From: Rhodanobacter sp. Root480
GTDB taxonomy: Bacteria; Pseudomonadota; Gammaproteobacteria; Xanthomonadales; Rhodanobacteraceae
Length of the DNA: 64,000 bases
Direction of reading: 5' to 3'
Assembly (NCBI RefSeq): GCF_001426645.1
Contig: NZ_LMEX01000003.1
Span: forward strand, 345,449-409,448
Positions within the stretch are counted from its first letter, which is position 1, and each line of letters starts with the position of its first letter. The notes below the pieces were generated by a model, which had not been told where the DNA came from, did no database searches, and saw only the letters and a program-made list of their open reading frames with translations. The position numbers and the translations under genes are program-made. Below are positions 1 to 64,000 of this stretch, one piece after another.

Positions 1-333
1 CAGGTCCAGCCCGACGCCATAGCCGAAGATCAGCGTGGAGGCGTTCTCGACGGCGATGTCGGTACCGCCGGCAACCAGTGCCACCACCATCTCGACTTCG
101 TGGTGCAATGATGCCGTGGCCGACGGATACGGCACGTCGGCGCCATCACTGACCACGGCGTCGGCCGGCTTGCAGAAAAACATCGGCTGTTCCAGATCCA
201 CCGTACTGCCCATTTCGGCAGCATGATCGGCATAATTGCGGCCGATGCAGAATACGCGGCGTACGGCAAAACGCTGGTCGCTGCCGATGACGGGCAGGCT
301 GGGAATGGCGGGTGGATCGATGATGTAGGTCAT
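1..333 (-). CDS. Fumarylacetoacetate hydrolase family protein (C-terminal part beyond left edge)
   Basis: The first 111 codons of a gene that runs off the left edge, starting at ATG 333. The family cleaves C-C bonds of acylpyruvates such as fumarylpyruvate or fumarylacetoacetate at a divalent metal. The signature GRNYADHAAE lies at residues 31-40 and the metal-ligand segment HHEVEM at 77-82, with E79 and E81 as likely ligands. The short N-terminus before GRNY fits the fumarylpyruvate/acylpyruvate hydrolase subgroup rather than the long eukaryotic-type enzyme. It is divergent from the exporter adaptor, with 153 bp between them. Exact substrate cannot be told from this fragment. Confidence 0.88.
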   Translation of the reverse strand, partial: MTYIIDPPAIPSLPVIGSDQRFAVRRVFCIGRNYADHAAEMGSTVDLEQPMFFCKPADAVVSDGADVPYPSATASLHHEVEMVVALVAGGTDIAVENASTLIFGYGVGLDL

Positions 334-380
334 CCGCCAAGCGTAGCAAACCGAAGTGCAATGCGACGTTCGGAACCGGG

Positions 381-453
381 TGACAGCTGTCATCGACGAT
401 GGCTGATGCCGCACCCTGACCACGCCGCGGTCGATCGATCAATCTTGCATGCA
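381..453. promoter_or_regulatory. Candidate operator palindromes in divergent promoter region
   Basis: A perfect 12-bp palindrome TGACAGCTGTCA (381-392) and a second palindrome TGCATGCA (446-453) lie in the 153-bp gap between the FAA-hydrolase gene and the exporter adaptor. Perfect dyads of this length suggest regulator binding, but no regulator gene lies beside them, so this is inference only. Confidence 0.3.
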
Positions 454-486
454 TCGCACACCGGGCAAACCGGTCGGGGAGTAAGG

Positions 487-1722
487 GTGGACAACGCCGA
501 GCTGTTGAAGGAACTGCGCATCGATCGCAACCAGCGCGAGGCGCACGACAGCGGCCCCGGCCGCTGGCCGTGGATCGCCGCCGGCGTGCTGGTGCTGCTC
601 GCCTTGCTTGGCGGCGGCGCTTGGCTGTGGCTGGGCCAGCGGCCGCTGCCGGTGAAAACCGCCACCGCCGTGGCGCCCACCGCCGCGGGTGAGTCCGGCG
701 CGGTGCTGCAGGCCACCGGCTACGTCACCGCGCGGCGCCAGGCCACCGTGTCGGCGCAGATCACCGGCACGCTCACCGCCGTGCTGATCGAAGAGGGCGA
801 CCGCGTCACCAAGGGCCAGGTGCTGGCGCGGCTGGACGACAGCGGCTACAAGGCCACGCTCGCCGCGGTGAAGGCGCAGGCCGATGCGGCGCATGCGCTG
901 GTGACGCAGTACCAGTCGCAATTGAAGCAGTCCGAACACGACGCCAGGCGCCAGCAGCAACTGGTCGAGCGTGGGCTGGTGTCGCGGCAAAGTGCCGAGC
1001 AGGCGCAAACCCAGGTCGAGAGCCTGCGCGCCCAGCTCGCCGCACAGCGCCAGCAGGCGCATGCCGCCGACGCCCAGGCAGCAGTGGCCAAGGTGAATTT
1101 CGACTACACCGTGGTGCGCGCGCCGTTCAGCGGCGTGGTCACCACCAAGGACGCGCAGGTAGGCGAGATCATCTCGCCGCTGTCCGCCGGCGGCGGCTTC
1201 ACCCGCACCGGCGTGGGCACCATCGTGGACATGGATTCGCTGGAGATCGACGTCGACGTCAACGAGGCCTACATCGGTCGGGTCAAGCCGGGCATGCTGG
1301 CCGAAGCGGTGCTGGACGCGTACCCGGACTGGAAAATCCCCGCCCACGTGGTCGCCATCGTGCCCACCGCCGACCGCGGCAAGGCCACCATCAAGGTGCG
1401 TGTGGCGCTGGAGCAGAAGGACGCGCGGGTGGTGCCGGACATGGGCGCGCGGGTGTCGTTCCTGGAAGAAAAGGCGAAGGCGGGCGCCGCCGCGCCGCAA
1501 GGCGTGCTGGTGCCGGCCACGGCGATCGTGCAGCGCGATCGCCACAGCGTGGTGTTCGTGCTCGACGGCGAGCAGGTGCGTCAGCGCACGGTGACGCCGG
1601 CCGCGCAGACCTACGGCGACCTGCGCCTGCTGCCCGCCGCGGTGAGCGCGGGCGAAAGCGTGGTGGTGTCGCCGCCGCCGGCATTGAAGGATGGTTCGGA
1701 CGTCCAGATAGCGAAACCGTAA
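487..1722 (+). CDS. Periplasmic adaptor (HlyD/MacA-type membrane fusion protein)
   Basis: A 411-residue membrane fusion protein that would link an inner-membrane ABC exporter to an outer-membrane channel. A GTG start at 487 is chosen because GGGGAG stands just upstream and the protein then begins with a short cytoplasmic tail and one membrane segment (about residues 30-50); the longer reading to 223 would run into the divergent promoter. After the anchor come a lipoyl-like half (TGYVTARRQATV), a coiled-coil hairpin rich in Q, E and A (about 120-200), the second lipoyl half (RAPFSGVV, about 210) and a beta-barrel/MP domain. It is the first gene of a four-gene operon with the ATPase and two permeases. 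The exported substrate is unknown. Confidence 0.9.
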   Translation: MDNAELLKELRIDRNQREAHDSGPGRWPWIAAGVLVLLALLGGGAWLWLGQRPLPVKTATAVAPTAAGESGAVLQATGYVTARRQATVSAQITGTLTAVLIEEGDRVTKGQVLARLDDSGYKATLAAVKAQADAAHALVTQYQSQLKQSEHDARRQQQLVERGLVSRQSAEQAQTQVESLRAQLAAQRQQAHAADAQAAVAKVNFDYTVVRAPFSGVVTTKDAQVGEIISPLSAGGGFTRTGVGTIVDMDSLEIDVDVNEAYIGRVKPGMLAEAVLDAYPDWKIPAHVVAIVPTADRGKATIKVRVALEQKDARVVPDMGARVSFLEEKAKAGAAAPQGVLVPATAIVQRDRHSVVFVLDGEQVRQRTVTPAAQTYGDLRLLPAAVSAGESVVVSPPPALKDGSDVQIAKP

Positions 1723-1735
1723 ATTTCCAGATCCC

Positions 1736-1811
1736 TGTGGGAGCGGCTTCAGCCGCGATGCTTTCCCGGGGATTCAAGAAGCAGAGCATCGCGACTGAAG
1801 TCGCTCCCACA
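1736..1811. repeat. REP-like palindromic element, copy 1
   Basis: An imperfect inverted repeat whose arms read TGTGGGAGCGGCTTCAGCCG and, at the other end, the complementary CGACTGAAGTCGCTCCCACA, with about 20 bp between them. Three related copies stand at 5039-5130, 15731-15802 and 44111-44188, all intergenic. This copy sits between the adaptor and ATPase genes of one operon, so it is probably transcribed and could form a long RNA hairpin. Confidence 0.85.
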
Positions 1812-1838
1812 AAAGACCGCACATCGTCGGAGAATGCC

Positions 1839-2525
1839 ATGGCCACGCTGATCGAGATCCAGAACCTCGCCAAGAGCTACACCCGCGGCAAGCAGAAAGT
1901 CGAAGTGTTGCACCACGTCAACCTGGACATCGCCGAAGGAGATTTCCTGGCGCTGATGGGCCCGTCCGGCTCGGGCAAGACCACCTTGCTCAACCTGATC
2001 GGCGGCCTGGACACGCCCAGCGCCGGCAGCATCAGCGTGGGTGGCCAGCGCATCGACCAGCTCGGCGGCGGCGCGCTGGCGAAATGGCGTGCGTCGAATG
2101 TCGGTTTCATCTTCCAGTTCTACAACCTGATGCCGATGCTGTCGGCGCAGCGCAATGTGGAGTTACCGCTGCTGCTGACGAAACTGTCGGCGGCGCAGCG
2201 CAAGAAGAACGCGTCCATCGCGCTGCAACTGGTGGGCCTGGCCGATCGTGCCAGCCACAAGCCCAGCGAACTGTCGGGCGGCCAGCAGCAACGTGTGGCG
2301 ATCGCCCGCGCGATCGTCTCCGACCCCGCGCTGCTGGTCTGCGACGAGCCTACCGGCGACCTCGATCGCCAGTCCGCCGAGGAGGTGTTGGGCCTGCTGC
2401 AGCAGCTCAATCGCGATCACGGCAAGACCATCGTGATGGTTACCCACGACCCCAAGGCGGCGGAATACGCCAGCCATACGCTGCATTTGGACAAGGGCAC
2501 GCTCGTCGAATCGGCCACGGCGTGA
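1839..2525 (+). CDS. ABC transporter ATP-binding protein (MacB/LolD-type)
   Basis: A 228-residue ATPase that would power the exporter made with the two downstream permeases. It shows Walker A GPSGSGKT (about 41-48), a Q-loop near FQFYNLMP, signature LSGGQQQR (about 145-152), Walker [13 protein letters not shown] (about 165-176) and the H-loop VTHD (about 201). ATG 1839 is chosen over the in-frame start at 1737 because the intervening codons translate the REP-like repeat and family members begin close to this Met. In classical MacB the ATPase is fused to the permease; here it is separate. It ends 10 bp before the first permease gene. Confidence 0.92.
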
Positions 2526-2535
2526 GGAGGCGGTC

Positions 2536-3699
2536 ATGAAATACCTGCACCTGATCTGGGCGGCGCTGTTCCGGCGCAAGACCCGCACCGTGCTGACCCT
2601 GGTGTCGATCGTCGCCGCATTCCTGCTGTTCGGCATGCTCGACGCGGTACGCACCGCGTTCGACTCCGGCAGCCAGGGCATCGCCGGCGTGGATCGGCTG
2701 GTCACCTCGTCGCGCTACTCGATCATCCAGCCGCTGCCCGAATCGCTGGGCACGCGCATCGCCGCGATTCCGGGCGTGCGCGACGTGGGCCACGCGAACT
2801 GGTTCGGCGGCATCTACCAGGACCCGAAGAACTTCGTTTTCAGCTACGCGGTGAGCCCGAATTACCTCGACCTGTATCCGGAGATCCACCTGTCGGCCGA
2901 GCAGCGCAAAGCCTTCGACGGCAACCGCACCGGTGCGGTGATCGGCGACAAGCTGGCGCAGAAGTACGGCTGGAAGGTAGGCGACAAGATCCCGCTGCAG
3001 TCGACCATCTTCCCGCTGAAAAACGGCTCGAAGACCTGGACCTTCGACATCGAGGGCATCTACACGGTGGACAAGGACGCGGCCAACGGCATGGACCAGT
3101 TGTTCATGCTGCACTGGAAATATTTCGACGAGGCCAACGCGTTCGGCAACGGCACGGTCGGCTGGTACGTCGACCGGCTCACCGACCCGGCGCTGGGCGA
3201 CCGCGTGGCGCATGCGATCGACGCGCTGTCGGCCAACTCCGACCATGAAACCAAGACCCAGACCGAGCAGGCCTTCAGTGCCTCGTTCGCCAAGCAGCTG
3301 GGCGACATCGGCCTGATCGTGGGCTCGATCATGGGCGCGGTGTTCTTCACCCTGATCCTGCTGACCGCCAACACCATGGCGCAGGCGGTGCGCGAGCGCA
3401 CGTCGGAGCTGGCGGTGCTGAAGACGATCGGCTTCTCCAGCCGCAGCGTGCTGGCGCTGGTGCTGGCCGAATCGGTGCTGCTGTTGCTTATCGGTGGCGT
3501 GGTCGGGCTGGGCCTGGCCGCGGTGCTGGCGCCGGCCATCGGCAAGGGCAGCGGCGGCATGATCAACCTGCCGCCGGTGGGTGCCGGCAGTTGGGCGATG
3601 GGCGTGGGCTTGATGGTGCTGATCGGGCTGGTGGTGGGCGCGTTGCCGGCGTGGCGGGCAATGCGGTTGAACATCGTCGATGCACTGGCCGGTCGCTGA
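2536..3699 (+). CDS. ABC transporter permease, FtsX/MacB family (first)
   Basis: A 387-residue inner-membrane permease. One membrane segment lies near residues 15-35, followed by a large periplasmic MacB-like domain (about 40-250) and the FtsX domain with three membrane segments in the C-terminal third; VRERTSELAVLKTIGFSSRSV is the conserved cytoplasmic coupling stretch between the first two. It has a ribosome site GGAGG before ATG 2536 and is followed after 12 bp by a second permease of the same family, so the two probably form a heterodimer on the shared ATPase. Substrate unknown. Confidence 0.9.
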   Translation: MKYLHLIWAALFRRKTRTVLTLVSIVAAFLLFGMLDAVRTAFDSGSQGIAGVDRLVTSSRYSIIQPLPESLGTRIAAIPGVRDVGHANWFGGIYQDPKNFVFSYAVSPNYLDLYPEIHLSAEQRKAFDGNRTGAVIGDKLAQKYGWKVGDKIPLQSTIFPLKNGSKTWTFDIEGIYTVDKDAANGMDQLFMLHWKYFDEANAFGNGTVGWYVDRLTDPALGDRVAHAIDALSANSDHETKTQTEQAFSASFAKQLGDIGLIVGSIMGAVFFTLILLTANTMAQAVRERTSELAVLKTIGFSSRSVLALVLAESVLLLLIGGVVGLGLAAVLAPAIGKGSGGMINLPPVGAGSWAMGVGLMVLIGLVVGALPAWRAMRLNIVDALAGR

Positions 3700-3711
3700 G
3701 GAGAATCGGAT

Positions 3712-5034
3712 ATGCGCACATTCAAGTCCTTCCTGCGCGGCCTCGGCCTGGTTGCCATCGTGATTGCGGGCCTGCTGATCTGGTCGCGCCTGCCGTGGAC
3801 CGCCGTGCTGGCGCTGGTGGCGGTGCTGGCGCTGTGGCTGGTGCTGACCCGCCGCGGCCGGCAAACCCTTTCGATCACCAGCGTGGGCATCAGCACCTTG
3901 CGCCAGCGCATCGGCGCCTCGCTGGTGGTGGTGGTCGGCATCGCCGGCGTGGTCGGCGTGCTGGTGGCGATGCTGGCAATGGGCGAGGGTTTCCAGAGCA
4001 CCTTGCAGCAGACCGGCTCGGACGACACCGCGATCGTGCTGCGCGGCGGCTCCAATGCCGAGCTGAACTCGGTGCTCGACCGCGACAGCGTCAACGTCAT
4101 CATCCAGGCGCCGGGCGTGGCGCGCAGCGCGGACGGCAAGCCGGTGGCGTCGGCCGAACAGTCGGTGGTCGCCAACCTGCCCAAGCGCAGCGACGCCAGC
4201 GTGGAGGCGAACGTGCCGATCCGCGGCGTGGGTGACGAAGCGTGGATCCTGCGGCCCAACGTGAAGATCGTGCAGGGCCGCCGCTTCAAGCCCGGCCTGC
4301 GCGAGCTGGTGGTGGGCCAGGGCGCGATGCGCCAGTTCGCCGGGCTGGACGTGGGCAGCCGGCTGCGCCTGGCGGGGCAGGAATGGTCCATCGTGGGCGA
4401 GTTCGCGTCGGGCGATTCGCACGACTCGGAGCTGTGGGGCGACGCGCAGACGGTGGCCTCGGCGTACCGCCGCGGCAGCAGCGCGCAGTCGGTGACCGTG
4501 CGGCTGACCTCGCCGCAGGCGTTCGACACGTTCAAGGCCGCGCTGTCCAGCGACCCACGCCTGAAGGTCGACGTCAGCACCACTCGCGAGTACTTCAGCA
4601 AGCAGTCCGAGAGCCTCACCAAGGTGATCCGCATCGTCGGCATCACGGTGGGCGTGATCATGGCGATCGGCGCGATCTTCGGCGCACTCAACACCATGTT
4701 CGCGGCGATCGCCTCACGTGCCCGCGAGATCGCCACGCTGCGCGCGATCGGTTTCCGCGGCCTGCCGGTGGTGGTCTCGGTGCTGATGGAAACCATGCTG
4801 CTGGCGCTGCTCGGCGGCGTGCTGGGTGGGTTGATCAGCTGGCTGATCTTCAACGGCTATACCGCCTCCACGCTGGGTGCGAACTTCAGCCAGGTGGTGT
4901 TCCAGTTCAAGGTGTCGCCGGAGCTGCTGTGGCTGGGCATCAAGTGGGCGATGGCGATCGGTTTCGTCGGCGGCCTGTTCCCCGCCGTGCGCGCGGCCAG
5001 GCTGCCGGTGACCACGGCGCTGCGCGAGCTGTAG
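3712..5034 (+). CDS. ABC transporter permease, FtsX/MacB family (second)
   Basis: A 440-residue paralogue of the preceding permease and the last gene of the operon. It differs by an extra pair of membrane segments at the N-terminus (about residues 10-45) before the usual first segment (about 65-90). The periplasmic domain follows, and the C-terminal FtsX region carries the coupling segment SRAREIATLRAIGFRGLPV. A ribosome site GAGGAG lies just before ATG 3712. No outer-membrane partner is encoded in the operon; the TolC-like protein at 48.8 kb is a conceivable partner, but that is inference. Confidence 0.9.
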   Translation: MRTFKSFLRGLGLVAIVIAGLLIWSRLPWTAVLALVAVLALWLVLTRRGRQTLSITSVGISTLRQRIGASLVVVVGIAGVVGVLVAMLAMGEGFQSTLQQTGSDDTAIVLRGGSNAELNSVLDRDSVNVIIQAPGVARSADGKPVASAEQSVVANLPKRSDASVEANVPIRGVGDEAWILRPNVKIVQGRRFKPGLRELVVGQGAMRQFAGLDVGSRLRLAGQEWSIVGEFASGDSHDSELWGDAQTVASAYRRGSSAQSVTVRLTSPQAFDTFKAALSSDPRLKVDVSTTREYFSKQSESLTKVIRIVGITVGVIMAIGAIFGALNTMFAAIASRAREIATLRAIGFRGLPVVVSVLMETMLLALLGGVLGGLISWLIFNGYTASTLGANFSQVVFQFKVSPELLWLGIKWAMAIGFVGGLFPAVRAARLPVTTALREL

Positions 5035-5038
5035 CCAT

Positions 5039-5130
5039 GTAGGAGCGCACCCTGTGCGCGATGCCTTTATTCGGGATTCGGGATTCGCAAAAGCAAAAGC
5101 AAAAGCATCGCGCACAGGGTGCGCTCCTAC
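5039..5130. repeat. REP-like palindromic element, copy 2, with GGGATTC tandem motif
   Basis: Arms TGTAGGAGCGCACCCTGTGC and the complementary GCACAGGGTGCGCTCCTAC enclose a centre with tandem GGGATTC units and AAAAGC repeats. It starts 5 bp after the last exporter gene and lies between convergent genes. The arm ends (TAGGAGCG/CGCTCCTA) match the other copies; the stem interior differs but is still self-complementary, meaning the two arms changed together. Confidence 0.8.
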
Positions 5131-5177
5131 GGGCAGCGCGCTGATTGGCGGCTCTTCCAAATCCCGAATCCCGGCTT

Positions 5178-6590
5178 TCAAGGCATCACTGGCGGCACAT
5201 ACTCCAGCGTCAGGCCCAGCAGCCACAGCATGCCCAGCACCAGCGGCACGTGCACCACCAGCTGCACGAAGGTGTAGCCGACCACGTCGCGCGCCTTCAA
5301 TCCGAGCACGCCCAGCAGCGGCAGCATCCAGAACGGATTGATCAGGTTGGGCAGCGCCTCGGCCGCGTTGTACACCTGCACTGCCCAGCCCAGATGCACG
5401 TGCAGGTCGTTTGCCGCCTGCATCACGTACGGCGCCTCGACCAGCCACTTGCCACCGCCGGAAGGCACGAAGAAACCCAGGATCGCCGAGTACGCGCCCA
5501 TCACCGCGGGGAAGCTTTCCTGGCCGGCGATGTGCACGAACAGATTCGACAACCGGTGCGCCAGCGTCGCGCCGTCGGCGCCGGGCACGTGGGTGAGCAG
5601 GGCGGCGATGCCGCCGTACAGCGGAAACTGGATCAGCACGCCCGCGGTGCTGGGCACGGCACGATGCACCGCGTCGAGGAAGCTGCGCGGACGCCAGTGC
5701 AGCAGGATGCCCAGGGTGAGGAACAGGAAGTTGTAGGTGTTGAGGTTGGCGATCGCGGTCACCGCCGGCTTGCTGGCGAATTCGTGGCCAAGCCAGCCCA
5801 GCCCCAGCAGGCCGATCGCCAGCGACAGCAGCGGGCTGTATTCCAGCCATTCGCCCGGTCGCGTGCGCGGCGGCAGTGCGGGCGTGGAGCTTTCGCCGAT
5901 GTCGAAATCCTTCGAGGTGCGCGCGTTCGCATCCGACGGCGCGGTGAACCAGCACACCAGCAGCGACACCACGATCAGCACCGCCGTCAGCACGATCGAC
6001 TGCCACAGGAAAATCGTCTGGCTGAAAGGCAGTACGCCGGTGATCGCCAGCAGGCCCGGTGGCATGCTGGCCGGGTTCGCCTGCAACTGCGCCGCCGACG
6101 ACGAAAGCCCCATCGCCCAGATCGCGCCCAGGCCCAGGTACGCCGCCGCGCCGGCGGCGCGGTAATCCATATGCAGATCGGTGCGCCGTGTCAGCGCACG
6201 CACCAGCAGGCCGCCGAACACCAGCGAGAAACCCCAGGAAAGCAGCGACGCCAGCATGCTCACCAGCGCGATGTAGACGATCGCGCCGCGGCCGCTACGC
6301 GGCGCCCGCGCCAGCACGTCGATGAAGCGTGCCACCACTGGCGCGGTGGCCAGCACGTAACCGCCGATCACCACGAACGCCATCTGCATGGTGAACGGGA
6401 TCAGGCTCCAGAAGCCGTCGCCGAACGCATTGACGGTGGCCGTCGGCGTGGCGCCGAAGGCAAACGCGGCCAGCGCCACCACGACCACGCCCAATGCCGC
6501 AAACACCCACGCATCGGGAAACCAGCGTTCCGCCCATGCGGCGCTGCGCAGGGCTGCGCGCGCCATCCAGCCGTCTTGCGATGCGTTCAT
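5178..6590 (-). CDS. Short-chain fatty acid transporter, AtoE family
   Basis: A 470-residue polytopic membrane protein of the AtoE/short-chain fatty acid uptake family, expected to import acetoacetate, butyrate or similar acids. At least ten hydrophobic segments are visible; diagnostic stretches include FTMQMAFVVIGGYVLA, the loop after SWGFSLVFGGLL, and FFVPSGGGKWLVEAPYVM near the C-terminus. The length is slightly above E. coli AtoE. GGGGAGAG lies 4 bp before ATG 6590. No acetoacetate pathway genes are adjacent, so the substrate is assigned from family only. Confidence 0.88.
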   Translation of the reverse strand: MNASQDGWMARAALRSAAWAERWFPDAWVFAALGVVVVALAAFAFGATPTATVNAFGDGFWSLIPFTMQMAFVVIGGYVLATAPVVARFIDVLARAPRSGRGAIVYIALVSMLASLLSWGFSLVFGGLLVRALTRRTDLHMDYRAAGAAAYLGLGAIWAMGLSSSAAQLQANPASMPPGLLAITGVLPFSQTIFLWQSIVLTAVLIVVSLLVCWFTAPSDANARTSKDFDIGESSTPALPPRTRPGEWLEYSPLLSLAIGLLGLGWLGHEFASKPAVTAIANLNTYNFLFLTLGILLHWRPRSFLDAVHRAVPSTAGVLIQFPLYGGIAALLTHVPGADGATLAHRLSNLFVHIAGQESFPAVMGAYSAILGFFVPSGGGKWLVEAPYVMQAANDLHVHLGWAVQVYNAAEALPNLINPFWMLPLLGVLGLKARDVVGYTFVQLVVHVPLVLGMLWLLGLTLEYVPPVMP

Positions 6591-6650
6591 GCTGCTCTCC
6601 CCGCTCCAATGAAATCAGTGCCAACGTCGCCAAAGGCGGCGTTTCGTTTG

Positions 6651-6758
6651 CCCCTTCCCCTGCAAAGCAGGGGGAGGTTGGGAGGGGGTAGCTTTTGACC
6701 TTGGCGGAGATCAAGAGCGCCCCCTCCCCGACCCTCCCCTGCGAGCAGGGGAGGGAGC
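6651..6758. repeat. Gene-less inverted pair of CCCTCCCC palindromes (MITE-like)
   Basis: Two inverted copies of the GC-rich palindromic repeat. The left copy (6651-6688) reads inward as GCAGGGGGAGG, TTGGGAGGGGG, TAGCTTTTG; the right copy (6720-6758) is the reverse, CAAGAGCGCCCCCTCCCC through GCAGGGGAGGGAGC. Only about 11 bp separate the inner ends. The ends and orientation match the pair that flanks the DUF559 gene at 10567-11027, so this looks like a short derivative without the gene. Confidence 0.75.
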
Positions 6759-6768
6759 AAATGCGAGG

Positions 6769-7680
6769 CTAACGCTTCTGCTTGGCCAGCGTGATCGCCA
6801 CCACGCCGACCAGGATGATCGCCATGCCGGCCAGGTCATACGGCCCCACGTGCTCGCCGGCCAGCAGCACGCCGAACAGCACCGCCACCGGCGGGTTCAC
6901 GTAGGCGTAGCTGGTGGCCAGGGCAGGGCGCGCGTGCTTCAGCACGTACAAGTAAGCGCTGAACGCGATGATCGAACCGAACACCGCCAGATACGCCAGG
7001 GCCAATGTTGCGTGCAGGGTGGGATGCGCGGGCAGGTGTTCGCCACTGGCATAGCCGACCAGCAGCAGCGCGACGCTGGCGCAGAGCATCTGCGCGGCGG
7101 TGTTCATCGGGCCCGGCGGCATGTCGCGACCACGGCTCCAGACCGAGCCGAACGCCCAGCAGGCGGCCGCCACCAGCAAAGCCACCGCGCCCACCGGCGA
7201 GCCCGACAGGCTGCTGCCCAGGTTGAGCACGATCACGCCGGCGAAGCCGATCGCCAGGCCAATGGTTTCGCGCCGGTTGGGCCACTGCCCGTACATGCCG
7301 GAAAACAGCGCCGCGAACAACGGCATGCTGGCCACCGAAACGGCCGCGATGCCCGAGCTCACCCGTTCTTCGGCAAAGCAAACCAACCCGTTGCCCATGC
7401 CCAGCAACAACAAGCCGGTAAACGCCGCGTTGCGCCATTGCGGAAATGTCGGTGCAGCCATGCCGCGCAGCCGCAGGAAACCGTACATGACCACGCCGGC
7501 GCACAGGAAACGCACGCCGGCCAGCAGGAACGGTGGGTAGCTTTCCAGCGCGAAGTGGATGCCCAGATAGGTTGACCCCCAGATCACGAACAGCGCGAAC
7601 AGCGCCAGCGGGATCAGAACGCGGGGATCGGCCAGGGAGCGCGGCGATTCAGCCGCGGCGCAGGTCGAAAGATCGGACAT
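6769..7680 (-). CDS. EamA/DMT-family transporter
   Basis: A 303-residue inner-membrane protein of the drug/metabolite transporter superfamily, with about ten membrane segments arranged as two EamA repeats. WGSTYLGIHFALES near the N-terminus and the C-terminal motif YAYVNPPVAVLFGVLLAGE are typical of the YedA/RhaT-like branch. It probably exports amino acids or other small metabolites; the substrate cannot be told from sequence. It is transcribed singly and its stop lies 11 bp beyond the MITE-like repeat pair. Confidence 0.88.
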   Translation of the reverse strand: MSDLSTCAAAESPRSLADPRVLIPLALFALFVIWGSTYLGIHFALESYPPFLLAGVRFLCAGVVMYGFLRLRGMAAPTFPQWRNAAFTGLLLLGMGNGLVCFAEERVSSGIAAVSVASMPLFAALFSGMYGQWPNRRETIGLAIGFAGVIVLNLGSSLSGSPVGAVALLVAAACWAFGSVWSRGRDMPPGPMNTAAQMLCASVALLLVGYASGEHLPAHPTLHATLALAYLAVFGSIIAFSAYLYVLKHARPALATSYAYVNPPVAVLFGVLLAGEHVGPYDLAGMAIILVGVVAITLAKQKR

Positions 7681-7755
7681 GGTGGGGTGGGGTTATCCGG
7701 AGACGGCGCTGGATTATCCGCTTCTCGCCACCGTTTTGCGCGCTTGCGGGCGGGC

Positions 7756-8031
7756 TCAGTGAGTCACCGGCCGGCGGTGGTGCAGCACCACGAATTCACC
7801 TTCCAGCACTTCCGGTTGGCGCGCGCGCGTCGCTGCCCCGGGCGGCGTCAGCTTGCGGCCGTTGGTCCAGTAACGCCACGCCAGCAACACCACACCACCC
7901 ACCATCAGCACCCCTGCCACCACCAGCCCGAACACCAGCAGCAAGCCGACCAGCGCCATACCCAACAGCAGCGACAGGGCACGGGCCAGCGGGTGGCGGG
8001 AGCGACGCATGGAGGGGAGTGAGAAGTGCAT
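7756..8031 (-). CDS. Small membrane protein, hypothetical
   Basis: A 91-residue protein of unknown function. A basic N-terminus (MRRSRHP) precedes one long hydrophobic stretch, about residues 20-50, which could cross the membrane once or twice and ends with AWRYW; the C-terminal 35 residues are polar and charged. No clear ribosome site precedes ATG 8031; Met8 (8010) is an alternative start without a better site. It is divergent from the Rieske gene. The membrane pattern and third-base GC bias favour a real gene over a chance frame. Confidence 0.6.
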   Translation of the reverse strand: MHFSLPSMRRSRHPLARALSLLLGMALVGLLLVFGLVVAGVLMVGGVVLLAWRYWTNGRKLTPPGAATRARQPEVLEGEFVVLHHRRPVTH

Positions 8032-8109
8032 GTGTTAAAAATCCGTGTGGTAAAATCAATGACTTGCGGGCGTAACCATGGGGCCAACCGGCCTCCGAGG
8101 CAAGTGCCG

Positions 8110-8451
8110 ATGGACACAATCATCACCGTTTTGCCGCTGTGCCGGTTGACGGATATTCCCGACGGCGGGGCGACGGCGGTCGACGCCTTGCTGGCCGGCG
8201 GCGAGCAGAGCCTGATCCTGTTGCGGGATGGCGGGCAGGTGCGCGGCTATCGCAATGTTTGCCCCCATGCCGGCCGTCGCCTCGACTACGCGCCGGGCAA
8301 ATTCCTGCTCAAGGATGACACCCTGATCTGCGCCGTGCATGGCGCCAGCTTTCAACGACAGGCCGGCGTGTGCGTGGCCGGCCCCTGCCGCGGCGACAGC
8401 CTGCGCGCGGTGGCGTTGCGGGTCGAGGGCGGCGAGGTGTGGTTGGCCTGA
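8110..8451 (+). CDS. Rieske [2Fe-2S] domain protein
   Basis: A 113-residue single-domain Rieske protein. Cluster ligands are C51 and H53 in CPHAGRRLDY and C74 and H77 in CAVHGASF, the standard CxH...CxxH pattern. There is no signal peptide or membrane anchor, so it is cytoplasmic and ferredoxin-like, resembling the small Rieske subunits that donate electrons to oxygenases or nitrite reductase. No such partner lies nearby. ATG 8110 is chosen because CGAGG lies nine bases upstream and the domain starts at once; an in-frame start at 8026 would overlap the divergent gene. Physiological partner unknown. Confidence 0.85.
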   Translation: MDTIITVLPLCRLTDIPDGGATAVDALLAGGEQSLILLRDGGQVRGYRNVCPHAGRRLDYAPGKFLLKDDTLICAVHGASFQRQAGVCVAGPCRGDSLRAVALRVEGGEVWLA

Positions 8452-8471
8452 GACGTTCAGGCTGGGCGGGG

Positions 8472-8496
8472 GCGTTGAAAAAATCCCAAGCTCTCA
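8472..8496 (-). repeat. GTTGAAAAAATC sequence abutting a stop codon
   Basis: The stretch from GTTGAAAAAATC to CTCTCA, ending in the stop codon of the SLC13 gene, is nearly the same as 40198-40219, which ends in the stop codon of the ELM1-family gene. At 40 kb it is the last hairpin of a large array; here the hairpin is degenerate. It may be the remnant of a once larger insertion. Confidence 0.5.
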
Positions 8497-10335
8497 GCGG
8501 AAGACCAGGTTGATCGCCACGATGGTCACCGTCAGCACCAGCGCCGTCAACGGCAAGCCTACGCGCAGGAAGTCCTTGCTGCGGTAGCCGCCCGGGCCGG
8601 TCACCATCATCAGCGCCGGGTGGCCCGAGCTCAGCAGGAAGGTGTTGGACGAGGACACCGCCACGATCAACGCATACGCCGACGGGTTGCCGCCGGTGGC
8701 CACCGCCACGCTGATGGCGATCGGCACCATCATCACGGTGGCGCCCACGTTCGACATCACCTGCGAAAACAGGAGTGTCAACACGCCCAGCACGATCTGC
8801 AGGACGTACGGCGAGGCGCCGCCCAGGTAATACAACACCTGCTGCGCCAGCCACGCGGCGGTGCCGGTGGAATCCATCGACCAGCCCAGCGGGATCAGGC
8901 AGGCGGTGACGAAGATCGTCTTCCAGTTGATCGCCTTGTACGCCTCGTCCATATTCAGCACGCCCGACAACAGCATCGCGATGGCGCCGGTCATCATCGC
9001 CACGGAGAGGTCGAGGTTGGTGAACAGGGCCAGGCACTTGGCCATCACGAAAAAGCCGACCGCCTGCCAGATCTTGCCGGGCCGCTGCTCATCCTTGGGG
9101 ATGTCGGTGACCACGACCAGGTCCTTGTCCTCGGCCGCCAGCGACAGGTCGCGCCAGTTGCTGTGCAGCACCACGGTGTCGCCCGCGCGCAGGGTGACCG
9201 CGCGCACGTCGTCGCGAAACACCTGGTCGCCGCGGTTCACCGCCAGCACCGAAATACCGAAGCGCTTGCGCAAGCGCAGGTCGCCGATGGTCTGCTTGAT
9301 GAAGCGCGATACCGGCGGGATCACCACCTCGGAAATACCCGCACGGGTCGGGTTGAACAACTCACCCAACTGGCGCATGCGCGGCGACAGCCGGCACAAC
9401 TGGTTGTTGGCGAACTGGCTGAGCTGCTCGCGCGGGCCCAGCACGCCCAGCACCGAGCCCACCCAGATCACGTGATCGGCCGGCGGCGCCATGCGCGCCT
9501 CGTTGCCGCTCTTGATCGCCAGGATCAGCGGCGCCTCGTGCAATTGTTCCGCCTCGCCGATGCTCATGCCCACCAGCGGGCTTTCCGCGGTGACAGTGAG
9601 CTCGGCCGTCTCGCCGCCGATGCCGTAGGTCTCGGCAAAATAGCTTTCGGTGCGGCCGGGCGTCACCTTGAGCCGCTCGTCCTCGTGCCCGGGCAGCAAC
9701 TTGCGGCCGAAGAAATAGAAGTAGCCCACGCCCAGGAACGCCAGCGCCAGGCCGATCGGGGTCACGCTGAACAGGCCGAATTTCGGGATCGTGTGCGCGC
9801 CCGGCGGCAGGTTGGCGTTGGCGCTGGCGATCAGGTCGTTCAGCACGATCAGCGGTGAGTTCGCGATCAGCGTGGTGTTGGTGGCGGTGAGGATGCAGAA
9901 CGCCATCGGCAGCAACAGCCGCGACAACGGCACGCCGGTGCGCGCCGACAACCGGCTGCTGACCGGGATCATGATCGCCGCCAGCGCCTGGCTGGGGATC
10001 ACCGCGCTGAACAGGCTGGCCACCAGGTTGATCACCACGCCGAGGCGCGACTCCGCCCCGCGCGCCATGCGCATCACGAAATTCGCAGTGAGGTTGAGCA
10101 CGCCGGCGCGGTCCAGCCCCTCGCCCATGATCATGATCGCGATGATCGCGATCACCGCGTTGCCGGCGAAACCGTTGAACACGCGATCGGCGGGAATCAG
10201 CCCGGTCAGCCCGATCACCACCACCACCAGCAGCGCCACCATGTCGGCGCGGATCCACTCCAGCACCAGCATGATCATGGTGAAGCCCACCAGACCCAGC
10301 ACCAGGATCATGTCGGGGGTGAGCGACAGACCCAT
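8494..10335 (-). CDS. SLC13-family permease with two TrkA-C domains
   Basis: A 613-residue divalent-anion:Na+ symporter-family protein. Membrane segments occupy about residues 1-190 and 410-613; between them lie two TrkA-C/RCK-C regulatory domains, about 210-300 (ending near VLGPREQLSQF) and 310-400. This split architecture is typical of bacterial permeases related to sulfate and dicarboxylate carriers. SNTFLLSSGHPALMM near the C-terminus carries the family's substrate-binding SNT-like motif. It is transcribed alone. Sulfate is a common substrate but is not proven here. Confidence 0.88.
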   Translation of the reverse strand: MGLSLTPDMILVLGLVGFTMIMLVLEWIRADMVALLVVVVIGLTGLIPADRVFNGFAGNAVIAIIAIMIMGEGLDRAGVLNLTANFVMRMARGAESRLGVVINLVASLFSAVIPSQALAAIMIPVSSRLSARTGVPLSRLLLPMAFCILTATNTTLIANSPLIVLNDLIASANANLPPGAHTIPKFGLFSVTPIGLALAFLGVGYFYFFGRKLLPGHEDERLKVTPGRTESYFAETYGIGGETAELTVTAESPLVGMSIGEAEQLHEAPLILAIKSGNEARMAPPADHVIWVGSVLGVLGPREQLSQFANNQLCRLSPRMRQLGELFNPTRAGISEVVIPPVSRFIKQTIGDLRLRKRFGISVLAVNRGDQVFRDDVRAVTLRAGDTVVLHSNWRDLSLAAEDKDLVVVTDIPKDEQRPGKIWQAVGFFVMAKCLALFTNLDLSVAMMTGAIAMLLSGVLNMDEAYKAINWKTIFVTACLIPLGWSMDSTGTAAWLAQQVLYYLGGASPYVLQIVLGVLTLLFSQVMSNVGATVMMVPIAISVAVATGGNPSAYALIVAVSSSNTFLLSSGHPALMMVTGPGGYRSKDFLRVGLPLTALVLTVTIVAINLVFR

Positions 10336-10478
10336 CAGCGTGCGTCCCGCGTTGGCGTTGCGCGCAAGTGGCTAGGCGATGGCAGTGGAAGCTTCACGCT
10401 GCGACGATTCGTCCCTGGTGGATCGCCTGAGTATAAGCGGCGCGGGATGGTTGCTGGTGAACCAAGAGCCAAGAGCGA

Positions 10479-10528
10479 CCCCTCCCCAGCCCTTTCAGTC
10501 CCTTTAGGGACGAGCAGGGGAGGGAGCA
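10479..10528 (-). repeat. CCCTCCCC palindromic repeat with AGTCCCTTTAGGGAC insert (outer left)
   Basis: A copy of the GC-rich repeat whose loop holds the palindrome GTCCCTTTAGGGAC. A 20-base module, AGTCCCTTTAGGGACGAGCA here, occurs exactly inverted in the copy at 11043-11127. The two lie outside the inner inverted repeats that flank the DUF559 gene. The rest of the 306-bp gap 10336-10641 holds this copy, the inner repeat and nothing else recognisable. Confidence 0.75.
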
Positions 10529-10566
10529 CAGCGCGCAGTTGGAGGTGCGGGGGAGTACACGGCTTT

Positions 10567-10614
10567 GCTCCTCCCCCTGCTTGCAGGGGGAGGTTGGGAG
10601 GGGGTTACGCTTTT
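10567..10614 (+). repeat. Left inner inverted repeat flanking DUF559 gene
   Basis: A 48-bp sequence starting GCTCCTCCCCCTGC and ending in GCTTTT. It matches the reverse complement of 10980-11027 at about 42 of 48 positions by eye. It contains its own 13-bp near-palindrome (CCTCCCCCTGC/GCAGGGGGAGG). Together the two repeats bound a 461-bp unit with a single gene inside. Confidence 0.8.
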
Positions 10615-10641
10615 CCGGCCAGCTCCACGAACGGACTCGCC

Positions 10642-10989
10642 ATGCAGCGCCAATGGACCCGCGCCCGCCAACTCCGCAACAACAGCACCGACGCTGAGCG
10701 CCGGCTGTGGTATTTCCTGCGTCGCGAGCAACTGGCCAGCCACAAATTCCGCCGGCAATACCCGATGGCAGGCTATATCGTCGACTTCGTTTGCGTGCCG
10801 GCACGGCTCGTGATTGAACTGGATGGCGGGCAGCACCTCGACGCGTTGGCATACGATGAGCGCCGTACCGCGAGGCTCGAATGCAAGGGCTACCGCGTGT
10901 TGCGCTTCTGGAACGACGACGTGCTTTTGCGCACGGACGATGTGGTGGCGGAGATTTTTCGCGCGCTGGGAGAAAAGCCAAAAGCTTGA
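10642..10989 (+). CDS. DUF559-domain endonuclease-like protein
   Basis: A 115-residue protein of the DUF559 family, related by fold to very-short-patch-repair (Vsr-type) and other PD-(D/E)xK nucleases. Candidate catalytic residues are D48 in YIVDFVC, E59 and D61 in VIELDGGQH, with Q64 and H65; the C-terminal GYRVLRFWNDDV is also typical. ATG 10642 starts right before the domain; codons further upstream translate repeat DNA. The stop codon TGA lies inside the right flanking repeat. The gene stands alone in the 461-bp repeat-bounded unit. Function of the family is not established; DNA cleavage is inferred from fold, and a role in moving the repeats is speculation. Confidence 0.85.
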   Translation: MQRQWTRARQLRNNSTDAERRLWYFLRREQLASHKFRRQYPMAGYIVDFVCVPARLVIELDGGQHLDALAYDERRTARLECKGYRVLRFWNDDVLLRTDDVVAEIFRALGEKPKA

Positions 10990-11027
10990 CCCCCTCCCGG
11001 CCTCCCCCTGCGCGCAGGGGGAGGAGC
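10980..11027 (-). repeat. Right inner inverted repeat flanking DUF559 gene
   Basis: The inverted partner of 10567-10614. Read on the minus strand it starts GCTCCTCCCCCTGC and ends AAGCTTTT. It supplies the last codon and stop codon of the DUF559 gene. Confidence 0.8.
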
Positions 11028-11042
11028 CGAAGCCCGAACTCC

Positions 11043-11127
11043 ATGCGCTACGCTTTGCTTCCTCCACTGCTCGTCCCTAAAGGGACTTCCTTCGGTCGCA
11101 GGGAGGGTTGGAGAGGGGTAAAGCTCT
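11043..11127 (+). repeat. CCCTCCCC palindromic repeat with GTCCCTAAAGGGAC insert (outer right)
   Basis: The inverted partner of 10479-10528, sharing the exact module TGCTCGTCCCTAAAGGGACT and ending in GGGGTAAAGCTCTTG. It sits immediately before the stop codon of trmB. Confidence 0.75.
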
Positions 11128-11131
11128 TGCT

Positions 11132-11833
11132 CTAAACCCGCCGATACAACAAATCCCACACCCCGTGCCCCAGCTTCAACCCGCGTCGCTCGAAGTGCGT
11201 CTCGATGCGCCAGGCGGGCTTTTCGGCAAACTGGCCAGGGCCAATGTCGTTGCGCCAGTCCGGCGCCGACTCCATCACCGCCAGCATGTGCTCGGCATAG
11301 GCCTGCCAATCGGTGGCCAGGTGCAGCAGGCCGCCCGGCGCCATGCGCGACGCCAGCAGGGCGACGAACTCGGGCTGGATCAGCCGCCGCTTGTTGTGCC
11401 GCGCCTTGTGCCAAGGGTCGGGAAACCAGATGCGCACCTCGGCCAGCGTGCCGGGGGCGATCTCGTGTTCCAGCACCTCCACCGCGTCGTGCTTGTACAG
11501 GCGCACGTTGGTGGCGTCGCGCTGGGCCAGCGCGTTCATCAGCCGGCCCACGCCGGGGCCGTGCACTTCCACGCCGATGAAATCGCGCGCGGCGTCATGC
11601 TCGCTGGCCCACGCCAGCGCCTCGCCGTTGCCGAAGCCGATTTCCATCACCAGCGGTGCCGCGCGCCCGAAGCTGGCCGAAAAATCGTTCGGCGCACCGC
11701 GATAGTCGACGCCAAAGCGCGACCACAGCGTGTCGAACGCGCGCTGTTGCGCGGGCGTCATGCGTCCCTCGCGCAGCACGAAGCTGCGGATGCGGCGCAT
11801 GTAATGGGCGTTGTCGTGAGGCGTGTCGGTCAT
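11132..11833 (-). CDS. trmB: tRNA (guanine-N7-)-methyltransferase
   Basis: A 233-residue SAM-dependent enzyme that makes m7G46 in the variable loop of tRNAs. The SAM-binding motif is MEIGFGNG (63-70) and the hallmark [15 protein letters not shown] lies at 137-151; the N-terminal [15 protein letters not shown] is also typical. ATG 11833 is preferred over a start at 11893 because the extra residues would overlay a strong hairpin at 11860-11907 and homologues begin shortly before RRIRSF. It is divergent from the tRNA-Gly gene. Confidence 0.93.
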
Positions 11834-11859
11834 GCGGGTCGTCGGGTGCGGCGTGGAGA

Positions 11860-11907
11860 GGGTTTCAGCCGATGGCGCGACGTGGCGCGCCATCGCGTCG
11901 GAAACCC
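11860..11907 (-). promoter_or_regulatory. Stable hairpin in the trmB leader
   Basis: Arms GGGTTTC/GAAACCC (11860-11866, 11901-11907) and GATGGCGCG/CGCGCCATC (11871-11879, 11886-11894) make a 16-bp interrupted stem about 27 bp upstream of the trmB start. It may control translation or mRNA stability, or be an unrelated palindrome. Confidence 0.4.
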
Positions 11908-11970
11908 CGGATGAGGGCCGGCCATTGTAGCGACTGCCGCCGTTTGCCGAGCCGGCGACACCGCGGGCAG

Positions 11971-11999
11971 TTCCAACCGCGCGAATCCCGGGTTACCAT
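11971..11999 (+). promoter_or_regulatory. Predicted sigma-70 promoter of tRNA-Gly
   Basis: TTCCAA (11971-11976) and TACCAT (11994-11999) are spaced by 17 bp, followed by a GC-rich stretch and the tRNA 5' end 12 bases after the -10 box. Both hexamers are only partial matches. Confidence 0.45.
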
Positions 12000-12011
12000 C
12001 CCTCGACCAAC

Positions 12012-12085
12012 GCGGGTGTAGCTCAATGGTAGAGCTGTAGCTTCCCAAGCTACTGACGAGGGTTCGATTCCCTTCACCCGCTCCA
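12012..12085 (+). tRNA. tRNA-Gly (anticodon CCC)
   Basis: A 74-nt cloverleaf with acceptor stem GCGGGTG/CACCCGC, D-arm GCTCAATGGTAGAGC, anticodon stem GTAGC/GCTAC with loop TTCCCAA (anticodon CCC at 12044-12046), T-arm GAGGGTTCGATTCCCTTC and an encoded CCA end (12083-12085). It reads GGG codons. The rimB-like gene starts 35 bp downstream on the same strand with no clear terminator between. Confidence 0.96.
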
Positions 12086-12120
12086 TCCCCGTGGTCCTTC
12101 GTCGACGTCTTCGAACCTGC

Positions 12121-12579
12121 ATGATCACCGCGGATCTCTTGGTGCTGGGGTGGCGCGAGCGGGTTTGCCTGCCGCAGCTGGGCATCGGCCTGCTCAAGGC
12201 CAAGCTCGATACCGGCGCGCGCAGCAGCGCGTTGCACGTGGATACGCTGGAAACCTTCGATCGCGACGGCACGACGTGGCTGCGTTTCGGCATGCATGTG
12301 GGGCGCCGGCAACCGCACGAAGTCCTTTGCGAGGCACCGGCGCTGGACCGGCGCGTGGTGACCGATACCGGCGGGCGGCGCACTGAGCGCTGGTTCATCC
12401 GCAGCGCAGTACAACTGGCCGGCCAGCAATTCAGTATCGACATCAACCTCGTGGATCGCCGCCACATGCTGTTTCCCATGCTGCTCGGCCGCAGCGCCCT
12501 GGTGGGGCGTTTTGTGGTCGATCCGGCCCGTTCCTATACCCAGCCGCGGCCGGTGGCGGCCGCGGACTTTCCGCGATGA
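12121..12579 (+). CDS. RimB-like retropepsin-fold zinc protease (RimK-associated)
   Basis: A 152-residue protein of the family annotated as ATP-dependent zinc protease / RimB, aspartic-protease-like in fold. The motif [12 protein letters not shown] (28-39) holds the DTG triad expected of retropepsin-like enzymes. In pseudomonads the homologue RimB trims glutamate tails added by RimK to ribosomal protein S6. Here rimK follows after only 7 bp, so the two are surely co-transcribed and this is the likely role. The start is ATG 12121; an earlier in-frame start at 12091 would lie almost against the tRNA. Confidence 0.88.
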
Positions 12580-12586
12580 GCCCCTA

Positions 12587-13465
12587 ATGAAGATTGCGAT
12601 CCTGTCGCGCAATACCCGTCTGTATTCCACCAAGCGGCTGGTGGAGGCGGCGCGCGAGCGCGGTCACGTCGTCCGCGTGCTCGACCCGTTGCGCTGCTAC
12701 GTGCGCATCGCGCCGGGGGCGGTGGCGATCCGCTACCAGGGCAAGCCGGTACGGGATATCGATTGCGTGATCCCGCGCATCGGTACCTCCAGCACGTTCT
12801 ACGGCACCGCGGTGCTGCGCCAGTTGGAGATGATGGGCGTGTATACGCCCAATCCGTCCGACGCGGTGTTGCGCGCGCGCGACAAGCTGCGTTGCCTGCA
12901 GATGCTGGCGGCGCAGGGCATCGACATGCCGGTGACGGTGTTCGGCGACAACCCCGACGACACCGCCGACGTGCTGGCGATGCTGGGCGAGCCGCCGCAC
13001 GTGATCAAGCTCAACGAGGGCAGCCAGGGCACCGGCGTGGTGCTGGCGGAAAAGCGCAGCGCCTCGCAAAGCGTGATCGAGGCCTTCCGCGGCCTGTACG
13101 CCAACTTCCTGGTGCAGGAGTTCGTGGCCGAGGCGAACGGCAGCGACCTGCGCTGCTTCGTGGTGGGCAAGAAGGTGGTGGCGGCGATGCAGCGCGTGGC
13201 CAGCCCCGGCGAGTTCCGCGCCAATCTGCACCGCGGTGGCAGCGCGGTGGCGGCCACGCTCAGCGCCGACGAGAAACGCATCGCGGTGCGTGCCGCCTGC
13301 ACGCTGGGGCTGGGCATCGCCGGGGTCGACCTGCTGCGCTCCAATCGCGGCCCGTTGCTGCTGGAGGTCAACGCCTCGCCGGGGCTGGAGGGTATCGAAG
13401 CGGCTACCGGCGTGAATGTTTCCGGCCACATCATCCAGCACCTGGAGCAGCACGCGGGCAAGTGA
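12587..13465 (+). CDS. rimK: Ribosomal protein S6--L-glutamate ligase
   Basis: A 292-residue ATP-grasp ligase that adds glutamate residues to the C-terminus of ribosomal protein S6. An N-terminal domain (1-95) is followed by the ATP-grasp fold with ATP-binding K141 in [11 protein letters not shown], and the metal-binding [14 protein letters not shown] near 265-278. Length and motif order match E. coli RimK. It forms an operon with the RimB-like gene; together they would set the state of the ribosome by adding and removing glutamate. Confidence 0.93.
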
Positions 13466-13530
13466 TTTCCCGCTCGGTGACGCGGAAACACGCCGGATTA
13501 ACCGGGTTGTAACTTTCGAACCTCTATAAC

Positions 13531-13650
13531 GATCCCACTGTTTTTGTCTGGCACCTCAACCGCGAGGCGGTGGCGACAGACGACGGTATCGGGGCAGTAG
13601 CTTGGGCCCAGGTGCGGCGACGGCGAGTCGTTTCACTTGGGCCTTTTTCT
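13531..13650 (+). ncRNA. Candidate structured non-coding RNA
   Basis: A roughly 115-nt stretch in the 295-bp gap between rimK and the response regulator. GTCTG (13546-13550) can pair with CAGAC (about 13577-13581), enclosing CACC/GGTG, and the 3' end is a near-perfect terminator hairpin with a T-tract (13605-13648). TATAAC at 13525-13530 could be a -10 box but has no good -35. It may be an independent small RNA, a 3' fragment of the rimK message, or a leader attenuator for the two-component genes. I cannot match it to a known family. Confidence 0.45.
13605..13650 (+). terminator. Intrinsic terminator upstream of the two-component operon
   Basis: GGCCCAGGTG (13605-13614) pairs with CACTTGGGCC (13634-13643) with one G-U pair; an inner CGAC/GTCG helix closes the loop; TTTTTCTT follows. 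It would end rimK transcripts or the candidate RNA above. Confidence 0.85.
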
Positions 13651-13695
13651 TGCCTGGAGCCTTGACTTCAGCCAGGAGTGCAAGCGCCCTTCATC

Positions 13696-13713
13696 CAAGC
13701 TTTGTTAAGCTTG
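13696..13713. promoter_or_regulatory. Candidate response-regulator binding site
   Basis: CAAGCTT and AAGCTTG flank TGTT, a perfect inverted repeat; it also reads as two AAGCTT units 10 bp apart, close to the spacing bound by OmpR-type dimers. It is 47 bp upstream of the response-regulator start. Autoregulation is an inference. Confidence 0.35.
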
Positions 13714-13760
13714 CAACCCTCAGTCCGGCCCCTGTCGCCGGCTGCGTAGCGGAGTGACGC

Positions 13761-14447
13761 ATGCGCGTTCTGGTGATTGAAGACAACACGGATATCGCCA
13801 CCAATATCGGCGATTACCTGGAAGACCGCGGCCACGTGGTGGATTTCGCCGGCGACGGCGTCACCGGGCTGCATCTGGCGGTGGTGCACGACTTCGACGT
13901 GATCGTGCTGGACCTCACCCTGCCCGGCATGGACGGGCTGGACGTGGCGCGCAAGCTGCGCCACGAGGCGCACAAGCAGACGCCGATCCTGATGCTCACC
14001 GCGCGCGATGCGCTGGAGCAGAAGCTGACCGGTTTCGAATCCGGCGCCGACGACTACATGACCAAGCCGTTCGCGCTGCAGGAACTGTCAGCGCGGCTGG
14101 AAGTGCTGGCCCGCCGCGGCAAGGGTCCGCAAAGCCGCGTGCTGAAAGTGGCCGACCTCACCTTCAACCTCGACACGCTGACGGTGAACCGCGAAGGCAA
14201 GTCGATCCAGCTGAACCCCATCGGCCTGAAGCTTTTGCAGGCGCTGATGGAGGCGAGCCCCTCGGTGGTCACGCGACAGGATCTGGAGCAGAAAGTGTGG
14301 GGCGAGGAGTTGCCGGACAGCGACAGCCTGCGCGTGCATATCCACGGCCTGCGCGCGGCGATCGACAAGCCGTTCGAGAAGCCGCTGATCCACACTCGTC
14401 ACGGCATTGGCTATCGCATGGTCGAGCCGGATGCGATCCAGGCGTAA
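13761..14447 (+). CDS. OmpR-family response regulator
   Basis: A 228-residue two-component regulator. The receiver domain (1-115) has the acidic pair E7/D8, phosphoacceptor D51 in VIVLDLTLPGMDGLD and the conserved lysine in MTKPF (about 103). A winged-helix DNA-binding domain (about 130-225) ends in HIHGLRAAIDKPFEKPLIHTRHGIGYRMV. The histidine kinase gene overlaps its 3' end by 17 bp, so the pair is translationally coupled. The pair resembles PhoP/PhoQ- or ColR/ColS-like systems of Xanthomonads, but the stimulus cannot be named from sequence. Confidence 0.93.
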   Translation: MRVLVIEDNTDIATNIGDYLEDRGHVVDFAGDGVTGLHLAVVHDFDVIVLDLTLPGMDGLDVARKLRHEAHKQTPILMLTARDALEQKLTGFESGADDYMTKPFALQELSARLEVLARRGKGPQSRVLKVADLTFNLDTLTVNREGKSIQLNPIGLKLLQALMEASPSVVTRQDLEQKVWGEELPDSDSLRVHIHGLRAAIDKPFEKPLIHTRHGIGYRMVEPDAIQA

Positions 14448-15717
14448 GCTTCGCTTTCGATTGATCGTCTCCTTCGCGCTGTTCGGCTTCGGCCTCAGCG
14501 CGTTGTTTGCCGTGGCTGCGCTGAACATCCGCGCCAAGGTGGAAGATCAGTTGGTCACTGCCAGCCTCCAGGACGAGGTCGACAGCCTCAATGCGCAGGT
14601 GATTGCCGATCGCACACAGATACCTCACTTCAACATCGTCAAGGCGTGGACCTGGAGCGACCGCACGATCTACAAGGCGCCGCTGAATTGGCAGAATCTG
14701 GCGACCGGCGTGCACGACATCACAGAGGTTGATCCCAGCGGCCAGACCAAGCATTACAAGCTGGCGGTGCGGCGAAAAGGCGGGGTGATCAATTTTCTTC
14801 GCTACGACGTCTCTCGTGATGAGTTGGGCAAGCAGCAACTGCTGATCAGCGTGATCGGTGCCGTATTCCTGTTCGGCCTGCTGTCGCTGGTGCTGGGGCT
14901 CTGGCTTTCGCGCAAGGTGCTCAAGCCGGTGACCGAACTGGCCAATCGTTTGCGCGACTTCCGCAAGGTCGGCAAGGCCGAGCCGCTGGCGCCGTATTTT
15001 GCCGACGACGAGGTGGGTGAGCTGGCGCATGCGCTGGATGAATATTCGGCGCGGCTCACCGCGATGGTGGAGCGCGATCGCGAGTTCAACTCCGACGTCA
15101 GCCACGAGCTGCGTACGCCGCTGGCGGTGATCGCCAGCACCACCGAATTGCTGCAGGGCTCGCCCGATCTCACCGAGAAGTTGAGCGAGCGGTTGAAGCG
15201 GATCGAGCGCGCCTCGCGCCAGGCCACCGAGCTGATCGAGGCGCTGCTGCTGCTGTCACGTGCCGAGCGGCGCGGCCCCACCCGCGGCGAGACCACCGAG
15301 GTGGGCAAGGTGGCGGCCGACGTCATCGAAAGTCAGCGCCCGCAAGTACGCGGCAAACCGCTGATGATCGAGCTGGTCGTGCAGGACGAGGCAGTCAGCG
15401 TCAACGCGCCAGCGTCCGTGCTGTCGGTGGCGCTGACCAACCTGATCGGCAACGCCATCAAGTACACCCTGGAAGGCACCGTGCGGGTCGAAGTGGGTGA
15501 TGGTCGCATCGAGGTGATCGACACCGGCCCTGGCATCAAGCCCGAAGACGCCGAGCGTCTGTTCCAGCGCGGTGTACGCGGGGAAGGTGCTGGCGGCAGC
15601 GGCGCCGGCCTGGGCCTGGCGATCGTGCGCCGGCTGTGCGAACTCTACGGCTGGGATGTTTCGATGCGCCCGCGCGACGACGGCAACGGCGCGGTGGCCT
15701 GCATCAAGTTCAGCTGA
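14431..15717 (+). CDS. Sensor histidine kinase
   Basis: A 428-residue inner-membrane kinase for the preceding regulator. Membrane segments at about 11-32 and 137-160 bound a periplasmic sensor domain of about 105 residues. A HAMP-like linker follows, then the phosphoacceptor H225 in SDVSHELRTPL, N-box NLIGNAIKY (about 335), G1 VIDTGPGIKPEDA and G2 GAGLGLAIV. ATG 14431 is chosen since MRSRRKLRFRL makes a normal positive-inside start; an earlier ATG at 14407 is possible. The sensor domain has few acidic clusters, so it is not an obvious metal-bridged PhoQ type. Confidence 0.9.
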   Translation: MRSRRKLRFRLIVSFALFGFGLSALFAVAALNIRAKVEDQLVTASLQDEVDSLNAQVIADRTQIPHFNIVKAWTWSDRTIYKAPLNWQNLATGVHDITEVDPSGQTKHYKLAVRRKGGVINFLRYDVSRDELGKQQLLISVIGAVFLFGLLSLVLGLWLSRKVLKPVTELANRLRDFRKVGKAEPLAPYFADDEVGELAHALDEYSARLTAMVERDREFNSDVSHELRTPLAVIASTTELLQGSPDLTEKLSERLKRIERASRQATELIEALLLLSRAERRGPTRGETTEVGKVAADVIESQRPQVRGKPLMIELVVQDEAVSVNAPASVLSVALTNLIGNAIKYTLEGTVRVEVGDGRIEVIDTGPGIKPEDAERLFQRGVRGEGAGGSGAGLGLAIVRRLCELYGWDVSMRPRDDGNGAVACIKFS

Positions 15718-15730
15718 CCTCGCGGCTGCC

Positions 15731-15802
15731 TGTGGGAGCGACTTCAGTCGCGATGCTTTTGCTTTGAAAGCTCAGAGCATCGCGACTGAAGTCGCTCCCA
15801 CA
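15731..15802. repeat. REP-like palindromic element, copy 3
   Basis: Arms TGTGGGAGCGACTTCAGTCG and the complementary CGACTGAAGTCGCTCCCACA, with GATGCTTTTG and CAGAGCATCG in the middle. The arms are perfectly complementary over at least 20 bp. It fills the gap between the convergent histidine kinase and ilvE genes and may act as a bidirectional transcription barrier. Confidence 0.88.
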
Positions 15803-15809
15803 TCAGGCT

Positions 15810-16730
15810 TCAGACCTGCTCCAGCCAGCCCCACTTGTCGTGTGTGCGGCCGTCGAACAGGCCGAAGAACAATTCCTGCAGCCGCAGGGTGATGCGGCCG
15901 GCCTTGCCGGCGCCGATCTGTTTGCCGTCGACGGAGCGGATCGGGGTGATCTCGGCCGCGGTGCCGCACATCAGGATCTCGTCGGCGAGATAGAGGTATT
16001 CGCGCGGCAGGTCGCGTTCGATCACTTCGATGCCGTCCTCGCGGGCCAGCGTCACCAGCGTGTGGCGGGTGATGCCCGCCAGCAGCGAGGCGCTGGCCGG
16101 CGGCGTGTGCAGCACGCCGTCGAACACCAGGAACAGGTTCTCGCCCGCGCCTTCGCTGAGCAGGCCGGTGGACGCCAGCGCGATGCCTTCGCCGAAACCG
16201 AGCCGGCGCGCCTCGCGCGCGATCAGCTGCCCGGAGAGATAATTGCCGCCGGCCTTGGCTCCGGCCGGGATGGTGTTGGGCGCGAAGCGCTGCCAACTGG
16301 ACACGCAGGCGTCGATGCCGTTCTCCAGCGCTTCGGCGCCCAGGTATGGGCCCATCGGCCAGGCGGCCACGGCCACGTCGATCGGTGTTTCGGCGGACAG
16401 GCCGAAACCACCCAGCCCGCGGTAGGCCACGGGGCGCAGGTAGGCGGCGTCGAGGCCGTTCTTGCTGATGACATCGCGGCAGGCCGCCGCCAGTTCGTCG
16501 GCGCTGTACGGGATCGTCATGTCATAGACGCGGGCCGACTGGTACAGCCGGTTCAGATGGTCGGTGAGCCGGAAGATCGCCGCGCCGTCGGGCGTCGCGT
16601 AACTGCGGATGCCCTCGAAAACCGAGGAGCCGTAATGCAGCGCGTGCGACATCACGTGGGCGGTTGCGTCCTGCCAGCGCTTGATGCTGCCGTTCTGCCA
16701 GATCCAGTCGGGGTATTGCTGCTGCGCCAT
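15810..16730 (-). CDS. ilvE: Branched-chain-amino-acid aminotransferase
   Basis: A 306-residue fold-type IV PLP enzyme that makes the last step to leucine, isoleucine and valine from the 2-oxo acids. K159 in AGAKAGGNYLSG is the PLP-binding lysine; HALHYGSSVFEGIRSY (29-44) and ERDLPREYLYLADEILMCGTAAEI carry other family residues. ATG 16730 has GGAG eight bases upstream. Length and motifs match E. coli IlvE (309 residues). No other ilv genes are nearby. Confidence 0.93.
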   Translation of the reverse strand: MAQQQYPDWIWQNGSIKRWQDATAHVMSHALHYGSSVFEGIRSYATPDGAAIFRLTDHLNRLYQSARVYDMTIPYSADELAAACRDVISKNGLDAAYLRPVAYRGLGGFGLSAETPIDVAVAAWPMGPYLGAEALENGIDACVSSWQRFAPNTIPAGAKAGGNYLSGQLIAREARRLGFGEGIALASTGLLSEGAGENLFLVFDGVLHTPPASASLLAGITRHTLVTLAREDGIEVIERDLPREYLYLADEILMCGTAAEITPIRSVDGKQIGAGKAGRITLRLQELFFGLFDGRTHDKWGWLEQV

Positions 16731-16801
16731 GGTCGTTTCTCCGTGGGGAACAACCATCATAACGCCGCCTGCTCAAGGCCTGCGTAATGGCCCGGCCGGC
16801 A

Positions 16802-17356
16802 TCAATCCGCGTTGCGCAGCCACAGGCAGCCGGCGCGATGCACCAGGTCGAAATGCCATTGGCGCGCGCCGGTACCCGTGCGGTCGGCGACGTCCAGCAC
16901 CAGCATCGGCGTGGAAGGCGTGGTCGATACGGCGGTGGGGTAGGGCGTCGCCGCACTGCGCGCTGGCGTCGGGGCACCGGGGAAATCGATGCCCAACAGC
17001 GGTTGCCGTACCAGGCCGGCCAGCATCTCGATATCGGCAATGGCGGCGCCCTTGCCGTAGCCGTTCCACAGCATCAGCCCGGCCAGCCGGTTGGCGTCCT
17101 GTTGCGCGAATGCCTCGATCACGCCCTGGCGCAAGTCGTCGCGGTTGGCGGCGCACAACATCATGGGTGCGGATGACGGTGCGCCTTCCGGGGTGGGCGA
17201 TGCGCGCACCGGCGAGGCCTGCATGCTGGCGCAGGGCTGGTCGGTGAATACAGGATTTCCGCCGCTGCCGATGCAGTGGTGGATGGCCGTCTGCGCCCCG
17301 GCCGGCAGTGCGATCAGGGGCAGGGCGAACAACAACAGGTGGCATGGCAAGCGCAT
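16802..17356 (-). CDS. Secreted hypothetical protein with DUF4124-like N-terminus
   Basis: A 184-residue protein with a clear signal peptide (hydrophobic LLLFALPLIALPAGA, cleavage near AGA-Q) followed by HHCIGSGGNPVFTDQPC, which resembles DUF4124, a small cysteine-bearing periplasmic domain. The middle is rich in Pro, Ser and Ala; four later cysteines are sparse. It ends WHFDLVHRAGCLWLRNAD. Function is unknown; periplasmic location is inferred. It is on the same strand as ilvE and metF, 71 bp upstream of ilvE and 21 bp after the metF stop. Confidence 0.7.
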   Translation of the reverse strand: MRLPCHLLLFALPLIALPAGAQTAIHHCIGSGGNPVFTDQPCASMQASPVRASPTPEGAPSSAPMMLCAANRDDLRQGVIEAFAQQDANRLAGLMLWNGYGKGAAIADIEMLAGLVRQPLLGIDFPGAPTPARSAATPYPTAVSTTPSTPMLVLDVADRTGTGARQWHFDLVHRAGCLWLRNAD

Positions 17357-17377
17357 GCCGTCAGCATAGCGTTGCGA

Positions 17378-18202
17378 TCACGCCAGTTGCTTCAGCACCG
17401 CCTCGGTGGCCTTGGCCCGGTTCAGCGTGTAGAAGTGCAGCCCCGGCGCGCCGCCGTCGAGCAGGCGCCGGCACAGCGTCGTCACCACTTCGGTGCCCAG
17501 TTTGCGTACGGCATCGGCGTCGTCACCGTGGGCGCGCATGCGCTGGGTGATCCAGCGCGGGATTTCCGCGCCGCACATGTCGGAAAACCGCTGCAGCTGG
17601 CTGTAGTTGGTGATCGGCATGATGCCCGGCACGATCGGCACGTTCACGCCCAACCGCTGCACGTCGTCGACGAAACGGAAATAGGCATCGGCGTTGAAGA
17701 AATACTGGGTGATCGCGCCATCGGCGCCGGCATCGACCTTGGCCTTGAAATGCTGCAGGTCGCGCAAAGCGTTGTCGGCTTGCGGGTGGGTTTCCGGATA
17801 GGCCGCCACTTCGATATGGAAATGGTCGCCGCTGTGCTCGCGGATGAAACGCACCAGCTCGGCGGCGTAGCGGAAGTCGCCCGGCGTGGCCATGCCCGAG
17901 GGCAGGTCGCCGCGCAGCGCCACGATGCGGCGATAGCCGGCGGCGCGGTAGTCGTCCAGCAAGGCGGCCAGCTCGGCCCGGTTGCCGCCCACGCACGACA
18001 GGTGCGGCGCGGCGGGCAGGCCGTGCTGTTCATGCAGGTGCCGCGCGGTTTCGGCGGTGTAGCTCAGGGTGGAGCCGCCGGCGCCGAAAGTCACCGACAC
18101 GTAGTCGGGCTGGTACGCCTTCAACGCCGCGACGGTGCGGTCCAATTGCACCCGCTGCTCATCGGTCTTGGGCGGAAAAAACTCGAAACTGACGGCCGGC
18201 AT
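17378..18202 (-). CDS. metF: 5,10-methylenetetrahydrofolate reductase
   Basis: A 274-residue flavoenzyme that reduces methylene-THF to methyl-THF, the methyl donor for methionine synthesis. SFEFFPPKTDEQ at the N-terminus, VSVTFGAGGST (about 40-50), RGDLPSG and QYFFNADAYFRFV are family hallmarks; the glutamate in SFEFFPPK is the catalytic acid. Two adjacent ATGs exist (18205 and 18202); the second is at better distance from GGGAG. It follows ahcY in the same direction but 316 bp of repeat-rich DNA lies between, so read-through from the SAH-controlled promoter is uncertain. Confidence 0.93.
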   Translation of the reverse strand: MPAVSFEFFPPKTDEQRVQLDRTVAALKAYQPDYVSVTFGAGGSTLSYTAETARHLHEQHGLPAAPHLSCVGGNRAELAALLDDYRAAGYRRIVALRGDLPSGMATPGDFRYAAELVRFIREHSGDHFHIEVAAYPETHPQADNALRDLQHFKAKVDAGADGAITQYFFNADAYFRFVDDVQRLGVNVPIVPGIMPITNYSQLQRFSDMCGAEIPRWITQRMRAHGDDADAVRKLGTEVVTTLCRRLLDGGAPGLHFYTLNRAKATEAVLKQLA

Positions 18203-18262
18203 CATGGGGCTCCCTGTCGTGGTGCGGGCAAGTATATCTTTGTTTCGCGATGAAGCGATGGA

Positions 18263-18515
18263 TGGTTGGGCGGGATTCGGGATTCGGGATTCGTTTGAAG
18301 CGAAACGTGCGCTTGGCGGTGCCCTTCGACTTCGCTGCGCTACGCTCAGGGTGAACGGACTTTTGCGCGTCGACCTTCTCCCCTCACCGTTCACCCTGAG
18401 CGTAGGCCCGCAGGGCCGAAGTCGAAGGGCCGCCGCTGGCACAAAAAAACGGAGCGCATTGCTGCGCCCCGTCCTGCTTTTCCGAATGCCGAATCCCGAA
18501 TGCCGAATCCCGGCT
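18263..18515. repeat. Composite nested inverted repeat between ahcY and metF
   Basis: This fills most of the 316-bp gap. Outer parts are tandem GGGATTC units (about 18270-18292) and their inverse GAATCCC (about 18485-18512). Inside them, CCCTTCGACTTCGCTGCGCT with CAGGGTGAACGG (18321-18357) is inverted as CCGTTCACCCTGAGCGTAGG with CCGAAGTCGAAGGG (18387-18430). In RNA it could fold into one long cruciform-like stem. A related CCCGAGCGTAG/GAGTCGAAGGG unit lies at about 47336-47372. Nothing coding is seen. Confidence 0.75.
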
Positions 18516-18518
18516 ACA

Positions 18519-19958
<1,440 letters not shown>

Positions 19959-20036
19959 CGGTATCTCCGGTCAGGGCGAGGCTCTTGTGGGACCGGCCAC
20001 GGAGGGGCGGTCTGTCGAAGGGCTCGCATGAAACAA

Positions 20037-20140
20037 CCGGGCGCCGTTGTGGAACGTGCCGCGCCGAGCCTGGCCGTTTTCCGTGAGACGCGGAGGCATC
20101 CGCATTCGCGCTCACAAACGGTCGCAGCGCCCCTCGGCGG
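20037..20140 (-). promoter_or_regulatory. S-adenosylhomocysteine (SAH) riboswitch
   Basis: On the minus strand the leader reads CCGAGGGGCGCTGCGACC (20137-20120), AGGCTCGG (20071-20064) and AACGGCGCCCG (20048-20038). These match the conserved P1, core and pseudoknot segments of the SAH riboswitch, an ON switch found before ahcY in beta- and gammaproteobacteria. CCGAG pairs with CTCGG (P1), and GGCGC downstream can pair with GCGCT in the core. It ends about 80 nt before the ahcY start. Confidence 0.9.
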
Positions 20141-20155
20141 GCAAGCGAAGTCCCC

Positions 20156-20184
20156 ATTGTAACCGGAAGCCCCGCCGGCATGAA
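20156..20184 (-). promoter_or_regulatory. Predicted sigma-70 promoter of ahcY
   Basis: On the minus strand TTCATG (20184-20179) and TACAAT (20161-20156) are separated by 17 bp. Transcription would begin near 20149, just before the riboswitch, which supports both calls. Confidence 0.6.
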
Positions 20185-20203
20185 TCCGTCGGGGCGGGCG
20201 TGC

Positions 20204-22537
20204 CTAGTTGGCGCTATCCAGCGCATTGCCCCCGTCGGCGCGCATGAGCAGCCAGCCTTTCACCGCGGCGATGAACAGCGGCACCGAGCCGAACAGGATG
20301 AACACCATGTCCCCGGGCATGCGCATCCATTCCAGCGTCTTGGCCACCGTGCCGCCGGTGAACGCCGGTGCACGGGCATGCCAGTAGCCGTTCTCGATCA
20401 CGTCCCACATCTGCCAGACCCCGCCGGGGAACAGGCTCAGCAGCATCATCAGCACCAGGCCGCCGTTGGTGCCGAAGAAGGCCACCTTGATGTACTTCTC
20501 CACCGCCGGCCAGCGCTTGTCGTCGATGGTCTGGCGCAGCACGAACACCATCAGTGCGATCGCCAGCATGCCGAACACGCCCATCAACGCGGCATGGCCA
20601 TGGTTGGGCGTGAGGATGGTGCCGGTTTCGTAGTAGCTGACGATCGGCAGGTTGATCAGGAAGCCGAACACGCCGGCGCCCACGAAATTCCAGAAGCCCA
20701 CCGCCATCAGGAAGTAGAACGTCCACTTGTGCGGGATGTTGATGGCCTTGCCGCATTCGTCGCATTCGCCACGGGTGGTGCGCACGAACGCCCAGGCGTC
20801 CAGCGTCAGCAAGGTCAGCGGCACCACTTCCAGCACCGAGAACAGGCCGGCCAACGCCATGTTGATATGCGTCTGCCCGCTGAAGTACCAGTGGTGCCCG
20901 GTGCCGACCAGGCCACCCAGGAAATACAGGATCGCGTCCAGGTAGATCACCCGCAGCGCGGTGTTCCGGCGGGCCAGGCCCAGCTGGTAGAAGGTCAGCG
21001 CCACCACCGTGGTGGCGAACAGCTCGAAGAAGCCTTCCAGCCACAGGTGGATGATCCAGAAGCGCCAGGTGTCGACCACGGTGAAGTTGTCGTGCGAGCC
21101 GATGAACAGCGCCGGCACGTAGAACACCGGCACTGCCAGCGCGGCAATCAGGAACATCACCGCCAGTGGCCGCGCCTGCGCCGTCACCACGCGCGGGCGC
21201 ACCAGCGTCCACAGCATCGCGAACCATGCGAACAGGCCGATCACCAACAGCACCTGCCAGAGCCGCCCCAGCTCCAGGTACTCCCAGCCCTGGTTGCCCA
21301 GCCAGTACCACCAGTCGCCAAGCAACTGCGATATGCCCGCCCATTCGCCCAGCAGGCTGCCCACGATCACCACCGCGAACGCGCCGAACAGCAGGTGCAC
21401 CCACATGGCGAACGAGCGCGGTTCATCGCGTCGCAGGGTGCGCCCCAGGAACAGCGCGGCCGCCACGTAGGCGGTGGCGATCCACAGGATCGCGGTCTGC
21501 AGATGCCAGGTGCGCAGCAGGTTGCTGGGGAAGATGTTGTCCAGCGGGAAGCCGTAAAAGTCGCCCGGCTCCGCGCGCGAGTGGGCGATGGCGCCGCCCA
21601 CCAGCGTCTGCATCAGGAACAAGGCGGCCACCACCACGTAGAACTTCACCAGCGCCCGCTGGCCCGGGCTGGCGGCACCGGGCAAGACCTGCGGGTGCAC
21701 GTGGTGGCCATGGCTGATCCAGCCCAGGTTCTCGAAGCGCCCGAAAATGAGCAGCACCGTGGCGATGCCCGCCAGCAGGATCACCAGGCTCAGCGCGCTC
21801 CACAGCACCGCGCCGCCGGTGGGCACGTTGCCCACGCTGGGGTCGTACGGAAAATTGTTGGTGTAGGAGAAGTTCTTGCCCGGCCGGTTGGCCACCGACG
21901 CCCACGCTGCCCAGGTCACGAACGCGCTGAACTGGCGGATCTCGGTCGGGTCGGTGATCAGGTTCGGTTTCAGGCCGCCATTCCCGGTGGACAGCTTGAA
22001 ATAGTCGGCCCAGTGGGGAATCTGCTTGCGGTACGCATCCGCTTCCGCCGCGGTCAGCTGCAAGGTGTCGGTGCCGGAGTCGTAGCGGTTGGTCTTCAGG
22101 ATCACCGCCGTCTCGGCCTGCAACGCGGCCCGCGAGCCCGCGTCGAGCTGGTCGGCGGGCTTGCCGAAACGCTGAAGCGCCAGCGCCTCGGAAACGTCGA
22201 CGCCGATCATGTGCAGCGCCAGCGCCGAGTAGTCCGGCCCCAGATACGCGCCATGACCCCAGATGCTGCCGTTGTCCATCAAGCCGTAGCGCAGCATCAC
22301 CGCCTGGCCGTCGCTGACATCCGCACCGGTGAACAGCGTGGTGCCCTGCGCGTCGACCACCTTGCCGGGGATCGGCGGCGCGTGGCGATAGGCCAGCGTG
22401 GTGATCATGATCAGCAGCGCAAAGCCCCCGACCATCACGATCACCAGGGTGCGCACCCACCACGGAGAGACCGGGCCGTCATCGCCCAGCAGTGGTTCCG
22501 ACACGGTGTGCGCGGCGGCGTCGATGGGCATATTCAT
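20204..22537 (-). CDS. norB: Nitric oxide reductase, quinol-dependent single-subunit (qNOR)
   Basis: A 777-residue membrane enzyme that reduces NO to N2O with electrons from quinol. The N-terminal segment (about 28-50), then a periplasmic domain of about 180 residues fused in front of the haem-copper oxidase-like core, marks the qNOR form, which needs no NorC. The core shows WHLQTAILWIATAY, HLWLEGFFELFAT, GTGHHWYFSG with metal-ligand histidines, and NHGHAALMGVFG. AGGGGA precedes ATG 22537. It serves denitrification or NO defence. No NorR/NsrR gene is adjacent and no clear NsrR or FNR box was found in the 311-bp upstream gap. Confidence 0.93.
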   Translation of the reverse strand: MNMPIDAAAHTVSEPLLGDDGPVSPWWVRTLVIVMVGGFALLIMITTLAYRHAPPIPGKVVDAQGTTLFTGADVSDGQAVMLRYGLMDNGSIWGHGAYLGPDYSALALHMIGVDVSEALALQRFGKPADQLDAGSRAALQAETAVILKTNRYDSGTDTLQLTAAEADAYRKQIPHWADYFKLSTGNGGLKPNLITDPTEIRQFSAFVTWAAWASVANRPGKNFSYTNNFPYDPSVGNVPTGGAVLWSALSLVILLAGIATVLLIFGRFENLGWISHGHHVHPQVLPGAASPGQRALVKFYVVVAALFLMQTLVGGAIAHSRAEPGDFYGFPLDNIFPSNLLRTWHLQTAILWIATAYVAAALFLGRTLRRDEPRSFAMWVHLLFGAFAVVIVGSLLGEWAGISQLLGDWWYWLGNQGWEYLELGRLWQVLLVIGLFAWFAMLWTLVRPRVVTAQARPLAVMFLIAALAVPVFYVPALFIGSHDNFTVVDTWRFWIIHLWLEGFFELFATTVVALTFYQLGLARRNTALRVIYLDAILYFLGGLVGTGHHWYFSGQTHINMALAGLFSVLEVVPLTLLTLDAWAFVRTTRGECDECGKAINIPHKWTFYFLMAVGFWNFVGAGVFGFLINLPIVSYYETGTILTPNHGHAALMGVFGMLAIALMVFVLRQTIDDKRWPAVEKYIKVAFFGTNGGLVLMMLLSLFPGGVWQMWDVIENGYWHARAPAFTGGTVAKTLEWMRMPGDMVFILFGSVPLFIAAVKGWLLMRADGGNALDSAN

Positions 22538-22813
22538 GGTGGGTCCCCTGGCTGCTGCAAGAAGAATACGGCGAGCGGACGAACATGACCGCCCATGCGG
22601 CGGCAGGTGCCGCAGATCGGCGGATGACATGGTTCGATCCCGGTACAACGGATAACGCGCCGGGCGTGAACATCATGTGCCCGGCGCCGTCAGGGAGGCA
22701 AGCGTGAGGCGAAGCAATCGTGATCGTGGGCTACCCGACGCGTGACGAGCGCGCGATGAAAGGGCGGTAAAGACGTCCAAAACGAAAATTTTCCGCTGCG
22801 CTGCACAATTCGC

Positions 22814-22848
22814 TAAACTGGCCCACTGATTCGGCTGGAGCGTACCCA
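22814..22848 (+). promoter_or_regulatory. Predicted ppc promoter -10 and ribosome site
   Basis: TAAACT (22814-22819) could be a -10 box with a weak TTCCGC 17 bp upstream; GGAG stands eight bases before the ppc ATG. The remaining part of the 311-bp norB-ppc gap (22538-22848) shows no other clear element. Confidence 0.35.
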
Positions 22849-25560
22849 ATGCAAGACAACCGCGAACTCGAGTTTTTGCCGCATGACGGCCCCCTGCGCG
22901 AGGACGTCAGCCGCTTGGGTGCGATGGTGGGTTTGATGTTGGCCGAGCAGGAAGGCCCGGCCTTTTTCGAGCGCGTCGAACAGGTGCGCACCGCGGCGAT
23001 CCGTCGCCGGCGCGAAGGCGCGTCGGTGGACGAGCTGGCCGACTCGCTGGCGGGTCTGGACGCGGCCGATGCCGAGACGCTGGCCCGTGCCTTCGCCACC
23101 TACTTCCAGGCGGTGAACACCGCCGAGCGCGTCCATCGCATCCGCCGCCGGCGCGATTACCAGCGCGAGGGCGGCACCCCGCAGCCGGAATCCCTGCTCG
23201 ACGTGCTGGGCCAGTTGAAGGCCGATGGCGTGCAGGCCGAGGAGTTGCTGGGCTGGATGGAGCGGCTGTGGATCGAGCCGGTGTTCACCGCCCATCCCAC
23301 CGAGGCGGTGCGCCGTTCGCTGCTGGAAAAAGAGCAGGCGATCGTGCGTTCGCTGGTGGACAACTTCAATCACAACCGCACGCCGCAAGAGCGCATCGAG
23401 GACGACGACCGCATCTACATGGCGCTCTCCGCCGGCTGGCAAACCGCCGAGGCCTCGCCGGTGCGGCCCAGCGTGCAGGACGAATACGAGCACGTCGGTT
23501 ATTACCTGGCCAACCCGCTCTACCGTATCGTGCCGGCGCTGTACGAGTCGCTGGCCCGCTCGCTGCAGGACGTCTATGGCGTGGCGGTGAAGCTGCCGCG
23601 GCTGCTGAGCTTCGCCAGTTGGGTGGGTGGCGACATGGACGGCAACCCCAACGTGGGCTCCGACACCATCGCCTCCAGCCTGGCCTCGCAGCGCGCCCAG
23701 GTGCTGGAGCGCTATCTCGAAGACATCAACGCGTTGGCCCATCAGCTCAGCCAGACCGAAGGCCGGGTGGGCGTGGCGCGCGGCCTGCGTACCCGGCTCG
23801 CTGATTACCGCGAGCGCTTTCCGGCCGCGGCGGCAAAGATCCGGCCGCGCCACCTGGACATGCCGTACCGCTGTTTCCTGGTGCTGATCGGCGCGCGACT
23901 GGAAGCCACGCGCGACGACCAGAAAGACGGCTATACGTCCGCGGCCGAACTGACCGATGACCTGCAACTGATCGCCGACAGCCTGTTCGACAACCTGGGC
24001 CTGCACGCTGGCGCCTATGCGGTGGAGCGGTTGATCTGCCGCGTGCGCAGCTTCGGCTTCCACCTGGCCCGGCTGGATCTGCGCCAGGATTCGCGGGTGC
24101 ACGACGACGCGCTCGGCGCCCTGCTGAACGACCCTGACTGGGCCAGCCGGCCGAAGCTGGAGCGTGCCGATCGGCTGCGCCCGTATGCCAGCGGCGCACA
24201 GGCGTTCGGTGACTGCGACGACGACTCGGCGAAAAACCTGCAATCGGTTTTCATCACCCTGCGCGAGAGCCGCCAGCGCTACGGCCTCGATGCCACCGGG
24301 CTGTACATCATCAGCATGGCGCGCTCGGCCGCCGACGTGCTGGCCGTGCTGGCGCTGGCGCGGCGCGGCGGACTTGTCTCGCCCGAGAAGCCGCACGACG
24401 TGCCGCTGGACATCGCGCCGCTGTTCGAGACGGTGGATGACCTGCAGAACGCACCGGCCTCGCTGCGGGCGCTGCTGGATGACCCTGTGTATCGCCAGCA
24501 CCTGGCGGCGCGCGGCGACCAGCAGTGGGTGATGCTGGGTTACTCCGACAGCGGCAAGGACGCCGGCACGCTGGCCTCGAAATGGGCGCTGCAACGGGCA
24601 CAGGGCGAGTTGCTGGAAGTGGCGCGCGAAGCCGACATCCAGCTGGCGTTCTTCCACGGCCGCGGTGGTTCGGCCAGCCGCGGTGGCGCACGTATCACGC
24701 CGGCGCTGATGTCCTCGCCGCGCGGCGCGGTAGCCGGCGTGCTGCGCGTCACCGAGCAGGGCGAGGTGATCCACCGCAAGTACGGCATCCGCGCGCTGGC
24801 GCTGCGCGGGCTGGAGCAGACCGTGGGCGCGGTGCTGCGCGCCTCGCTGCGCCCACGCCAGACCGATCCCCGTGAAGTGCGCTGGTCGGAGGTGATGACC
24901 GCTCTGTCGGCCGCCAGCCGCAAGACCTATCGCGCCTTCGTCGACCGCGAGCATTTCGTGGAATATTTCCGCACCGCCACGCCGGTCGACGTGATCGAGA
25001 AGATGACCCTGGGCTCGCGCCCGGCCAGCCGCCGAAGCATGCGCGGCGTGCAGGATCTGCGCGCCATCCCGTGGGTGTTCGCCTGGACCCAGTGCCGCTC
25101 GATCCTGCCCGGCTGGTACGGCCTGGGCAGCGCGCTGGAGCAGGGCGTCGAGCAGTTCGGCGAGGACACCCTGGCGGAAATGGCGCGGCACTGGCCGTTT
25201 TTCAGCAACATGCTCGACGACGTCGAAATGGTGCTGGCCAAATGCGACCTCGGCATTGCCGAGGCGTTTTCCACCTTGTCCGGGCCGCTGCACGACGACT
25301 TCTTCAGCCTGATCCGCGACGAGTTCGAACGCACCCGGCGCTGGCTGTTGCGCCTGAAGAGCACCGGCACGCTGTTGAACGACTCGCCGCGGCTGGCCGT
25401 CTCGATCCGCCTGCGCAACCCGTACATCGACCCGATGAGCCTGCTGCAGGTCGACCTGCTGCGCCGCTGGCGTGCGGGCAACGGTACCGACGATGCGTTG
25501 CTGCAGGCGCTGGTGGCTTGCGTCAACGGCGTGTCGCAGGGTTTGCAGAACACGGGCTGA
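22849..25560 (+). CDS. ppc: Phosphoenolpyruvate carboxylase
   Basis: A 903-residue cytoplasmic enzyme that carboxylates PEP to oxaloacetate to refill the TCA cycle. Hallmarks are VFTAHPTEAVRRS (about 145-157, catalytic His), GGDMDGNPNV (about 260), FHGRGGSASRGG (about 602-613), RAIPWVFAWTQCR and the C-terminal QNTG. The length is close to that of E. coli Ppc (883). The classical WTQNR site reads WTQCR here, a position that varies in the family. A palindrome follows the stop codon; the gene is convergent with the TerC gene. Confidence 0.96.
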   Translation: MQDNRELEFLPHDGPLREDVSRLGAMVGLMLAEQEGPAFFERVEQVRTAAIRRRREGASVDELADSLAGLDAADAETLARAFATYFQAVNTAERVHRIRRRRDYQREGGTPQPESLLDVLGQLKADGVQAEELLGWMERLWIEPVFTAHPTEAVRRSLLEKEQAIVRSLVDNFNHNRTPQERIEDDDRIYMALSAGWQTAEASPVRPSVQDEYEHVGYYLANPLYRIVPALYESLARSLQDVYGVAVKLPRLLSFASWVGGDMDGNPNVGSDTIASSLASQRAQVLERYLEDINALAHQLSQTEGRVGVARGLRTRLADYRERFPAAAAKIRPRHLDMPYRCFLVLIGARLEATRDDQKDGYTSAAELTDDLQLIADSLFDNLGLHAGAYAVERLICRVRSFGFHLARLDLRQDSRVHDDALGALLNDPDWASRPKLERADRLRPYASGAQAFGDCDDDSAKNLQSVFITLRESRQRYGLDATGLYIISMARSAADVLAVLALARRGGLVSPEKPHDVPLDIAPLFETVDDLQNAPASLRALLDDPVYRQHLAARGDQQWVMLGYSDSGKDAGTLASKWALQRAQGELLEVAREADIQLAFFHGRGGSASRGGARITPALMSSPRGAVAGVLRVTEQGEVIHRKYGIRALALRGLEQTVGAVLRASLRPRQTDPREVRWSEVMTALSAASRKTYRAFVDREHFVEYFRTATPVDVIEKMTLGSRPASRRSMRGVQDLRAIPWVFAWTQCRSILPGWYGLGSALEQGVEQFGEDTLAEMARHWPFFSNMLDDVEMVLAKCDLGIAEAFSTLSGPLHDDFFSLIRDEFERTRRWLLRLKSTGTLLNDSPRLAVSIRLRNPYIDPMSLLQVDLLRRWRAGNGTDDALLQALVACVNGVSQGLQNTG

Positions 25561-25570
25561 TTGCCGGGAC

Positions 25571-25597
25571 GGCGGCGCGCACATGCGGCGCGCCGCC
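25571..25597. terminator. Strong hairpin between convergent ppc and terC-family genes
   Basis: GGCGGCGCGC (25571-25580) and GCGCGCCGCC (25588-25597) form a perfect 10-bp GC stem with a 7-base loop. No T-run follows on either strand, so it is a hairpin end rather than a textbook terminator. Confidence 0.5.
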
Positions 25598-25608
25598 GCT
25601 GCACCGGG

Positions 25609-26370
25609 TCAGCCCGGCTCGCCGCGGTATTTCTCGTGCAGCGCCACCGGCGCGGTCTGGTTGGCGGCGCGTCGGCGGATCCACAGGTTGATCAGCTCCA
25701 CGAATACCGAGAAGGCCATCGCGGCATAGATGTAGCCCTTGGGAATGTGCTGGCCGAAGCCGTCGGCCATCAGCACCAGGCCGATCATGATCAGGAAGCT
25801 CAGCGCCAGCACCTTGACGGTGGGGTGGCGCTCCACGAACTCACCCAGCGGCCGCGCGAACGCCAGCATGAAACCGATCGAGGCCAGGATGGCGGTGACC
25901 ATCACCCAGCGCTGATCGACCATGCCCACGGCGGTGATGATGGAGTCCAGCGAGAACACCACGTCCAGCAGCATGATCTGCACGATCACCCCGCCGAACG
26001 TCGCGGCCGCCGTACCCGCCGTCACCTGCTCGGTGGCGCCTTCCAGTTTCTGGTGGATTTCGTGGGTGGCCTTGGCGATCAGGAACAGGCCGCCGCCGAT
26101 CAGGATCAGGTCGCGCCACGAGAAGGCGTGGCCGAACAGCGAGAACAGCGGCGCGGTCAGCCCCACGATCCAGGCGATCGCCAGCAGCAGGCCAAGCCGC
26201 GTGATCGCCGCCAGCATGATGCCGAGGCGGCGGGCTTTGTCGCGCTGCTCGATCGGCAATTTGCCGGCCAGGATCGAGATGAAAATGATGTTGTCGATGC
26301 CAAGGACCAGCTCCAGGGCGGTCAGCGTGGCGAGGGCGATCCAGATTTCAGGATTGGCCAGTGCTTCCAT
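25609..26370 (-). CDS. TerC-family integral membrane protein (probable Mn2+ exporter, Alx-like)
   Basis: A 253-residue protein with about seven membrane segments and intramembrane acidic motifs: ELVLGIDNIIFI (about 20-31) and LLDVVFSLDSIITAVGM (about 130-146), both conserved in TerC/Alx/MeeF proteins and thought to bind metal. Members export manganese. The leader carries a manganese-sensing yybP-ykoY riboswitch as in E. coli alx, which strongly supports Mn2+ export. The plain TerC domain lacks the CBS/CorC extensions of some relatives. Export is inferred from family and riboswitch. Confidence 0.88.
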   Translation of the reverse strand: MEALANPEIWIALATLTALELVLGIDNIIFISILAGKLPIEQRDKARRLGIMLAAITRLGLLLAIAWIVGLTAPLFSLFGHAFSWRDLILIGGGLFLIAKATHEIHQKLEGATEQVTAGTAAATFGGVIVQIMLLDVVFSLDSIITAVGMVDQRWVMVTAILASIGFMLAFARPLGEFVERHPTVKVLALSFLIMIGLVLMADGFGQHIPKGYIYAAMAFSVFVELINLWIRRRAANQTAPVALHEKYRGEPG

Positions 26371-26582
26371 GGGAATCTCTCGGGTGGATGAAGGCGGCGA
26401 AGGTTTTCGCCATTGAGGTGAAGCATGCCGCCGGCAGCGAATGGCGGCGGTGAAGACGTTGACAGCGGTTCGACCGCCGCCGGCAAATGCGGCGCGGTGC
26501 TACGGGGAAGGAAGTTTCATGGGCGTACAGCTGCTCCGGCAAGGCTCATGGGCCACGGCCGCGGGGCATCTGTGATGGACGC

Positions 26583-26696
26583 ACCTTCGCCGTGGATCGG
26601 CGAAGGTCTTGCTCGCAAACCGTTTGCCGGCTTGCTGCTGCACCGGGGCAAAGCCCGTAATGACGGCGACAGCGACTGGGAGCTACTCCCCTTCGC
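26583..26696 (-). promoter_or_regulatory. yybP-ykoY (manganese) riboswitch
   Basis: On the minus strand GCGAAGGGGAGTAGC (26696-26682) carries the invariant GGGGAGTAGC and GCGAGCAAGACCTTCGCC (26616-26599) the matching GCAAGACC segment; P1 is GCGAAGG/CCTTCGC. Between them lie CCGTCATTACGG and CCGG-rich stems. Just downstream GGCGAAGG (26590-26583) can pair with the P1 3' strand CCTTCGCC (26606-26599), so aptamer P1 and a second hairpin are mutually exclusive. The switch lies about 210 nt ahead of the TerC gene, similar to the long alx leader. The rest of the gap 26371-26582 holds GC-rich stems only. Confidence 0.88.
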
Positions 26697-26723
26697 GGAC
26701 GATGCTAGCACGTGCGCCGCCGT

Positions 26724-26999
26724 TTACCGCGACATGCTTTCGTGCAGCGCCGCGATGCGCTGCGCCCGCGGCAGGCGCTTCCAGGCGATCTCCAGCCGCA
26801 ACGCCTCGCCGTGGCTGGCGACCCAGACCCAACCCAGCATCTGCCTCGGCGGGTTGGAGCGGGTAAAACGCGCGCCCTTGCCGGCGAGGTGCTTTGCGTA
26901 GCGTTGTTCGGGGTCACGGGCGATGCCGGTGTAGACGCGGCCGTCGGCGCATTCCAGCAGGTAGACGGCCCAGGCAGTGGCGCCGGGGTCGTCGTTCAC
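26724..26999 (-). CDS. GIY-YIG domain endonuclease-like protein
   Basis: A 91-residue protein consisting of one GIY-YIG nuclease domain, like the YhbQ/UPF0213 group. AVYLLECADGRVYTGIA (about 11-27) gives the VYLL and YTG versions of GIY and YIG; the catalytic arginine is in PEQRYAKH and the metal-binding glutamate in LRLEIAWKRLP. The start is GTG 26999. It lies 18 bp downstream of the GST gene and is probably co-transcribed with it. Role unknown; related proteins have been linked to DNA repair. Confidence 0.85.
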   Translation of the reverse strand: MNDDPGATAWAVYLLECADGRVYTGIARDPEQRYAKHLAGKGARFTRSNPPRQMLGWVWVASHGEALRLEIAWKRLPRAQRIAALHESMSR

Positions 27000-27017
27000 C
27001 GGTTCAATCCCACCCGA

Positions 27018-27647
27018 TCAGGCCCATTCGACCAGGCCCTCGGTATCGCAGACCTGCTTCCATGACGGGCGTGCCTTGAGACGCGTGGCCAGGGCGGCCA
27101 ATTGCGGCCATTCCGTCGCCGGCTTCGGCATGTTGCGCGACCAGCGCATCAGCATCAGCGCATACAGGTCGACCAAGCCGAAGGTGTCGCCGAGCATGTA
27201 CGGGCCGTGTGCGGCGAGGTGGGCATCGATCTTCGTCCAGCACTTTTCGATGCCGGCGCGCGCCGCCTGCCCGATCGTGTCGGCGCCTTCGGGCAAGTGG
27301 TCGCCGGGATAGAACCACTGGCGGAACAGCGGCTGCAGATTGTTGGCGAGGTACAGCATCCATTGCAGGTAATCCGCGCGCCCGGCGCTGCCAGCCGCCG
27401 GGGCCAGCGCGGCTTCGGGATGGCGTTCGGTCAGCAGCATCGCCAGCGCCGCCGCTTCGCTGTGCGGCACGCCGTCGATCATCAGCGTCGGCACCACGCC
27501 ATTCGGGTTGATCGTCAGATACGCCGCACTGCGCTGCTCGCCCTTGTCGAGGTCAATGCGCTTGAGCTCGTGCGGCGCGCCGATTTCCAGCAGCGCCAGG
27601 TGCACCAGCAGGTTGGCCGAGCCGGGGGCGTAGTAGAGCGTGTACAT
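27018..27647 (-). CDS. Glutathione S-transferase family protein
   Basis: A 209-residue cytosolic GST. The thioredoxin-like N-terminal domain (1-77) contains YYAPGSANLLVHLALLE, INPNGVVPTL with the cis-proline, and HSEAAAL (glutathione-binding Ser/Glu). The all-helical C-terminal domain (about 88-205) has the GDTFGLVDLYALML capping box. The active site reads Y-APGS, like the beta class lacking a catalytic cysteine. It is the upstream gene of a two-gene unit with the GIY-YIG protein. Substrate unknown. Confidence 0.88.
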   Translation of the reverse strand: MYTLYYAPGSANLLVHLALLEIGAPHELKRIDLDKGEQRSAAYLTINPNGVVPTLMIDGVPHSEAAALAMLLTERHPEAALAPAAGSAGRADYLQWMLYLANNLQPLFRQWFYPGDHLPEGADTIGQAARAGIEKCWTKIDAHLAAHGPYMLGDTFGLVDLYALMLMRWSRNMPKPATEWPQLAALATRLKARPSWKQVCDTEGLVEWA

Positions 27648-27685
27648 GGGGTGTGTCCGTGGATGGGGTCAGTGGATGATACGGC

Positions 27686-27827
27686 CAAGAGCAGCCCCCA
27701 TTCGCCCTGTCGCTTCCTTCCCCCGTTGCACGGGGGAAGGAAGCGACAGGACTCCTCGAATCAGCAAGCTCCCTTCCCCCGCTTGCGGGGGAAGGTGCCC
27801 GACAGGGCGGATGAGGGCCGCTTTTGC
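27686..27827. repeat. Two inverted copies of a CCTTCCCCC palindromic repeat
   Basis: Copy one (about 27687-27745) begins CAAGAGCAGCCCCCATTCGC and holds CCTTCCCCCGTTGCACGGGGGAAGG. Copy two (about 27767-27827) is inverted, running from GCTCCCTTCCCCCGC through GGGCGGATGAGGGCCGCTTTTG. Both share the CGCCCTGTCG/CGACAGGGCG arm. The end motifs CAAGAGC and GCTTTTG are those of the repeats around the DUF559 gene. They fill the 194-bp gap between uup and the GST gene. Confidence 0.75.
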
Positions 27828-27841
27828 GCCGTCCCCGCGAA

Positions 27842-29704
<1,863 letters not shown>

Positions 29705-29898
29705 CCGCCCATTGTAGCGGTTACGGCTCTGAACGCCGCCGCGCGAAGGTTCGCGATGGTGAAAGAAATTGGCGGTATTCCCTGAAGGGCGCACCGGGCC
29801 GGCGCCCCCGGGAGCGGCCGCGGACACGGGTCGAAAAGGCGGGCCATACGGCCCCGGCTTCAGGCGTCTATACTGATTGGCCAACACGGGGGTGGGGG

Positions 29899-32805
29899 AT
29901 GACCAGGCAACTGACGGATCGCTATCGCGAGGCGAAGCTTATCGCCATGGCGGCGATCGAGCTTGGCATGGATGCGCGCGAGGAAATGATCGCGTCGGCG
30001 GTGGCCGGCGACGAGGAGCTCGGCCGCGAAGTGCGCTGGATGATCGGCGCGATAGAGAGCAGCCACACCGCGCCGATGCCCGGCGACCAGATGCAGACGG
30101 CCGACCTCAGCGGCCACGATGCGCAGGCCTCGGCGCCCCGGCATTACCGCTTGCTGCGCCGGCTGGGTGAAGGCGGCATGGGCACGGTCTACCTGGCCGA
30201 GCGCACCGACGGTGATTTCGTGCAGCAGGTGGCGCTGAAATTCCTGCAGGCGTCGGCGGAAGGCTCGCCGGTGCTGCTGGAGCGCTTCACCCGCGAGCGG
30301 CAGGTGCTGGCGCGACTGGAGCATCCGGGCATTGCGCACCTGCTCGATGGCGGCGTGCTGACCGACGGCAAACCGTTCCTGGCGATGGAGTACGTCGAGG
30401 GCGAGCGCATCGATGCCTGGTGCGAACACCATGGGGCCGACCTGCGCGAGCGCGTGTTGCTGTTCCTGAAGGTGTGCGCGGCGGTGGAGTACGCCCATCG
30501 CAACCTCATCATCCATCGCGACATCAAGCCGGCGAATATCCTGGTAACGGAATATGGCGAGCCGAAGCTGCTGGATTTCGGCATTGCGCGAATCATCGAC
30601 GAACACGTTGACGTTGCCGCCACCGCCACCGGCGCCCAGGCGCTGACCCTGGCCTATGCCAGCCCGGAACAGATCGAACGCCAGCCGCTGACCACCGCCG
30701 CGGACGTCTATTCGCTGGGCGTGGTGCTTTACCAGCTGGTGTCCGGGCGGCGGCCGTTCCAGCATCTGGTGACGCCGCACCTGTTGACCAACGCCATCAT
30801 CGGCGGTGTCGTGGTGGCGCCAAGCCGCGTCGCGAAGGCGGCGGCAAGAGAGATCGGCGGCGAGAAAACCCCCGGGTTTTCGGTGCCTGCCGATATCGAT
30901 GCGATCGTGCTGAAATCGCTGCGTCGGCACGCGGCCGAACGCTACGCCACCGTCGGCGAACTGGTGGCGGACCTGCGGCGTTTCCTGGCGCGCCACCCGG
31001 TGCACGCGCGGCGCGGCGTGCGGCTGTATCGCGTACGCCGCTTCGTGCAGCGCAACCGCTGGCCGCTGGCGGCCGCGTCGGTGCTGCTGGTCGCGGTGCT
31101 GTCCGGCCTGGGTTCATCGCTGTATGCGCTAGGCCAGGCGCGCACCCAGCAACAGCTGGCCGAACACCGGCAGCAGCAACTGGAGCGCATCGTGCACTTT
31201 CAGCAGTCGATGTTCGACAGCGTGGATATCGACGCGATGGGTCATGCGATCAAGCGTGATCAGGAGCGGCAGTTGACCGCCATGCTCTCGACCGGCAAGG
31301 ACGGGCCGGTGCCGGACAAGGGCGCGGTCGAGGAATTGCAGCGCGCCTTCGCCGGCATCTCGGCCACCGACACCGCCCGCAACGTGCTCGATACCTACGT
31401 GGTGACGCACGCGCTGGACAGCCTGGACGCGGCGTTTGCCGATGCACCGACCCTCGCCGCCGACATGCGTCAATCCCTGGCCCGCGTGCTGGTGAACATC
31501 GGCAGTTACCCGCATGCCGTCACCGAGTTGCGCAAGGTGCTGTCGACCCGCGATCAGGGCGCCCCCGCCGATGACCAGGCGCGGCTTTCGACGCAGATCG
31601 ACCTGGCGCAGGCCCTGTATCGCAAGGGTGACCTGGATGCCGCGGCGGAACTGTTCGGGCAATCGGGCCGGGAATCGTCCTCGCTGCCGGTGGCCGCGCC
31701 GTTGCGCGTTGCCGCTGAAGCCGGGCGCGGTCGGGTGCTGGCGGCGCAAGGCCACCTGCAGCAGGCGCTGGTGCTGCAGCAGAAGCTGTATGAGCAACTG
31801 CAGCCGCTGTTGCCGGCCACCGACACCGGCGTGATGGAACTGCGGCAGGATCTGGTGAGCACCCTGATCGGCCTGGGCATGCGCGACGAAGCGCGCAAGC
31901 AGGCCGAGGCGTTGGTGGCGCTGGACCGCGGCAAGCTGGGCGCGGAGCACCCCGAAACACTCAGGGCCATGGTGGTGCTGGCCAAGCTGCTGCACTACCG
32001 CCACGAGTACGAGAAGTCACTGGCGCTGGCGCGCGAAGTGGCGAACATCCGCGAACGCAAGCTGGGCGCGGATCACCCCGAGACGTTGCGCGCGCAGAAC
32101 ATGGTGGCCACCGACGAGGTCTACCTGGCGCAGGACCCGGTCGCGTTCAAGCAGGCGCATGTGCTGCTTGACCGGGTGTTGGCCACGCGCGAACGATTGC
32201 TTGGCCCGGACCATCCAGACACGATGTCGTCGCGTACCGTGATGGTGCGACTGCTGTCCAAGCAGGGCCATTTTTCAGACGACCCCGCCGTCGCGCAGGC
32301 GTATTTCGCGCAGGCCATCAAGCAGGAACGCGGGATTCTGGCGTCGCACGAACGCGTCTTGGGACCGGATCATCCCCATACGCTGATGGCTCACGGAAGT
32401 CTCGCCAGCCTCCTGAGTGCCGCCGGACAGTACCGGGAGGCGCTGGCCGAGGCCGAGCTCACACTGGCGGGGCAACGCCGCGTGCTGGGTGAAAAGCATC
32501 CGATTGTCTTCAGCACGCTGACCCTGATCGGCGACATCAACAGCGACGCCGGCAACTGGAAGGCGGCGCGCGTGGCCTATCAGCAGGCGCTGAACGGTCG
32601 CGAAAAGCTTCTTGGCCTGCTTGATGCGCACACGATCGAAAGTGCCACGCGGCTGCATGACGCCCTCGACGAGTTGCGTGACGGCCGCGCCGCCAACGAT
32701 ATCCGTCGCCGTTACCTGGACCCCGTCATCGCCTTGAACCCGGCCGACCTCAACGCCAGCATGCGTGGCGTGCGCGAACAGGCCATTCGCACGCTGACGC
32801 CTTGA
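29899..32805 (+). CDS. Hanks-type Ser/Thr protein kinase with C-terminal TPR-like repeats
   Basis: A 968-residue membrane kinase. A helical N-terminal 75 residues precede the kinase domain (about 82-360): P-loop LGEGGMGTVYLA, VALKFL lysine, catalytic IHRDIKPANI (about 204-213), DFGIAR (about 225) and SPEQ. One membrane segment follows (about 385-410). The remaining 550 residues hold repeats in the style of tetratricopeptide/Kinesin-light-chain repeats, marked by LG(A/P)DHP(E/D/H)T at least five times between about 680 and 900. It is preceded by TATACT (29868-29873). Usually such kinases follow an ECF sigma gene; none is here. Targets unknown. Confidence 0.92.
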   Translation: MTRQLTDRYREAKLIAMAAIELGMDAREEMIASAVAGDEELGREVRWMIGAIESSHTAPMPGDQMQTADLSGHDAQASAPRHYRLLRRLGEGGMGTVYLAERTDGDFVQQVALKFLQASAEGSPVLLERFTRERQVLARLEHPGIAHLLDGGVLTDGKPFLAMEYVEGERIDAWCEHHGADLRERVLLFLKVCAAVEYAHRNLIIHRDIKPANILVTEYGEPKLLDFGIARIIDEHVDVAATATGAQALTLAYASPEQIERQPLTTAADVYSLGVVLYQLVSGRRPFQHLVTPHLLTNAIIGGVVVAPSRVAKAAAREIGGEKTPGFSVPADIDAIVLKSLRRHAAERYATVGELVADLRRFLARHPVHARRGVRLYRVRRFVQRNRWPLAAASVLLVAVLSGLGSSLYALGQARTQQQLAEHRQQQLERIVHFQQSMFDSVDIDAMGHAIKRDQERQLTAMLSTGKDGPVPDKGAVEELQRAFAGISATDTARNVLDTYVVTHALDSLDAAFADAPTLAADMRQSLARVLVNIGSYPHAVTELRKVLSTRDQGAPADDQARLSTQIDLAQALYRKGDLDAAAELFGQSGRESSSLPVAAPLRVAAEAGRGRVLAAQGHLQQALVLQQKLYEQLQPLLPATDTGVMELRQDLVSTLIGLGMRDEARKQAEALVALDRGKLGAEHPETLRAMVVLAKLLHYRHEYEKSLALAREVANIRERKLGADHPETLRAQNMVATDEVYLAQDPVAFKQAHVLLDRVLATRERLLGPDHPDTMSSRTVMVRLLSKQGHFSDDPAVAQAYFAQAIKQERGILASHERVLGPDHPHTLMAHGSLASLLSAAGQYREALAEAELTLAGQRRVLGEKHPIVFSTLTLIGDINSDAGNWKAARVAYQQALNGREKLLGLLDAHTIESATRLHDALDELRDGRAANDIRRRYLDPVIALNPADLNASMRGVREQAIRTLTP

Positions 32806-32835
32806 GGTTTGAAGGGCGGCGGCTGGCGGAAAGAT

Positions 32836-32880
32836 CAAAAGCTGACCCCTCCCCGGCCATTCCGTGCGAGCGGGGGAGGC
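32836..32880 (-). repeat. Single degenerate CCCTCCCC repeat
   Basis: CAAAAGCTGACCCCTCCCCG followed by GCGAGCGGGGGAGGCG has the inner end AAAAGC and the outer end GGAGGC of the DUF559-associated repeat family, but is a lone copy. Confidence 0.55.
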
Positions 32881-32910
32881 GATGGGCAGCTTCCGCCGTC
32901 GTGAAACGCG

Positions 32911-32937
32911 AAAGGCCCCGCATGTGCGGGGCCTTTT
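32911..32937. terminator. Bidirectional intrinsic terminator between kinase and metK
   Basis: GGCCCCGCA (32914-32922) and TGCGGGGCC (32925-32933) form a 9-bp stem, flanked by AAA on the left and TTTT on the right. It serves convergent transcripts from the kinase gene and metK. Confidence 0.9.
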
Positions 32938-32963
32938 GTCGAAGCGGCAAATCTGCGGGGCGC

Positions 32964-34163
32964 TTACTTCAGCTTCGCGTCCTTGCGCAGCGCCTCGGCG
33001 CGGTCGGTCTTTTCCCACGAGAACGAGGTGAACTTGTTGCCGTTGGCGTCGGTCAGCTCCTGCGGCGTGCGGCCGAAGTGGCCGTAGCTGGCGGTCTGCT
33101 GGTACATCGGGTGGATCAGGTCGAGCATCTTCAGGATGCCGAACGGGCGCAGGTCGAAGTGCTTGCGGATCAGCTTTTCGATCTGCTCGTCGCTGATCTT
33201 GCCGGTGCCGAAGGTGGTGACCGAGATCGAGGTGGGATGCGCCACGCCGATCGCGTAGCTCACCTGCACTTCGCAACGGTCGGCGATGCCGGCGGCCACG
33301 ATGTTCTTGGCCACGTAGCGCGCGGCGTAGGCGGCCGAGCGGTCGACCTTGGACGGATCCTTGCCCGAGAACGCGCCGCCACCGTGACGGGCCCAGCCGC
33401 CGTAGGTGTCGACGATGATCTTGCGGCCGGTCAGGCCGCAGTCGCCCACCGGTCCGCCGATGACGAACTTGCCGGTCGGGTTGATGTGGAACTTGGTGCC
33501 CTTGTGCAGCCACTTCTCCGGCAGCACCGGCTTCAGGATCAGCTCGCGCACGCCTTCGATCAGGTCTTTCTGCTTCACGCCCGGATCGTGCTGGGTGGAC
33601 AGCACCACCGCGTCGATCGCCACCGCCACGCCGTTCTCGTAGCGCAGCGTGACCTGGCTCTTGGCGTCCGGGCGCAGCCACGGCAGCGGCGAGTTCTTCT
33701 TCTTGCGCACCTTGGCCTGTTGCTCGACCAGGCGGTGCGAGAAGTGGATGGCGGCGGGCATGAAGGTTTTGGTTTCGTTGGTGGCGTAGCCGAACATCAG
33801 GCCCTGGTCGCCGGCGCCCTGGTCTTCCGGATTCTTGCGGTCCACGCCCTGGTTGATGTCGGGCGACTGCTTGCCGATCAGGTTCAGCACGCCGCAGGTG
33901 GCGCCGTCGAAACCGACGTCGGACGAGTCGTAGCCGATGTCCAGGATCACCTTGCGGGTCAGCGCCTCCAGGTCGATCCAGGCGTTGGTGGTGACTTCGC
34001 CGGCGACGATCGCCACGCCGGTCTTGACCATGGTTTCGCAGGCGACGCGGGCACGCGGGTCCTGCGCGATGATGGCGTCGAGCACGGCATCGGAGATCTG
34101 GTCGGCGACCTTGTCCGGATGGCCTTCGGAGACCGATTCGGAGGTGAACAGGTAGTTGGACAT
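32964..34163 (-). CDS. metK: S-adenosylmethionine synthetase
   Basis: A 399-residue cytosolic enzyme that joins methionine and ATP to [17 protein letters not shown] (about 10-23) with the catalytic His, [12 protein letters not shown] (about 120-131), [20 protein letters not shown] and [16 protein letters not shown] are the diagnostic motifs. Length is normal for bacteria (384-400). No SAM-family riboswitch is evident in the about 180-bp upstream gap (34164-34344), which holds an AT-rich run before the start. With ahcY and metF it supplies the methyl cycle. Confidence 0.96.
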
Positions 34164-34344
34164 CGCGGCTATATCCCTTTGTACGGATAGAAAGATAAAG
34201 AAAGGCGCGATGATACAACGCCATCCCCGGTTTTGCAGCCTCGCGCAAGCACGTCGTGGGCGGAATTCCAGCCGCGTTCAGCCGCCCGCCGCGTCGCCAG
34301 CCAGCGGCGCGGTGCGGCAAGTCGGCCCACCGCGGGCCGGACCC

Positions 34345-36237
34345 TCACAACCCGACGGCGGCGGCCTGCGGCGGCGCCGGTGCGACATCGTGGGCAACGC
34401 CGCCGATCGGCGCGAGGACTTTCGGCAGCAGGCTGTCGAGCGTGCCGTTCATGCGCAGCTGGTCGATGCTGGACATGGCCTGGTCCAGCTTGCGCTGCTC
34501 GGTGCCCTCCGTCGGCGGCGGTGCGCCGGGCGCCTCGGTGAGCGCCGCCAGTTCCGGGCCTACCAATTGGGTCAGTGCGAAGTACGCGTCGTCGTGGATG
34601 CCCACCTGTTCCAGCAGCACGCCGGGCAGCAGCCAGGAGGCGGTGTCCAGGTGCACCGGCTTGATCGGATGCTTCGGTTCGACCAGCAGCCAGGTGCCGG
34701 CCTGGCTCAGCATGTCCTTGCCGTCGACGAAGCCGGCGATTTGGTAGCTGTTGCTGAGCGCCGGCAGGTGGTCGCCGTAGAACAGCACCAGGCTCGGGCG
34801 TCGGCGCGCGGCCAGCTGTTTCACCAGCCGGCCCAGCTCGGCGTCGGCGTGGCCGATGTGATAGAGGTAGGTCTGCAGCTCCAGCTTGTCGCGCCCTTCG
34901 ATGCCTTCCGGCACGGCGATGGCGTCGCGCTCGGCGGTGTGGGCGGGCTCGATGTCGTAGGGTCCGTGCGCTTCGATGCTGATGGCGAAGATGAACTGCG
35001 GCGGGCCGCTGTCTTTCAGCTGGCGCAGGATTTCGTCGGTCATGGCGGCGTCGGCCATGTACTTGCCATCCAGCGGCGCATCGGCGGGGAACGACGCCTG
35101 CGACACGAAACGGTCGAAGCCCAGCGCCTTGAACGCCGCGCTGCGGTTCCAGAACGCGGGGTCGTTGCCGTGCAGCGCGATGGTGTCGTAGCCATGCTGG
35201 TTCAGCACGCGAACCAGGCTGGGCACGGTGGCGTGGCTCAGCTGCAGATAGGGAAACTGCAGGTTGTCGAAATAGCGCAACGACAGACCGGTCAGCATCT
35301 CGAACTCGGTGCGGATGGTGCCACCGCCGAAGGTCGGCACATGCAGCTGGCCGCTGGTCCCCCGACGCGCCAGCCGGCGCAGGTTGGGGGTGAAGTGGCT
35401 GTGCTCGTAGCCCTTCATGATGGTCGGGTCGAAGAACGATTCGCTCTGCACCACCACGATGTCGGGCAGCTCCGCGCTGCCCGCCGAGGGCAGCAGCAGG
35501 CGCTGGCGCAGCGGGTGGTCGTAATCGGCGATCAGTTGCCTGGCCAGGGCGAGGTCGGGCTTCTTCTTGCCGTGGCCGTAATGCAGGTCGAACATGATCA
35601 GCCCGCTGATCAACCCCGAGTGGTTGGCGGTGGACATCGCCGACCACGGCTCCAGCCACAGCACGCGTCCGTTGTAGAGCCGCTCCCAGGTGGTGACGCC
35701 CAGCAGCAGGCTCAGCAGCGCTGCCGCCAGCACACTGCCGGCGACAAGGCGCTTGCCGCCCGTGCGTTGCGGCAGCAGCGGCGGCTCGTAGCGCCACATC
35801 GCGACCACCAGCGCCAGCCCGGCCAGCAAGCCCAGGTACGGCCACGGGCTGTGCGGCAGGTAGCCGGACAGCAGGTGCATGCCGCCCTTGCGCAACTGGC
35901 CCACCATCTGGAAATCGGCCGGCAGCAGCGGCGTGCCCAGGTTCGCCACCTTCAGCGTGTTGACCCCGTAGACCACGCCTTCGAACAGCAGCACCAGGCC
36001 GAACGACAGCAGCAGCCGGCGGGTGAGCAGCAACAGCACGCCCGCCAGCAGCAGGCCGGGGAGGGCATTGGCGAACGGGAAGCGGGCCTGGTCCAGCAGG
36101 CGCTTCGGCACCACGCCGACGCCGCCGTCGATCAGCCCGGTCAGCAGCACGAAACCGAACACCACGGCCAGCAGCGCAAGCGTGCGCCAAACCGGGGCAT
36201 GCCAGCGGTGCGGGAGGCGGGTGGGTTTCAACGACAT
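34345..36237 (-). CDS. LTA synthase (LtaS)-family sulfatase-fold membrane protein
   Basis: A 630-residue inner-membrane enzyme with about five N-terminal membrane segments (1-200) and a periplasmic sulfatase domain (about 250-550). The metal site starts at VVVQSESFFDP; the catalytic threonine is in FGGGTIRTEFEML; FYGDHLP holds the distal Asp-His pair. Such enzymes move glycerol phosphate from phosphatidylglycerol. In Gram-positives they make lipoteichoic acid; Gram-negative homologues such as OpgB decorate periplasmic glucans. The lipoteichoic product is not expected here, so the acceptor is unknown. No glucan synthesis genes (opgGH) lie in the window. Confidence 0.85.
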   Translation of the reverse strand: MSLKPTRLPHRWHAPVWRTLALLAVVFGFVLLTGLIDGGVGVVPKRLLDQARFPFANALPGLLLAGVLLLLTRRLLLSFGLVLLFEGVVYGVNTLKVANLGTPLLPADFQMVGQLRKGGMHLLSGYLPHSPWPYLGLLAGLALVVAMWRYEPPLLPQRTGGKRLVAGSVLAAALLSLLLGVTTWERLYNGRVLWLEPWSAMSTANHSGLISGLIMFDLHYGHGKKKPDLALARQLIADYDHPLRQRLLLPSAGSAELPDIVVVQSESFFDPTIMKGYEHSHFTPNLRRLARRGTSGQLHVPTFGGGTIRTEFEMLTGLSLRYFDNLQFPYLQLSHATVPSLVRVLNQHGYDTIALHGNDPAFWNRSAAFKALGFDRFVSQASFPADAPLDGKYMADAAMTDEILRQLKDSGPPQFIFAISIEAHGPYDIEPAHTAERDAIAVPEGIEGRDKLELQTYLYHIGHADAELGRLVKQLAARRRPSLVLFYGDHLPALSNSYQIAGFVDGKDMLSQAGTWLLVEPKHPIKPVHLDTASWLLPGVLLEQVGIHDDAYFALTQLVGPELAALTEAPGAPPPTEGTEQRKLDQAMSSIDQLRMNGTLDSLLPKVLAPIGGVAHDVAPAPPQAAAVGL

Positions 36238-36405
36238 GGCAGTCCTGTTGCTGTCATCGCGGGGCAGCGAATGTAATCAAGCCAACATGAACCGCACGTT
36301 GGTCGGATCGCGCAGTTTCGGCCCTGCACGGGCGCGCTTCAATGGATGGGCCACGTTCGCCCGGAACGGTGTCGGCTGCACGCCGCACTGCGGCACAATG
36401 CGGGC

Positions 36406-39246
36406 ATGCCTGTCCAACCTTCCCCCGCGCTGCGCGCGCTGATCGACGACCGCTACGGCGACCTGGCGGCTCGCTGCCGCGCCGCCGGCATCCCGCTGCA
36501 CGACGACGCCGGGGTGGCCGAGCGCATCCGGAACACCTTGCTGGCCAGCGATTTCGCCTTCGACGTGTGGTGCCACCAGCCGGAACTGCTGGCGCCGGGC
36601 CTGCAACGGCTGCGTGCGGGCGGTGATGCGTCCACGCGTGTCGGGGCATTGAAGTTGTCCGACGACGAAGCGGCCTGCATGGAAACGCTGCGGCGCTTTC
36701 GTCACGCCGAGGCCTTGCGGCTGGTGTTCCGCGACGTCAACGACCTGGACGAACTTCCCGAAACCCTGTCGGCCACCAGCGTGCTGTACGAGGCTTTGCT
36801 GAGTGCCGCGCTGGGCTGGTCGGAACGGTGGATGGCCGCACGCTACGGCCAGGCGCGCGACAGTGATGGCGCCGTGCAGCGGCTGGTGGTGGTGGGCTTC
36901 GGAAAGCTCGGTGGCAGCGAGCTGAATTTCTCGTCCGACATCGACCTGGTGCTGGCCTACCCCCACGGCGGTGAAAGCGACGGCGCGCGCACGCTCGACA
37001 ACAGCGAGTACTTCGTGCGGCTGGGACGCCAACTGGTGCGGCTGCTGCACGAGCCCACGATGGACGGCATCTGCGCCCGCGTCGACTTGCGCCTGCGCCC
37101 GTTCGGCAACGCGGGGCGGCTGGCGCTGTCGTTCGCGGCGATGGAGCAGTACTACCAGAATGAAGGCCGCGACTGGGAGCGCTACGCATGGATCAAGGCC
37201 CGGCCGGTGGCAGGCGATCGCCAGGCCGGCAAGCAGCTGCAGGAGCTGCTGCGGCCGTTCATCTACCGCAAGTATCTCGACTACACCGCCTTTGCCGGCC
37301 TGCGCGAAATGAAGGCGCTGATCGATGCCGAGGTGGCGCGCAAGGACCTGGCCGACAACCTGAAACTCGGCCCCGGCGGTATCCGCGAGATCGAATTCAT
37401 CGTGCAGCTGACCCAGCTGATCCGCGGCGGTCGCGAACCCTCGATGCGCGTGCGCGGCCTGCTGCCGGCGCTGACTGCCTGCGAGGCGCGCGGTCATATT
37501 GGCGCGGCGCGGGCACGCATGCTGCGCGAGGCTTACGTGTTCCTGCGGCGGCTGGAAAACCGCGTGCAGATGCTGCGCGACGCGCAGACCCACGACATCC
37601 CCGACGACGCGCTGAGCCGCGAGCGCATTGCGCTGGGGCTGGGCCATCCGGATTGGGAAACACTGAATGCCACGCTGGCGCACCACCGCGCCCATGTCAG
37701 CGAGGAATTTGCCGCCGTATTGATGCCGCAGGGCGGGCGCGCCGCGAAGGTGCCCGCGGCCGACAACGTGCTGTGGCAGCACGCCTGCGACGAGTCGCTG
37801 GAAGCGGGCACGCTGGAAGCCTCCGGTTTCGTGCCCGGCGCCGAGCTGGCCGACGCGCTGTTGAAACTGCCGCAGGCCTCGCCGGTGCGGGCGATGTCGG
37901 CGCGCTCGCGCGAACGGCTGGATCGGTTGATGCCGCAGCTGTTCGGCGTGGCGCGCGAGAGCGCCGCGCCGGTGGCCTGCATGCTGCGGTTGTGTCGCCT
38001 GGTGCAGGCGGTGGCGCGTCGCTCCGCCTATCTGGCCCTGCTGGAGGAACAGCCGCTGGCGCGCAAGCGGCTGGCCCGGCTGTTCGGCGACAGCGCGTTC
38101 CTGGCCGAGCGGGTCATCATGCAGCCGCTGTTGCTGGATGACGTGCTTGACCCGCGCATCGATCAATTGCCGCTGAAGCGCGCCGACATCAGCGCCGAGA
38201 TCACCCGCGTGCTGGGCACGCTGGACGAGCGCGAGGCCGAGGCGGAGCTGGAGCGCATCAACGAGTTCAAGGCCAGCACCGCGTTCCGATTGGGGCTGGC
38301 ATTCAACGATGGTCGCGCCGACGCGGTGGCCACCGCGCGCCGACTGGCCGCGCTGGCCGAATCGGTGGTCGCCACGGTGACCTCGCTGGCCGAACGCGAA
38401 CTGGCCGTGCAGCACGGCCGGCTGCCGGGCGAGGGTTCCGGTTTTGCCGTGCTGGGCTACGGCAGCCTGGGCGGCGAGGAGCTGGGTTTCGCCTCGGATC
38501 TGGACCTGGTCTTCGTCTATGACGGCCGCCGCGCGCAGGCGATGAGCGACGGCACGCGCCCGCTGGAAGGCGCGCGCTGGTACCAGCGGCTGGCACAGCG
38601 GGTGATGAACTGGCTGACCGTGCTGACCCGCGGCGGGCGCATGTACGAAGTGGACACGCGCCTGCGGCCGGACGGCTCCAAGGGTTTGCTGGTCAGCAGC
38701 CTGGACGGCTTTGTGGCCTACCAGCGCGGCCGCGCCTGGACGTGGGAGCACCAGGCGTTGCTGCGGGCGCGGCCGGTGGCCGGCGACCGCGCGCTCACCG
38801 CGCAACTGGCCGGGGTACGCCGCGAGATCCTGGCCGTGCCGCGCGATCCGGCCGCCGTGCTGGCCGAGGTCAGCAGCATGCGCCAGCGCTGGCGCGCCGA
38901 ACGCGACCGCTCCGACGCCACCCAATTCGACTTGAAGCAGGGCCACGGCGGCTTGCTGGATATCGAGTTCGCGCTGCAGGGCTTGGTGCTGGCGCACGCC
39001 CAGCGGCCGGGCCTGCTTGAGGTCACCGCCAACGCGTCGGTGATCGGCGCCTGCCACGACGCCGGCCTGTTGAATGCCAACCAGGCCGCCGTGCTCGGCG
39101 CCGCCCACGCCGAACTGCTGCATCGCGCCCTGCGCTGCACGATGGACCTGCGTTCGCGGATCGCGCCGCGCGACGAGGCGCTGGCGACGCTTTGCGCCAG
39201 CGTGCGCGAGGTCACCGCGGCGCTGGGTTTCACCTTCGACGAATGA
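36406..39246 (+). CDS. glnE: Glutamine synthetase adenylyltransferase/adenylyl-removing enzyme
   Basis: A 946-residue bifunctional enzyme that adenylylates and deadenylylates glutamine synthetase in response to PII. Two nucleotidyltransferase domains are seen: GGSELNFSSDIDLVLAY (about 170-186) in the N-terminal deadenylylase half and GGEELGFASDLDLVFVYD (about 689-706) in the C-terminal adenylylase half, each followed by RVDLRLRPFG/EVDTRLRPDG. Size matches E. coli GlnE (946). ATG 36406 is the first start close to the family N-terminus. No glnA/glnB is nearby; mgtC follows after 60 bp. Confidence 0.95.
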   Translation: MPVQPSPALRALIDDRYGDLAARCRAAGIPLHDDAGVAERIRNTLLASDFAFDVWCHQPELLAPGLQRLRAGGDASTRVGALKLSDDEAACMETLRRFRHAEALRLVFRDVNDLDELPETLSATSVLYEALLSAALGWSERWMAARYGQARDSDGAVQRLVVVGFGKLGGSELNFSSDIDLVLAYPHGGESDGARTLDNSEYFVRLGRQLVRLLHEPTMDGICARVDLRLRPFGNAGRLALSFAAMEQYYQNEGRDWERYAWIKARPVAGDRQAGKQLQELLRPFIYRKYLDYTAFAGLREMKALIDAEVARKDLADNLKLGPGGIREIEFIVQLTQLIRGGREPSMRVRGLLPALTACEARGHIGAARARMLREAYVFLRRLENRVQMLRDAQTHDIPDDALSRERIALGLGHPDWETLNATLAHHRAHVSEEFAAVLMPQGGRAAKVPAADNVLWQHACDESLEAGTLEASGFVPGAELADALLKLPQASPVRAMSARSRERLDRLMPQLFGVARESAAPVACMLRLCRLVQAVARRSAYLALLEEQPLARKRLARLFGDSAFLAERVIMQPLLLDDVLDPRIDQLPLKRADISAEITRVLGTLDEREAEAELERINEFKASTAFRLGLAFNDGRADAVATARRLAALAESVVATVTSLAERELAVQHGRLPGEGSGFAVLGYGSLGGEELGFASDLDLVFVYDGRRAQAMSDGTRPLEGARWYQRLAQRVMNWLTVLTRGGRMYEVDTRLRPDGSKGLLVSSLDGFVAYQRGRAWTWEHQALLRARPVAGDRALTAQLAGVRREILAVPRDPAAVLAEVSSMRQRWRAERDRSDATQFDLKQGHGGLLDIEFALQGLVLAHAQRPGLLEVTANASVIGACHDAGLLNANQAAVLGAAHAELLHRALRCTMDLRSRIAPRDEALATLCASVREVTAALGFTFDE

Positions 39247-39306
39247 CTGCGGCTGTGCGTGGGATCGGCACGGATCGCGAAGTCCGATGGATCACGGGAG
39301 GCAGGC

Positions 39307-40014
39307 ATGCTTGATACGTGGGAAATACTGCAGCGGCTGGTGCTGGCGGCGGTGCTCGGTGCGGTCATCGGCGCCGACCGCGAGCGGCGTGAGTGGGCCG
39401 CCGGCCTGCGTACGCACATGCTGGTGTGCGTGGGCGCGGCGCTGGCGATCATCGTGTCGGCCTACGGTTTCAGCGACGCACTGAAAAACCCGCGCGTGAT
39501 GCTGGACCCGTCGCGCGTGGCGGCGCAGGTGGTCAGCGGCATTGGCTTCCTCGGCGCCGGCACCATCTTGTTCATGCAGCGCGAGCAGGTGGTGCGTGGC
39601 CTGACCACCGCCGCCGGGCTGTGGGCGGTGGCGTCGATCGGCCTGGCGGCGGGTGCCGGCCTGTATGCGGCGGCAGCGATGACCACGGCGTTGATCTGGG
39701 TGATCCTGGTACTGCTCAAGCCGTTGCAGCGGCGCTTGTTCGCGCGTCACAACCTGCGCCCGCGGGTGCTGCTCAGCCTGGCTGGCGATGGTGCGGTGGC
39801 CGGCGTGGAAGCCGTGGTGGCGGCGCAACAGCTGCCGCTGTTCAAGCTGATCCTGAATTGCCGCAAGGATGCCGACGACCAGCTCATCCTGATCTTCGAG
39901 CGCGGCGTGGACAGCGCCCGGATGACCGCCTTGACCGACGCGTTGCGAGGGGTGGCAGGCGTCACCGCGATCCAGCTGGGCAGCGCCATTCGCGACGCCA
40001 GCCGCTCGAAGTAG
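39307..40014 (+). CDS. MgtC/SapB-family membrane protein
   Basis: A 235-residue protein. About five membrane segments occupy residues 7-135, with the family's hydrophilic motif GADRERREWAAGLRTHMLV (about 21-39) and GIGFLGAGTILF (about 77-88). The C-terminal 95 residues form a small ACT-like soluble domain (LLSLAGDGAVAGVEAVV onwards). Members help growth in low magnesium and in acidic vacuoles; some act on ATP synthase. GGGAGG precedes ATG 39307. It ends 14 bp before the hairpin array. Confidence 0.9.
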   Translation: MLDTWEILQRLVLAAVLGAVIGADRERREWAAGLRTHMLVCVGAALAIIVSAYGFSDALKNPRVMLDPSRVAAQVVSGIGFLGAGTILFMQREQVVRGLTTAAGLWAVASIGLAAGAGLYAAAAMTTALIWVILVLLKPLQRRLFARHNLRPRVLLSLAGDGAVAGVEAVVAAQQLPLFKLILNCRKDADDQLILIFERGVDSARMTALTDALRGVAGVTAIQLGSAIRDASRSK

Positions 40015-40028
40015 GGCTCCGAGCCTGT

Positions 40029-40216
40029 GAGGAAAACCACTTCCTGTGGTTTTCCTCTATCGCGCTTCCGGCACAGGCCCGGAAGCGCTCACGCGGATCA
40101 ATCACCTGCGTGATCGATCCGCGCCCGGCCATCGGGCAACCGCTCCTGCGTTGCCTCAACTCGGGCATCCATGCCCTCACGTGGCCGGGCTTCGAGGTTG
40201 AAAAAATCACAACCTC
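40029..40216. repeat. Array of abutting hairpins between mgtC and ELM1-family gene
   Basis: Five stem-loops fill 188 bp almost without spacers. H1 is a perfect 12-bp stem, GAGGAAAACCAC/GTGGTTTTCCTC (40029-40057). H2 is a perfect 10-bp stem, GCGCTTCCGG/CCGGAAGCGC (40062-40088). H3 has 12 bp with one mismatch, GCGGATC-ATCAC/GTGAT-GATCCGC (40093-40122). H4 is a three-way junction: GCCCGGCCA/TGGCCGGGC (40123-40190) encloses GGCAAC/GTTGCC and GGGCAT/ATGCCC. H5 is a 7-bp stem, GAGGTTG/CAACCTC (40194-40216), touching the ELM1 stop codon. On the minus strand the loops show CAGGA or ATGGAT. No T-run follows. Confidence 0.8.
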
Positions 40217-41185
40217 TCAGTCGCCCTGGCGTTGCGCCATGCGCGCCAGCAGTTGCCCGGCGAGTGCCGCCGTTTCGCGTAGTGGCGGTTGCGGAGATGC
40301 GGTGTCGTCGATGTCGTGCAGCAGGTTCGCCGCGCGCAAGGCCTGATGGAAGCGGGCGATCCTGGCCGGCAAGGGCGCCATGGTGAAGGTATGCACCGGA
40401 CAGCCCACGGCGCAGGCCTCGGACAGCATGTTCACCGAGTCGGGCGTCACCACCAGCCGGTCGGCCCAGCCGAGCACGCCGGGGAACGGGTTGCGGCCGT
40501 CATCGGGGCCGGCCCAGACGATCCCAGGGACGTCGCGCAACGCCTGGCGGAAAAGCTCGATGAGTTCCGTGGGCGTGCGGCGCGAGGCCAGCACCAGCAG
40601 GCTGCCGCCCTCGCTTCGGTGGCGGGCCAGCAGGTGGCCCAGCAAGCGGTCGGCGTAGTCATCGTCCAGATCGATGCCGCGACGCGGCCCGCCCAGCAGC
40701 ACGCCGACCCGCGGCTGCGGCAGCTCGCCCAGCAAGGGGCAGGCGTCGCGGCCGTCGGCCAGCCAGCGCTCGTCCACCGTATTGAGCGAACCCAACGGGC
40801 GCAGCACATTGGCGCCGTCGAGGCCGTCATGACGTGGCGCGATCACCGCATCCCAATGGCGCGGGTCGATGCGCGGGTCCAAGATCTGCACCGTGTAGCA
40901 GCGCCCCGCGGAAAGCGGCCGCAACATCCGCGTGAGCAGCGCCGCGGAGCGACCGCAGCCGATCGCCAGCTCTGGCCACGGCGGCGCGAACAGCGGGCGC
41001 TGTGACGCCGGCAAGGCCCGCGTGTTTCCCATCGTGAAGCGCGGCGACAGCCACGACCACGGCGCCCGCAGTTGCAGTCGCAGGTGGCGCACCGGCCGCT
41101 GCATGTGCTCGGCCAACGCAAGCGCCTGACGCTGGTTGCCGGCGGCGTTGTCCGTGATCACCCAGCACTCGCCTGGCGTCAGCAT
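40217..41185 (-). CDS. Mitochondrial fission ELM1-family protein
   Basis: A 322-residue protein of the ELM1/DUF1022 family, named after a plant protein but common in proteobacteria, with a glycosyltransferase-B-like fold. WVITDNAAGNQRQALALAE at the N-terminus, GVLLGGPRRGI and the C-terminal NPFPGVLGWADRLVVTPDSVNMLSEA (a nucleotide-sugar-site-like segment) are typical. In bacteria it is often found near LPS genes, as here, 2 kb before the core cluster, so a role in surface glycan synthesis is plausible but unproven. Its message would run into the hairpin array directly after the stop. Confidence 0.85.
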   Translation of the reverse strand: MLTPGECWVITDNAAGNQRQALALAEHMQRPVRHLRLQLRAPWSWLSPRFTMGNTRALPASQRPLFAPPWPELAIGCGRSAALLTRMLRPLSAGRCYTVQILDPRIDPRHWDAVIAPRHDGLDGANVLRPLGSLNTVDERWLADGRDACPLLGELPQPRVGVLLGGPRRGIDLDDDYADRLLGHLLARHRSEGGSLLVLASRRTPTELIELFRQALRDVPGIVWAGPDDGRNPFPGVLGWADRLVVTPDSVNMLSEACAVGCPVHTFTMAPLPARIARFHQALRAANLLHDIDDTASPQPPLRETAALAGQLLARMAQRQGD

Positions 41186-41327
41186 GGCGGCGCTTTGCGG
41201 GTAATTGTTTCGCTGGCGTACACAGTGCGTTCCCCTCGGCCGTGGTTCGATCGCGCCAGGCCACCATTACACTCTCTAATTCGCGATAGCGCCGCCCGTT
41301 GGCGCGCGCATGCCTTGGAGGATACCC

Positions 41328-41921
41328 ATGAGTGATTCGCTTTCGGAGATGGCGCTGGATCAATTGTTTCGCGAGGCGCGCACGTTCAACGCCTGGTTGC
41401 CGCAGGACGTGACCGACGAGCAGTTGCATCAGCTCTACGCGCTGGCCAAGTTCGGGCCCACCAGCGCCAACGCCTCGCCGATGCGGGTGATCTTCGTGAA
41501 ATCCGAGGAAGCCAAGGCCAGACTGGCGCCGCACCTGTCCGACGGCAATCGCGCCAAGACGATGGAGGCGCCGGTCACCGCCATCATCGGTACCGATCAC
41601 GAATTCTATGAGCGCCTGCCGCAACTCTTCCCGCACGCCGACGCGCGCAGCTGGTTCGTCGGCAACCAGCCACTGATCGATACCACCGCCTTTCGCAATG
41701 CCAGCCTGCAGGGCGCCTACGTGTTGATGGCGGCGCGGGCGTTGGGGCTGGATTGCGGCCCGATGTCGGGATTTGACCAGGCCGGCGTGGATGCGGCATT
41801 TTTTGCCGGCACCGCGGTCAAATCCAACTTCCTGATCGCCATCGGCCATGGCGATCGCAGCCGCAATTTCTTCCCGCGCAGCCCGCGGCTGTCGTTCGAC
41901 GAGGCCTGCCGGATCGCCTGA
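41328..41921 (+). CDS. Malonic semialdehyde reductase / nitroreductase family protein (RutE-like)
   Basis: A 197-residue flavin enzyme of the nitroreductase superfamily. [31 protein letters not shown]-like spacing and [11 protein letters not shown] (about 43-53) for FMN phosphate binding, then [25 protein letters not shown], match the RutE/HadB/YcdI group that reduces malonic semialdehyde to 3-hydroxypropionate in pyrimidine degradation. No other rut genes are adjacent, so it may have a different substrate. GGAGG precedes ATG 41328; TACACT at 41268-41273 may be its -10 box. Confidence 0.85.
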
Positions 41922-41960
41922 TCCTTTCCCTTGCACCTGTTACCCACCTGGAGATTCACC

Positions 41961-42545
41961 ATGCGCGCATTTCGTTATCTCGTTGTGGCCAGCCTGCTCG
42001 GCGCCGCCGTCTCGGTGCAGGCTGCCCCGGTGACCTACAAGCTCGACCCCGACCACACGATGGTGCTGTTCAGCTGGAACCACTTCGGCTACTCCAACCC
42101 AACCGCTGACCTGGGCCTGGGCGAGGGCACGCTGGTGTACGACGAGCAGCACCCGGCGCAGTCGAGCGTGCAGGTGACCTTGCCGCTGGACCGCCTCGAC
42201 ACGCACGTGGCGGCGCTGGACGAGCACCTGAAGAAGCCGGACTTCCTCGACGCCGATAAGTACCCGACGGTGACCTTCAAGAGCACGGCGGTGCAGCCGC
42301 TGGGCGGCAACAAGTTCAAGGTCACCGGCAACCTCACCGTGCATGGCGTGACCCGGCCGGTCGTGCTGGATGCCACCTTGAACAAGATCGGCCCGCATCC
42401 GATGAGCAAGGCGCAGTCGATCGGCTTCGACGCCACCACCAGCCTGAAGCGCTCCGATTTCGGCGTGGGCGCCTACGTGCCCAACGTCAGTGACGAGATC
42501 ACCATCCGCATCACCACCGAAGGCTCGGTGCCGAAGGCGAAGTAA
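41961..42545 (+). CDS. YceI-family periplasmic protein
   Basis: A 194-residue secreted protein. A signal peptide ends near VQAAP (about residue 22), followed by a single YceI lipocalin-like domain: YKLDPDHTMVLFSWNHFGYSNPTADL, then HLKKPDFLDADKYPTVTFKST, and VTRPVVLDATLNK. Members bind isoprenoid chains such as ubiquinone precursors and are induced by acid or osmotic stress. GGAG lies eight bases before ATG 41961. It starts 39 bp after the nitroreductase gene on the same strand, and its own terminator follows. Confidence 0.92.
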   Translation: MRAFRYLVVASLLGAAVSVQAAPVTYKLDPDHTMVLFSWNHFGYSNPTADLGLGEGTLVYDEQHPAQSSVQVTLPLDRLDTHVAALDEHLKKPDFLDADKYPTVTFKSTAVQPLGGNKFKVTGNLTVHGVTRPVVLDATLNKIGPHPMSKAQSIGFDATTSLKRSDFGVGAYVPNVSDEITIRITTEGSVPKAK

Positions 42546-42567
42546 GCCGGTCGAGATCGGCCAAGGC

Positions 42568-42595
42568 AGGGCGGCTTCGGCCGCCCTTGTCGTTT
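42568..42595 (+). terminator. Intrinsic terminator after YceI gene
   Basis: AGGGCGGC (42568-42575), a TTCG tetraloop, GCCGCCCT (42580-42587), then TGTCGTTT. The stem is perfect with the very stable UUCG loop; the T-tract is interrupted. Confidence 0.8.
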
Positions 42596-42685
42596 GGCCT
42601 GCCAAAAACGCAGCGTACCGGTCAGCCAGCGGCCAGCCGTGCCTGCTACCATTTGCGGCTTGATGGTCTGTCTGGAGTTTCGTCC

Positions 42686-42895
42686 ATGTCGCGCCCCCTT
42701 TCCGCGGCCGTCCCGCTGATACCGGCAAATGCCGAAAATCGTTACGAAGTGACGCGCGCGGACCTGCCGTTGTCCTGCCCGATGCCCGGCATGGCGTTGT
42801 GGAATTCGCATCCCAAGGTGTACCTGCCGATTGTCGATGACGGCGGCGAGTCAACCTGCGCCTACTGCGCGGCCCATTACGTGTTGCGCGACTGA
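42686..42895 (+). CDS. CHCC-type zinc-finger protein
   Basis: A 69-residue protein with C31 in SCPMPG, H42 in NSHPKVYLPI and CAYC (about 58-61), giving the C-x(n)-H-x(n)-C-x2-C pattern of the zf-CHCC family, related to the NDUFS6 subunit of complex I. In bacteria these are tiny stand-alone zinc proteins often near LPS or glycosyltransferase genes. GGAG lies nine bases before ATG 42686. The glycosyltransferase begins 77 bp later. Function unknown. Confidence 0.88.
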   Translation: MSRPLSAAVPLIPANAENRYEVTRADLPLSCPMPGMALWNSHPKVYLPIVDDGGESTCAYCAAHYVLRD

Positions 42896-42972
42896 CCACG
42901 GGCGCGGCGTGATGCGACCGGCGGCATGGTTTCTGCTTGTCCCCTGCGATCAATGCCCCGAAACGTGAGCCC

Positions 42973-44097
42973 ATGTCCAGCACCATCGCGCCCGACAAGC
43001 TGCTGACCGTTGTCCAGCTGATTCCCGCCATGCACGCGGGTGGTGCGGAGCGGTCGGCGTTGGAGATCAGTCGTGCCTTGGTACAGGCCGGGCACCGCTC
43101 GGTGGTGATTTCCGCCGGTGGCCGGCTGGTGGCGCAGTTGCAGGCCGAGGGCGGCGAGCACATCACCCTGGATATCGGCCGCAAATCGCTGCTCACCCTG
43201 TTGCGGCTGGGCAAATTGCGGCGCGTGCTGCGCCAGCTTCGCCCCGACATCGTGCACGCGCGCTCGCGCCTGCCCGCGTGGCTGGGCTGGTGGGCGATGA
43301 AGGGGCTGTCGCCGCGACCGCATTTCATCACCACCGTGCATGGGCTCAACTCGCCCTCGCGCTACAGCGCCATCCTGCTGCGCGGCGAACGCGTGGTGGC
43401 GGTATCGCAGACGCTGCGCGATTACGTGCTCAGCCACTACCGCTGGCTGGAACCGGGCCGGGTGCGGGTGATCCCGCGCGGTATCGACCCGGAGGCGTTC
43501 CCCTACGGCCATCGTGCCGACGATGGCTGGAAGACCTCGTTCTTCTCCGAATACCCGTCGTTGATGGGCGCACCGCTGCTGACGCTGCCCGCTCGCGGCA
43601 CGCGCCTGAAGGGCCATCACGACGCGATCGAACTGGTCGCCGACCTGAAGGGCCGCGGCATCGATACCCGCTTGCTGCTGCTGGGCGTGATCGAGCCGGG
43701 CCGCGAAGCCTATGTGGCGGAGTTGAACGAGCTGATCCGCGCGCGCGGCGTCGGCGCCCAGGTGGTGCTGACCCCGCAGCGTGACGATGTGCGCGACATC
43801 TACGCGGTGTCCACCCTGATCCTGCAGTTGTCGAACCAGCCTGAATCGTTCGGCCGCACCGTGGTCGAGGCCTTGTCGCTGTGCCGGCCGGTGCTCGGCT
43901 ATGCGCACGGCGGCGTAGGCGAACTGCTGGCCGAGCTGTACCCCGCCGGCCGCGTGCCGCCGGGCGACCGCGAACGCCTGGCCGAACGCGCCGCCGAACT
44001 GCTGCGGGTGGCCCCACCGATTCCCTTGCTGCACAGCTACCGCCTGGCGGACATGCAGCAGAACACGCTGGCGCTGTATCGCGAGGTGGCCGGCTAA
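42973..44097 (+). CDS. Glycosyltransferase family 4 (probable LPS core)
   Basis: A 374-residue GT-B enzyme. LIPAMHAGGAERSALEISRAL (about 13-33) is the N-terminal acceptor-side loop typical of Wabx/RfaB-like transferases. QPESFGRTVVEALSLCRPVLGYAHGG (about 285-310) has the EX7E donor-sugar motif of family GT4. No membrane segment; it should act at the inner face of the inner membrane. It is the first of three same-strand surface-glycan genes with the ligase and GT2, although a REP-like repeat and its own promoter-like sequence separate it from the ligase. Sugar specificity unknown. Confidence 0.88.
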   Translation: MSSTIAPDKLLTVVQLIPAMHAGGAERSALEISRALVQAGHRSVVISAGGRLVAQLQAEGGEHITLDIGRKSLLTLLRLGKLRRVLRQLRPDIVHARSRLPAWLGWWAMKGLSPRPHFITTVHGLNSPSRYSAILLRGERVVAVSQTLRDYVLSHYRWLEPGRVRVIPRGIDPEAFPYGHRADDGWKTSFFSEYPSLMGAPLLTLPARGTRLKGHHDAIELVADLKGRGIDTRLLLLGVIEPGREAYVAELNELIRARGVGAQVVLTPQRDDVRDIYAVSTLILQLSNQPESFGRTVVEALSLCRPVLGYAHGGVGELLAELYPAGRVPPGDRERLAERAAELLRVAPPIPLLHSYRLADMQQNTLALYREVAG

Positions 44098-44110
44098 CGC
44101 CGTTGCCTCC

Positions 44111-44188
44111 CGTAGGAGCGGCTTCAGCCGCGACGCTTTTCGTCGAGCACCTCGAAGCCAACAGCGTCGCGGCTGAAGCCGCTCCCGC
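44111..44188. repeat. REP-like palindromic element, copy 4
   Basis: Arms GTAGGAGCGGCTTCAGCCGC and the complementary GCGGCTGAAGCCGCTCCCGC, with GACGCTTTT and CAGCGTC inside. It lies between the GT4 and O-antigen ligase genes on the same strand, 13 bp after the GT4 stop. Confidence 0.85.
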
Positions 44189-44264
44189 AAGTGAAGAACG
44201 GCCGCACGCCACCGTCGCGACGCGCTCGCCTACAATGCGCTTTTCCTCCCGCACAGGCTGGCGC

Positions 44265-45536
44265 ATGACCTCCCTTGGAACCACGCTGGGTGCCGCGCTG
44301 CGCTCGCCCCTGCTGCCGTTCTGGCTGGTGATCGCGCTGCTGCCGTTTGGCCGCAGCGCGGAACTGGGGACCTTCCTGTGCCTGCTCGGTGTGGTGCTGC
44401 TGTTCGCGCGCCAGCGTGATGCGTTGCGCGAGCACGCGGGTGCCCGGATGTCGCTGTGGCTGCTGGGGGCGTTCATCAGCGCGGCGCTGTTGTCGGCTTT
44501 CGATTCGTATGCGCCGGGAAAAAGCTGGGGCACGGTGGCGGGCCAACTGCGCTATGTGCCGCTGGTCTTGTACGCCTGTTTCGCGATACGGCGGGACAGC
44601 AAGCTGCAGGCGCTGTTTGTCGCCGTGGCGCTGGTGCTGGCGTTGTGGGTGCTGGATGCCTGGGTGCAGGCACTTACCGGCTGGAGCCTGGGCGGCCATG
44701 CCGAGGCCGAGCGGGTGTCAGGCATCTTCGGCGCGGACAACCTCAAGCTGGGCCCAACCCTGGCGGTGCTGTCGCCGTTCGCGCTGTGGGCGGCGCGGCG
44801 GCGCTGGGGGTTGCGCGGGCTGCTGATCGCCTTCGCGCTGGTGCTCGGCCCGGTGCTGCTGGCTGGCTCGCGCGCCGCGTGGTTGAGCTATGCGCTGGTG
44901 GCGCTGGGCTTCGCCTGGCATGAGGCGCGCTCGCTGCGGCGGTTTGCGCTGTTCTGCGTACTGGGCGCGGCATTGTTGGCGCTGGCCGGTGGCGTGGCGT
45001 GGAAAACCTCACCGCGATTCCAGGCGCGGATGGATCGCACCTTGCTGGCTCTGCACGGCACCGACAGCTCGCTCGATGCCGCGCTCAGCGGCCGGCTGGA
45101 TATCTGGGAGACCAGCGCGCGCATGATCGCCGACCATCCGCTCAATGGCGTGGGCGTGCGCGCGTTTCGCTACGCCTACCCGCATTACGCGCCGCCCGAT
45201 GACCACTTCCTTGTAGCCGAACCCTGCGGCGCCGGCCTGGGTGCCTGCCATGCGCATCAGGTCGTGCTGGAGATCCTCACCGAAACCGGCGCGCTGGGTT
45301 TGCTGCTGTGGTTGGCGGCGGTGGCGCTGGCGTGGCGTGCGTGGCGCAGCGTGGGTGCGGCGGCGCGCTCGCGCGCTTTCCCCGTCACGCTGGCGCTGGG
45401 TGTGATGCTGTTTCCGCTGAACACCAGTCTGGCCTTCTATTCGGCCTGGTGGGGCCTGCTGTTTGCCTGGTTGCTGGGGCTTTGGTGTGCGGCGCTGTAC
45501 GTGGTGGCGGATGTCGACGGGGCGAGCCGCCGATGA
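44265..45536 (+). CDS. O-antigen ligase family protein (WaaL/Wzy_C-like)
   Basis: A 423-residue membrane protein with about eleven hydrophobic segments and a large periplasmic loop (about 265-345) containing RLDIWETSARMIADHPLNGVGVRAFRYAYP, the conserved arginine/histidine stretch of the Wzy_C ligase/polymerase domain. It would join O-antigen to lipid A-core at the periplasmic face. ATG 44265 is chosen; an ATG at 44235 coincides with a TACAAT -10-like box (44231-44236). Its stop overlaps the ATG of the next gene (ATGA), showing tight coupling. A polymerase role cannot be excluded. Confidence 0.85.
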   Translation: MTSLGTTLGAALRSPLLPFWLVIALLPFGRSAELGTFLCLLGVVLLFARQRDALREHAGARMSLWLLGAFISAALLSAFDSYAPGKSWGTVAGQLRYVPLVLYACFAIRRDSKLQALFVAVALVLALWVLDAWVQALTGWSLGGHAEAERVSGIFGADNLKLGPTLAVLSPFALWAARRRWGLRGLLIAFALVLGPVLLAGSRAAWLSYALVALGFAWHEARSLRRFALFCVLGAALLALAGGVAWKTSPRFQARMDRTLLALHGTDSSLDAALSGRLDIWETSARMIADHPLNGVGVRAFRYAYPHYAPPDDHFLVAEPCGAGLGACHAHQVVLEILTETGALGLLLWLAAVALAWRAWRSVGAAARSRAFPVTLALGVMLFPLNTSLAFYSAWWGLLFAWLLGLWCAALYVVADVDGASRR

Positions 45537-46297
45537 CGGCCGCGCGCGAACCGCTGTCGGTGGTGGTGACCAGCTTCAACAGCGCCGCCACGCTGGATGC
45601 CTGCCTGCGCGGCGTGCGCTGGGCGGACGAGATCGTGGTGCTGGATTCCGGCTCCACCGACGCCACGGCGGCGATCGCCGCGCATTACGGCGCGCGTGTC
45701 CACGTGCAGCCGTTTGCCGGCTACAGCGCGCAGAAGCAGGCGGCGATCGATCTGGCCAGCCACCGCTGGGTGTTGCTGCTCGATTCGGACGAGTCGCTGG
45801 CCGAAACCGCCGCCGTGCCCCTGCAGCAGGCGCTGCACGCGCCGACGCACGTGGCGTACCAATTGTGGCGGCGGGAGTGGCAGTTCTGGCGCTGGCAGTC
45901 GGGCCGGGCGCGGCTCAACCACTACGTGCGGCTGTTCGATCGGCAGCACGCGCGCATGAGCGGCCACGCGGTGCACGAGGAAGTGTGCGTCGACGGCTCC
46001 GTCGGCGTGCTCGATGTCACCATCGATCACCATGGCGAGCGCGATATTGCGGGGCGCGTGGCCAAGGCGGATCGCTATTCAAGCCTGCAACTGGGCGACC
46101 TCGCCCGGCGGCGGGTGCGCTGGTTGCGCCTGCGCATGGTGGCGTACCCCACGGTGGCCTTTCTGCGCTTCTACCTTTTGCGCGGACACTGGCGCTCGGG
46201 CTGGGCCGGCTTCATTGCCGCGCGCATCCACGCGTTCTACGCGTTCCTGAAATACGCGAAGTTGTACGAGTCGCGACGCCAGCGGCGCGATCAGTAG
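45533..46297 (+). CDS. Glycosyltransferase family 2 (WaaE/LgtF-like)
   Basis: A 254-residue GT-A transferase. SVVVTSFNSAATLDACLRGV (about 9-28), the nucleotide-sugar motif EIVVLDSGSTDAT (about 34-46) and the DXD-type LLLDSDESL (about 80-88) match the lipopolysaccharide core beta-1,4-glucosyltransferase group (WaaE/KdtX). Its start overlaps the ligase stop by 4 bp. It ends 7 bp inside the convergent acyltransferase gene. In several genera waaE neighbours waaA, as here. Confidence 0.88.
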   Translation: MTAAREPLSVVVTSFNSAATLDACLRGVRWADEIVVLDSGSTDATAAIAAHYGARVHVQPFAGYSAQKQAAIDLASHRWVLLLDSDESLAETAAVPLQQALHAPTHVAYQLWRREWQFWRWQSGRARLNHYVRLFDRQHARMSGHAVHEEVCVDGSVGVLDVTIDHHGERDIAGRVAKADRYSSLQLGDLARRRVRWLRLRMVAYPTVAFLRFYLLRGHWRSGWAGFIAARIHAFYAFLKYAKLYESRRQRRDQ

Positions 46298-47217
46298 AGC
46301 GGCGGCTGGCCCGGCGGGCGGGTCTTGAAGCGCTTGTGCGCCCACAGGTATTGCGTCGGCGCCTCGCGCACCATCTGTTCGATGCAGCCGTTGATGCGGG
46401 CGGTGTCGTGGTGCACGTCGGTGCCGGGGAAATCCTGCAGCGGCGCACCCAGCCGCAATACATAACCCTCGCTGCCCGGCAGGCGGCGGTGGAAAAAGGG
46501 AATCACCAGTGCGCCGGACATCCGCGCCAGGTGATGGGTGGCGGTGATGGTGGCCGCCGGCACGCCGAAGAACGGCACGAACACGCTGTCCTTGCTGCGC
46601 ATGTCCTGGTCGGGCGCATACCACAGCGTGCCGCCGTTGCGCAGGTATTTCACCGTGCCGCGGAGGTCCTCCTTCTCGAACATCGCGTCGGCATAATCCA
46701 GCCGCGCGCGCAGCACGTTCCACTCGAACACGTCCGAATCCATGCGCCGGTACATGCCGGCAATGCGGATACGCTGCGATACCAGCCGCGCGCACAGTTC
46801 CAGATGCGAGAAGTGGCCGCCCACCAGCAGCACGCCCTTGCCCTGGGCGCGTGCCGCCGCGAGATGCTCCAGTCCTTCAACCTCAAGCGGGATTCGCGCG
46901 ATCTGGCGGTCGCTGCCCATCCAGCCCAGCGCAAACTCCACCAGCATCAGGCCCACGTCGCGCAGGTTGGCGTCGATCAACGCCGCCTGCTCGGTGGCAC
47001 TCAGCTCGGGGAAGCACAACCCGATATTGACCTGCACGATGTGCCGCCGCGGCGAAGGCAGCCACTGCACCAGCGCACCCAGGCGCCGGCCCAGCCACAG
47101 CAACGCGGGATACGGCAGCCGCGCGATCAGCCGGATCACACCCACGCCCAGCCATGCCGGCCAGTGACGCGGCGACAACAGGGAGCGGGTAAAGGGAGGT
47201 CGGGAAGCACCAGGCAT
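46291..47217 (-). CDS. Lipid A biosynthesis lauroyl/myristoyl acyltransferase (LpxL/HtrB-like)
   Basis: A 308-residue late acyltransferase that adds a secondary acyl chain to Kdo2-lipid IVA. An N-terminal hydrophobic anchor is followed by LLVGGHFSHLELCARL (about 125-140) with the HX4E catalytic pair, and GGTLWYAPDQDMRSKDSVFVPFFG (about 200-223), the substrate-binding stretch. ATG 47217 is preferred; codons beyond it translate repeat DNA. It overlaps the GT2 gene by 7 bp at their 3' ends. Confidence 0.92.
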   Translation of the reverse strand: MPGASRPPFTRSLLSPRHWPAWLGVGVIRLIARLPYPALLWLGRRLGALVQWLPSPRRHIVQVNIGLCFPELSATEQAALIDANLRDVGLMLVEFALGWMGSDRQIARIPLEVEGLEHLAAARAQGKGVLLVGGHFSHLELCARLVSQRIRIAGMYRRMDSDVFEWNVLRARLDYADAMFEKEDLRGTVKYLRNGGTLWYAPDQDMRSKDSVFVPFFGVPAATITATHHLARMSGALVIPFFHRRLPGSEGYVLRLGAPLQDFPGTDVHHDTARINGCIEQMVREAPTQYLWAHKRFKTRPPGQPPLY

Positions 47218-47249
47218 TGGCGCTAGTGTAATTGGCCGGGAATGGGGAA

Positions 47250-47410
47250 AGGGGATTCGGGATTCGGGATGACCAGCCGTTCGGCTGTTGAGAGCCGGGA
47301 TTCGGGGGGGAGGCATCGCACACTTCCACCGATCGCCCCGAGCGTAGCCGCGCAGCGGCGGAGTCGAAGGGCGGGCGCGATGAAGCTTCGACTTCGTCGC
47401 GATCGGGTCG
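47250..47410. repeat. GGGATTC tandem units and CGAAGTCGAAG inverted repeat
   Basis: The 239-bp gap 47218-47456 holds tandem GGGATTC units (about 47257-47272), a short CAGCCGTTCGGCTG palindrome, and a unit with CCCGAGCGTAGCCGCG and GGAGTCGAAGGG followed by an inverted CTTCGACTTCG. The parts are the same as in the ahcY-metF gap, arranged differently. Nothing coding is seen. Confidence 0.6.
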
Positions 47411-47456
47411 CTCCTTCCCCGCTCTCGTATACTGCGGCGCTACCACGGAGCTACGC

Positions 47457-48722
47457 GTGCGTTATCTCTACACCTTCGCGATGTACCTGGCGATGCCGTT
47501 GATCGTGCTGCGCCTGTTGCTGCGCGGGGTGCGCTCGCCGCCCTACCATCGACGCTGGTCGGAGCGGTTCGGCTTTTTCGATGCGCCGGGCTTCAACGGC
47601 AGCCTGTGGGTGCACGCCGTATCGGTGGGCGAGGTCAATGCGGCCGAGCCCCTGATCAAGGCGCTGCGCAAGGACTATCCCAACGCGCCCCTGGTCATCA
47701 GCACCGTCACCCCGACGGGCATGGCGCGCGTGCACCAGTTGTTTGGCGACGCGGTGTTTCACGTCTATCTGCCTTACGACCTGCCGTTCGCGGTGAACCG
47801 GTTCCTGCAGCGGATCCGCCCGCAGTTGGCGTTGATCGTGGAAACCGAGATCTGGCCGAACCTGTATCACGCCTGCCACAAGCGCGGGGTGCCGATGATG
47901 ATCGTCAACGCGCGCCTGTCCGATCGCTCGCTACGCGGCTACCGATTCCTGCGCGGCACCGTGCGCTCGGCGTTGCGCTGCGTGCAGGTGATCGCGGCGC
48001 AGTCGGTGGCCGATGCGGCGCGTTATCGCCTGCTGGGCGCCGAGCCGCAGCAAATCGTGGTCAGCGGCAACATGAAGTTCGACATGCGCATACCGCCCGA
48101 TGCCGCCGCTGCCGGCGCCAGCATGCGCCGGCAATGGGGCGGCGAACGCCCGGTCTGGATGGCTGCAAGCACGCACGAGGGCGAGGAGCTGGCGGTACTG
48201 GAAGCGCATCTGCAGGTGCTCAAGCAGTTTCCCGACGCGCTGCTGCTGATTGCGCCACGCCATCCGGAACGGTTCAAGCTGGTGGAGCACGCCGTGCACA
48301 CGCTGGGTTTTCCGATGGCCACGCACAGTGCCGATGGGCTGCCGGCGGCGTCGCACCAGGTGTTCCTGATCGACGCGATGGGCTTGCTGATGCCGTTCTA
48401 CGCGGCGGCCGACCTGGCTTTCGTGGGTGGCAGCCTGGTGCCCATCGGCGGCCACAACGTGCTGGAGCCGGCCGCGCTGGCCCGGCCGGTGCTGGTCGGG
48501 CCGCACACGTTCAATTTTGCCGAGATCACGCTCACCCTGATTCGCGAGGGTGGCGCCGAATGCGTGGGCAGCAGCGACCAGCTTGGCGGCGACGTGCTGC
48601 GGCTCTTGCTCGACGACGAGAAGCGCGCCCGGATGGGGCGCGTCGCGCACAAGGTATTCGATCGCGAGCGTGGTGCCGTGCGGCGCGTCATGCAGATGGT
48701 GGATGCCTTGCTGCAGGAATGA
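47457..48722 (+). CDS. waaA: 3-deoxy-D-manno-octulosonic acid (Kdo) transferase
   Basis: A 421-residue inner-membrane GT-B enzyme that adds Kdo to lipid IVA. One N-terminal anchor (about 8-24) precedes SLWVHAVSVGEVNAAEPLI (about 48-66), where the catalytic Glu sits, then ETEIWPNLYHAC, NARLSDRSLRGY and GGSLVPIGGHNVLEPAALA (about 322-340). The start is GTG 47457 with GGAG seven bases upstream. Whether it adds one or two Kdo units cannot be told. It is divergent from the LpxL-like gene, completing the lipid A-core set in this region. Confidence 0.95.
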   Translation: MRYLYTFAMYLAMPLIVLRLLLRGVRSPPYHRRWSERFGFFDAPGFNGSLWVHAVSVGEVNAAEPLIKALRKDYPNAPLVISTVTPTGMARVHQLFGDAVFHVYLPYDLPFAVNRFLQRIRPQLALIVETEIWPNLYHACHKRGVPMMIVNARLSDRSLRGYRFLRGTVRSALRCVQVIAAQSVADAARYRLLGAEPQQIVVSGNMKFDMRIPPDAAAAGASMRRQWGGERPVWMAASTHEGEELAVLEAHLQVLKQFPDALLLIAPRHPERFKLVEHAVHTLGFPMATHSADGLPAASHQVFLIDAMGLLMPFYAAADLAFVGGSLVPIGGHNVLEPAALARPVLVGPHTFNFAEITLTLIREGGAECVGSSDQLGGDVLRLLLDDEKRARMGRVAHKVFDRERGAVRRVMQMVDALLQE

Positions 48723-48739
48723 GCAGCGGTGGTTGATAC

Positions 48740-48773
48740 ACGAAAAAGGCCGGGCATGCCCGGCCTTTTTCGT
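48740..48773. terminator. Bidirectional intrinsic terminator between waaA and tolC-like gene
   Basis: ACGAAAAAGGCCGGGC and its complement GCCCGGCCTTTTTCGT enclose a short loop; the A-run on one side and T-run on the other serve both convergent genes. Confidence 0.93.
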
Positions 48774-48787
48774 GCGCTTGCCGCGGC

Positions 48788-50140
48788 TTACTGCAGCAAC
48801 GTGTTGATCGCTTCCATGTCCTTGATGTCCGCCGTACCCGAGGACTGCTTCAGCATCAGCTTGTTCAGCACGAACTGGTGGCGCGCCTGCGAGTACTCGC
48901 TTTCGGCCTGGGTGAGGTTCTGGATCTGGATCAGCACGTTGGTCATCGTCTGCGTGCCCACGTCAAAACCCGCGCGGGTCGCTTCCAGCGCCTTCTTGCC
49001 CGAATCCACCGCCGCCCGGGTCGACTCGACCTGCGAGATGCCGGCGATCACCGAGCGGTAGTTGTTGAGCGTGGTGCGCACCACCTGGCGGCGCTGCGAC
49101 TCGAGCGCGTCCTGGGCCGAGTCGCGCTGGTAGATGGACTGCCGCACCCGTGACTGGGTGGCGCCGCCGGAGAAGATCGGCACGTTCAGGGTCAGCCCGA
49201 TGGTGGTGGCGCCGCGGTTGTCCTGGCGACCACTGCCGATGTTCTGGTACCAGCTGGTGTTCTTGCCGTAGCTGACGTTGGCGGTGATGGTGGGCAGGTG
49301 GCCGGCACGCGCCGCGCTGATGTTGTGCTCGGTGGTTTCCACGTTGCTGCGCTGGGCCAGCAGGTCGGGGTTGGTTTCCAGTGCCTGCTTGACCCAGGTA
49401 TCCGGGTCGTTCGGGGTGGGCGGCTGCATCGGCAGGTCTTCACGCAGCTTCTTCAGCTCGCCGGTGGGCTTGCCGGTGATCTCGGTCAGCGCTTCGCGGG
49501 CATCGTTGAGCGCGTTTTCCGTGGCGATCGTGTTGGCCTTGGCCGCCTCGTAATACGACTTGGCCTGGTAAACGTCGGTGATCGCCGAAAGGCCGACCTT
49601 GAAGCGCTGGTTGGATTGCTCGTACTGCTGGCGGTAGGCGTCTTCGTTGGCCTTGGCGTAGGCCAGCTGATCCTCGCCGGTGAGCACGCCGAAATAGGCC
49701 TGGGTGACGCGCACGTACAGCTGCTGCAGCGCGGACTGGTACAACTCGTCCTGCGCCTGGGCGGCGGAGTGCGCGGCCTTGAGGTTGGCGTATTCGCTGA
49801 AGTCCAGCACCGTCTGGCTGAGCTGGGCGTTCACGCTGCGCGTGCGGGTGTGACCGAACTCGCTGGTGTTGATGGTCTGGGTGGGATCGGTGGGATCGCG
49901 CACCAGCTCATGGTTGCCGCCGTTGGTCTGCTGCAGCGACAGCCCTGCGGAGATCTGCGGCAACAACAGTGCGCGCGCCTGGTCGACGTTTTCGCCAATG
50001 GACAGTCGCGTGGCGTCCGCCTGCATCAGCACGGGGTCGTTGGCGCGGGCTTCACGATAAGCATCCAGCAGGTCTTCGCCATGACTGGGCAGTGAAACGG
50101 CGGCCATCGCCAGGGCCAGTGTGAGCAGCTTCAAACGCAT
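48788..50140 (-). CDS. TolC-family outer-membrane channel protein
   Basis: A 450-residue outer-membrane efflux/secretion protein. A signal peptide ends near SLPSHG-ED (about 22). Two repeats of coiled-coil helices follow, each with outer-membrane-efflux signatures: DLLDAYREARANDPVLMQAD at the start, and VALYDNP-like STRAAVDSGKKALEATRAGFDVGTQTMTNVLIQIQNLTQAESEYSQARHQFVLNKL-type helices at the end. It belongs to the TolC type I secretion subgroup. The methyltransferase gene lies 34 bp upstream on the same strand. It could pair with the MacAB-like exporter at 0.5-5 kb. Confidence 0.92.
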   Translation of the reverse strand: MRLKLLTLALAMAAVSLPSHGEDLLDAYREARANDPVLMQADATRLSIGENVDQARALLLPQISAGLSLQQTNGGNHELVRDPTDPTQTINTSEFGHTRTRSVNAQLSQTVLDFSEYANLKAAHSAAQAQDELYQSALQQLYVRVTQAYFGVLTGEDQLAYAKANEDAYRQQYEQSNQRFKVGLSAITDVYQAKSYYEAAKANTIATENALNDAREALTEITGKPTGELKKLREDLPMQPPTPNDPDTWVKQALETNPDLLAQRSNVETTEHNISAARAGHLPTITANVSYGKNTSWYQNIGSGRQDNRGATTIGLTLNVPIFSGGATQSRVRQSIYQRDSAQDALESQRRQVVRTTLNNYRSVIAGISQVESTRAAVDSGKKALEATRAGFDVGTQTMTNVLIQIQNLTQAESEYSQARHQFVLNKLMLKQSSGTADIKDMEAINTLLQ

Positions 50141-50174
50141 GGGTTGCCTCGTAGGGGAAGTCGGGGGCGGAAAT

Positions 50175-50834
50175 TCAGAGAACGAAAGGTTGAAGTGGCT
50201 CGGCGTGCTGCAGGTAGGGCAGGTCGGTCTCGAACAGGGTTTCCTCGCGGAAACGACCTTCGCCTTCGAGCGTCAGCAACACAACTTGTTGCACTGGCGA
50301 CTTGCCGCGCACGATCACCGCGCGGCCACCGGGCTTGAGCCAGCCCAGCCAGCGCGGCGGGATGGTGGCGACCGCACCAGTGACGACCAGCGCGTCGAAC
50401 TGCTCATCGGGCTGCCAGTCGACAACGGCCTCGCCCGTGGCCAGGTTGACGTTGGTCACGCTTGCCGCCTGCAGCCGCCGGGTGGCGGCGGCGGTGAAAT
50501 CGGCATGGATGTCCACGCTGGTGACATGCGCCGAAAGCCCGGCCAGGCAGGCGGCGAGAAACCCCGAGCCGGTGCCGATTTCCAGCACACGGTCGGTGGG
50601 CAGCAATTCCAGCGCCTGCAGTACGCGGCCTTCGACCACGGGTTTCATCATCACTTCGCCATGGCCCAGCGGCAGGCACAGGTCGGCAAACGCCAGCCGG
50701 CGGTGTTCGGCAGCCACGAAATCCTCGCGCCGCACGCGGCCGATGACGTCCAGCACGCGGCCGTCCAGCACCTCCCACGGGCGAACCTGGTTCTCGACCA
50801 TGTTCAGTCGTGCCTGCTCGAAGTTCATTGCCAT
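50175..50834 (-). CDS. Protein-L-isoaspartate O-methyltransferase family protein
   Basis: A 219-residue SAM-dependent methyltransferase. The SAM motif I is VLEIGTGSGFLAACLA (about 80-95); ARLNMVENQVRPWEVLD at the N-terminus replaces the usual PIMT start, and MMKPVVEGRVLQAL (about 61-74) takes the place of the SQP substrate loop of Pcm. It is therefore a PIMT homologue rather than a canonical Pcm. Two starts (ATG 50834 and 50828) are possible. It is the first gene of a pair with the TolC-like gene, an order I associate with Xanthomonads. Real substrate unclear. Confidence 0.83.
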   Translation of the reverse strand: MAMNFEQARLNMVENQVRPWEVLDGRVLDVIGRVRREDFVAAEHRRLAFADLCLPLGHGEVMMKPVVEGRVLQALELLPTDRVLEIGTGSGFLAACLAGLSAHVTSVDIHADFTAAATRRLQAASVTNVNLATGEAVVDWQPDEQFDALVVTGAVATIPPRWLGWLKPGGRAVIVRGKSPVQQVVLLTLEGEGRFREETLFETDLPYLQHAEPLQPFVL

Positions 50835-51026
50835 TTCAACTGGTGTCCCGTGAGTCGGAAAAGGTGAAGAAGAATAAGCGTCTGGCCACATTCCGACAAT
50901 CACAGCGTGACGGCCCCGCCCGCCGCCACGTAGTGCCGGAAGTCATCGCGAATGGTTGACGCACGTCATTGAGCGCCTATGACATACGCGGGAGAATGGC
51001 GTCTGGAAAATAATTGTACCGCCGCG

Positions 51027-51032
51027 TATAAT
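51027..51032 (+). promoter_or_regulatory. Perfect -10 box upstream of TetR gene
   Basis: TATAAT lies 33 bp upstream of the TetR start, in an AT-rich patch. The matching -35 (TGGAAA, 51004-51009) is weak. The divergent gap 50835-51065 (231 bp) holds no other clear signal. Confidence 0.5.
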
Positions 51033-51065
51033 AAAGGGCAGACTCTCATTTGTGAAGGTGCGGGC

Positions 51066-51716
51066 ATGATTAGCGGCGCGCAAATAAAGCCACAGGGACC
51101 GGGCCGCCCCAAAGACATGGAAAAACGGGCGGCGATCCTCGCTGCGGCGAAGGCATTGTTCATACGCAATGCGTTTGCCGGTACCAGTATGGATGCCATC
51201 GCCGCCGAGGCGAAGGTTTCCAAGCTGACCGTGTACAGCCATTTCGGCGACAAGGACAACCTCTTTCGCGAGGTGATCCGTTCCCGCATCGAGGACCTGC
51301 TGCCCGAGGACATCTACCAGTTCGACCCCAATGTGGGCATCGAGCAAACCCTGCACGCCATCGCCCAGGCGCACATGCACATCGACTGCCAGGCTGAGCA
51401 TGTGGGTACCTTCCGGGCGATCCTCAGTGACTGCCGCCAGGGCAATCCGCGCTACGGCAAGCTGCTGTGGGAAGAGGGCCCGGCGCGCATGCACCGCCTG
51501 ATGGAAAACCTGCTGCAGCAGGCGGTCGACCACGGCGCGCTGGACATTCCCGTGGTGAAGACGGCCAGCGTGCAGTTCTTCTCGCTGATCAAGGGCGACA
51601 TGCTGCTGCGCCGGCTGTTCGGTTGCGACGAATGCCCGGAGACCGCTGCCGCCGAAATCGAGGCGATGGCGCGTACCGGCGTCAACACCTTCCTGCGGGC
51701 GTACGTTCCGCGCTGA
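51066..51716 (+). CDS. TetR/AcrR-family transcriptional regulator
   Basis: A 216-residue repressor. The N-terminal helix-turn-helix (about 18-62) is seen as ILAAAKALFIRNAFAGTSMDAIAAEAKVSKLTVYSHFGDKDNLF. The C-terminal ligand domain resembles the TetR_C_7 (AefR-like) group. ATG 51066 has GAAGG upstream. It is divergent from the methyltransferase-tolC pair, so those genes are plausible targets along with its own promoter. The inducer is unknown. Confidence 0.9.
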   Translation: MISGAQIKPQGPGRPKDMEKRAAILAAAKALFIRNAFAGTSMDAIAAEAKVSKLTVYSHFGDKDNLFREVIRSRIEDLLPEDIYQFDPNVGIEQTLHAIAQAHMHIDCQAEHVGTFRAILSDCRQGNPRYGKLLWEEGPARMHRLMENLLQQAVDHGALDIPVVKTASVQFFSLIKGDMLLRRLFGCDECPETAAAEIEAMARTGVNTFLRAYVPR

Positions 51717-51870
51717 GTGCGCTGCCCCTCGCGCGCCCTGTTTTGAACCGGGCGCGCCGGGCCACTGGTTGGGCGCATCGCGGCATGCGCCCGGCCGCGT
51801 TTACACGATCACCACGCAGGCGGGGCGTAAGCTTCCCGGATACGCGTTTCGGCGTAACGAGGAAACCTGC

Positions 51871-52467
51871 ATGGCCACCAAGAACCAACCCTTCCTTTCC
51901 GATATCCAGACCATCCGCAGGCGTGCGCGCGAGCACATGCAGCGGGGCGCGGTCACCGACAGCTACACGCTTGATCGCGATGTCGTGCTGAAGCTGCTGA
52001 ACGAGGCGCTGGCGACCGAACTCGTCTGCGTGCTGCGCTACAAGGCGCACTTTTACCTGGCGTCGGGCATCAATGCCAAAAGCGTGGCGGCCGAGTTCCT
52101 CGAACATGCCAACGAGGAGCAGGGCCATGCCGACCAGATTGCCGAGCGCATCACCCAGCTCGACGGCACGCCAAACTTCGAACCCGATGGCCTGTCCACC
52201 CGCAGCCATGCCGAGTTCGTGGTGCCGGACGACCTTGCCGGCATGATCGAGGAGAACCTCGTCGCCGAGCGCATCGCGATCGACAGCTACCGCGAAATCA
52301 TCAACTACGTGGGCGACCGGGACACCACCACCAAGCGCATGCTCGAAGGCATCCTCGCCGTGGAAGAGGAGCACGCCGAAGACATGAAGACGCTAATGGA
52401 GGATTTCGGCAAGAAGGGCGAGCCGGCCAAGCCGTCGCCCGCGAAAGCCGCCGGCAAACGCGGCTGA
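51871..52467 (+). CDS. Ferritin-like / bacterioferritin-type protein
   Basis: A 198-residue four-helix-bundle protein. Diiron ligands appear as E in ALATELVCVLRYKAH (about 46-60), EFLEHANEEQGHADQ (Glu and His, about 77-91), E in NLVAERIAIDSYREI (about 131) and EEEHAEDM (about 165-172). The C-terminal tail is Lys/Pro/Ala-rich. It resembles bacterioferritin and Dps-like proteins in the ferritin-like DUF892/Bfr group and likely stores or detoxifies iron. There is no bfd gene beside it. GAGGA precedes ATG 51871. A terminator follows. Confidence 0.83.
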   Translation: MATKNQPFLSDIQTIRRRAREHMQRGAVTDSYTLDRDVVLKLLNEALATELVCVLRYKAHFYLASGINAKSVAAEFLEHANEEQGHADQIAERITQLDGTPNFEPDGLSTRSHAEFVVPDDLAGMIEENLVAERIAIDSYREIINYVGDRDTTTKRMLEGILAVEEEHAEDMKTLMEDFGKKGEPAKPSPAKAAGKRG

Positions 52468-52473
52468 ACTTTC

Positions 52474-52503
52474 GAGGGGTGGCGCTTGCCACCCCTCATT
52501 CGT
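52474..52503. terminator. Intrinsic terminator after ferritin-like gene
   Basis: GAGGGGTGGC (52474-52483), loop GCTT, GCCACCCCTC (52488-52497), then ATTCGTT. It lies between convergent genes. Confidence 0.8.
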
Positions 52504-53520
52504 TCACCAGCCGGCCAGCACCAGCTTCCCGACCGTGGTGCCCGATTCGAGGCGGCGGTGTGCCTCGCGCAGGTTGGTTGCATGGATGGGCGTGAGCGTT
52601 TCGGCGCGGGTGCCGCGCAATTCCCCGGCATCGATCAGGGCGGCCACGCGGTCGAGGATGCGCCCCTGCTCGGCCTGGTCGGCGGTTTTGAAACGTGGGC
52701 GGGTGAACATCATCTCCCAGTGGATGCCGACCGCCTTGGCCTTGTACGGATCGCCGATCCGCAGCGCGCCCGCAGGCTCCACGATCAGGCCGACATGACC
52801 CTGCGGGGCGATGAGTTCGCCCACGGTTTCCCAGTAGCGATCCGTATCGGCAAGATTCAACACCGCGTCGACCTGGCTCATCCCCAGCGCCTTCAACTGC
52901 GGCGCCAGCGGTTCGCGGTGGTTGATCACATGCTGCGCGCCCATCGTCTGGCACCACGCCACCGTTTCGTCGCGCGACGCGGTGGCGATCACGGAGAAGC
53001 CCGCGCGCCGCGCCAGCTGGATCGCGATCGAACCCACGCCACCGGCCCCTCCGATGATCAGCAGGGTCTTGCCCTCGCCGCCGTGCTCGCTGTCGAACGG
53101 CATGCGCTGGAACAGCAGTTCCCACGCGGTGAGTGTGGTCAGCGGCAACGCTGCCGCGTCCGCCAGTTCGATCGATTTCGGGACGTACCCGACCAGCCGT
53201 GCGTCCACCGCCTGGTATTGCGCATTGCTGCCGGCGCGGGTGATGTCGCCGGCGTAGTAGACGCGGTCGCCGGGGCGGAACCCTTCCACGCTGGCGCCCA
53301 CCGACTCGACCACGCCGGCCGCGTCGTAGCCCAATACCTTCGGTTGCGCCTCCACCTGCGGCTTGGGTGAGCGCACCTTGGTGTCGACCGGATTCACCGA
53401 CACCGCCTCCACCCGCACCAGCAGGTCGTGTGCGCCCGGTTCGGGCATGGGCAACTCCACGTCGACCAGGGAGGCGGGGTCGTCGATGGGCAGGTAGCGG
53501 GTGAGGGCAACGGCTTTCAT
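52504..53520 (-). CDS. Zinc-type alcohol dehydrogenase-like / quinone oxidoreductase family protein
   Basis: A 338-residue medium-chain dehydrogenase/reductase. SVNPVDTKVR (about 53-62) and KVLGYDAAGVVESVG (about 72-86) match the zinc-binding-like (ZADH1/YogA) group without the structural zinc cysteines. The NADPH site is IIGGAGGVGSIAIQLAR (about 150-166). It likely reduces quinones or enals. It is the last of three same-strand genes after the MFS and aldo/keto reductase genes. GGAG precedes ATG 53520. Confidence 0.88.
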   Translation of the reverse strand: MKAVALTRYLPIDDPASLVDVELPMPEPGAHDLLVRVEAVSVNPVDTKVRSPKPQVEAQPKVLGYDAAGVVESVGASVEGFRPGDRVYYAGDITRAGSNAQYQAVDARLVGYVPKSIELADAAALPLTTLTAWELLFQRMPFDSEHGGEGKTLLIIGGAGGVGSIAIQLARRAGFSVIATASRDETVAWCQTMGAQHVINHREPLAPQLKALGMSQVDAVLNLADTDRYWETVGELIAPQGHVGLIVEPAGALRIGDPYKAKAVGIHWEMMFTRPRFKTADQAEQGRILDRVAALIDAGELRGTRAETLTPIHATNLREAHRRLESGTTVGKLVLAGW

Positions 53521-53567
53521 GTGGGGCTCCAGTGATTCGGGTGGGGATTCGGCATGCGCCGTGCGGC

Positions 53568-54599
53568 TCATACCGGCGGCGGATTGCGTTCGGCGAACGG
53601 GCCATTCCAATAGGGGTAATAAGGGTAAGGTGGCGTGACGGCGCTGGCCGCGTCGAGCGCGGCGATCTGCCCGGGCGCAAGCTGCCAGCTGGCCGCTTCG
53701 AGGTTCTGCCGCAGCTGGGTTTCGTTGCGGGCGCCGATCAGCACACTGGACACCGTGGGCCGCTGCAGCAGCCAGTTCAATGCGATCTGCGGCACGCTGC
53801 GGCCGGTCTCCGCGGCCACGGTGTCGAGCGCGTCGACGACGCGGTACAACCGTTCCTCGTCCACCGGCGGCGCAAAGCCCGCGGTGTCGTGCAGGCGGCT
53901 GCCTTCGGGCCAGGGCTGGCCGCGGCGGATACTGCCGGTGAGGCGTCCCCAACCCAGCGGACTCCACACCACGGCGCCGACGCCCTGGTCGAGCCCCAAG
54001 GGCATCAGTTCCCACTCGTAGTCGCGACCGATCAGCGAGTAGTAGGCCTGGTTCGCCACGAAGCGCGCATAGCCATGGCGGTCGGCGATTGCCTGCGATT
54101 TCATGAGCTGCCAGCCGGAGAAATTCGAAGCGCCCAGGTAGCGCACCTTGCCCGCGCGCACCAGGTCGTCCAGCGTCGACATCACTTGCTCTACCGGCGT
54201 CATCGCGTCGAAATGGTGCAGTTGCAGCAGGTCGATGTAGTCGGTGTCCAGCCGCTTCAGTGCGCGCTCGACGCTGCCGATCAGGTGATGGCGCGAGGCG
54301 CCGACATCATTGGCGCCGTCGCCGGCGCGCAGGCTGATTTTGGTCGAGATGATGGCGCGATCGCGCCGGCCTTTCAGCGCCGCGCCCAGGATCGATTCCG
54401 AAGCGCCGTCGGAATAGACGTCCGCGCTGTCGAACAGGTTGACGCCGGCGTCGAGACAGATGTCGACCAGCCGGGTCGCCTCGGCCACGTCGGTTCGACC
54501 CCAGGCGCCGAACAGCGGGCCCGTGCCGCCGAATGTGCCGGTGCCGAAACCGAGTGCGGGCACCTTGAAGCCAGAGTTGCCCAGATAGCGGTATTCCAT
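53568..54599 (-). CDS. Aldo/keto reductase
   Basis: A 343-residue NADPH-dependent oxidoreductase. YRYLGNSGFKVPALGFGTGTFGG opens the TIM barrel; the catalytic tetrad is D (FDSADVYSDGASE), Y, K (IISTKISLR) and H (LLQLHHFDA). The C-terminal SSVLIGARNETQLRQNLEA binds the cofactor phosphate. It resembles the YajO/Gpr-type AKRs. ATG 54599 is chosen since homologues begin MEYR. Genes on both sides are 19 and 47 bp away, indicating one operon. Confidence 0.9.
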   Translation of the reverse strand: MEYRYLGNSGFKVPALGFGTGTFGGTGPLFGAWGRTDVAEATRLVDICLDAGVNLFDSADVYSDGASESILGAALKGRRDRAIISTKISLRAGDGANDVGASRHHLIGSVERALKRLDTDYIDLLQLHHFDAMTPVEQVMSTLDDLVRAGKVRYLGASNFSGWQLMKSQAIADRHGYARFVANQAYYSLIGRDYEWELMPLGLDQGVGAVVWSPLGWGRLTGSIRRGQPWPEGSRLHDTAGFAPPVDEERLYRVVDALDTVAAETGRSVPQIALNWLLQRPTVSSVLIGARNETQLRQNLEAASWQLAPGQIAALDAASAVTPPYPYYPYWNGPFAERNPPPV

Positions 54600-54618
54600 G
54601 GTGATGTCCTCCCGAAAG

Positions 54619-55836
54619 TCAGGGCGCGGCTTCCACGCACGCCGTGGTGGCCATCCGTCGCGATGGCCTTGCATCCAGCCGCACGCTGTACAGCGCCACG
54701 GCCAGGCCGAGCAACGGCAGCAACGCGGCGGCCCAAGTCACGGCGCCCAGGCCGGGACCGTGGCTGATCACCACGCCACCCAGCCAGGCGCCGATCGCGT
54801 TGCCGAGATTGAACGCGGCGATGTTGAAGCTCGATGCCAGCACCTGGCCGCCGGTGGCTTTCTGCAGCACGCGCAACTGCAGCGGCGCCACGGTGGCAAA
54901 CCCCACGATGCCGAACAACGCACTGAACGCGATCATCGCCGGCTTGTTGTGCAGCGCGAACGTCATCGCGCCCAGCACGGTCGCCAGCGCGACCAGCGAG
55001 CCCAGCAGCGTCATCACCAGATGCTTGTCCGCCAGCCGGCCGCCGAGCAGGTTGCCCACCACCATGCCGCCGCCGAACACCAGCAGGATCGGCGACACCG
55101 CACTGTCGGCGAAGCCGGTGACGCGGGTGAGGATGGGCTGGATGTAGGTGAACATCGCAAACACCCCGGCGAAGCCCAGCACGGTGATCAGCAGGCCGAG
55201 CAGGACTTGCGGATGCGCGATGCCCTTCAGTTCCTCGACGAAGTTCATCGGCGCCTGCTCGCCGCGGTCGGCGGGCACCAGGGTGGCGATGATGACCGTG
55301 GCCAGCACGCCGATCGCGCTGACCGCCCAGAACGTGCTGCGCCAGCCGAAGTGCAGCCCCAGCCACGCCCCGGCCGGCACGCCGAGCAGGGTGGCCACGG
55401 TCAAGCCGGTGAACATGATCGAGATCGCCGACGCCTTGCGATCCTCCGCCACCAGCCCGGTCGCCACCACCGCGCCCACGCCGAAGAAGGTGCCGTGGGC
55501 CAGCGAGGTAATCACCCGCGCGATCATCAGTACCGCGTAGCTGGGCGCCAGTGCGCTGGCCAGGTTGCCGATGGTGAAGATGATCATCAAGGCGATCAGC
55601 GCGGTCTTGTGCGGCAACCGGCTGGTTGCCGCCGTGAGCAGCGGCGCGCCCACGAACACGCCCAGCGCATAACCGGAGATCAGCAGGCCGGCCGTGGCGA
55701 TGCTCACATGCAGGTCGGCGGATACCTGCAACAACAGGCCCATGATCACGAACTCGGTGGTGCCGATGCCGAACGCGCCGGCGGTCAACGCGTACAGCGC
55801 CAGCGGCGTGCGTGGCCGAGTGGAAAGGGAGCGCAT
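54619..55836 (-). CDS. MFS transporter (AraJ/YdhP-like, DHA1)
   Basis: A 405-residue inner-membrane exporter with twelve predicted membrane segments. LTAGAFGIGTTEFVIMGLL (about 17-35) and SGYALGVFVGAPLL (about 54-67) are hallmarks of the AraJ/YdhP arabinose-efflux-like DHA1 group; ITSLAHGTFFGVGAV is the conserved fifth-segment motif. It likely exports drugs or sugars. It is the first gene of the MFS-AKR-ADH operon and is divergent from the LysR gene, with 99 bp between. Confidence 0.9.
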   Translation of the reverse strand: MRSLSTRPRTPLALYALTAGAFGIGTTEFVIMGLLLQVSADLHVSIATAGLLISGYALGVFVGAPLLTAATSRLPHKTALIALMIIFTIGNLASALAPSYAVLMIARVITSLAHGTFFGVGAVVATGLVAEDRKASAISIMFTGLTVATLLGVPAGAWLGLHFGWRSTFWAVSAIGVLATVIIATLVPADRGEQAPMNFVEELKGIAHPQVLLGLLITVLGFAGVFAMFTYIQPILTRVTGFADSAVSPILLVFGGGMVVGNLLGGRLADKHLVMTLLGSLVALATVLGAMTFALHNKPAMIAFSALFGIVGFATVAPLQLRVLQKATGGQVLASSFNIAAFNLGNAIGAWLGGVVISHGPGLGAVTWAAALLPLLGLAVALYSVRLDARPSRRMATTACVEAAP

Positions 55837-55935
55837 GGCGGCAGTCCTGAAGAAACGATGCGGCAGCTTAGGCAGTTGCGTTTTATTACGTAACCATCAA
55901 GATGGCTAATCATTTTCAACGAAACATTGATAGTC
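55837..55935. promoter_or_regulatory. Divergent promoter region for LysR gene and MFS-AKR-ADH operon
   Basis: A 99-bp AT-richer gap with TTATTACGTAA, an interrupted palindrome (about 55884-55894), and TGATTAG-like/ATTGATAG sequences near the LysR start. Such short divergent regions commonly carry a LysR T-N11-A site; I cannot assign it exactly. Confidence 0.45.
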
Positions 55936-56844
55936 ATGGATCGCATCGGCGACCTCAGCCTGTTTCTGCGAGTGCTCGACCTGGGTTCGATCAGCGCCGC
56001 CGCGCGCAGCCTGGATCTTTCGGTGGCGGTGGCCAGCCAGCGCCTGAAGCGGCTGGAGCGCGAGCTGGGCGTGCGCCTTTTGCACCGGACCACGCGCCAA
56101 CTGCATGCCACGCCCGAGGGCATGCAGCTGGCCGAGCAGGGTCGCGCGCTGGTGGAGGATCTGGAGTCGCTCACCGGCGGACTGCGCCAGAGCGCCACCG
56201 AGGTCAGCGGCACGCTGCGGGTCACCATGTCCGCTGCGTTCGGCAGCCAATACGTTTCGCCGCTGCTGCCGGAGTTTCTCGGCCTGCATCCGCGGGTGAA
56301 GCTGAGCGTGAATCTCGATGACCAGGTCGTGGATCTGGTCGGCTCCGGCTTCGACCTGGGCATCCGCGTCGGCGACATGGGCGACTCGGCGCTGGTGGCG
56401 CGCCGGCTGGCCAGCAACCGGCGCGTGCTGTGCGCGTCGCCGGCGTATCTGCAAAAGCGCGGGTTGCCACGCACGCCGGCGGATCTGGCCATGCACGACT
56501 GCCTGCTGCTGGTCGGCAGCCAGGGCAGGCAGGATGTGTGGCACTTCACGGACCGCGAGGGGCGCGACATCGCGCAACGGGTGCAGGGCCGTTTCGAGAG
56601 CAACCAGGGCGCGCTGTTGCGCGATGCGGTGGTAGCCGGGCTTGGCATCGCGATGCATTCGCTGTGGCATGTGCACGAGCCATTGCGCAGTGGCCAGTTG
56701 CAATTGTTGCTGCCGGACTACCCGATCCACACCACGGGCATCTACGCGGTGATGCCGCAGCGCCGATTGGTGCCGCCGCGGGTACGCGCCTTCATCGATT
56801 TCCTGGCCGGACGGTTCGGCGACCATCCGCCGTGGGAGTGTTGA
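55936..56844 (+). CDS. LysR-family transcriptional regulator
   Basis: A 302-residue regulator. The N-terminal winged helix-turn-helix (about 1-60) reads DLSLFLRVLDLGSISAAARSL and VASQRLKRLERELGVRLLHRTTR. The substrate-binding domain (about 90-295) follows, with VSGTLRVTMSAAFG. It belongs to the large CrgA/DsdC-like group that controls neighbouring oxidoreductases or transporters. Being divergent from the MFS-AKR-ADH operon, it is the probable regulator, likely with a small electrophile or metabolite as inducer. Confidence 0.92.
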   Translation: MDRIGDLSLFLRVLDLGSISAAARSLDLSVAVASQRLKRLERELGVRLLHRTTRQLHATPEGMQLAEQGRALVEDLESLTGGLRQSATEVSGTLRVTMSAAFGSQYVSPLLPEFLGLHPRVKLSVNLDDQVVDLVGSGFDLGIRVGDMGDSALVARRLASNRRVLCASPAYLQKRGLPRTPADLAMHDCLLLVGSQGRQDVWHFTDREGRDIAQRVQGRFESNQGALLRDAVVAGLGIAMHSLWHVHEPLRSGQLQLLLPDYPIHTTGIYAVMPQRRLVPPRVRAFIDFLAGRFGDHPPWEC

Positions 56845-56890
56845 GCGGCGTTGTAAGCTTGCTGCATCCCCGCCAGCCACAGGAATCCCG

Positions 56891-57916
56891 ATGCCCACTC
56901 CGGACACAACGAATCCGCCGCGCCGCGGCCTGTTGCGCGGTATCGCCGCCGCCATCGCGCTGGTGTTGCTGCTGGTGCTGGCGCTGATGTGGTGGTGGGA
57001 TGCCGAGCCGCCGCTGTTCGATCCGCCCACCGTCGCGCAGGCCCAGTTGCAGGACCTGAAGCGGCCCGCCAGCGTGGGCGCCACCACCACCGCCACCCTG
57101 ATCGAATCGGTGCGCACGCTGCTGGACAAGCGCGGCGGCTACCTCAGCAACGACAAGCTGCCGCCGGGCGCGTGGATGGACAACGTGCCGAACTGGGAGT
57201 TCGGCTCGCTCACCGCCTCGCGTGACCTGGTGCGCGCACTGCGCAACGACTTCAGCCGCTCGCAGGCGCAGTCCACCGAAGACAAGGACCTGGCCGAAGC
57301 CGACCCGCTGCTCAACAGCCCGAACGATCGCTGGCTGCTGCCCAGCTCGGAGAGCCAGTACAGCAAGGCGATTGGCCATCTGGACGGCTATCTGTCGCGC
57401 CTGGGCGACGACGAGGGGGCGTCGGCGCATTTCTACGCCCGCGCCGACAACCTGGCCGATTACCTGCAACTGGTGTCGTCGCGACTGGGCTCGTTGTCGC
57501 AACGGTTGTCGGCCAGCGTGGGCCAGATGCGCATCGGCGATGCCGGCACCGACCAGCCGGCCTCTGCCAGCACCAGTGCCCTGGCCGCGCCCGCCCGTAG
57601 CCAGCTGGTGAAAACGCCCTGGACAAAGATCGACGACAACTTCTACGAGGCGCGCGGCTACACCTGGGCGCTGCTGGAACAGCTCAAGGCCATGCAGCAC
57701 GATTTCGGTCCCATCCTGCGCAGCAAGCACGCCGACGTGAGCCTGCAGCAGGTGATCCGCGAGCTGGAGGAAGCCCAGCGCCCACTGCACAGCCCGATGG
57801 TGTTGAACGGCTCGCCGTTCGGCTTCTTCGCCAACCATTCGCTGGTGATGGCGAACTACGTATCGCGCGCGAATGCGGCGATCATCGATTTGCGGGAGTT
57901 GCTCAAGCGGGGTTGA
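56891..57916 (+). CDS. DUF2333-family membrane-anchored protein
   Basis: A 341-residue protein with one membrane segment at about residues 16-36, then a long periplasmic part. It matches DUF2333 by ESVRTLLDKRGGYLSNDKLPPGAWMDNVPNWEFG (about 73-106), then SQAQSTEDKDLAEADPLLN and LSRLGD. Function of the family is unknown. AGGA lies seven bases before ATG 56891. It begins 46 bp after the LysR stop on the same strand. It ends in a repeat-filled gap. Confidence 0.88.
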   Translation: MPTPDTTNPPRRGLLRGIAAAIALVLLLVLALMWWWDAEPPLFDPPTVAQAQLQDLKRPASVGATTTATLIESVRTLLDKRGGYLSNDKLPPGAWMDNVPNWEFGSLTASRDLVRALRNDFSRSQAQSTEDKDLAEADPLLNSPNDRWLLPSSESQYSKAIGHLDGYLSRLGDDEGASAHFYARADNLADYLQLVSSRLGSLSQRLSASVGQMRIGDAGTDQPASASTSALAAPARSQLVKTPWTKIDDNFYEARGYTWALLEQLKAMQHDFGPILRSKHADVSLQQVIRELEEAQRPLHSPMVLNGSPFGFFANHSLVMANYVSRANAAIIDLRELLKRG

Positions 57917-58004
57917 GCGGGGGCGAAGAGCGAGGAGCCGAGGCGGTCGGATGAGGCAGGATGAGGCCGTAACTGCCGAACCTCAGCGCCAGGGAGCACC
58001 GTAA

Positions 58005-58088
58005 TACCCTCTCCCCTGCGGGGAGAGGGTAGGGGAGAGGGGGCGGGTGCTTGCGGGAGAGCTGATGAGGCAGCTTCCGTGCGCCGTG
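58005..58088. repeat. Palindromic CCCTCTCCCC repeat
   Basis: CCCTCTCCCCTGCGGGGAGAGGGTAGGGGAGAGGGGGC (about 58009-58045) is a lone copy of the CCCTCTCCCC group, in the opposite orientation to the two copies downstream. It forms part of the 423-bp gene-less stretch 57917-58339. Confidence 0.7.
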
Positions 58089-58306
58089 AAAAGCTGCGTT
58101 GGAGCTTCCCCGCAGCGTGTCCCCCTCTCCCAACCCTCTCCCCGCAGGGGAGAGGGGATTACGGCATGTGCCGGCTTTGAGGTGGGCGGGTGTGGGTTTG
58201 GGCGCCGGGAAGAAGCTTCTTGGAGCTTCCCCGCGGCGTGTGCCCTCTCCCAACCCTCTCCCCGCGGGGGAGAGGAGATTACGGCATTTACCGGCTTTGA
58301 GGCGTG
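58089..58306 (+). repeat. 121-bp direct tandem duplication bearing CCCTCTCCC palindromes
   Basis: Two units in the same direction, each running TTGGAGCTTCCCCGC, GCGTGT, CCCTCTCCCAACCCTC, TCCCCGC-GGGGAGAGG, GATTACGGCAT, CCGGCTTTGAGG. TTGGAGCTTCCCCGC starts at 58099 and again at 58220, a period of 121 bp. The copies differ at a few sites only, which suggests a recent duplication or ongoing conversion. Together with the unit upstream it fills the gap between DUF2333 and ppa; no gene is seen. Confidence 0.8.
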
Positions 58307-58339
58307 CCGTTACGGCAGCGTCCGGTTTGCCGGTTCGCC

Positions 58340-58885
58340 TCAGGCTTTCGCCTTCTTTTCCGCCTGGTAGCGGGCGATGCCGGCGGTGATTTCGGTTTTG
58401 GCTTCTTCGGCGCCGACCCAGCCGGCGACCTTGACCCACTTGCCCTTCTCCAGGTCCTTGTAGTGCTCGAAGAAGTGGCCGATGCGCTCCAGCCAGTGCG
58501 GCGAGACGCCTTTCATGTCGTTGATGTGTGCGTAGCCGGGGAACACCTTGGGCGAGGGGATCACCACCAGTTTCTCGTCTTCGCCGGCCTCGTCGGTCAT
58601 CTTCAGCATGCCGACCGGGTGGCAGCGGATCACCGAGCCCACGGTCAGCGGCAGGGGCAGGATCACCAGCGCGTCCAGCGGGTCGCCGTCGCCGCCCAGG
58701 GTACCGGGCACATAACCGTAGTTGCACGGGTAGCGCATCGGCGTGGACAGGATGCGGTCGACGAAGATCGCGCCGCTTTCCTTGTCCACCTCGTACTTGA
58801 CCGGCTCCGCGTCCTTGGGGATTTCAATGATGACGTTGATTTCTTCCGGCACGTTGCGACCGGCGGGGACGAGATGCAAACCCAT
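58340..58885 (-). CDS. ppa: Inorganic pyrophosphatase, soluble (family I)
   Basis: A 181-residue cytosolic enzyme that splits pyrophosphate. VIIEIPKDAEPVKYEVDKESG (about 19-39), YGYVPGTLGGDGDPLDALV (about 57-75) with the DGDPLD metal-ligand signature, and KVFPGYAHINDM are the family I motifs. Length is close to E. coli Ppa (176). AGGA lies upstream of ATG 58885. A membrane-bound H+-pumping pyrophosphatase lies 3.4 kb away, so the cell has both types. Confidence 0.96.
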   Translation of the reverse strand: MGLHLVPAGRNVPEEINVIIEIPKDAEPVKYEVDKESGAIFVDRILSTPMRYPCNYGYVPGTLGGDGDPLDALVILPLPLTVGSVIRCHPVGMLKMTDEAGEDEKLVVIPSPKVFPGYAHINDMKGVSPHWLERIGHFFEHYKDLEKGKWVKVAGWVGAEEAKTEITAGIARYQAEKKAKA

Positions 58886-58990
58886 GGGGTGTCCTAGGCA
58901 AGAGAGGGGAAAGTCAGCCGCCTAGGATACGCCAAACCTTGCTGCATCGCAGCGGCCGGGGCTGCCGCGCGGGTCGTGGCGGGCGACGGA

Positions 58991-59839
58991 TCAGTGCCTG
59001 GAACCCTGCCCGAAGGGCCGTTCGCGGAGCCAGTGGGTGGCGATCCATTTCTCGCCCTGGAGCACCGGCAAACCGGCGTGCAGTGAGCTCTGATCGCCGC
59101 CCTCGTAGGCGAAATAGACCGCCGACCCGCGCCGCGCCGTCACGGTGAGCCCGATCTCGGGGAACGCCGTGCCGCCGCCGCGTTCGGGCGTGTTGAGGTA
59201 CATCACCACGCTGGCGATGCGCTGCCCCGCTCGGGCGGTGAGTTTGTCGTACCCGGGCAGGGCCGGGTCGAACCAGTCGTAATGCGGCTCGTACTCCTGC
59301 CCGGGACCGTAATGCAGGATCTGCAGGCCCTCGCCGTGGCTGGCCGGTACGCCAAGCAGCTGCGCCAGGCGCTGCTCGATGGTGGCGACCAGCGGCGTCT
59401 CGCCCGCGCGAAAGAACATGCCCTCGCTGGTGCGGCGGTGATCGACCTGCTGTTTGCCCTCGCTGTCCACGGTCAGCGCGCGCTGCAGGCGCGGCCGTGC
59501 CAGTTCGATCAGGTCGGCGCATTCCCGTTCCGACAGCAGGCCGTCGAGCACGCGCAAGGCCGGCGCGTCGACGCTCACCGGAATGCCGATGGTGCGCCCG
59601 TCGATGACGACTTCCGGTGCCTCCGGGTGCCTCGTGCGCAAACCGCCCGGTTTGCCGGTGTTGGCGTGCAGGGCGGCCAGCGGCAGTTTCATCACCTCGG
59701 CCACGATGCTGCGGCTCTGCCGTGGGTCGTAGCCGTTTTCCTTCATCAGGCGCAGGACGTCATCGACGCCATGGCCGGCCCGTGTGGTCGCGAGAATCCA
59801 TTCGCGCAGTTCAGGACTGATGGTGACGCGTGGGTACAT
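58991..59839 (-). CDS. 2OG-Fe(II) oxygenase, prolyl 4-hydroxylase-like
   Basis: A 282-residue iron/2-oxoglutarate dioxygenase. The C-terminal catalytic domain (about 90-280) has HYDWFDPALPGYD with the HxD pair (about 186-188), the distal iron-binding His in SLHAGLPV, and the 2OG-binding Lys in GEKWIATHWLRERPF. The N-terminal 80 residues, rich in KLPLAALHANTG, are a helical domain seen in Xanthomonad members. ATG 59839 is used; a TTG at 59872 with AGGT upstream is an alternative. Substrate unknown (proline in a protein or peptide). Confidence 0.83.
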   Translation of the reverse strand: MYPRVTISPELREWILATTRAGHGVDDVLRLMKENGYDPRQSRSIVAEVMKLPLAALHANTGKPGGLRTRHPEAPEVVIDGRTIGIPVSVDAPALRVLDGLLSERECADLIELARPRLQRALTVDSEGKQQVDHRRTSEGMFFRAGETPLVATIEQRLAQLLGVPASHGEGLQILHYGPGQEYEPHYDWFDPALPGYDKLTARAGQRIASVVMYLNTPERGGGTAFPEIGLTVTARRGSAVYFAYEGGDQSSLHAGLPVLQGEKWIATHWLRERPFGQGSRH

Positions 59840-59925
59840 GTGGGGGCAGTCAGGCTGATCGAGGAAGCGCAAAGCTTACCTGCCGAACCGCCGGCAGGTT
59901 GCGATACCCCGGCGCTGGCTTTCCG

Positions 59926-62055
59926 CTACTTCAACTGATCCCACAGGAAGTCGTACGCCATCGCGTGCATGTGTGCGGATTGCCGGTTGTCGGCACCGGC
60001 GCCGTGGCCGCCTTCGAGGTTCTCGTAGAACCACACGTTCGGATGACCTTGCGCCTGCATGCGCGCGGCCATCTTGCGCGCCTGCACCGGGCCCACGCGA
60101 TCGTCGCTGGTGGCCGTGTAGAACAGCACCGGCGGGTAATCCACGCCCCTTTTCACGTTCTGGTACGGCGAGAAGGTCTTGATGAAGTTCCAGTCGGCGC
60201 TGTCGGGGTTGCCGTACTCGGCCATCCACGAGGCGCCGGCGGAAAGGTGGATGTAGCGCTTCATGTCCAGCAGCGGCACCTCGCAGGCGATGGCGCCGAA
60301 CAGTTGCGGGTACATGGTGAGCATGTTGCCCATCAACAGGCCGCCGTTGCTGCCGCCCTCGGCGCCGAGATGGTCGGGCGAGGTGACGCCGCGCTTGATC
60401 AGGTCTTCGGCCACCGCCGCGAAATCCTCGTAGGCACGCGGGCGGTTGGCTTTCAGGGCGGCCTGGTGCCACTGCGGGCCGTATTCGCCGCCGCCGCGGA
60501 TGTTGGCGATCACGTAGACGCCGCCGCGCTCCAGCCAGGCACGGCCGATGCTGCCGCTGTAGTGCGGCTGCAGCGAGACTTCGAAACCGCCGTAGCCGTA
60601 CAGCAGCGTGCGGTTGCTGCCGTCGAGCTTGATGTTTTTCGGGGCGATCTCGAAATACGGCACGCGGGTGCCGTCCTTCGAGCTCACGAAATGCTGGCTC
60701 ACGGTAAAGGCCGAGGCGTCGAAGAACGCCGGGTCCGCCTTGATCGTGGTGGCCGGCTCGCTGCCCAGCACACCGCGTTGCAGCGCGGTGGGCGCCAGGA
60801 AACCGGTGACGTCGAGCCAGTATTCGTCGCTGTGGTCGGGGTCGGTACTGACCACGCTGATCGTGCTCATGCCCGGCGCGCCGGGCAGGCTTTCACGCTT
60901 CCAGTCGCCCGCCTGCGGCGTCAGCACCTCGAGCCGGCTCTTCACGTCGTCCAGGATGTCCAGGATCAGGTGGTGCTGGGTCCAGTCGTACGAGGCCAGC
61001 GAGGTGTGCGCATCGGGCTTGAACAGCACCGTGAAGTGCGGCTTGCCAGCCATGAACGCATCGAAATTCGCCGCCAGCAGCGCACCGGACGGGTAGGTGG
61101 TGCCGCCCACCGTCCATGGCGAGCGCGTCTGCACCAGCAGCCATTCGCGATGCGCATCGGCGCTGGCGTCGGTGGGTACGTCCACGCGTACCAGCTTGCC
61201 GTCGATGCGCTGGTACAGCTCGCTGTGGAAGAAGTCCTTCGCCACGGAGACGAAATCGCGCTCGAAGCCCGGCGTGCGGTCGTGGTAGGCGCCGACGGCC
61301 AGGTCCTTGGATTTGCCCTCGTACACGATGGTGGCCGATGACAGCGGCGTGCCGCGTTTCCACTCCTTGACGATGCGCGGATAGCTCGACTCGGTCATCG
61401 TGCCGGGGCCGAAATCCGTGCCGACGTAAAGCGTGTCGTCGTCGATCCAGCCGGCTTCGGTCTTCGCCACCGGCAGGTCGAAGCCGCCTTTCACGAACGA
61501 TTTGCTGGGGATGTCGAATTCGCGCACGGCCACCGCGTCACCGCCATCGGGCGACAGCGAGATCAGGCAGCGGTTGAAATCCGGCTTCAGGCATTGCGTG
61601 CCCTTGAACACCCAGCGCTTGTCTTCGGCCTTGTTCAGCGCGTCCACGTCCAGCAGCACTTCCCAGTCGGGGTTCGCCTTGCGGTATTCGGCCAGCGTGG
61701 TGCGGCGCCATACGCCGCGCGGATGCGCCTTGTCGCGCCAGAAGTTGTAGAGGTAATCGCCGCGGCGGTTGACGTCGGGGATGCGCGCGTCGGAGTCGAG
61801 CACTTCGAGGATGCCGTCGCGGGTTTTCTCGAAACCTGCGCCAGCGGCGAACCGCGCCGCCGTCTTCGCATTCTCCTTTTCCACCCAGGCCAGCGGGCGG
61901 GCGCCGTGGATGTCTTCCAGCCACAGGAAGGGATCGTCGGTGGCTGCCGTAGTGGCGGGTTGGGCGGTGGTCTTGTCGCGGGCATGGGCGTCGTTCATGC
62001 CCGTCAGTGTGACGCCCAGCGCCAGCATCAGCCAGACCGATCGATTCATTGTCAT
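59926..62055 (-). CDS. Prolyl oligopeptidase family serine peptidase (S9A)
   Basis: A 709-residue exported peptidase. A signal peptide ends at NDAHA-RD (about 20-22). The N-terminal part begins DPFLWLEDIHGARPLAWVEKEN, the S9A beta-propeller start; the catalytic alpha/beta-hydrolase domain has the nucleophile Ser about 568 in AEGGSNGGLLMG, Asp in ATSDDRVGPVQARKM and His in EGGHGAGADNRQ. It should cut short peptides after proline in the periplasm. AGGA stands seven bases before ATG 62055. It is 169 bp downstream of the proton-pyrophosphatase gene. Confidence 0.92.
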   Translation of the reverse strand: MTMNRSVWLMLALGVTLTGMNDAHARDKTTAQPATTAATDDPFLWLEDIHGARPLAWVEKENAKTAARFAAGAGFEKTRDGILEVLDSDARIPDVNRRGDYLYNFWRDKAHPRGVWRRTTLAEYRKANPDWEVLLDVDALNKAEDKRWVFKGTQCLKPDFNRCLISLSPDGGDAVAVREFDIPSKSFVKGGFDLPVAKTEAGWIDDDTLYVGTDFGPGTMTESSYPRIVKEWKRGTPLSSATIVYEGKSKDLAVGAYHDRTPGFERDFVSVAKDFFHSELYQRIDGKLVRVDVPTDASADAHREWLLVQTRSPWTVGGTTYPSGALLAANFDAFMAGKPHFTVLFKPDAHTSLASYDWTQHHLILDILDDVKSRLEVLTPQAGDWKRESLPGAPGMSTISVVSTDPDHSDEYWLDVTGFLAPTALQRGVLGSEPATTIKADPAFFDASAFTVSQHFVSSKDGTRVPYFEIAPKNIKLDGSNRTLLYGYGGFEVSLQPHYSGSIGRAWLERGGVYVIANIRGGGEYGPQWHQAALKANRPRAYEDFAAVAEDLIKRGVTSPDHLGAEGGSNGGLLMGNMLTMYPQLFGAIACEVPLLDMKRYIHLSAGASWMAEYGNPDSADWNFIKTFSPYQNVKRGVDYPPVLFYTATSDDRVGPVQARKMAARMQAQGHPNVWFYENLEGGHGAGADNRQSAHMHAMAYDFLWDQLK

Positions 62056-62158
62056 GGGAGGTCCTGCGATAAGTGATCTGTCGCCAGTGTGCCATTGCGT
62101 AACGGTGGGCACGCGTGACTAAAGTCAGTGCGGCGTGCTGGGCGCGGAGCTGAAAAGG

Positions 62159-62190
62159 CGAACCCCGCACGGGGCGGGGTTCGTTGTTTG
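62159..62190 (-). terminator. Intrinsic terminator downstream of hppA
   Basis: CGAACCCCGC (62159-62168) and GCGGGGTTCG (62174-62183) form a perfect 10-bp stem. On the minus strand CCTTTTC follows, so it most likely ends hppA transcripts before the peptidase gene. Confidence 0.82.
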
Positions 62191-62204
62191 TGAGCTTGGT
62201 CTGC

Positions 62205-62262
62205 GCTTGAGTTCCCTCTCCCCAACGCCTCTCTCCCGCTTGCGGGAGAGGGGAGATGGTGC
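62205..62262. repeat. Single CCCTCTCCCC palindromic repeat
   Basis: TTCCCTCTCCCCAACGCCTC followed by TCTCCCGCTTGCGGGAGAGG is a lone copy of the family seen at 58.0-58.3 kb, sited between hppA and its terminator. Confidence 0.65.
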
Positions 62263-62281
62263 CGTGCGGGTGTCGCTTCGA

Positions 62282-64000
<1,719 letters not shown>

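Follow-up and report, generated by a model that had tools for sequence, protein, structure and literature searches.

A small gene of the DUF559 family in Rhodanobacter sp. Root480 is enclosed by two nested pairs of inverted repeats, and the question was raised whether its product acts on these repeats as a single-gene analogue of the RAYT/REP systems. The locus was examined within its window (the whole stretch of 64,000 nucleotides that was analysed), and DUF559 genes and their flanks were examined in its own genome, its genus, its order and its phylum, as well as in named records and in Escherichia coli.

The DUF559 locus and its nested inverted repeats

The gene, its repeats and its neighbours are arranged as follows.

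8494-10335, minus strand: CitMHS-type transporter gene, neighbour of the DUF559 gene
10479-10533, plus strand: outer left repeat with the AGTCCCTTTAGGGAC module
10567-10614, plus strand: inner left type-B repeat, a hairpin and then a G-rich tail toward the DUF559 gene
10642-10989, plus strand: DUF559 gene, 115 aa (PF04480, 138 bits, E = 1.4e-40; PD-(D/E)XK fold like I-Bth0305I and Vsr)
10980-11027, minus strand: inner right type-B repeat, inverted, tail toward the DUF559 gene; contains the stop codon of the gene
11043-11127, minus strand: outer right repeat with the same AGTCCCTTTAGGGAC module as the outer left repeat
11132-11893, minus strand: trmB, neighbour of the DUF559 gene

The preliminary description had placed the 115-residue gene between 48-bp inverted repeats, and its account of the locus was confirmed. 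The inner arms are identical at 42 of 48 positions after reverse-complementing, the TGA of the gene (10987-10989) lies within the right inner arm, and the exact 20-base module ascribed to the outer pair has one copy per strand, at 10497 and 11068. In a repeat search the inner pair came out at 63 nt (79%) and the outer one, 10497-10533 with 11051-11087, at 37 nt (92%). The inverted-repeat score at the locus was 37.5, compared with a maximum of 13.0 for 100 dinucleotide-preserving shuffles. Each inner arm is built of a hairpin (CCTCCCCCTGC-loop-GCAGGGGGAGG) with a G-rich tail after it; the repeats in the window start with the pyrimidine arm, and both inner tails face the DUF559 gene.

It was also observed that a short module like GACC(C)GAAGG-AGTCCC recurs in the outer pair (10497-10520 and 11063-11087). 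A similar module lies in the hairpin loop of the repeats on both sides of the DUF559 gene at another locus (L021), and it is one-sided at two more (L014, L099), a pattern that would be expected if the repeats around a gene were kept similar to one another.

Further repeats were found elsewhere in the window.

6651-6758, no strand assigned: gene-less type-B repeat pair, tails inward, REPIN/MITE-like
27686-27827, no strand assigned: similar architecture, different sequence; not counted in the type-B family
32836-32880, minus strand: degenerate single type-B-like repeat (by eye)
57980-58307, no strand assigned: cluster of A-like repeats, in which 58004-58046 (plus) and 58117-58157 (minus) form a tails-inward pair
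62212-62253, minus strand: single A/C-like repeat

Recurrence of the family had been claimed for the first three of these places. The claim held for the first and, as what looks like a degenerate copy, for the third; the place at 27686-27827 differs in sequence and was dropped. The last two places are new. When 464 kb of the own genome (the window and 20 stretches) was scanned, 26 directional repeats were found, compared with 2 in the reversed control, corresponding to a density of about 56 per Mb in this sample. Neighbouring repeats less than 300 bp apart were inward in 5 cases, outward in 3 and direct in 1, with no clear bias. The strict palindrome CTCCCC-N6-GGGGAG, with at most one mismatch, had no match in the window because the loops are longer. 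Rfam gave nothing on the repeats at the gathering threshold, its 25 weak matches (E up to 10) all being under the cut-off of every family.

Two other elements were seen in the window: a second, RAYT-type repeat family, with GTAGGAGCG...CGCGATGC REPs at 1734-1811, 5039-5130, 15729-15802 and 44109-44189, and an SAH riboswitch at 20032-20141 on the minus strand (Rfam RF01057, 57.6 bits).

Fold and conservation of the DUF559 protein

A structure model of the window protein (pLDDT 87) matched NGO0050 (3hrl, E = 1.3e-7), the catalytic domain of I-Bth0305I (3r3p, 1.2e-5) and E. coli Vsr (1cw0, 1.4e-2). Among 55 sequences, D48, E59, D61, H65 and D72 were invariant and E19 nearly so. The fold match to Vsr, along with these conserved acidic and histidine residues, bears out the kinship of DUF559 to Vsr-like nucleases that had been stated for this gene; for YcjD, the link to Vsr was already made in 2005 (PMC1189080). 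I-Bth0305I, an EDxHD homing endonuclease, is the second best fold match and also a profile match, and its catalytic domain is the nearest characterised fold. Unlike I-Bth0305I, which is a mobile intron protein according to the PDB, the window gene is free-standing between repeats; it lies between the transporter gene and trmB and not inside an intron or intein, introns having been searched for with Rfam. Pfam gave PF04480 for the gene and no HUH Y1 transposase domain (PF01797). A covalent strand-transfer step is generally not expected of metal-dependent PD-(D/E)XK hydrolases. In the distinct DUF559 clades of the genus the median dN/dS was 0.12-0.18 (0.16 for the clade of the window gene), showing that the gene is under purifying selection.

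Both the Vsr-like fold and the purifying selection would be in keeping with DUF559 being a host repair enzyme, a Vsr-like mismatch or structure-specific nuclease, that makes triplex- or hairpin-forming repeats, dispersed by other means, tolerable to the cell. The flanking repeats would then be terminators or elements of self-regulation, and repeat number would follow the gene because repeats would be kept only where such an enzyme exists. The stop codons of the window gene and of K-12 ycjD, both within a 3' hairpin, fit this reading as well. VsrA of Caulobacter, which belongs to the same family (DUF559), was studied as a mismatch-repair nuclease and proposed to act in very-short-patch repair; a Caulobacter methyltransferase mutant needs it for its SOS response (PMC12907096). 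In the main text of that paper the terms palindrom-, hairpin, inverted and triplex do not appear, and the word repeat is used twice, both times in another context (PMC12907096). The window locus differs from very-short-patch repair in having no cytosine methyltransferase gene beside the DUF559 gene; no DNA methyltransferase of any kind was found there, the neighbours being CitMHS/TrkA_C and TrmB, and this speaks against a repair role. We regard such a role as rather unlikely, also in view of the flank and co-variation results given below.

The flanking repeat resembles BoxC/PIT/TM repeats

Judged by its sequence and build, the repeat that flanks DUF559 genes is a BoxC/PIT/TM repeat, a known orphan type. 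Repeats of this kind were listed for E. coli K-12, as intrastrand-triplex repeats, by Holder et al. 2015 (PMC4666352), and their build, CCCTCTCCC-loop-GGGAGAGGG-NN-GGGTGAGGG, is the same as here. According to the main text of that paper there were no mobility genes around the repeat sites; DUF559, ycjD, nuclease and endonuclease are all unmentioned in it. The G-rich tail was found to mirror the purine arm at 7.61 of 10 positions, compared with 6.14 for shuffled tails (137 loci). The hairpin and the mirror-symmetric G-rich third strand of BoxC/PIT/TM repeats are both found here, the mirror match exceeding the same-direction match (7.08, the same 137 loci) by a small margin.

Repeats of this build also occur as pairs that enclose no gene. 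Four of the five close TM pairs of K-12 are inward, by the coordinates in Table 1 of Holder et al. (PMC4666352). When 13 stretches of the repeat-rich genome G349 were fetched, 12 aligned as one gene-less unit with conserved ends and different surroundings, measuring 150 bp from hairpin to hairpin in most of the complete copies. Gene-less inward pairs were likewise seen in G248 (both of two pairs) and G194 (one of three, the other two being outward). These short dispersed units with terminal inverted repeats, in G349 as in the E. coli pairs, resemble MITEs. They differ from MITEs in that no target duplication was evident by eye in the G349 units or at the E. coli hrpB-mrcB site, where the flanks have diverged, and no transposase sharing their ends was found in the Y1_Tnp search. 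In another genome (G348), a tandem BIME-like array of about ten TM-type units (L063, 757-1500) adjoins a DUF559 gene.

Inverted repeats flank DUF559 genes across the phylum

In the own genome (3.67 Mb, 4 contigs), all three DUF559 genes lie between inverted hairpin-tail repeats, each of a different variant. The survey was extended to 145 loci, namely 52 from the genus, 46 from the order and 47 from the phylum. The genus loci came from a draw of 40 genomes and comprised every match with an E of at most 1e-24 (51 in number) and L032, a weak match in a large protein that was retained and counted as a miss. For the order, 46 of the 55 further strong matches listed were taken, and for the phylum 47 of the 102 listed, mostly by score, so that weak members are under-represented.

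The flanks of DUF559 genes elsewhere were not unrelated to the arrangement in the window. Significant inverted repeats flanked 104 of the 145 loci (44/52 in the genus, 30/46 in the order and 30/47 in the phylum), counting repeats inside read-through ORFs; a narrower definition of the flank, which excludes these, gave 78 of 145. In a subset of 84 loci, 59 scored above all shuffles. Among the 41 loci with no significant two-sided pair, 39 had a hairpin in one flank or both. At 137 of the 145 loci at least one flank held a hairpin whose G-tail points at the gene, and at 93 both flanks did; the nearest motif on each side was inward in 189 cases and outward in 47. Repeats on both sides, mostly facing the gene, are left unexplained by a repair role of DUF559. 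At two loci of one genome (L064 and L156; G379, family f48) the inverted flanks were far longer, with scores of 98.5 and 82.5 and a different inner sequence.

The same flank test on 278 control ORFs (400 kb, own genome only) gave two positives, each scoring 15.5 where the threshold was 15. Since the repeats are common in the own-genome sample, one might suppose that GC-rich intergenic DNA with many pyrimidine/purine hairpins surrounds a short gene by chance. This is refuted by the proportions of positives (104/145 loci compared with 2/278 own-genome control ORFs), by the inward orientation, and by the reversed TM pattern, which matched once in 200 genomes; its probability is negligible in our estimate.

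Ten of the 43 plasmid or chromid records that match an enterobacterial DUF559 protein were also examined. Significant inverted flanks were found in five of the ten (A. lipoferum, Sphingomonas, two Deinococcus and S. meliloti pSymB). For Synechocystis B12, PCC 7002 and N. gonorrhoeae, G-tailed hairpins were seen near the gene by eye, with two-sided scores of 12-15, below the threshold. A K. pneumoniae DUF559 copy (in two pieces) and Sinorhizobium M103 had repeats downstream only. The tails point outward from the gene in A. lipoferum and at the two Deinococcus loci, which counts against a pairing of nuclease and repeat.

The examined Y1_Tnp loci do not carry the DUF559-type repeat

RAYTs are indeed found between inverted palindromes, and three Y1_Tnp matches are present in the own genome, so that RAYTs could be what moves the BoxC/PIT/TM-type repeats, with DUF559 as a passenger. 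Eight of the 11 Y1_Tnp loci of six genomes were examined as a control. Four lay between GTAGGAGCG REPs (L254 in G000; L248, L250 and L253 in G243), three between other inverted repeats and one between none; the DUF559-type repeat flanked none of the eight. Moreover, no Y1_Tnp match was present in the repeat-rich genomes G013 (34 type-B copies), G008 (27) and G349 (129 TM copies), by which a RAYT mover is largely refuted. We consider it very improbable.

The DUF559-repeat pair is not a member of the RAYT family. Neither the HUH enzyme nor the REP head, both of which were looked for, is present: RAYTs are HUH Y1 enzymes and DUF559 is a PD-(D/E)XK protein, and the repeats around DUF559 genes have no GTAG/GTGG head and possess a G-rich, mirror-like tail.

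Repeat number and the presence of the gene

Of 200 phylum genomes, 47 had DUF559 (a match at E = 2e-14 or better) and 153 did not; the TM repeat was found in 28 of the former and 13 of the latter (odds ratio 15.9). When gene labels were permuted within families, the association retained a p of 1e-4. The 153 genomes include 21 with weak matches, mostly in very long frames; with these counted as positive, the TM repeat was present in 31 of 68 versus 10 of 132 (p = 9e-10).

In the genus, type-B repeats were present in all 14 genomes that have the type-B gene and in 6 of the 31 that lack it (p = 2e-7). Gene-bearing genomes had 1-34 copies, including the flanks of the gene itself. On a quick one-gene tree, three gene-less genomes had fewer copies than their gene-bearing neighbours (G018 had 0 against 17 and 24, G001 had 8 against 22, and G034 had 7 against 34), two of these three joins being weakly resolved; G385, G009 and G019 (0, 1 and 1 type-B copies) gave a tie. 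Type-A repeats, which occur in 35 of 45 genus genomes, had no clear tie to gene presence, and the type-C copies outside the flanks of the gene were too few in the genus to show an association. The expected link of repeat number to the gene was thus obtained for the TM repeat in the phylum and for type B, and not for types A and C.

Several genomes count against the pairing. G017 and G003 each contain 17 type-B copies but lack the type-B gene. G323 (140 copies; genome 87% complete), G381 (66) and G217 (42) are rich in TM repeats with no DUF559 match; recent loss, missing contigs or another mover may account for these three. Orphan REPs with no RAYT have likewise been reported (PMC3686654). In G349 none of the four DUF559 genes examined lies inside the abundant 150-bp unit, although one (L158) adjoins a copy.

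The last observation favours a different reading, in which DUF559 is a selfish homing gene that uses existing inverted pairs as intergenic landing sites and recombination homology, while another agent moves the repeats. It is also favoured by the nearest characterised fold, that of the homing endonuclease domain 3r3p, and by the relatives G018 and G001, in which the same site holds repeats but not the gene. A search for another agent, made for transposases of the Y1_Tnp type, found none: Y1_Tnp is absent from the three repeat-rich genomes named above. In the genus the type-B gene occurs at a single site, between the transporter gene and trmB, so that the gene itself is not seen moving, whereas the repeats reach 34 copies. 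As gene and repeat types also co-vary (see below), we hold this reading to be improbable, even more so than a repair role.

Co-variation of gene and repeat

Protein identity and repeat similarity were correlated over all pairs of loci (Mantel r = 0.32, p = 0.003), and also when only pairs from different families were used (r = 0.23, p = 0.002). For 50 of the 76 testable loci, the repeat was closer to that of the nearest homologue, in another family, than to the repeats of divergent paralogues from the genome of the locus itself (binomial p = 0.008). An exception is provided by L126 and L135, whose proteins are sister to type B, yet the flanks of L126 are A-type. That repeat sequence tracks the protein across families is again something for which a repair role offers no explanation.

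ycjD and TM repeats in E. coli

The DUF559 gene of K-12 is ycjD (b1289, 1351407-1351760). Its stop codon lies inside a degenerate TM-like repeat, which is intact in two other strains examined; another TM lies downstream, and the upstream element is a different hairpin. The latter, CACCTCATTCTGACA...TGTCAGAATGAGGTG, was observed to run into the GTG start of ycjD (L218), replacing a 5' TM repeat. The ycjD 3' repeat and one unit end share the outer sequence CTCGGTC.

Of 5375 matching genomes, 3333 cover at least 80% of the sapF-ycjD-fabI stretch. Three others were examined and had an efflux operon at that place, as described in a 2026 paper (PMC12817139). TM places were counted in 59 of 60 evenly spread E. 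coli records, one partial record being dropped. The median was 20 per genome (12-31) for the 37 with an intact ycjD-fabI TM and 7 (2-18) for the 22 without it; this contrast follows lineages and so reflects few independent events.

The strain comparison that had been proposed for filled and empty repeat sites gave both. At hrpB-mrcB, K-12 has a tails-inward TM pair, EH2252 has part of it and SCU-306 lacks it. Among 26 measurable relatives, 20 had no repeat words at this site and 6 had them, a difference that may be gain or loss. At alx-sstT, CFT073 lacks one of two hairpins.

Discussion

The arrangement, its breadth and preferred orientation, the co-variation of gene and repeat, and the filled and empty repeat sites suggest that the DUF559 protein spreads or handles the repeats that flank it, probably by acting on them as a nuclease. 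We lean, by a little more than an even chance, toward the view that DUF559 and the hairpin-plus-G-tail repeats of BoxC/PIT/TM type form one nuclease-repeat system of the RAYT/REP kind, built around an unrelated enzyme. The RAYT/REP analogy is thus supported in part: anatomy and distribution speak for it, and the abundance of types A and C does not. In common with REP/REPIN-RAYT systems there are a nuclease-type gene between inverted palindromic repeats (here at 104 of 145 loci), gene-less inverted doublets, a repeat number linked to the gene (for type B and, in the phylum, for TM), a syntenic gene with varying repeats, and orphan repeats (for the RAYT side, see PMC3686654). When the open-licence literature was searched, none of the titles and opening lines of abstracts that were listed described a DUF559-repeat pair.

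The proposed system would consist of a small nuclease encoded between an inverted repeat pair, with the gene-less inverted pairs as its dispersed, MITE-like form. The nuclease may recognise the hairpin, or a triplex or cruciform that the repeat could form, and would nick or cut at the repeat during replication or repair; host repair might then copy the repeat pair into new intergenic sites. Since no strand-transfer step is expected of a PD-(D/E)XK enzyme, such a break-and-copy, homing-like route is likelier than a transposition of the RAYT type. Dispersal by cutting and repair copying is favoured here, at about even chances, over the protein guarding the repeats or merely inhabiting them. The broader proposal, that DUF559 proteins including YcjD are widespread dispersal enzymes of triplex-forming hairpin repeats, PD-(D/E)XK nucleases of Vsr fold that spread non-autonomous repeat pairs, working by cutting and repair copying and belonging to neither the DDE nor the HUH class, is put forward tentatively, as somewhat short of an even chance. 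If it is true, minimal mobile systems would gain a new category, and the missing mobiliser of BoxC/PIT/TM repeats would have been found.

If the link between DUF559 and the repeats is borne out, a role would be found for a widespread family of proteins whose function is unknown, and the REPIN-RAYT lifestyle would have evolved twice, on the second occasion around an unrelated nuclease. The question would then be directly testable in E. coli K-12 by means of a single gene, ycjD.
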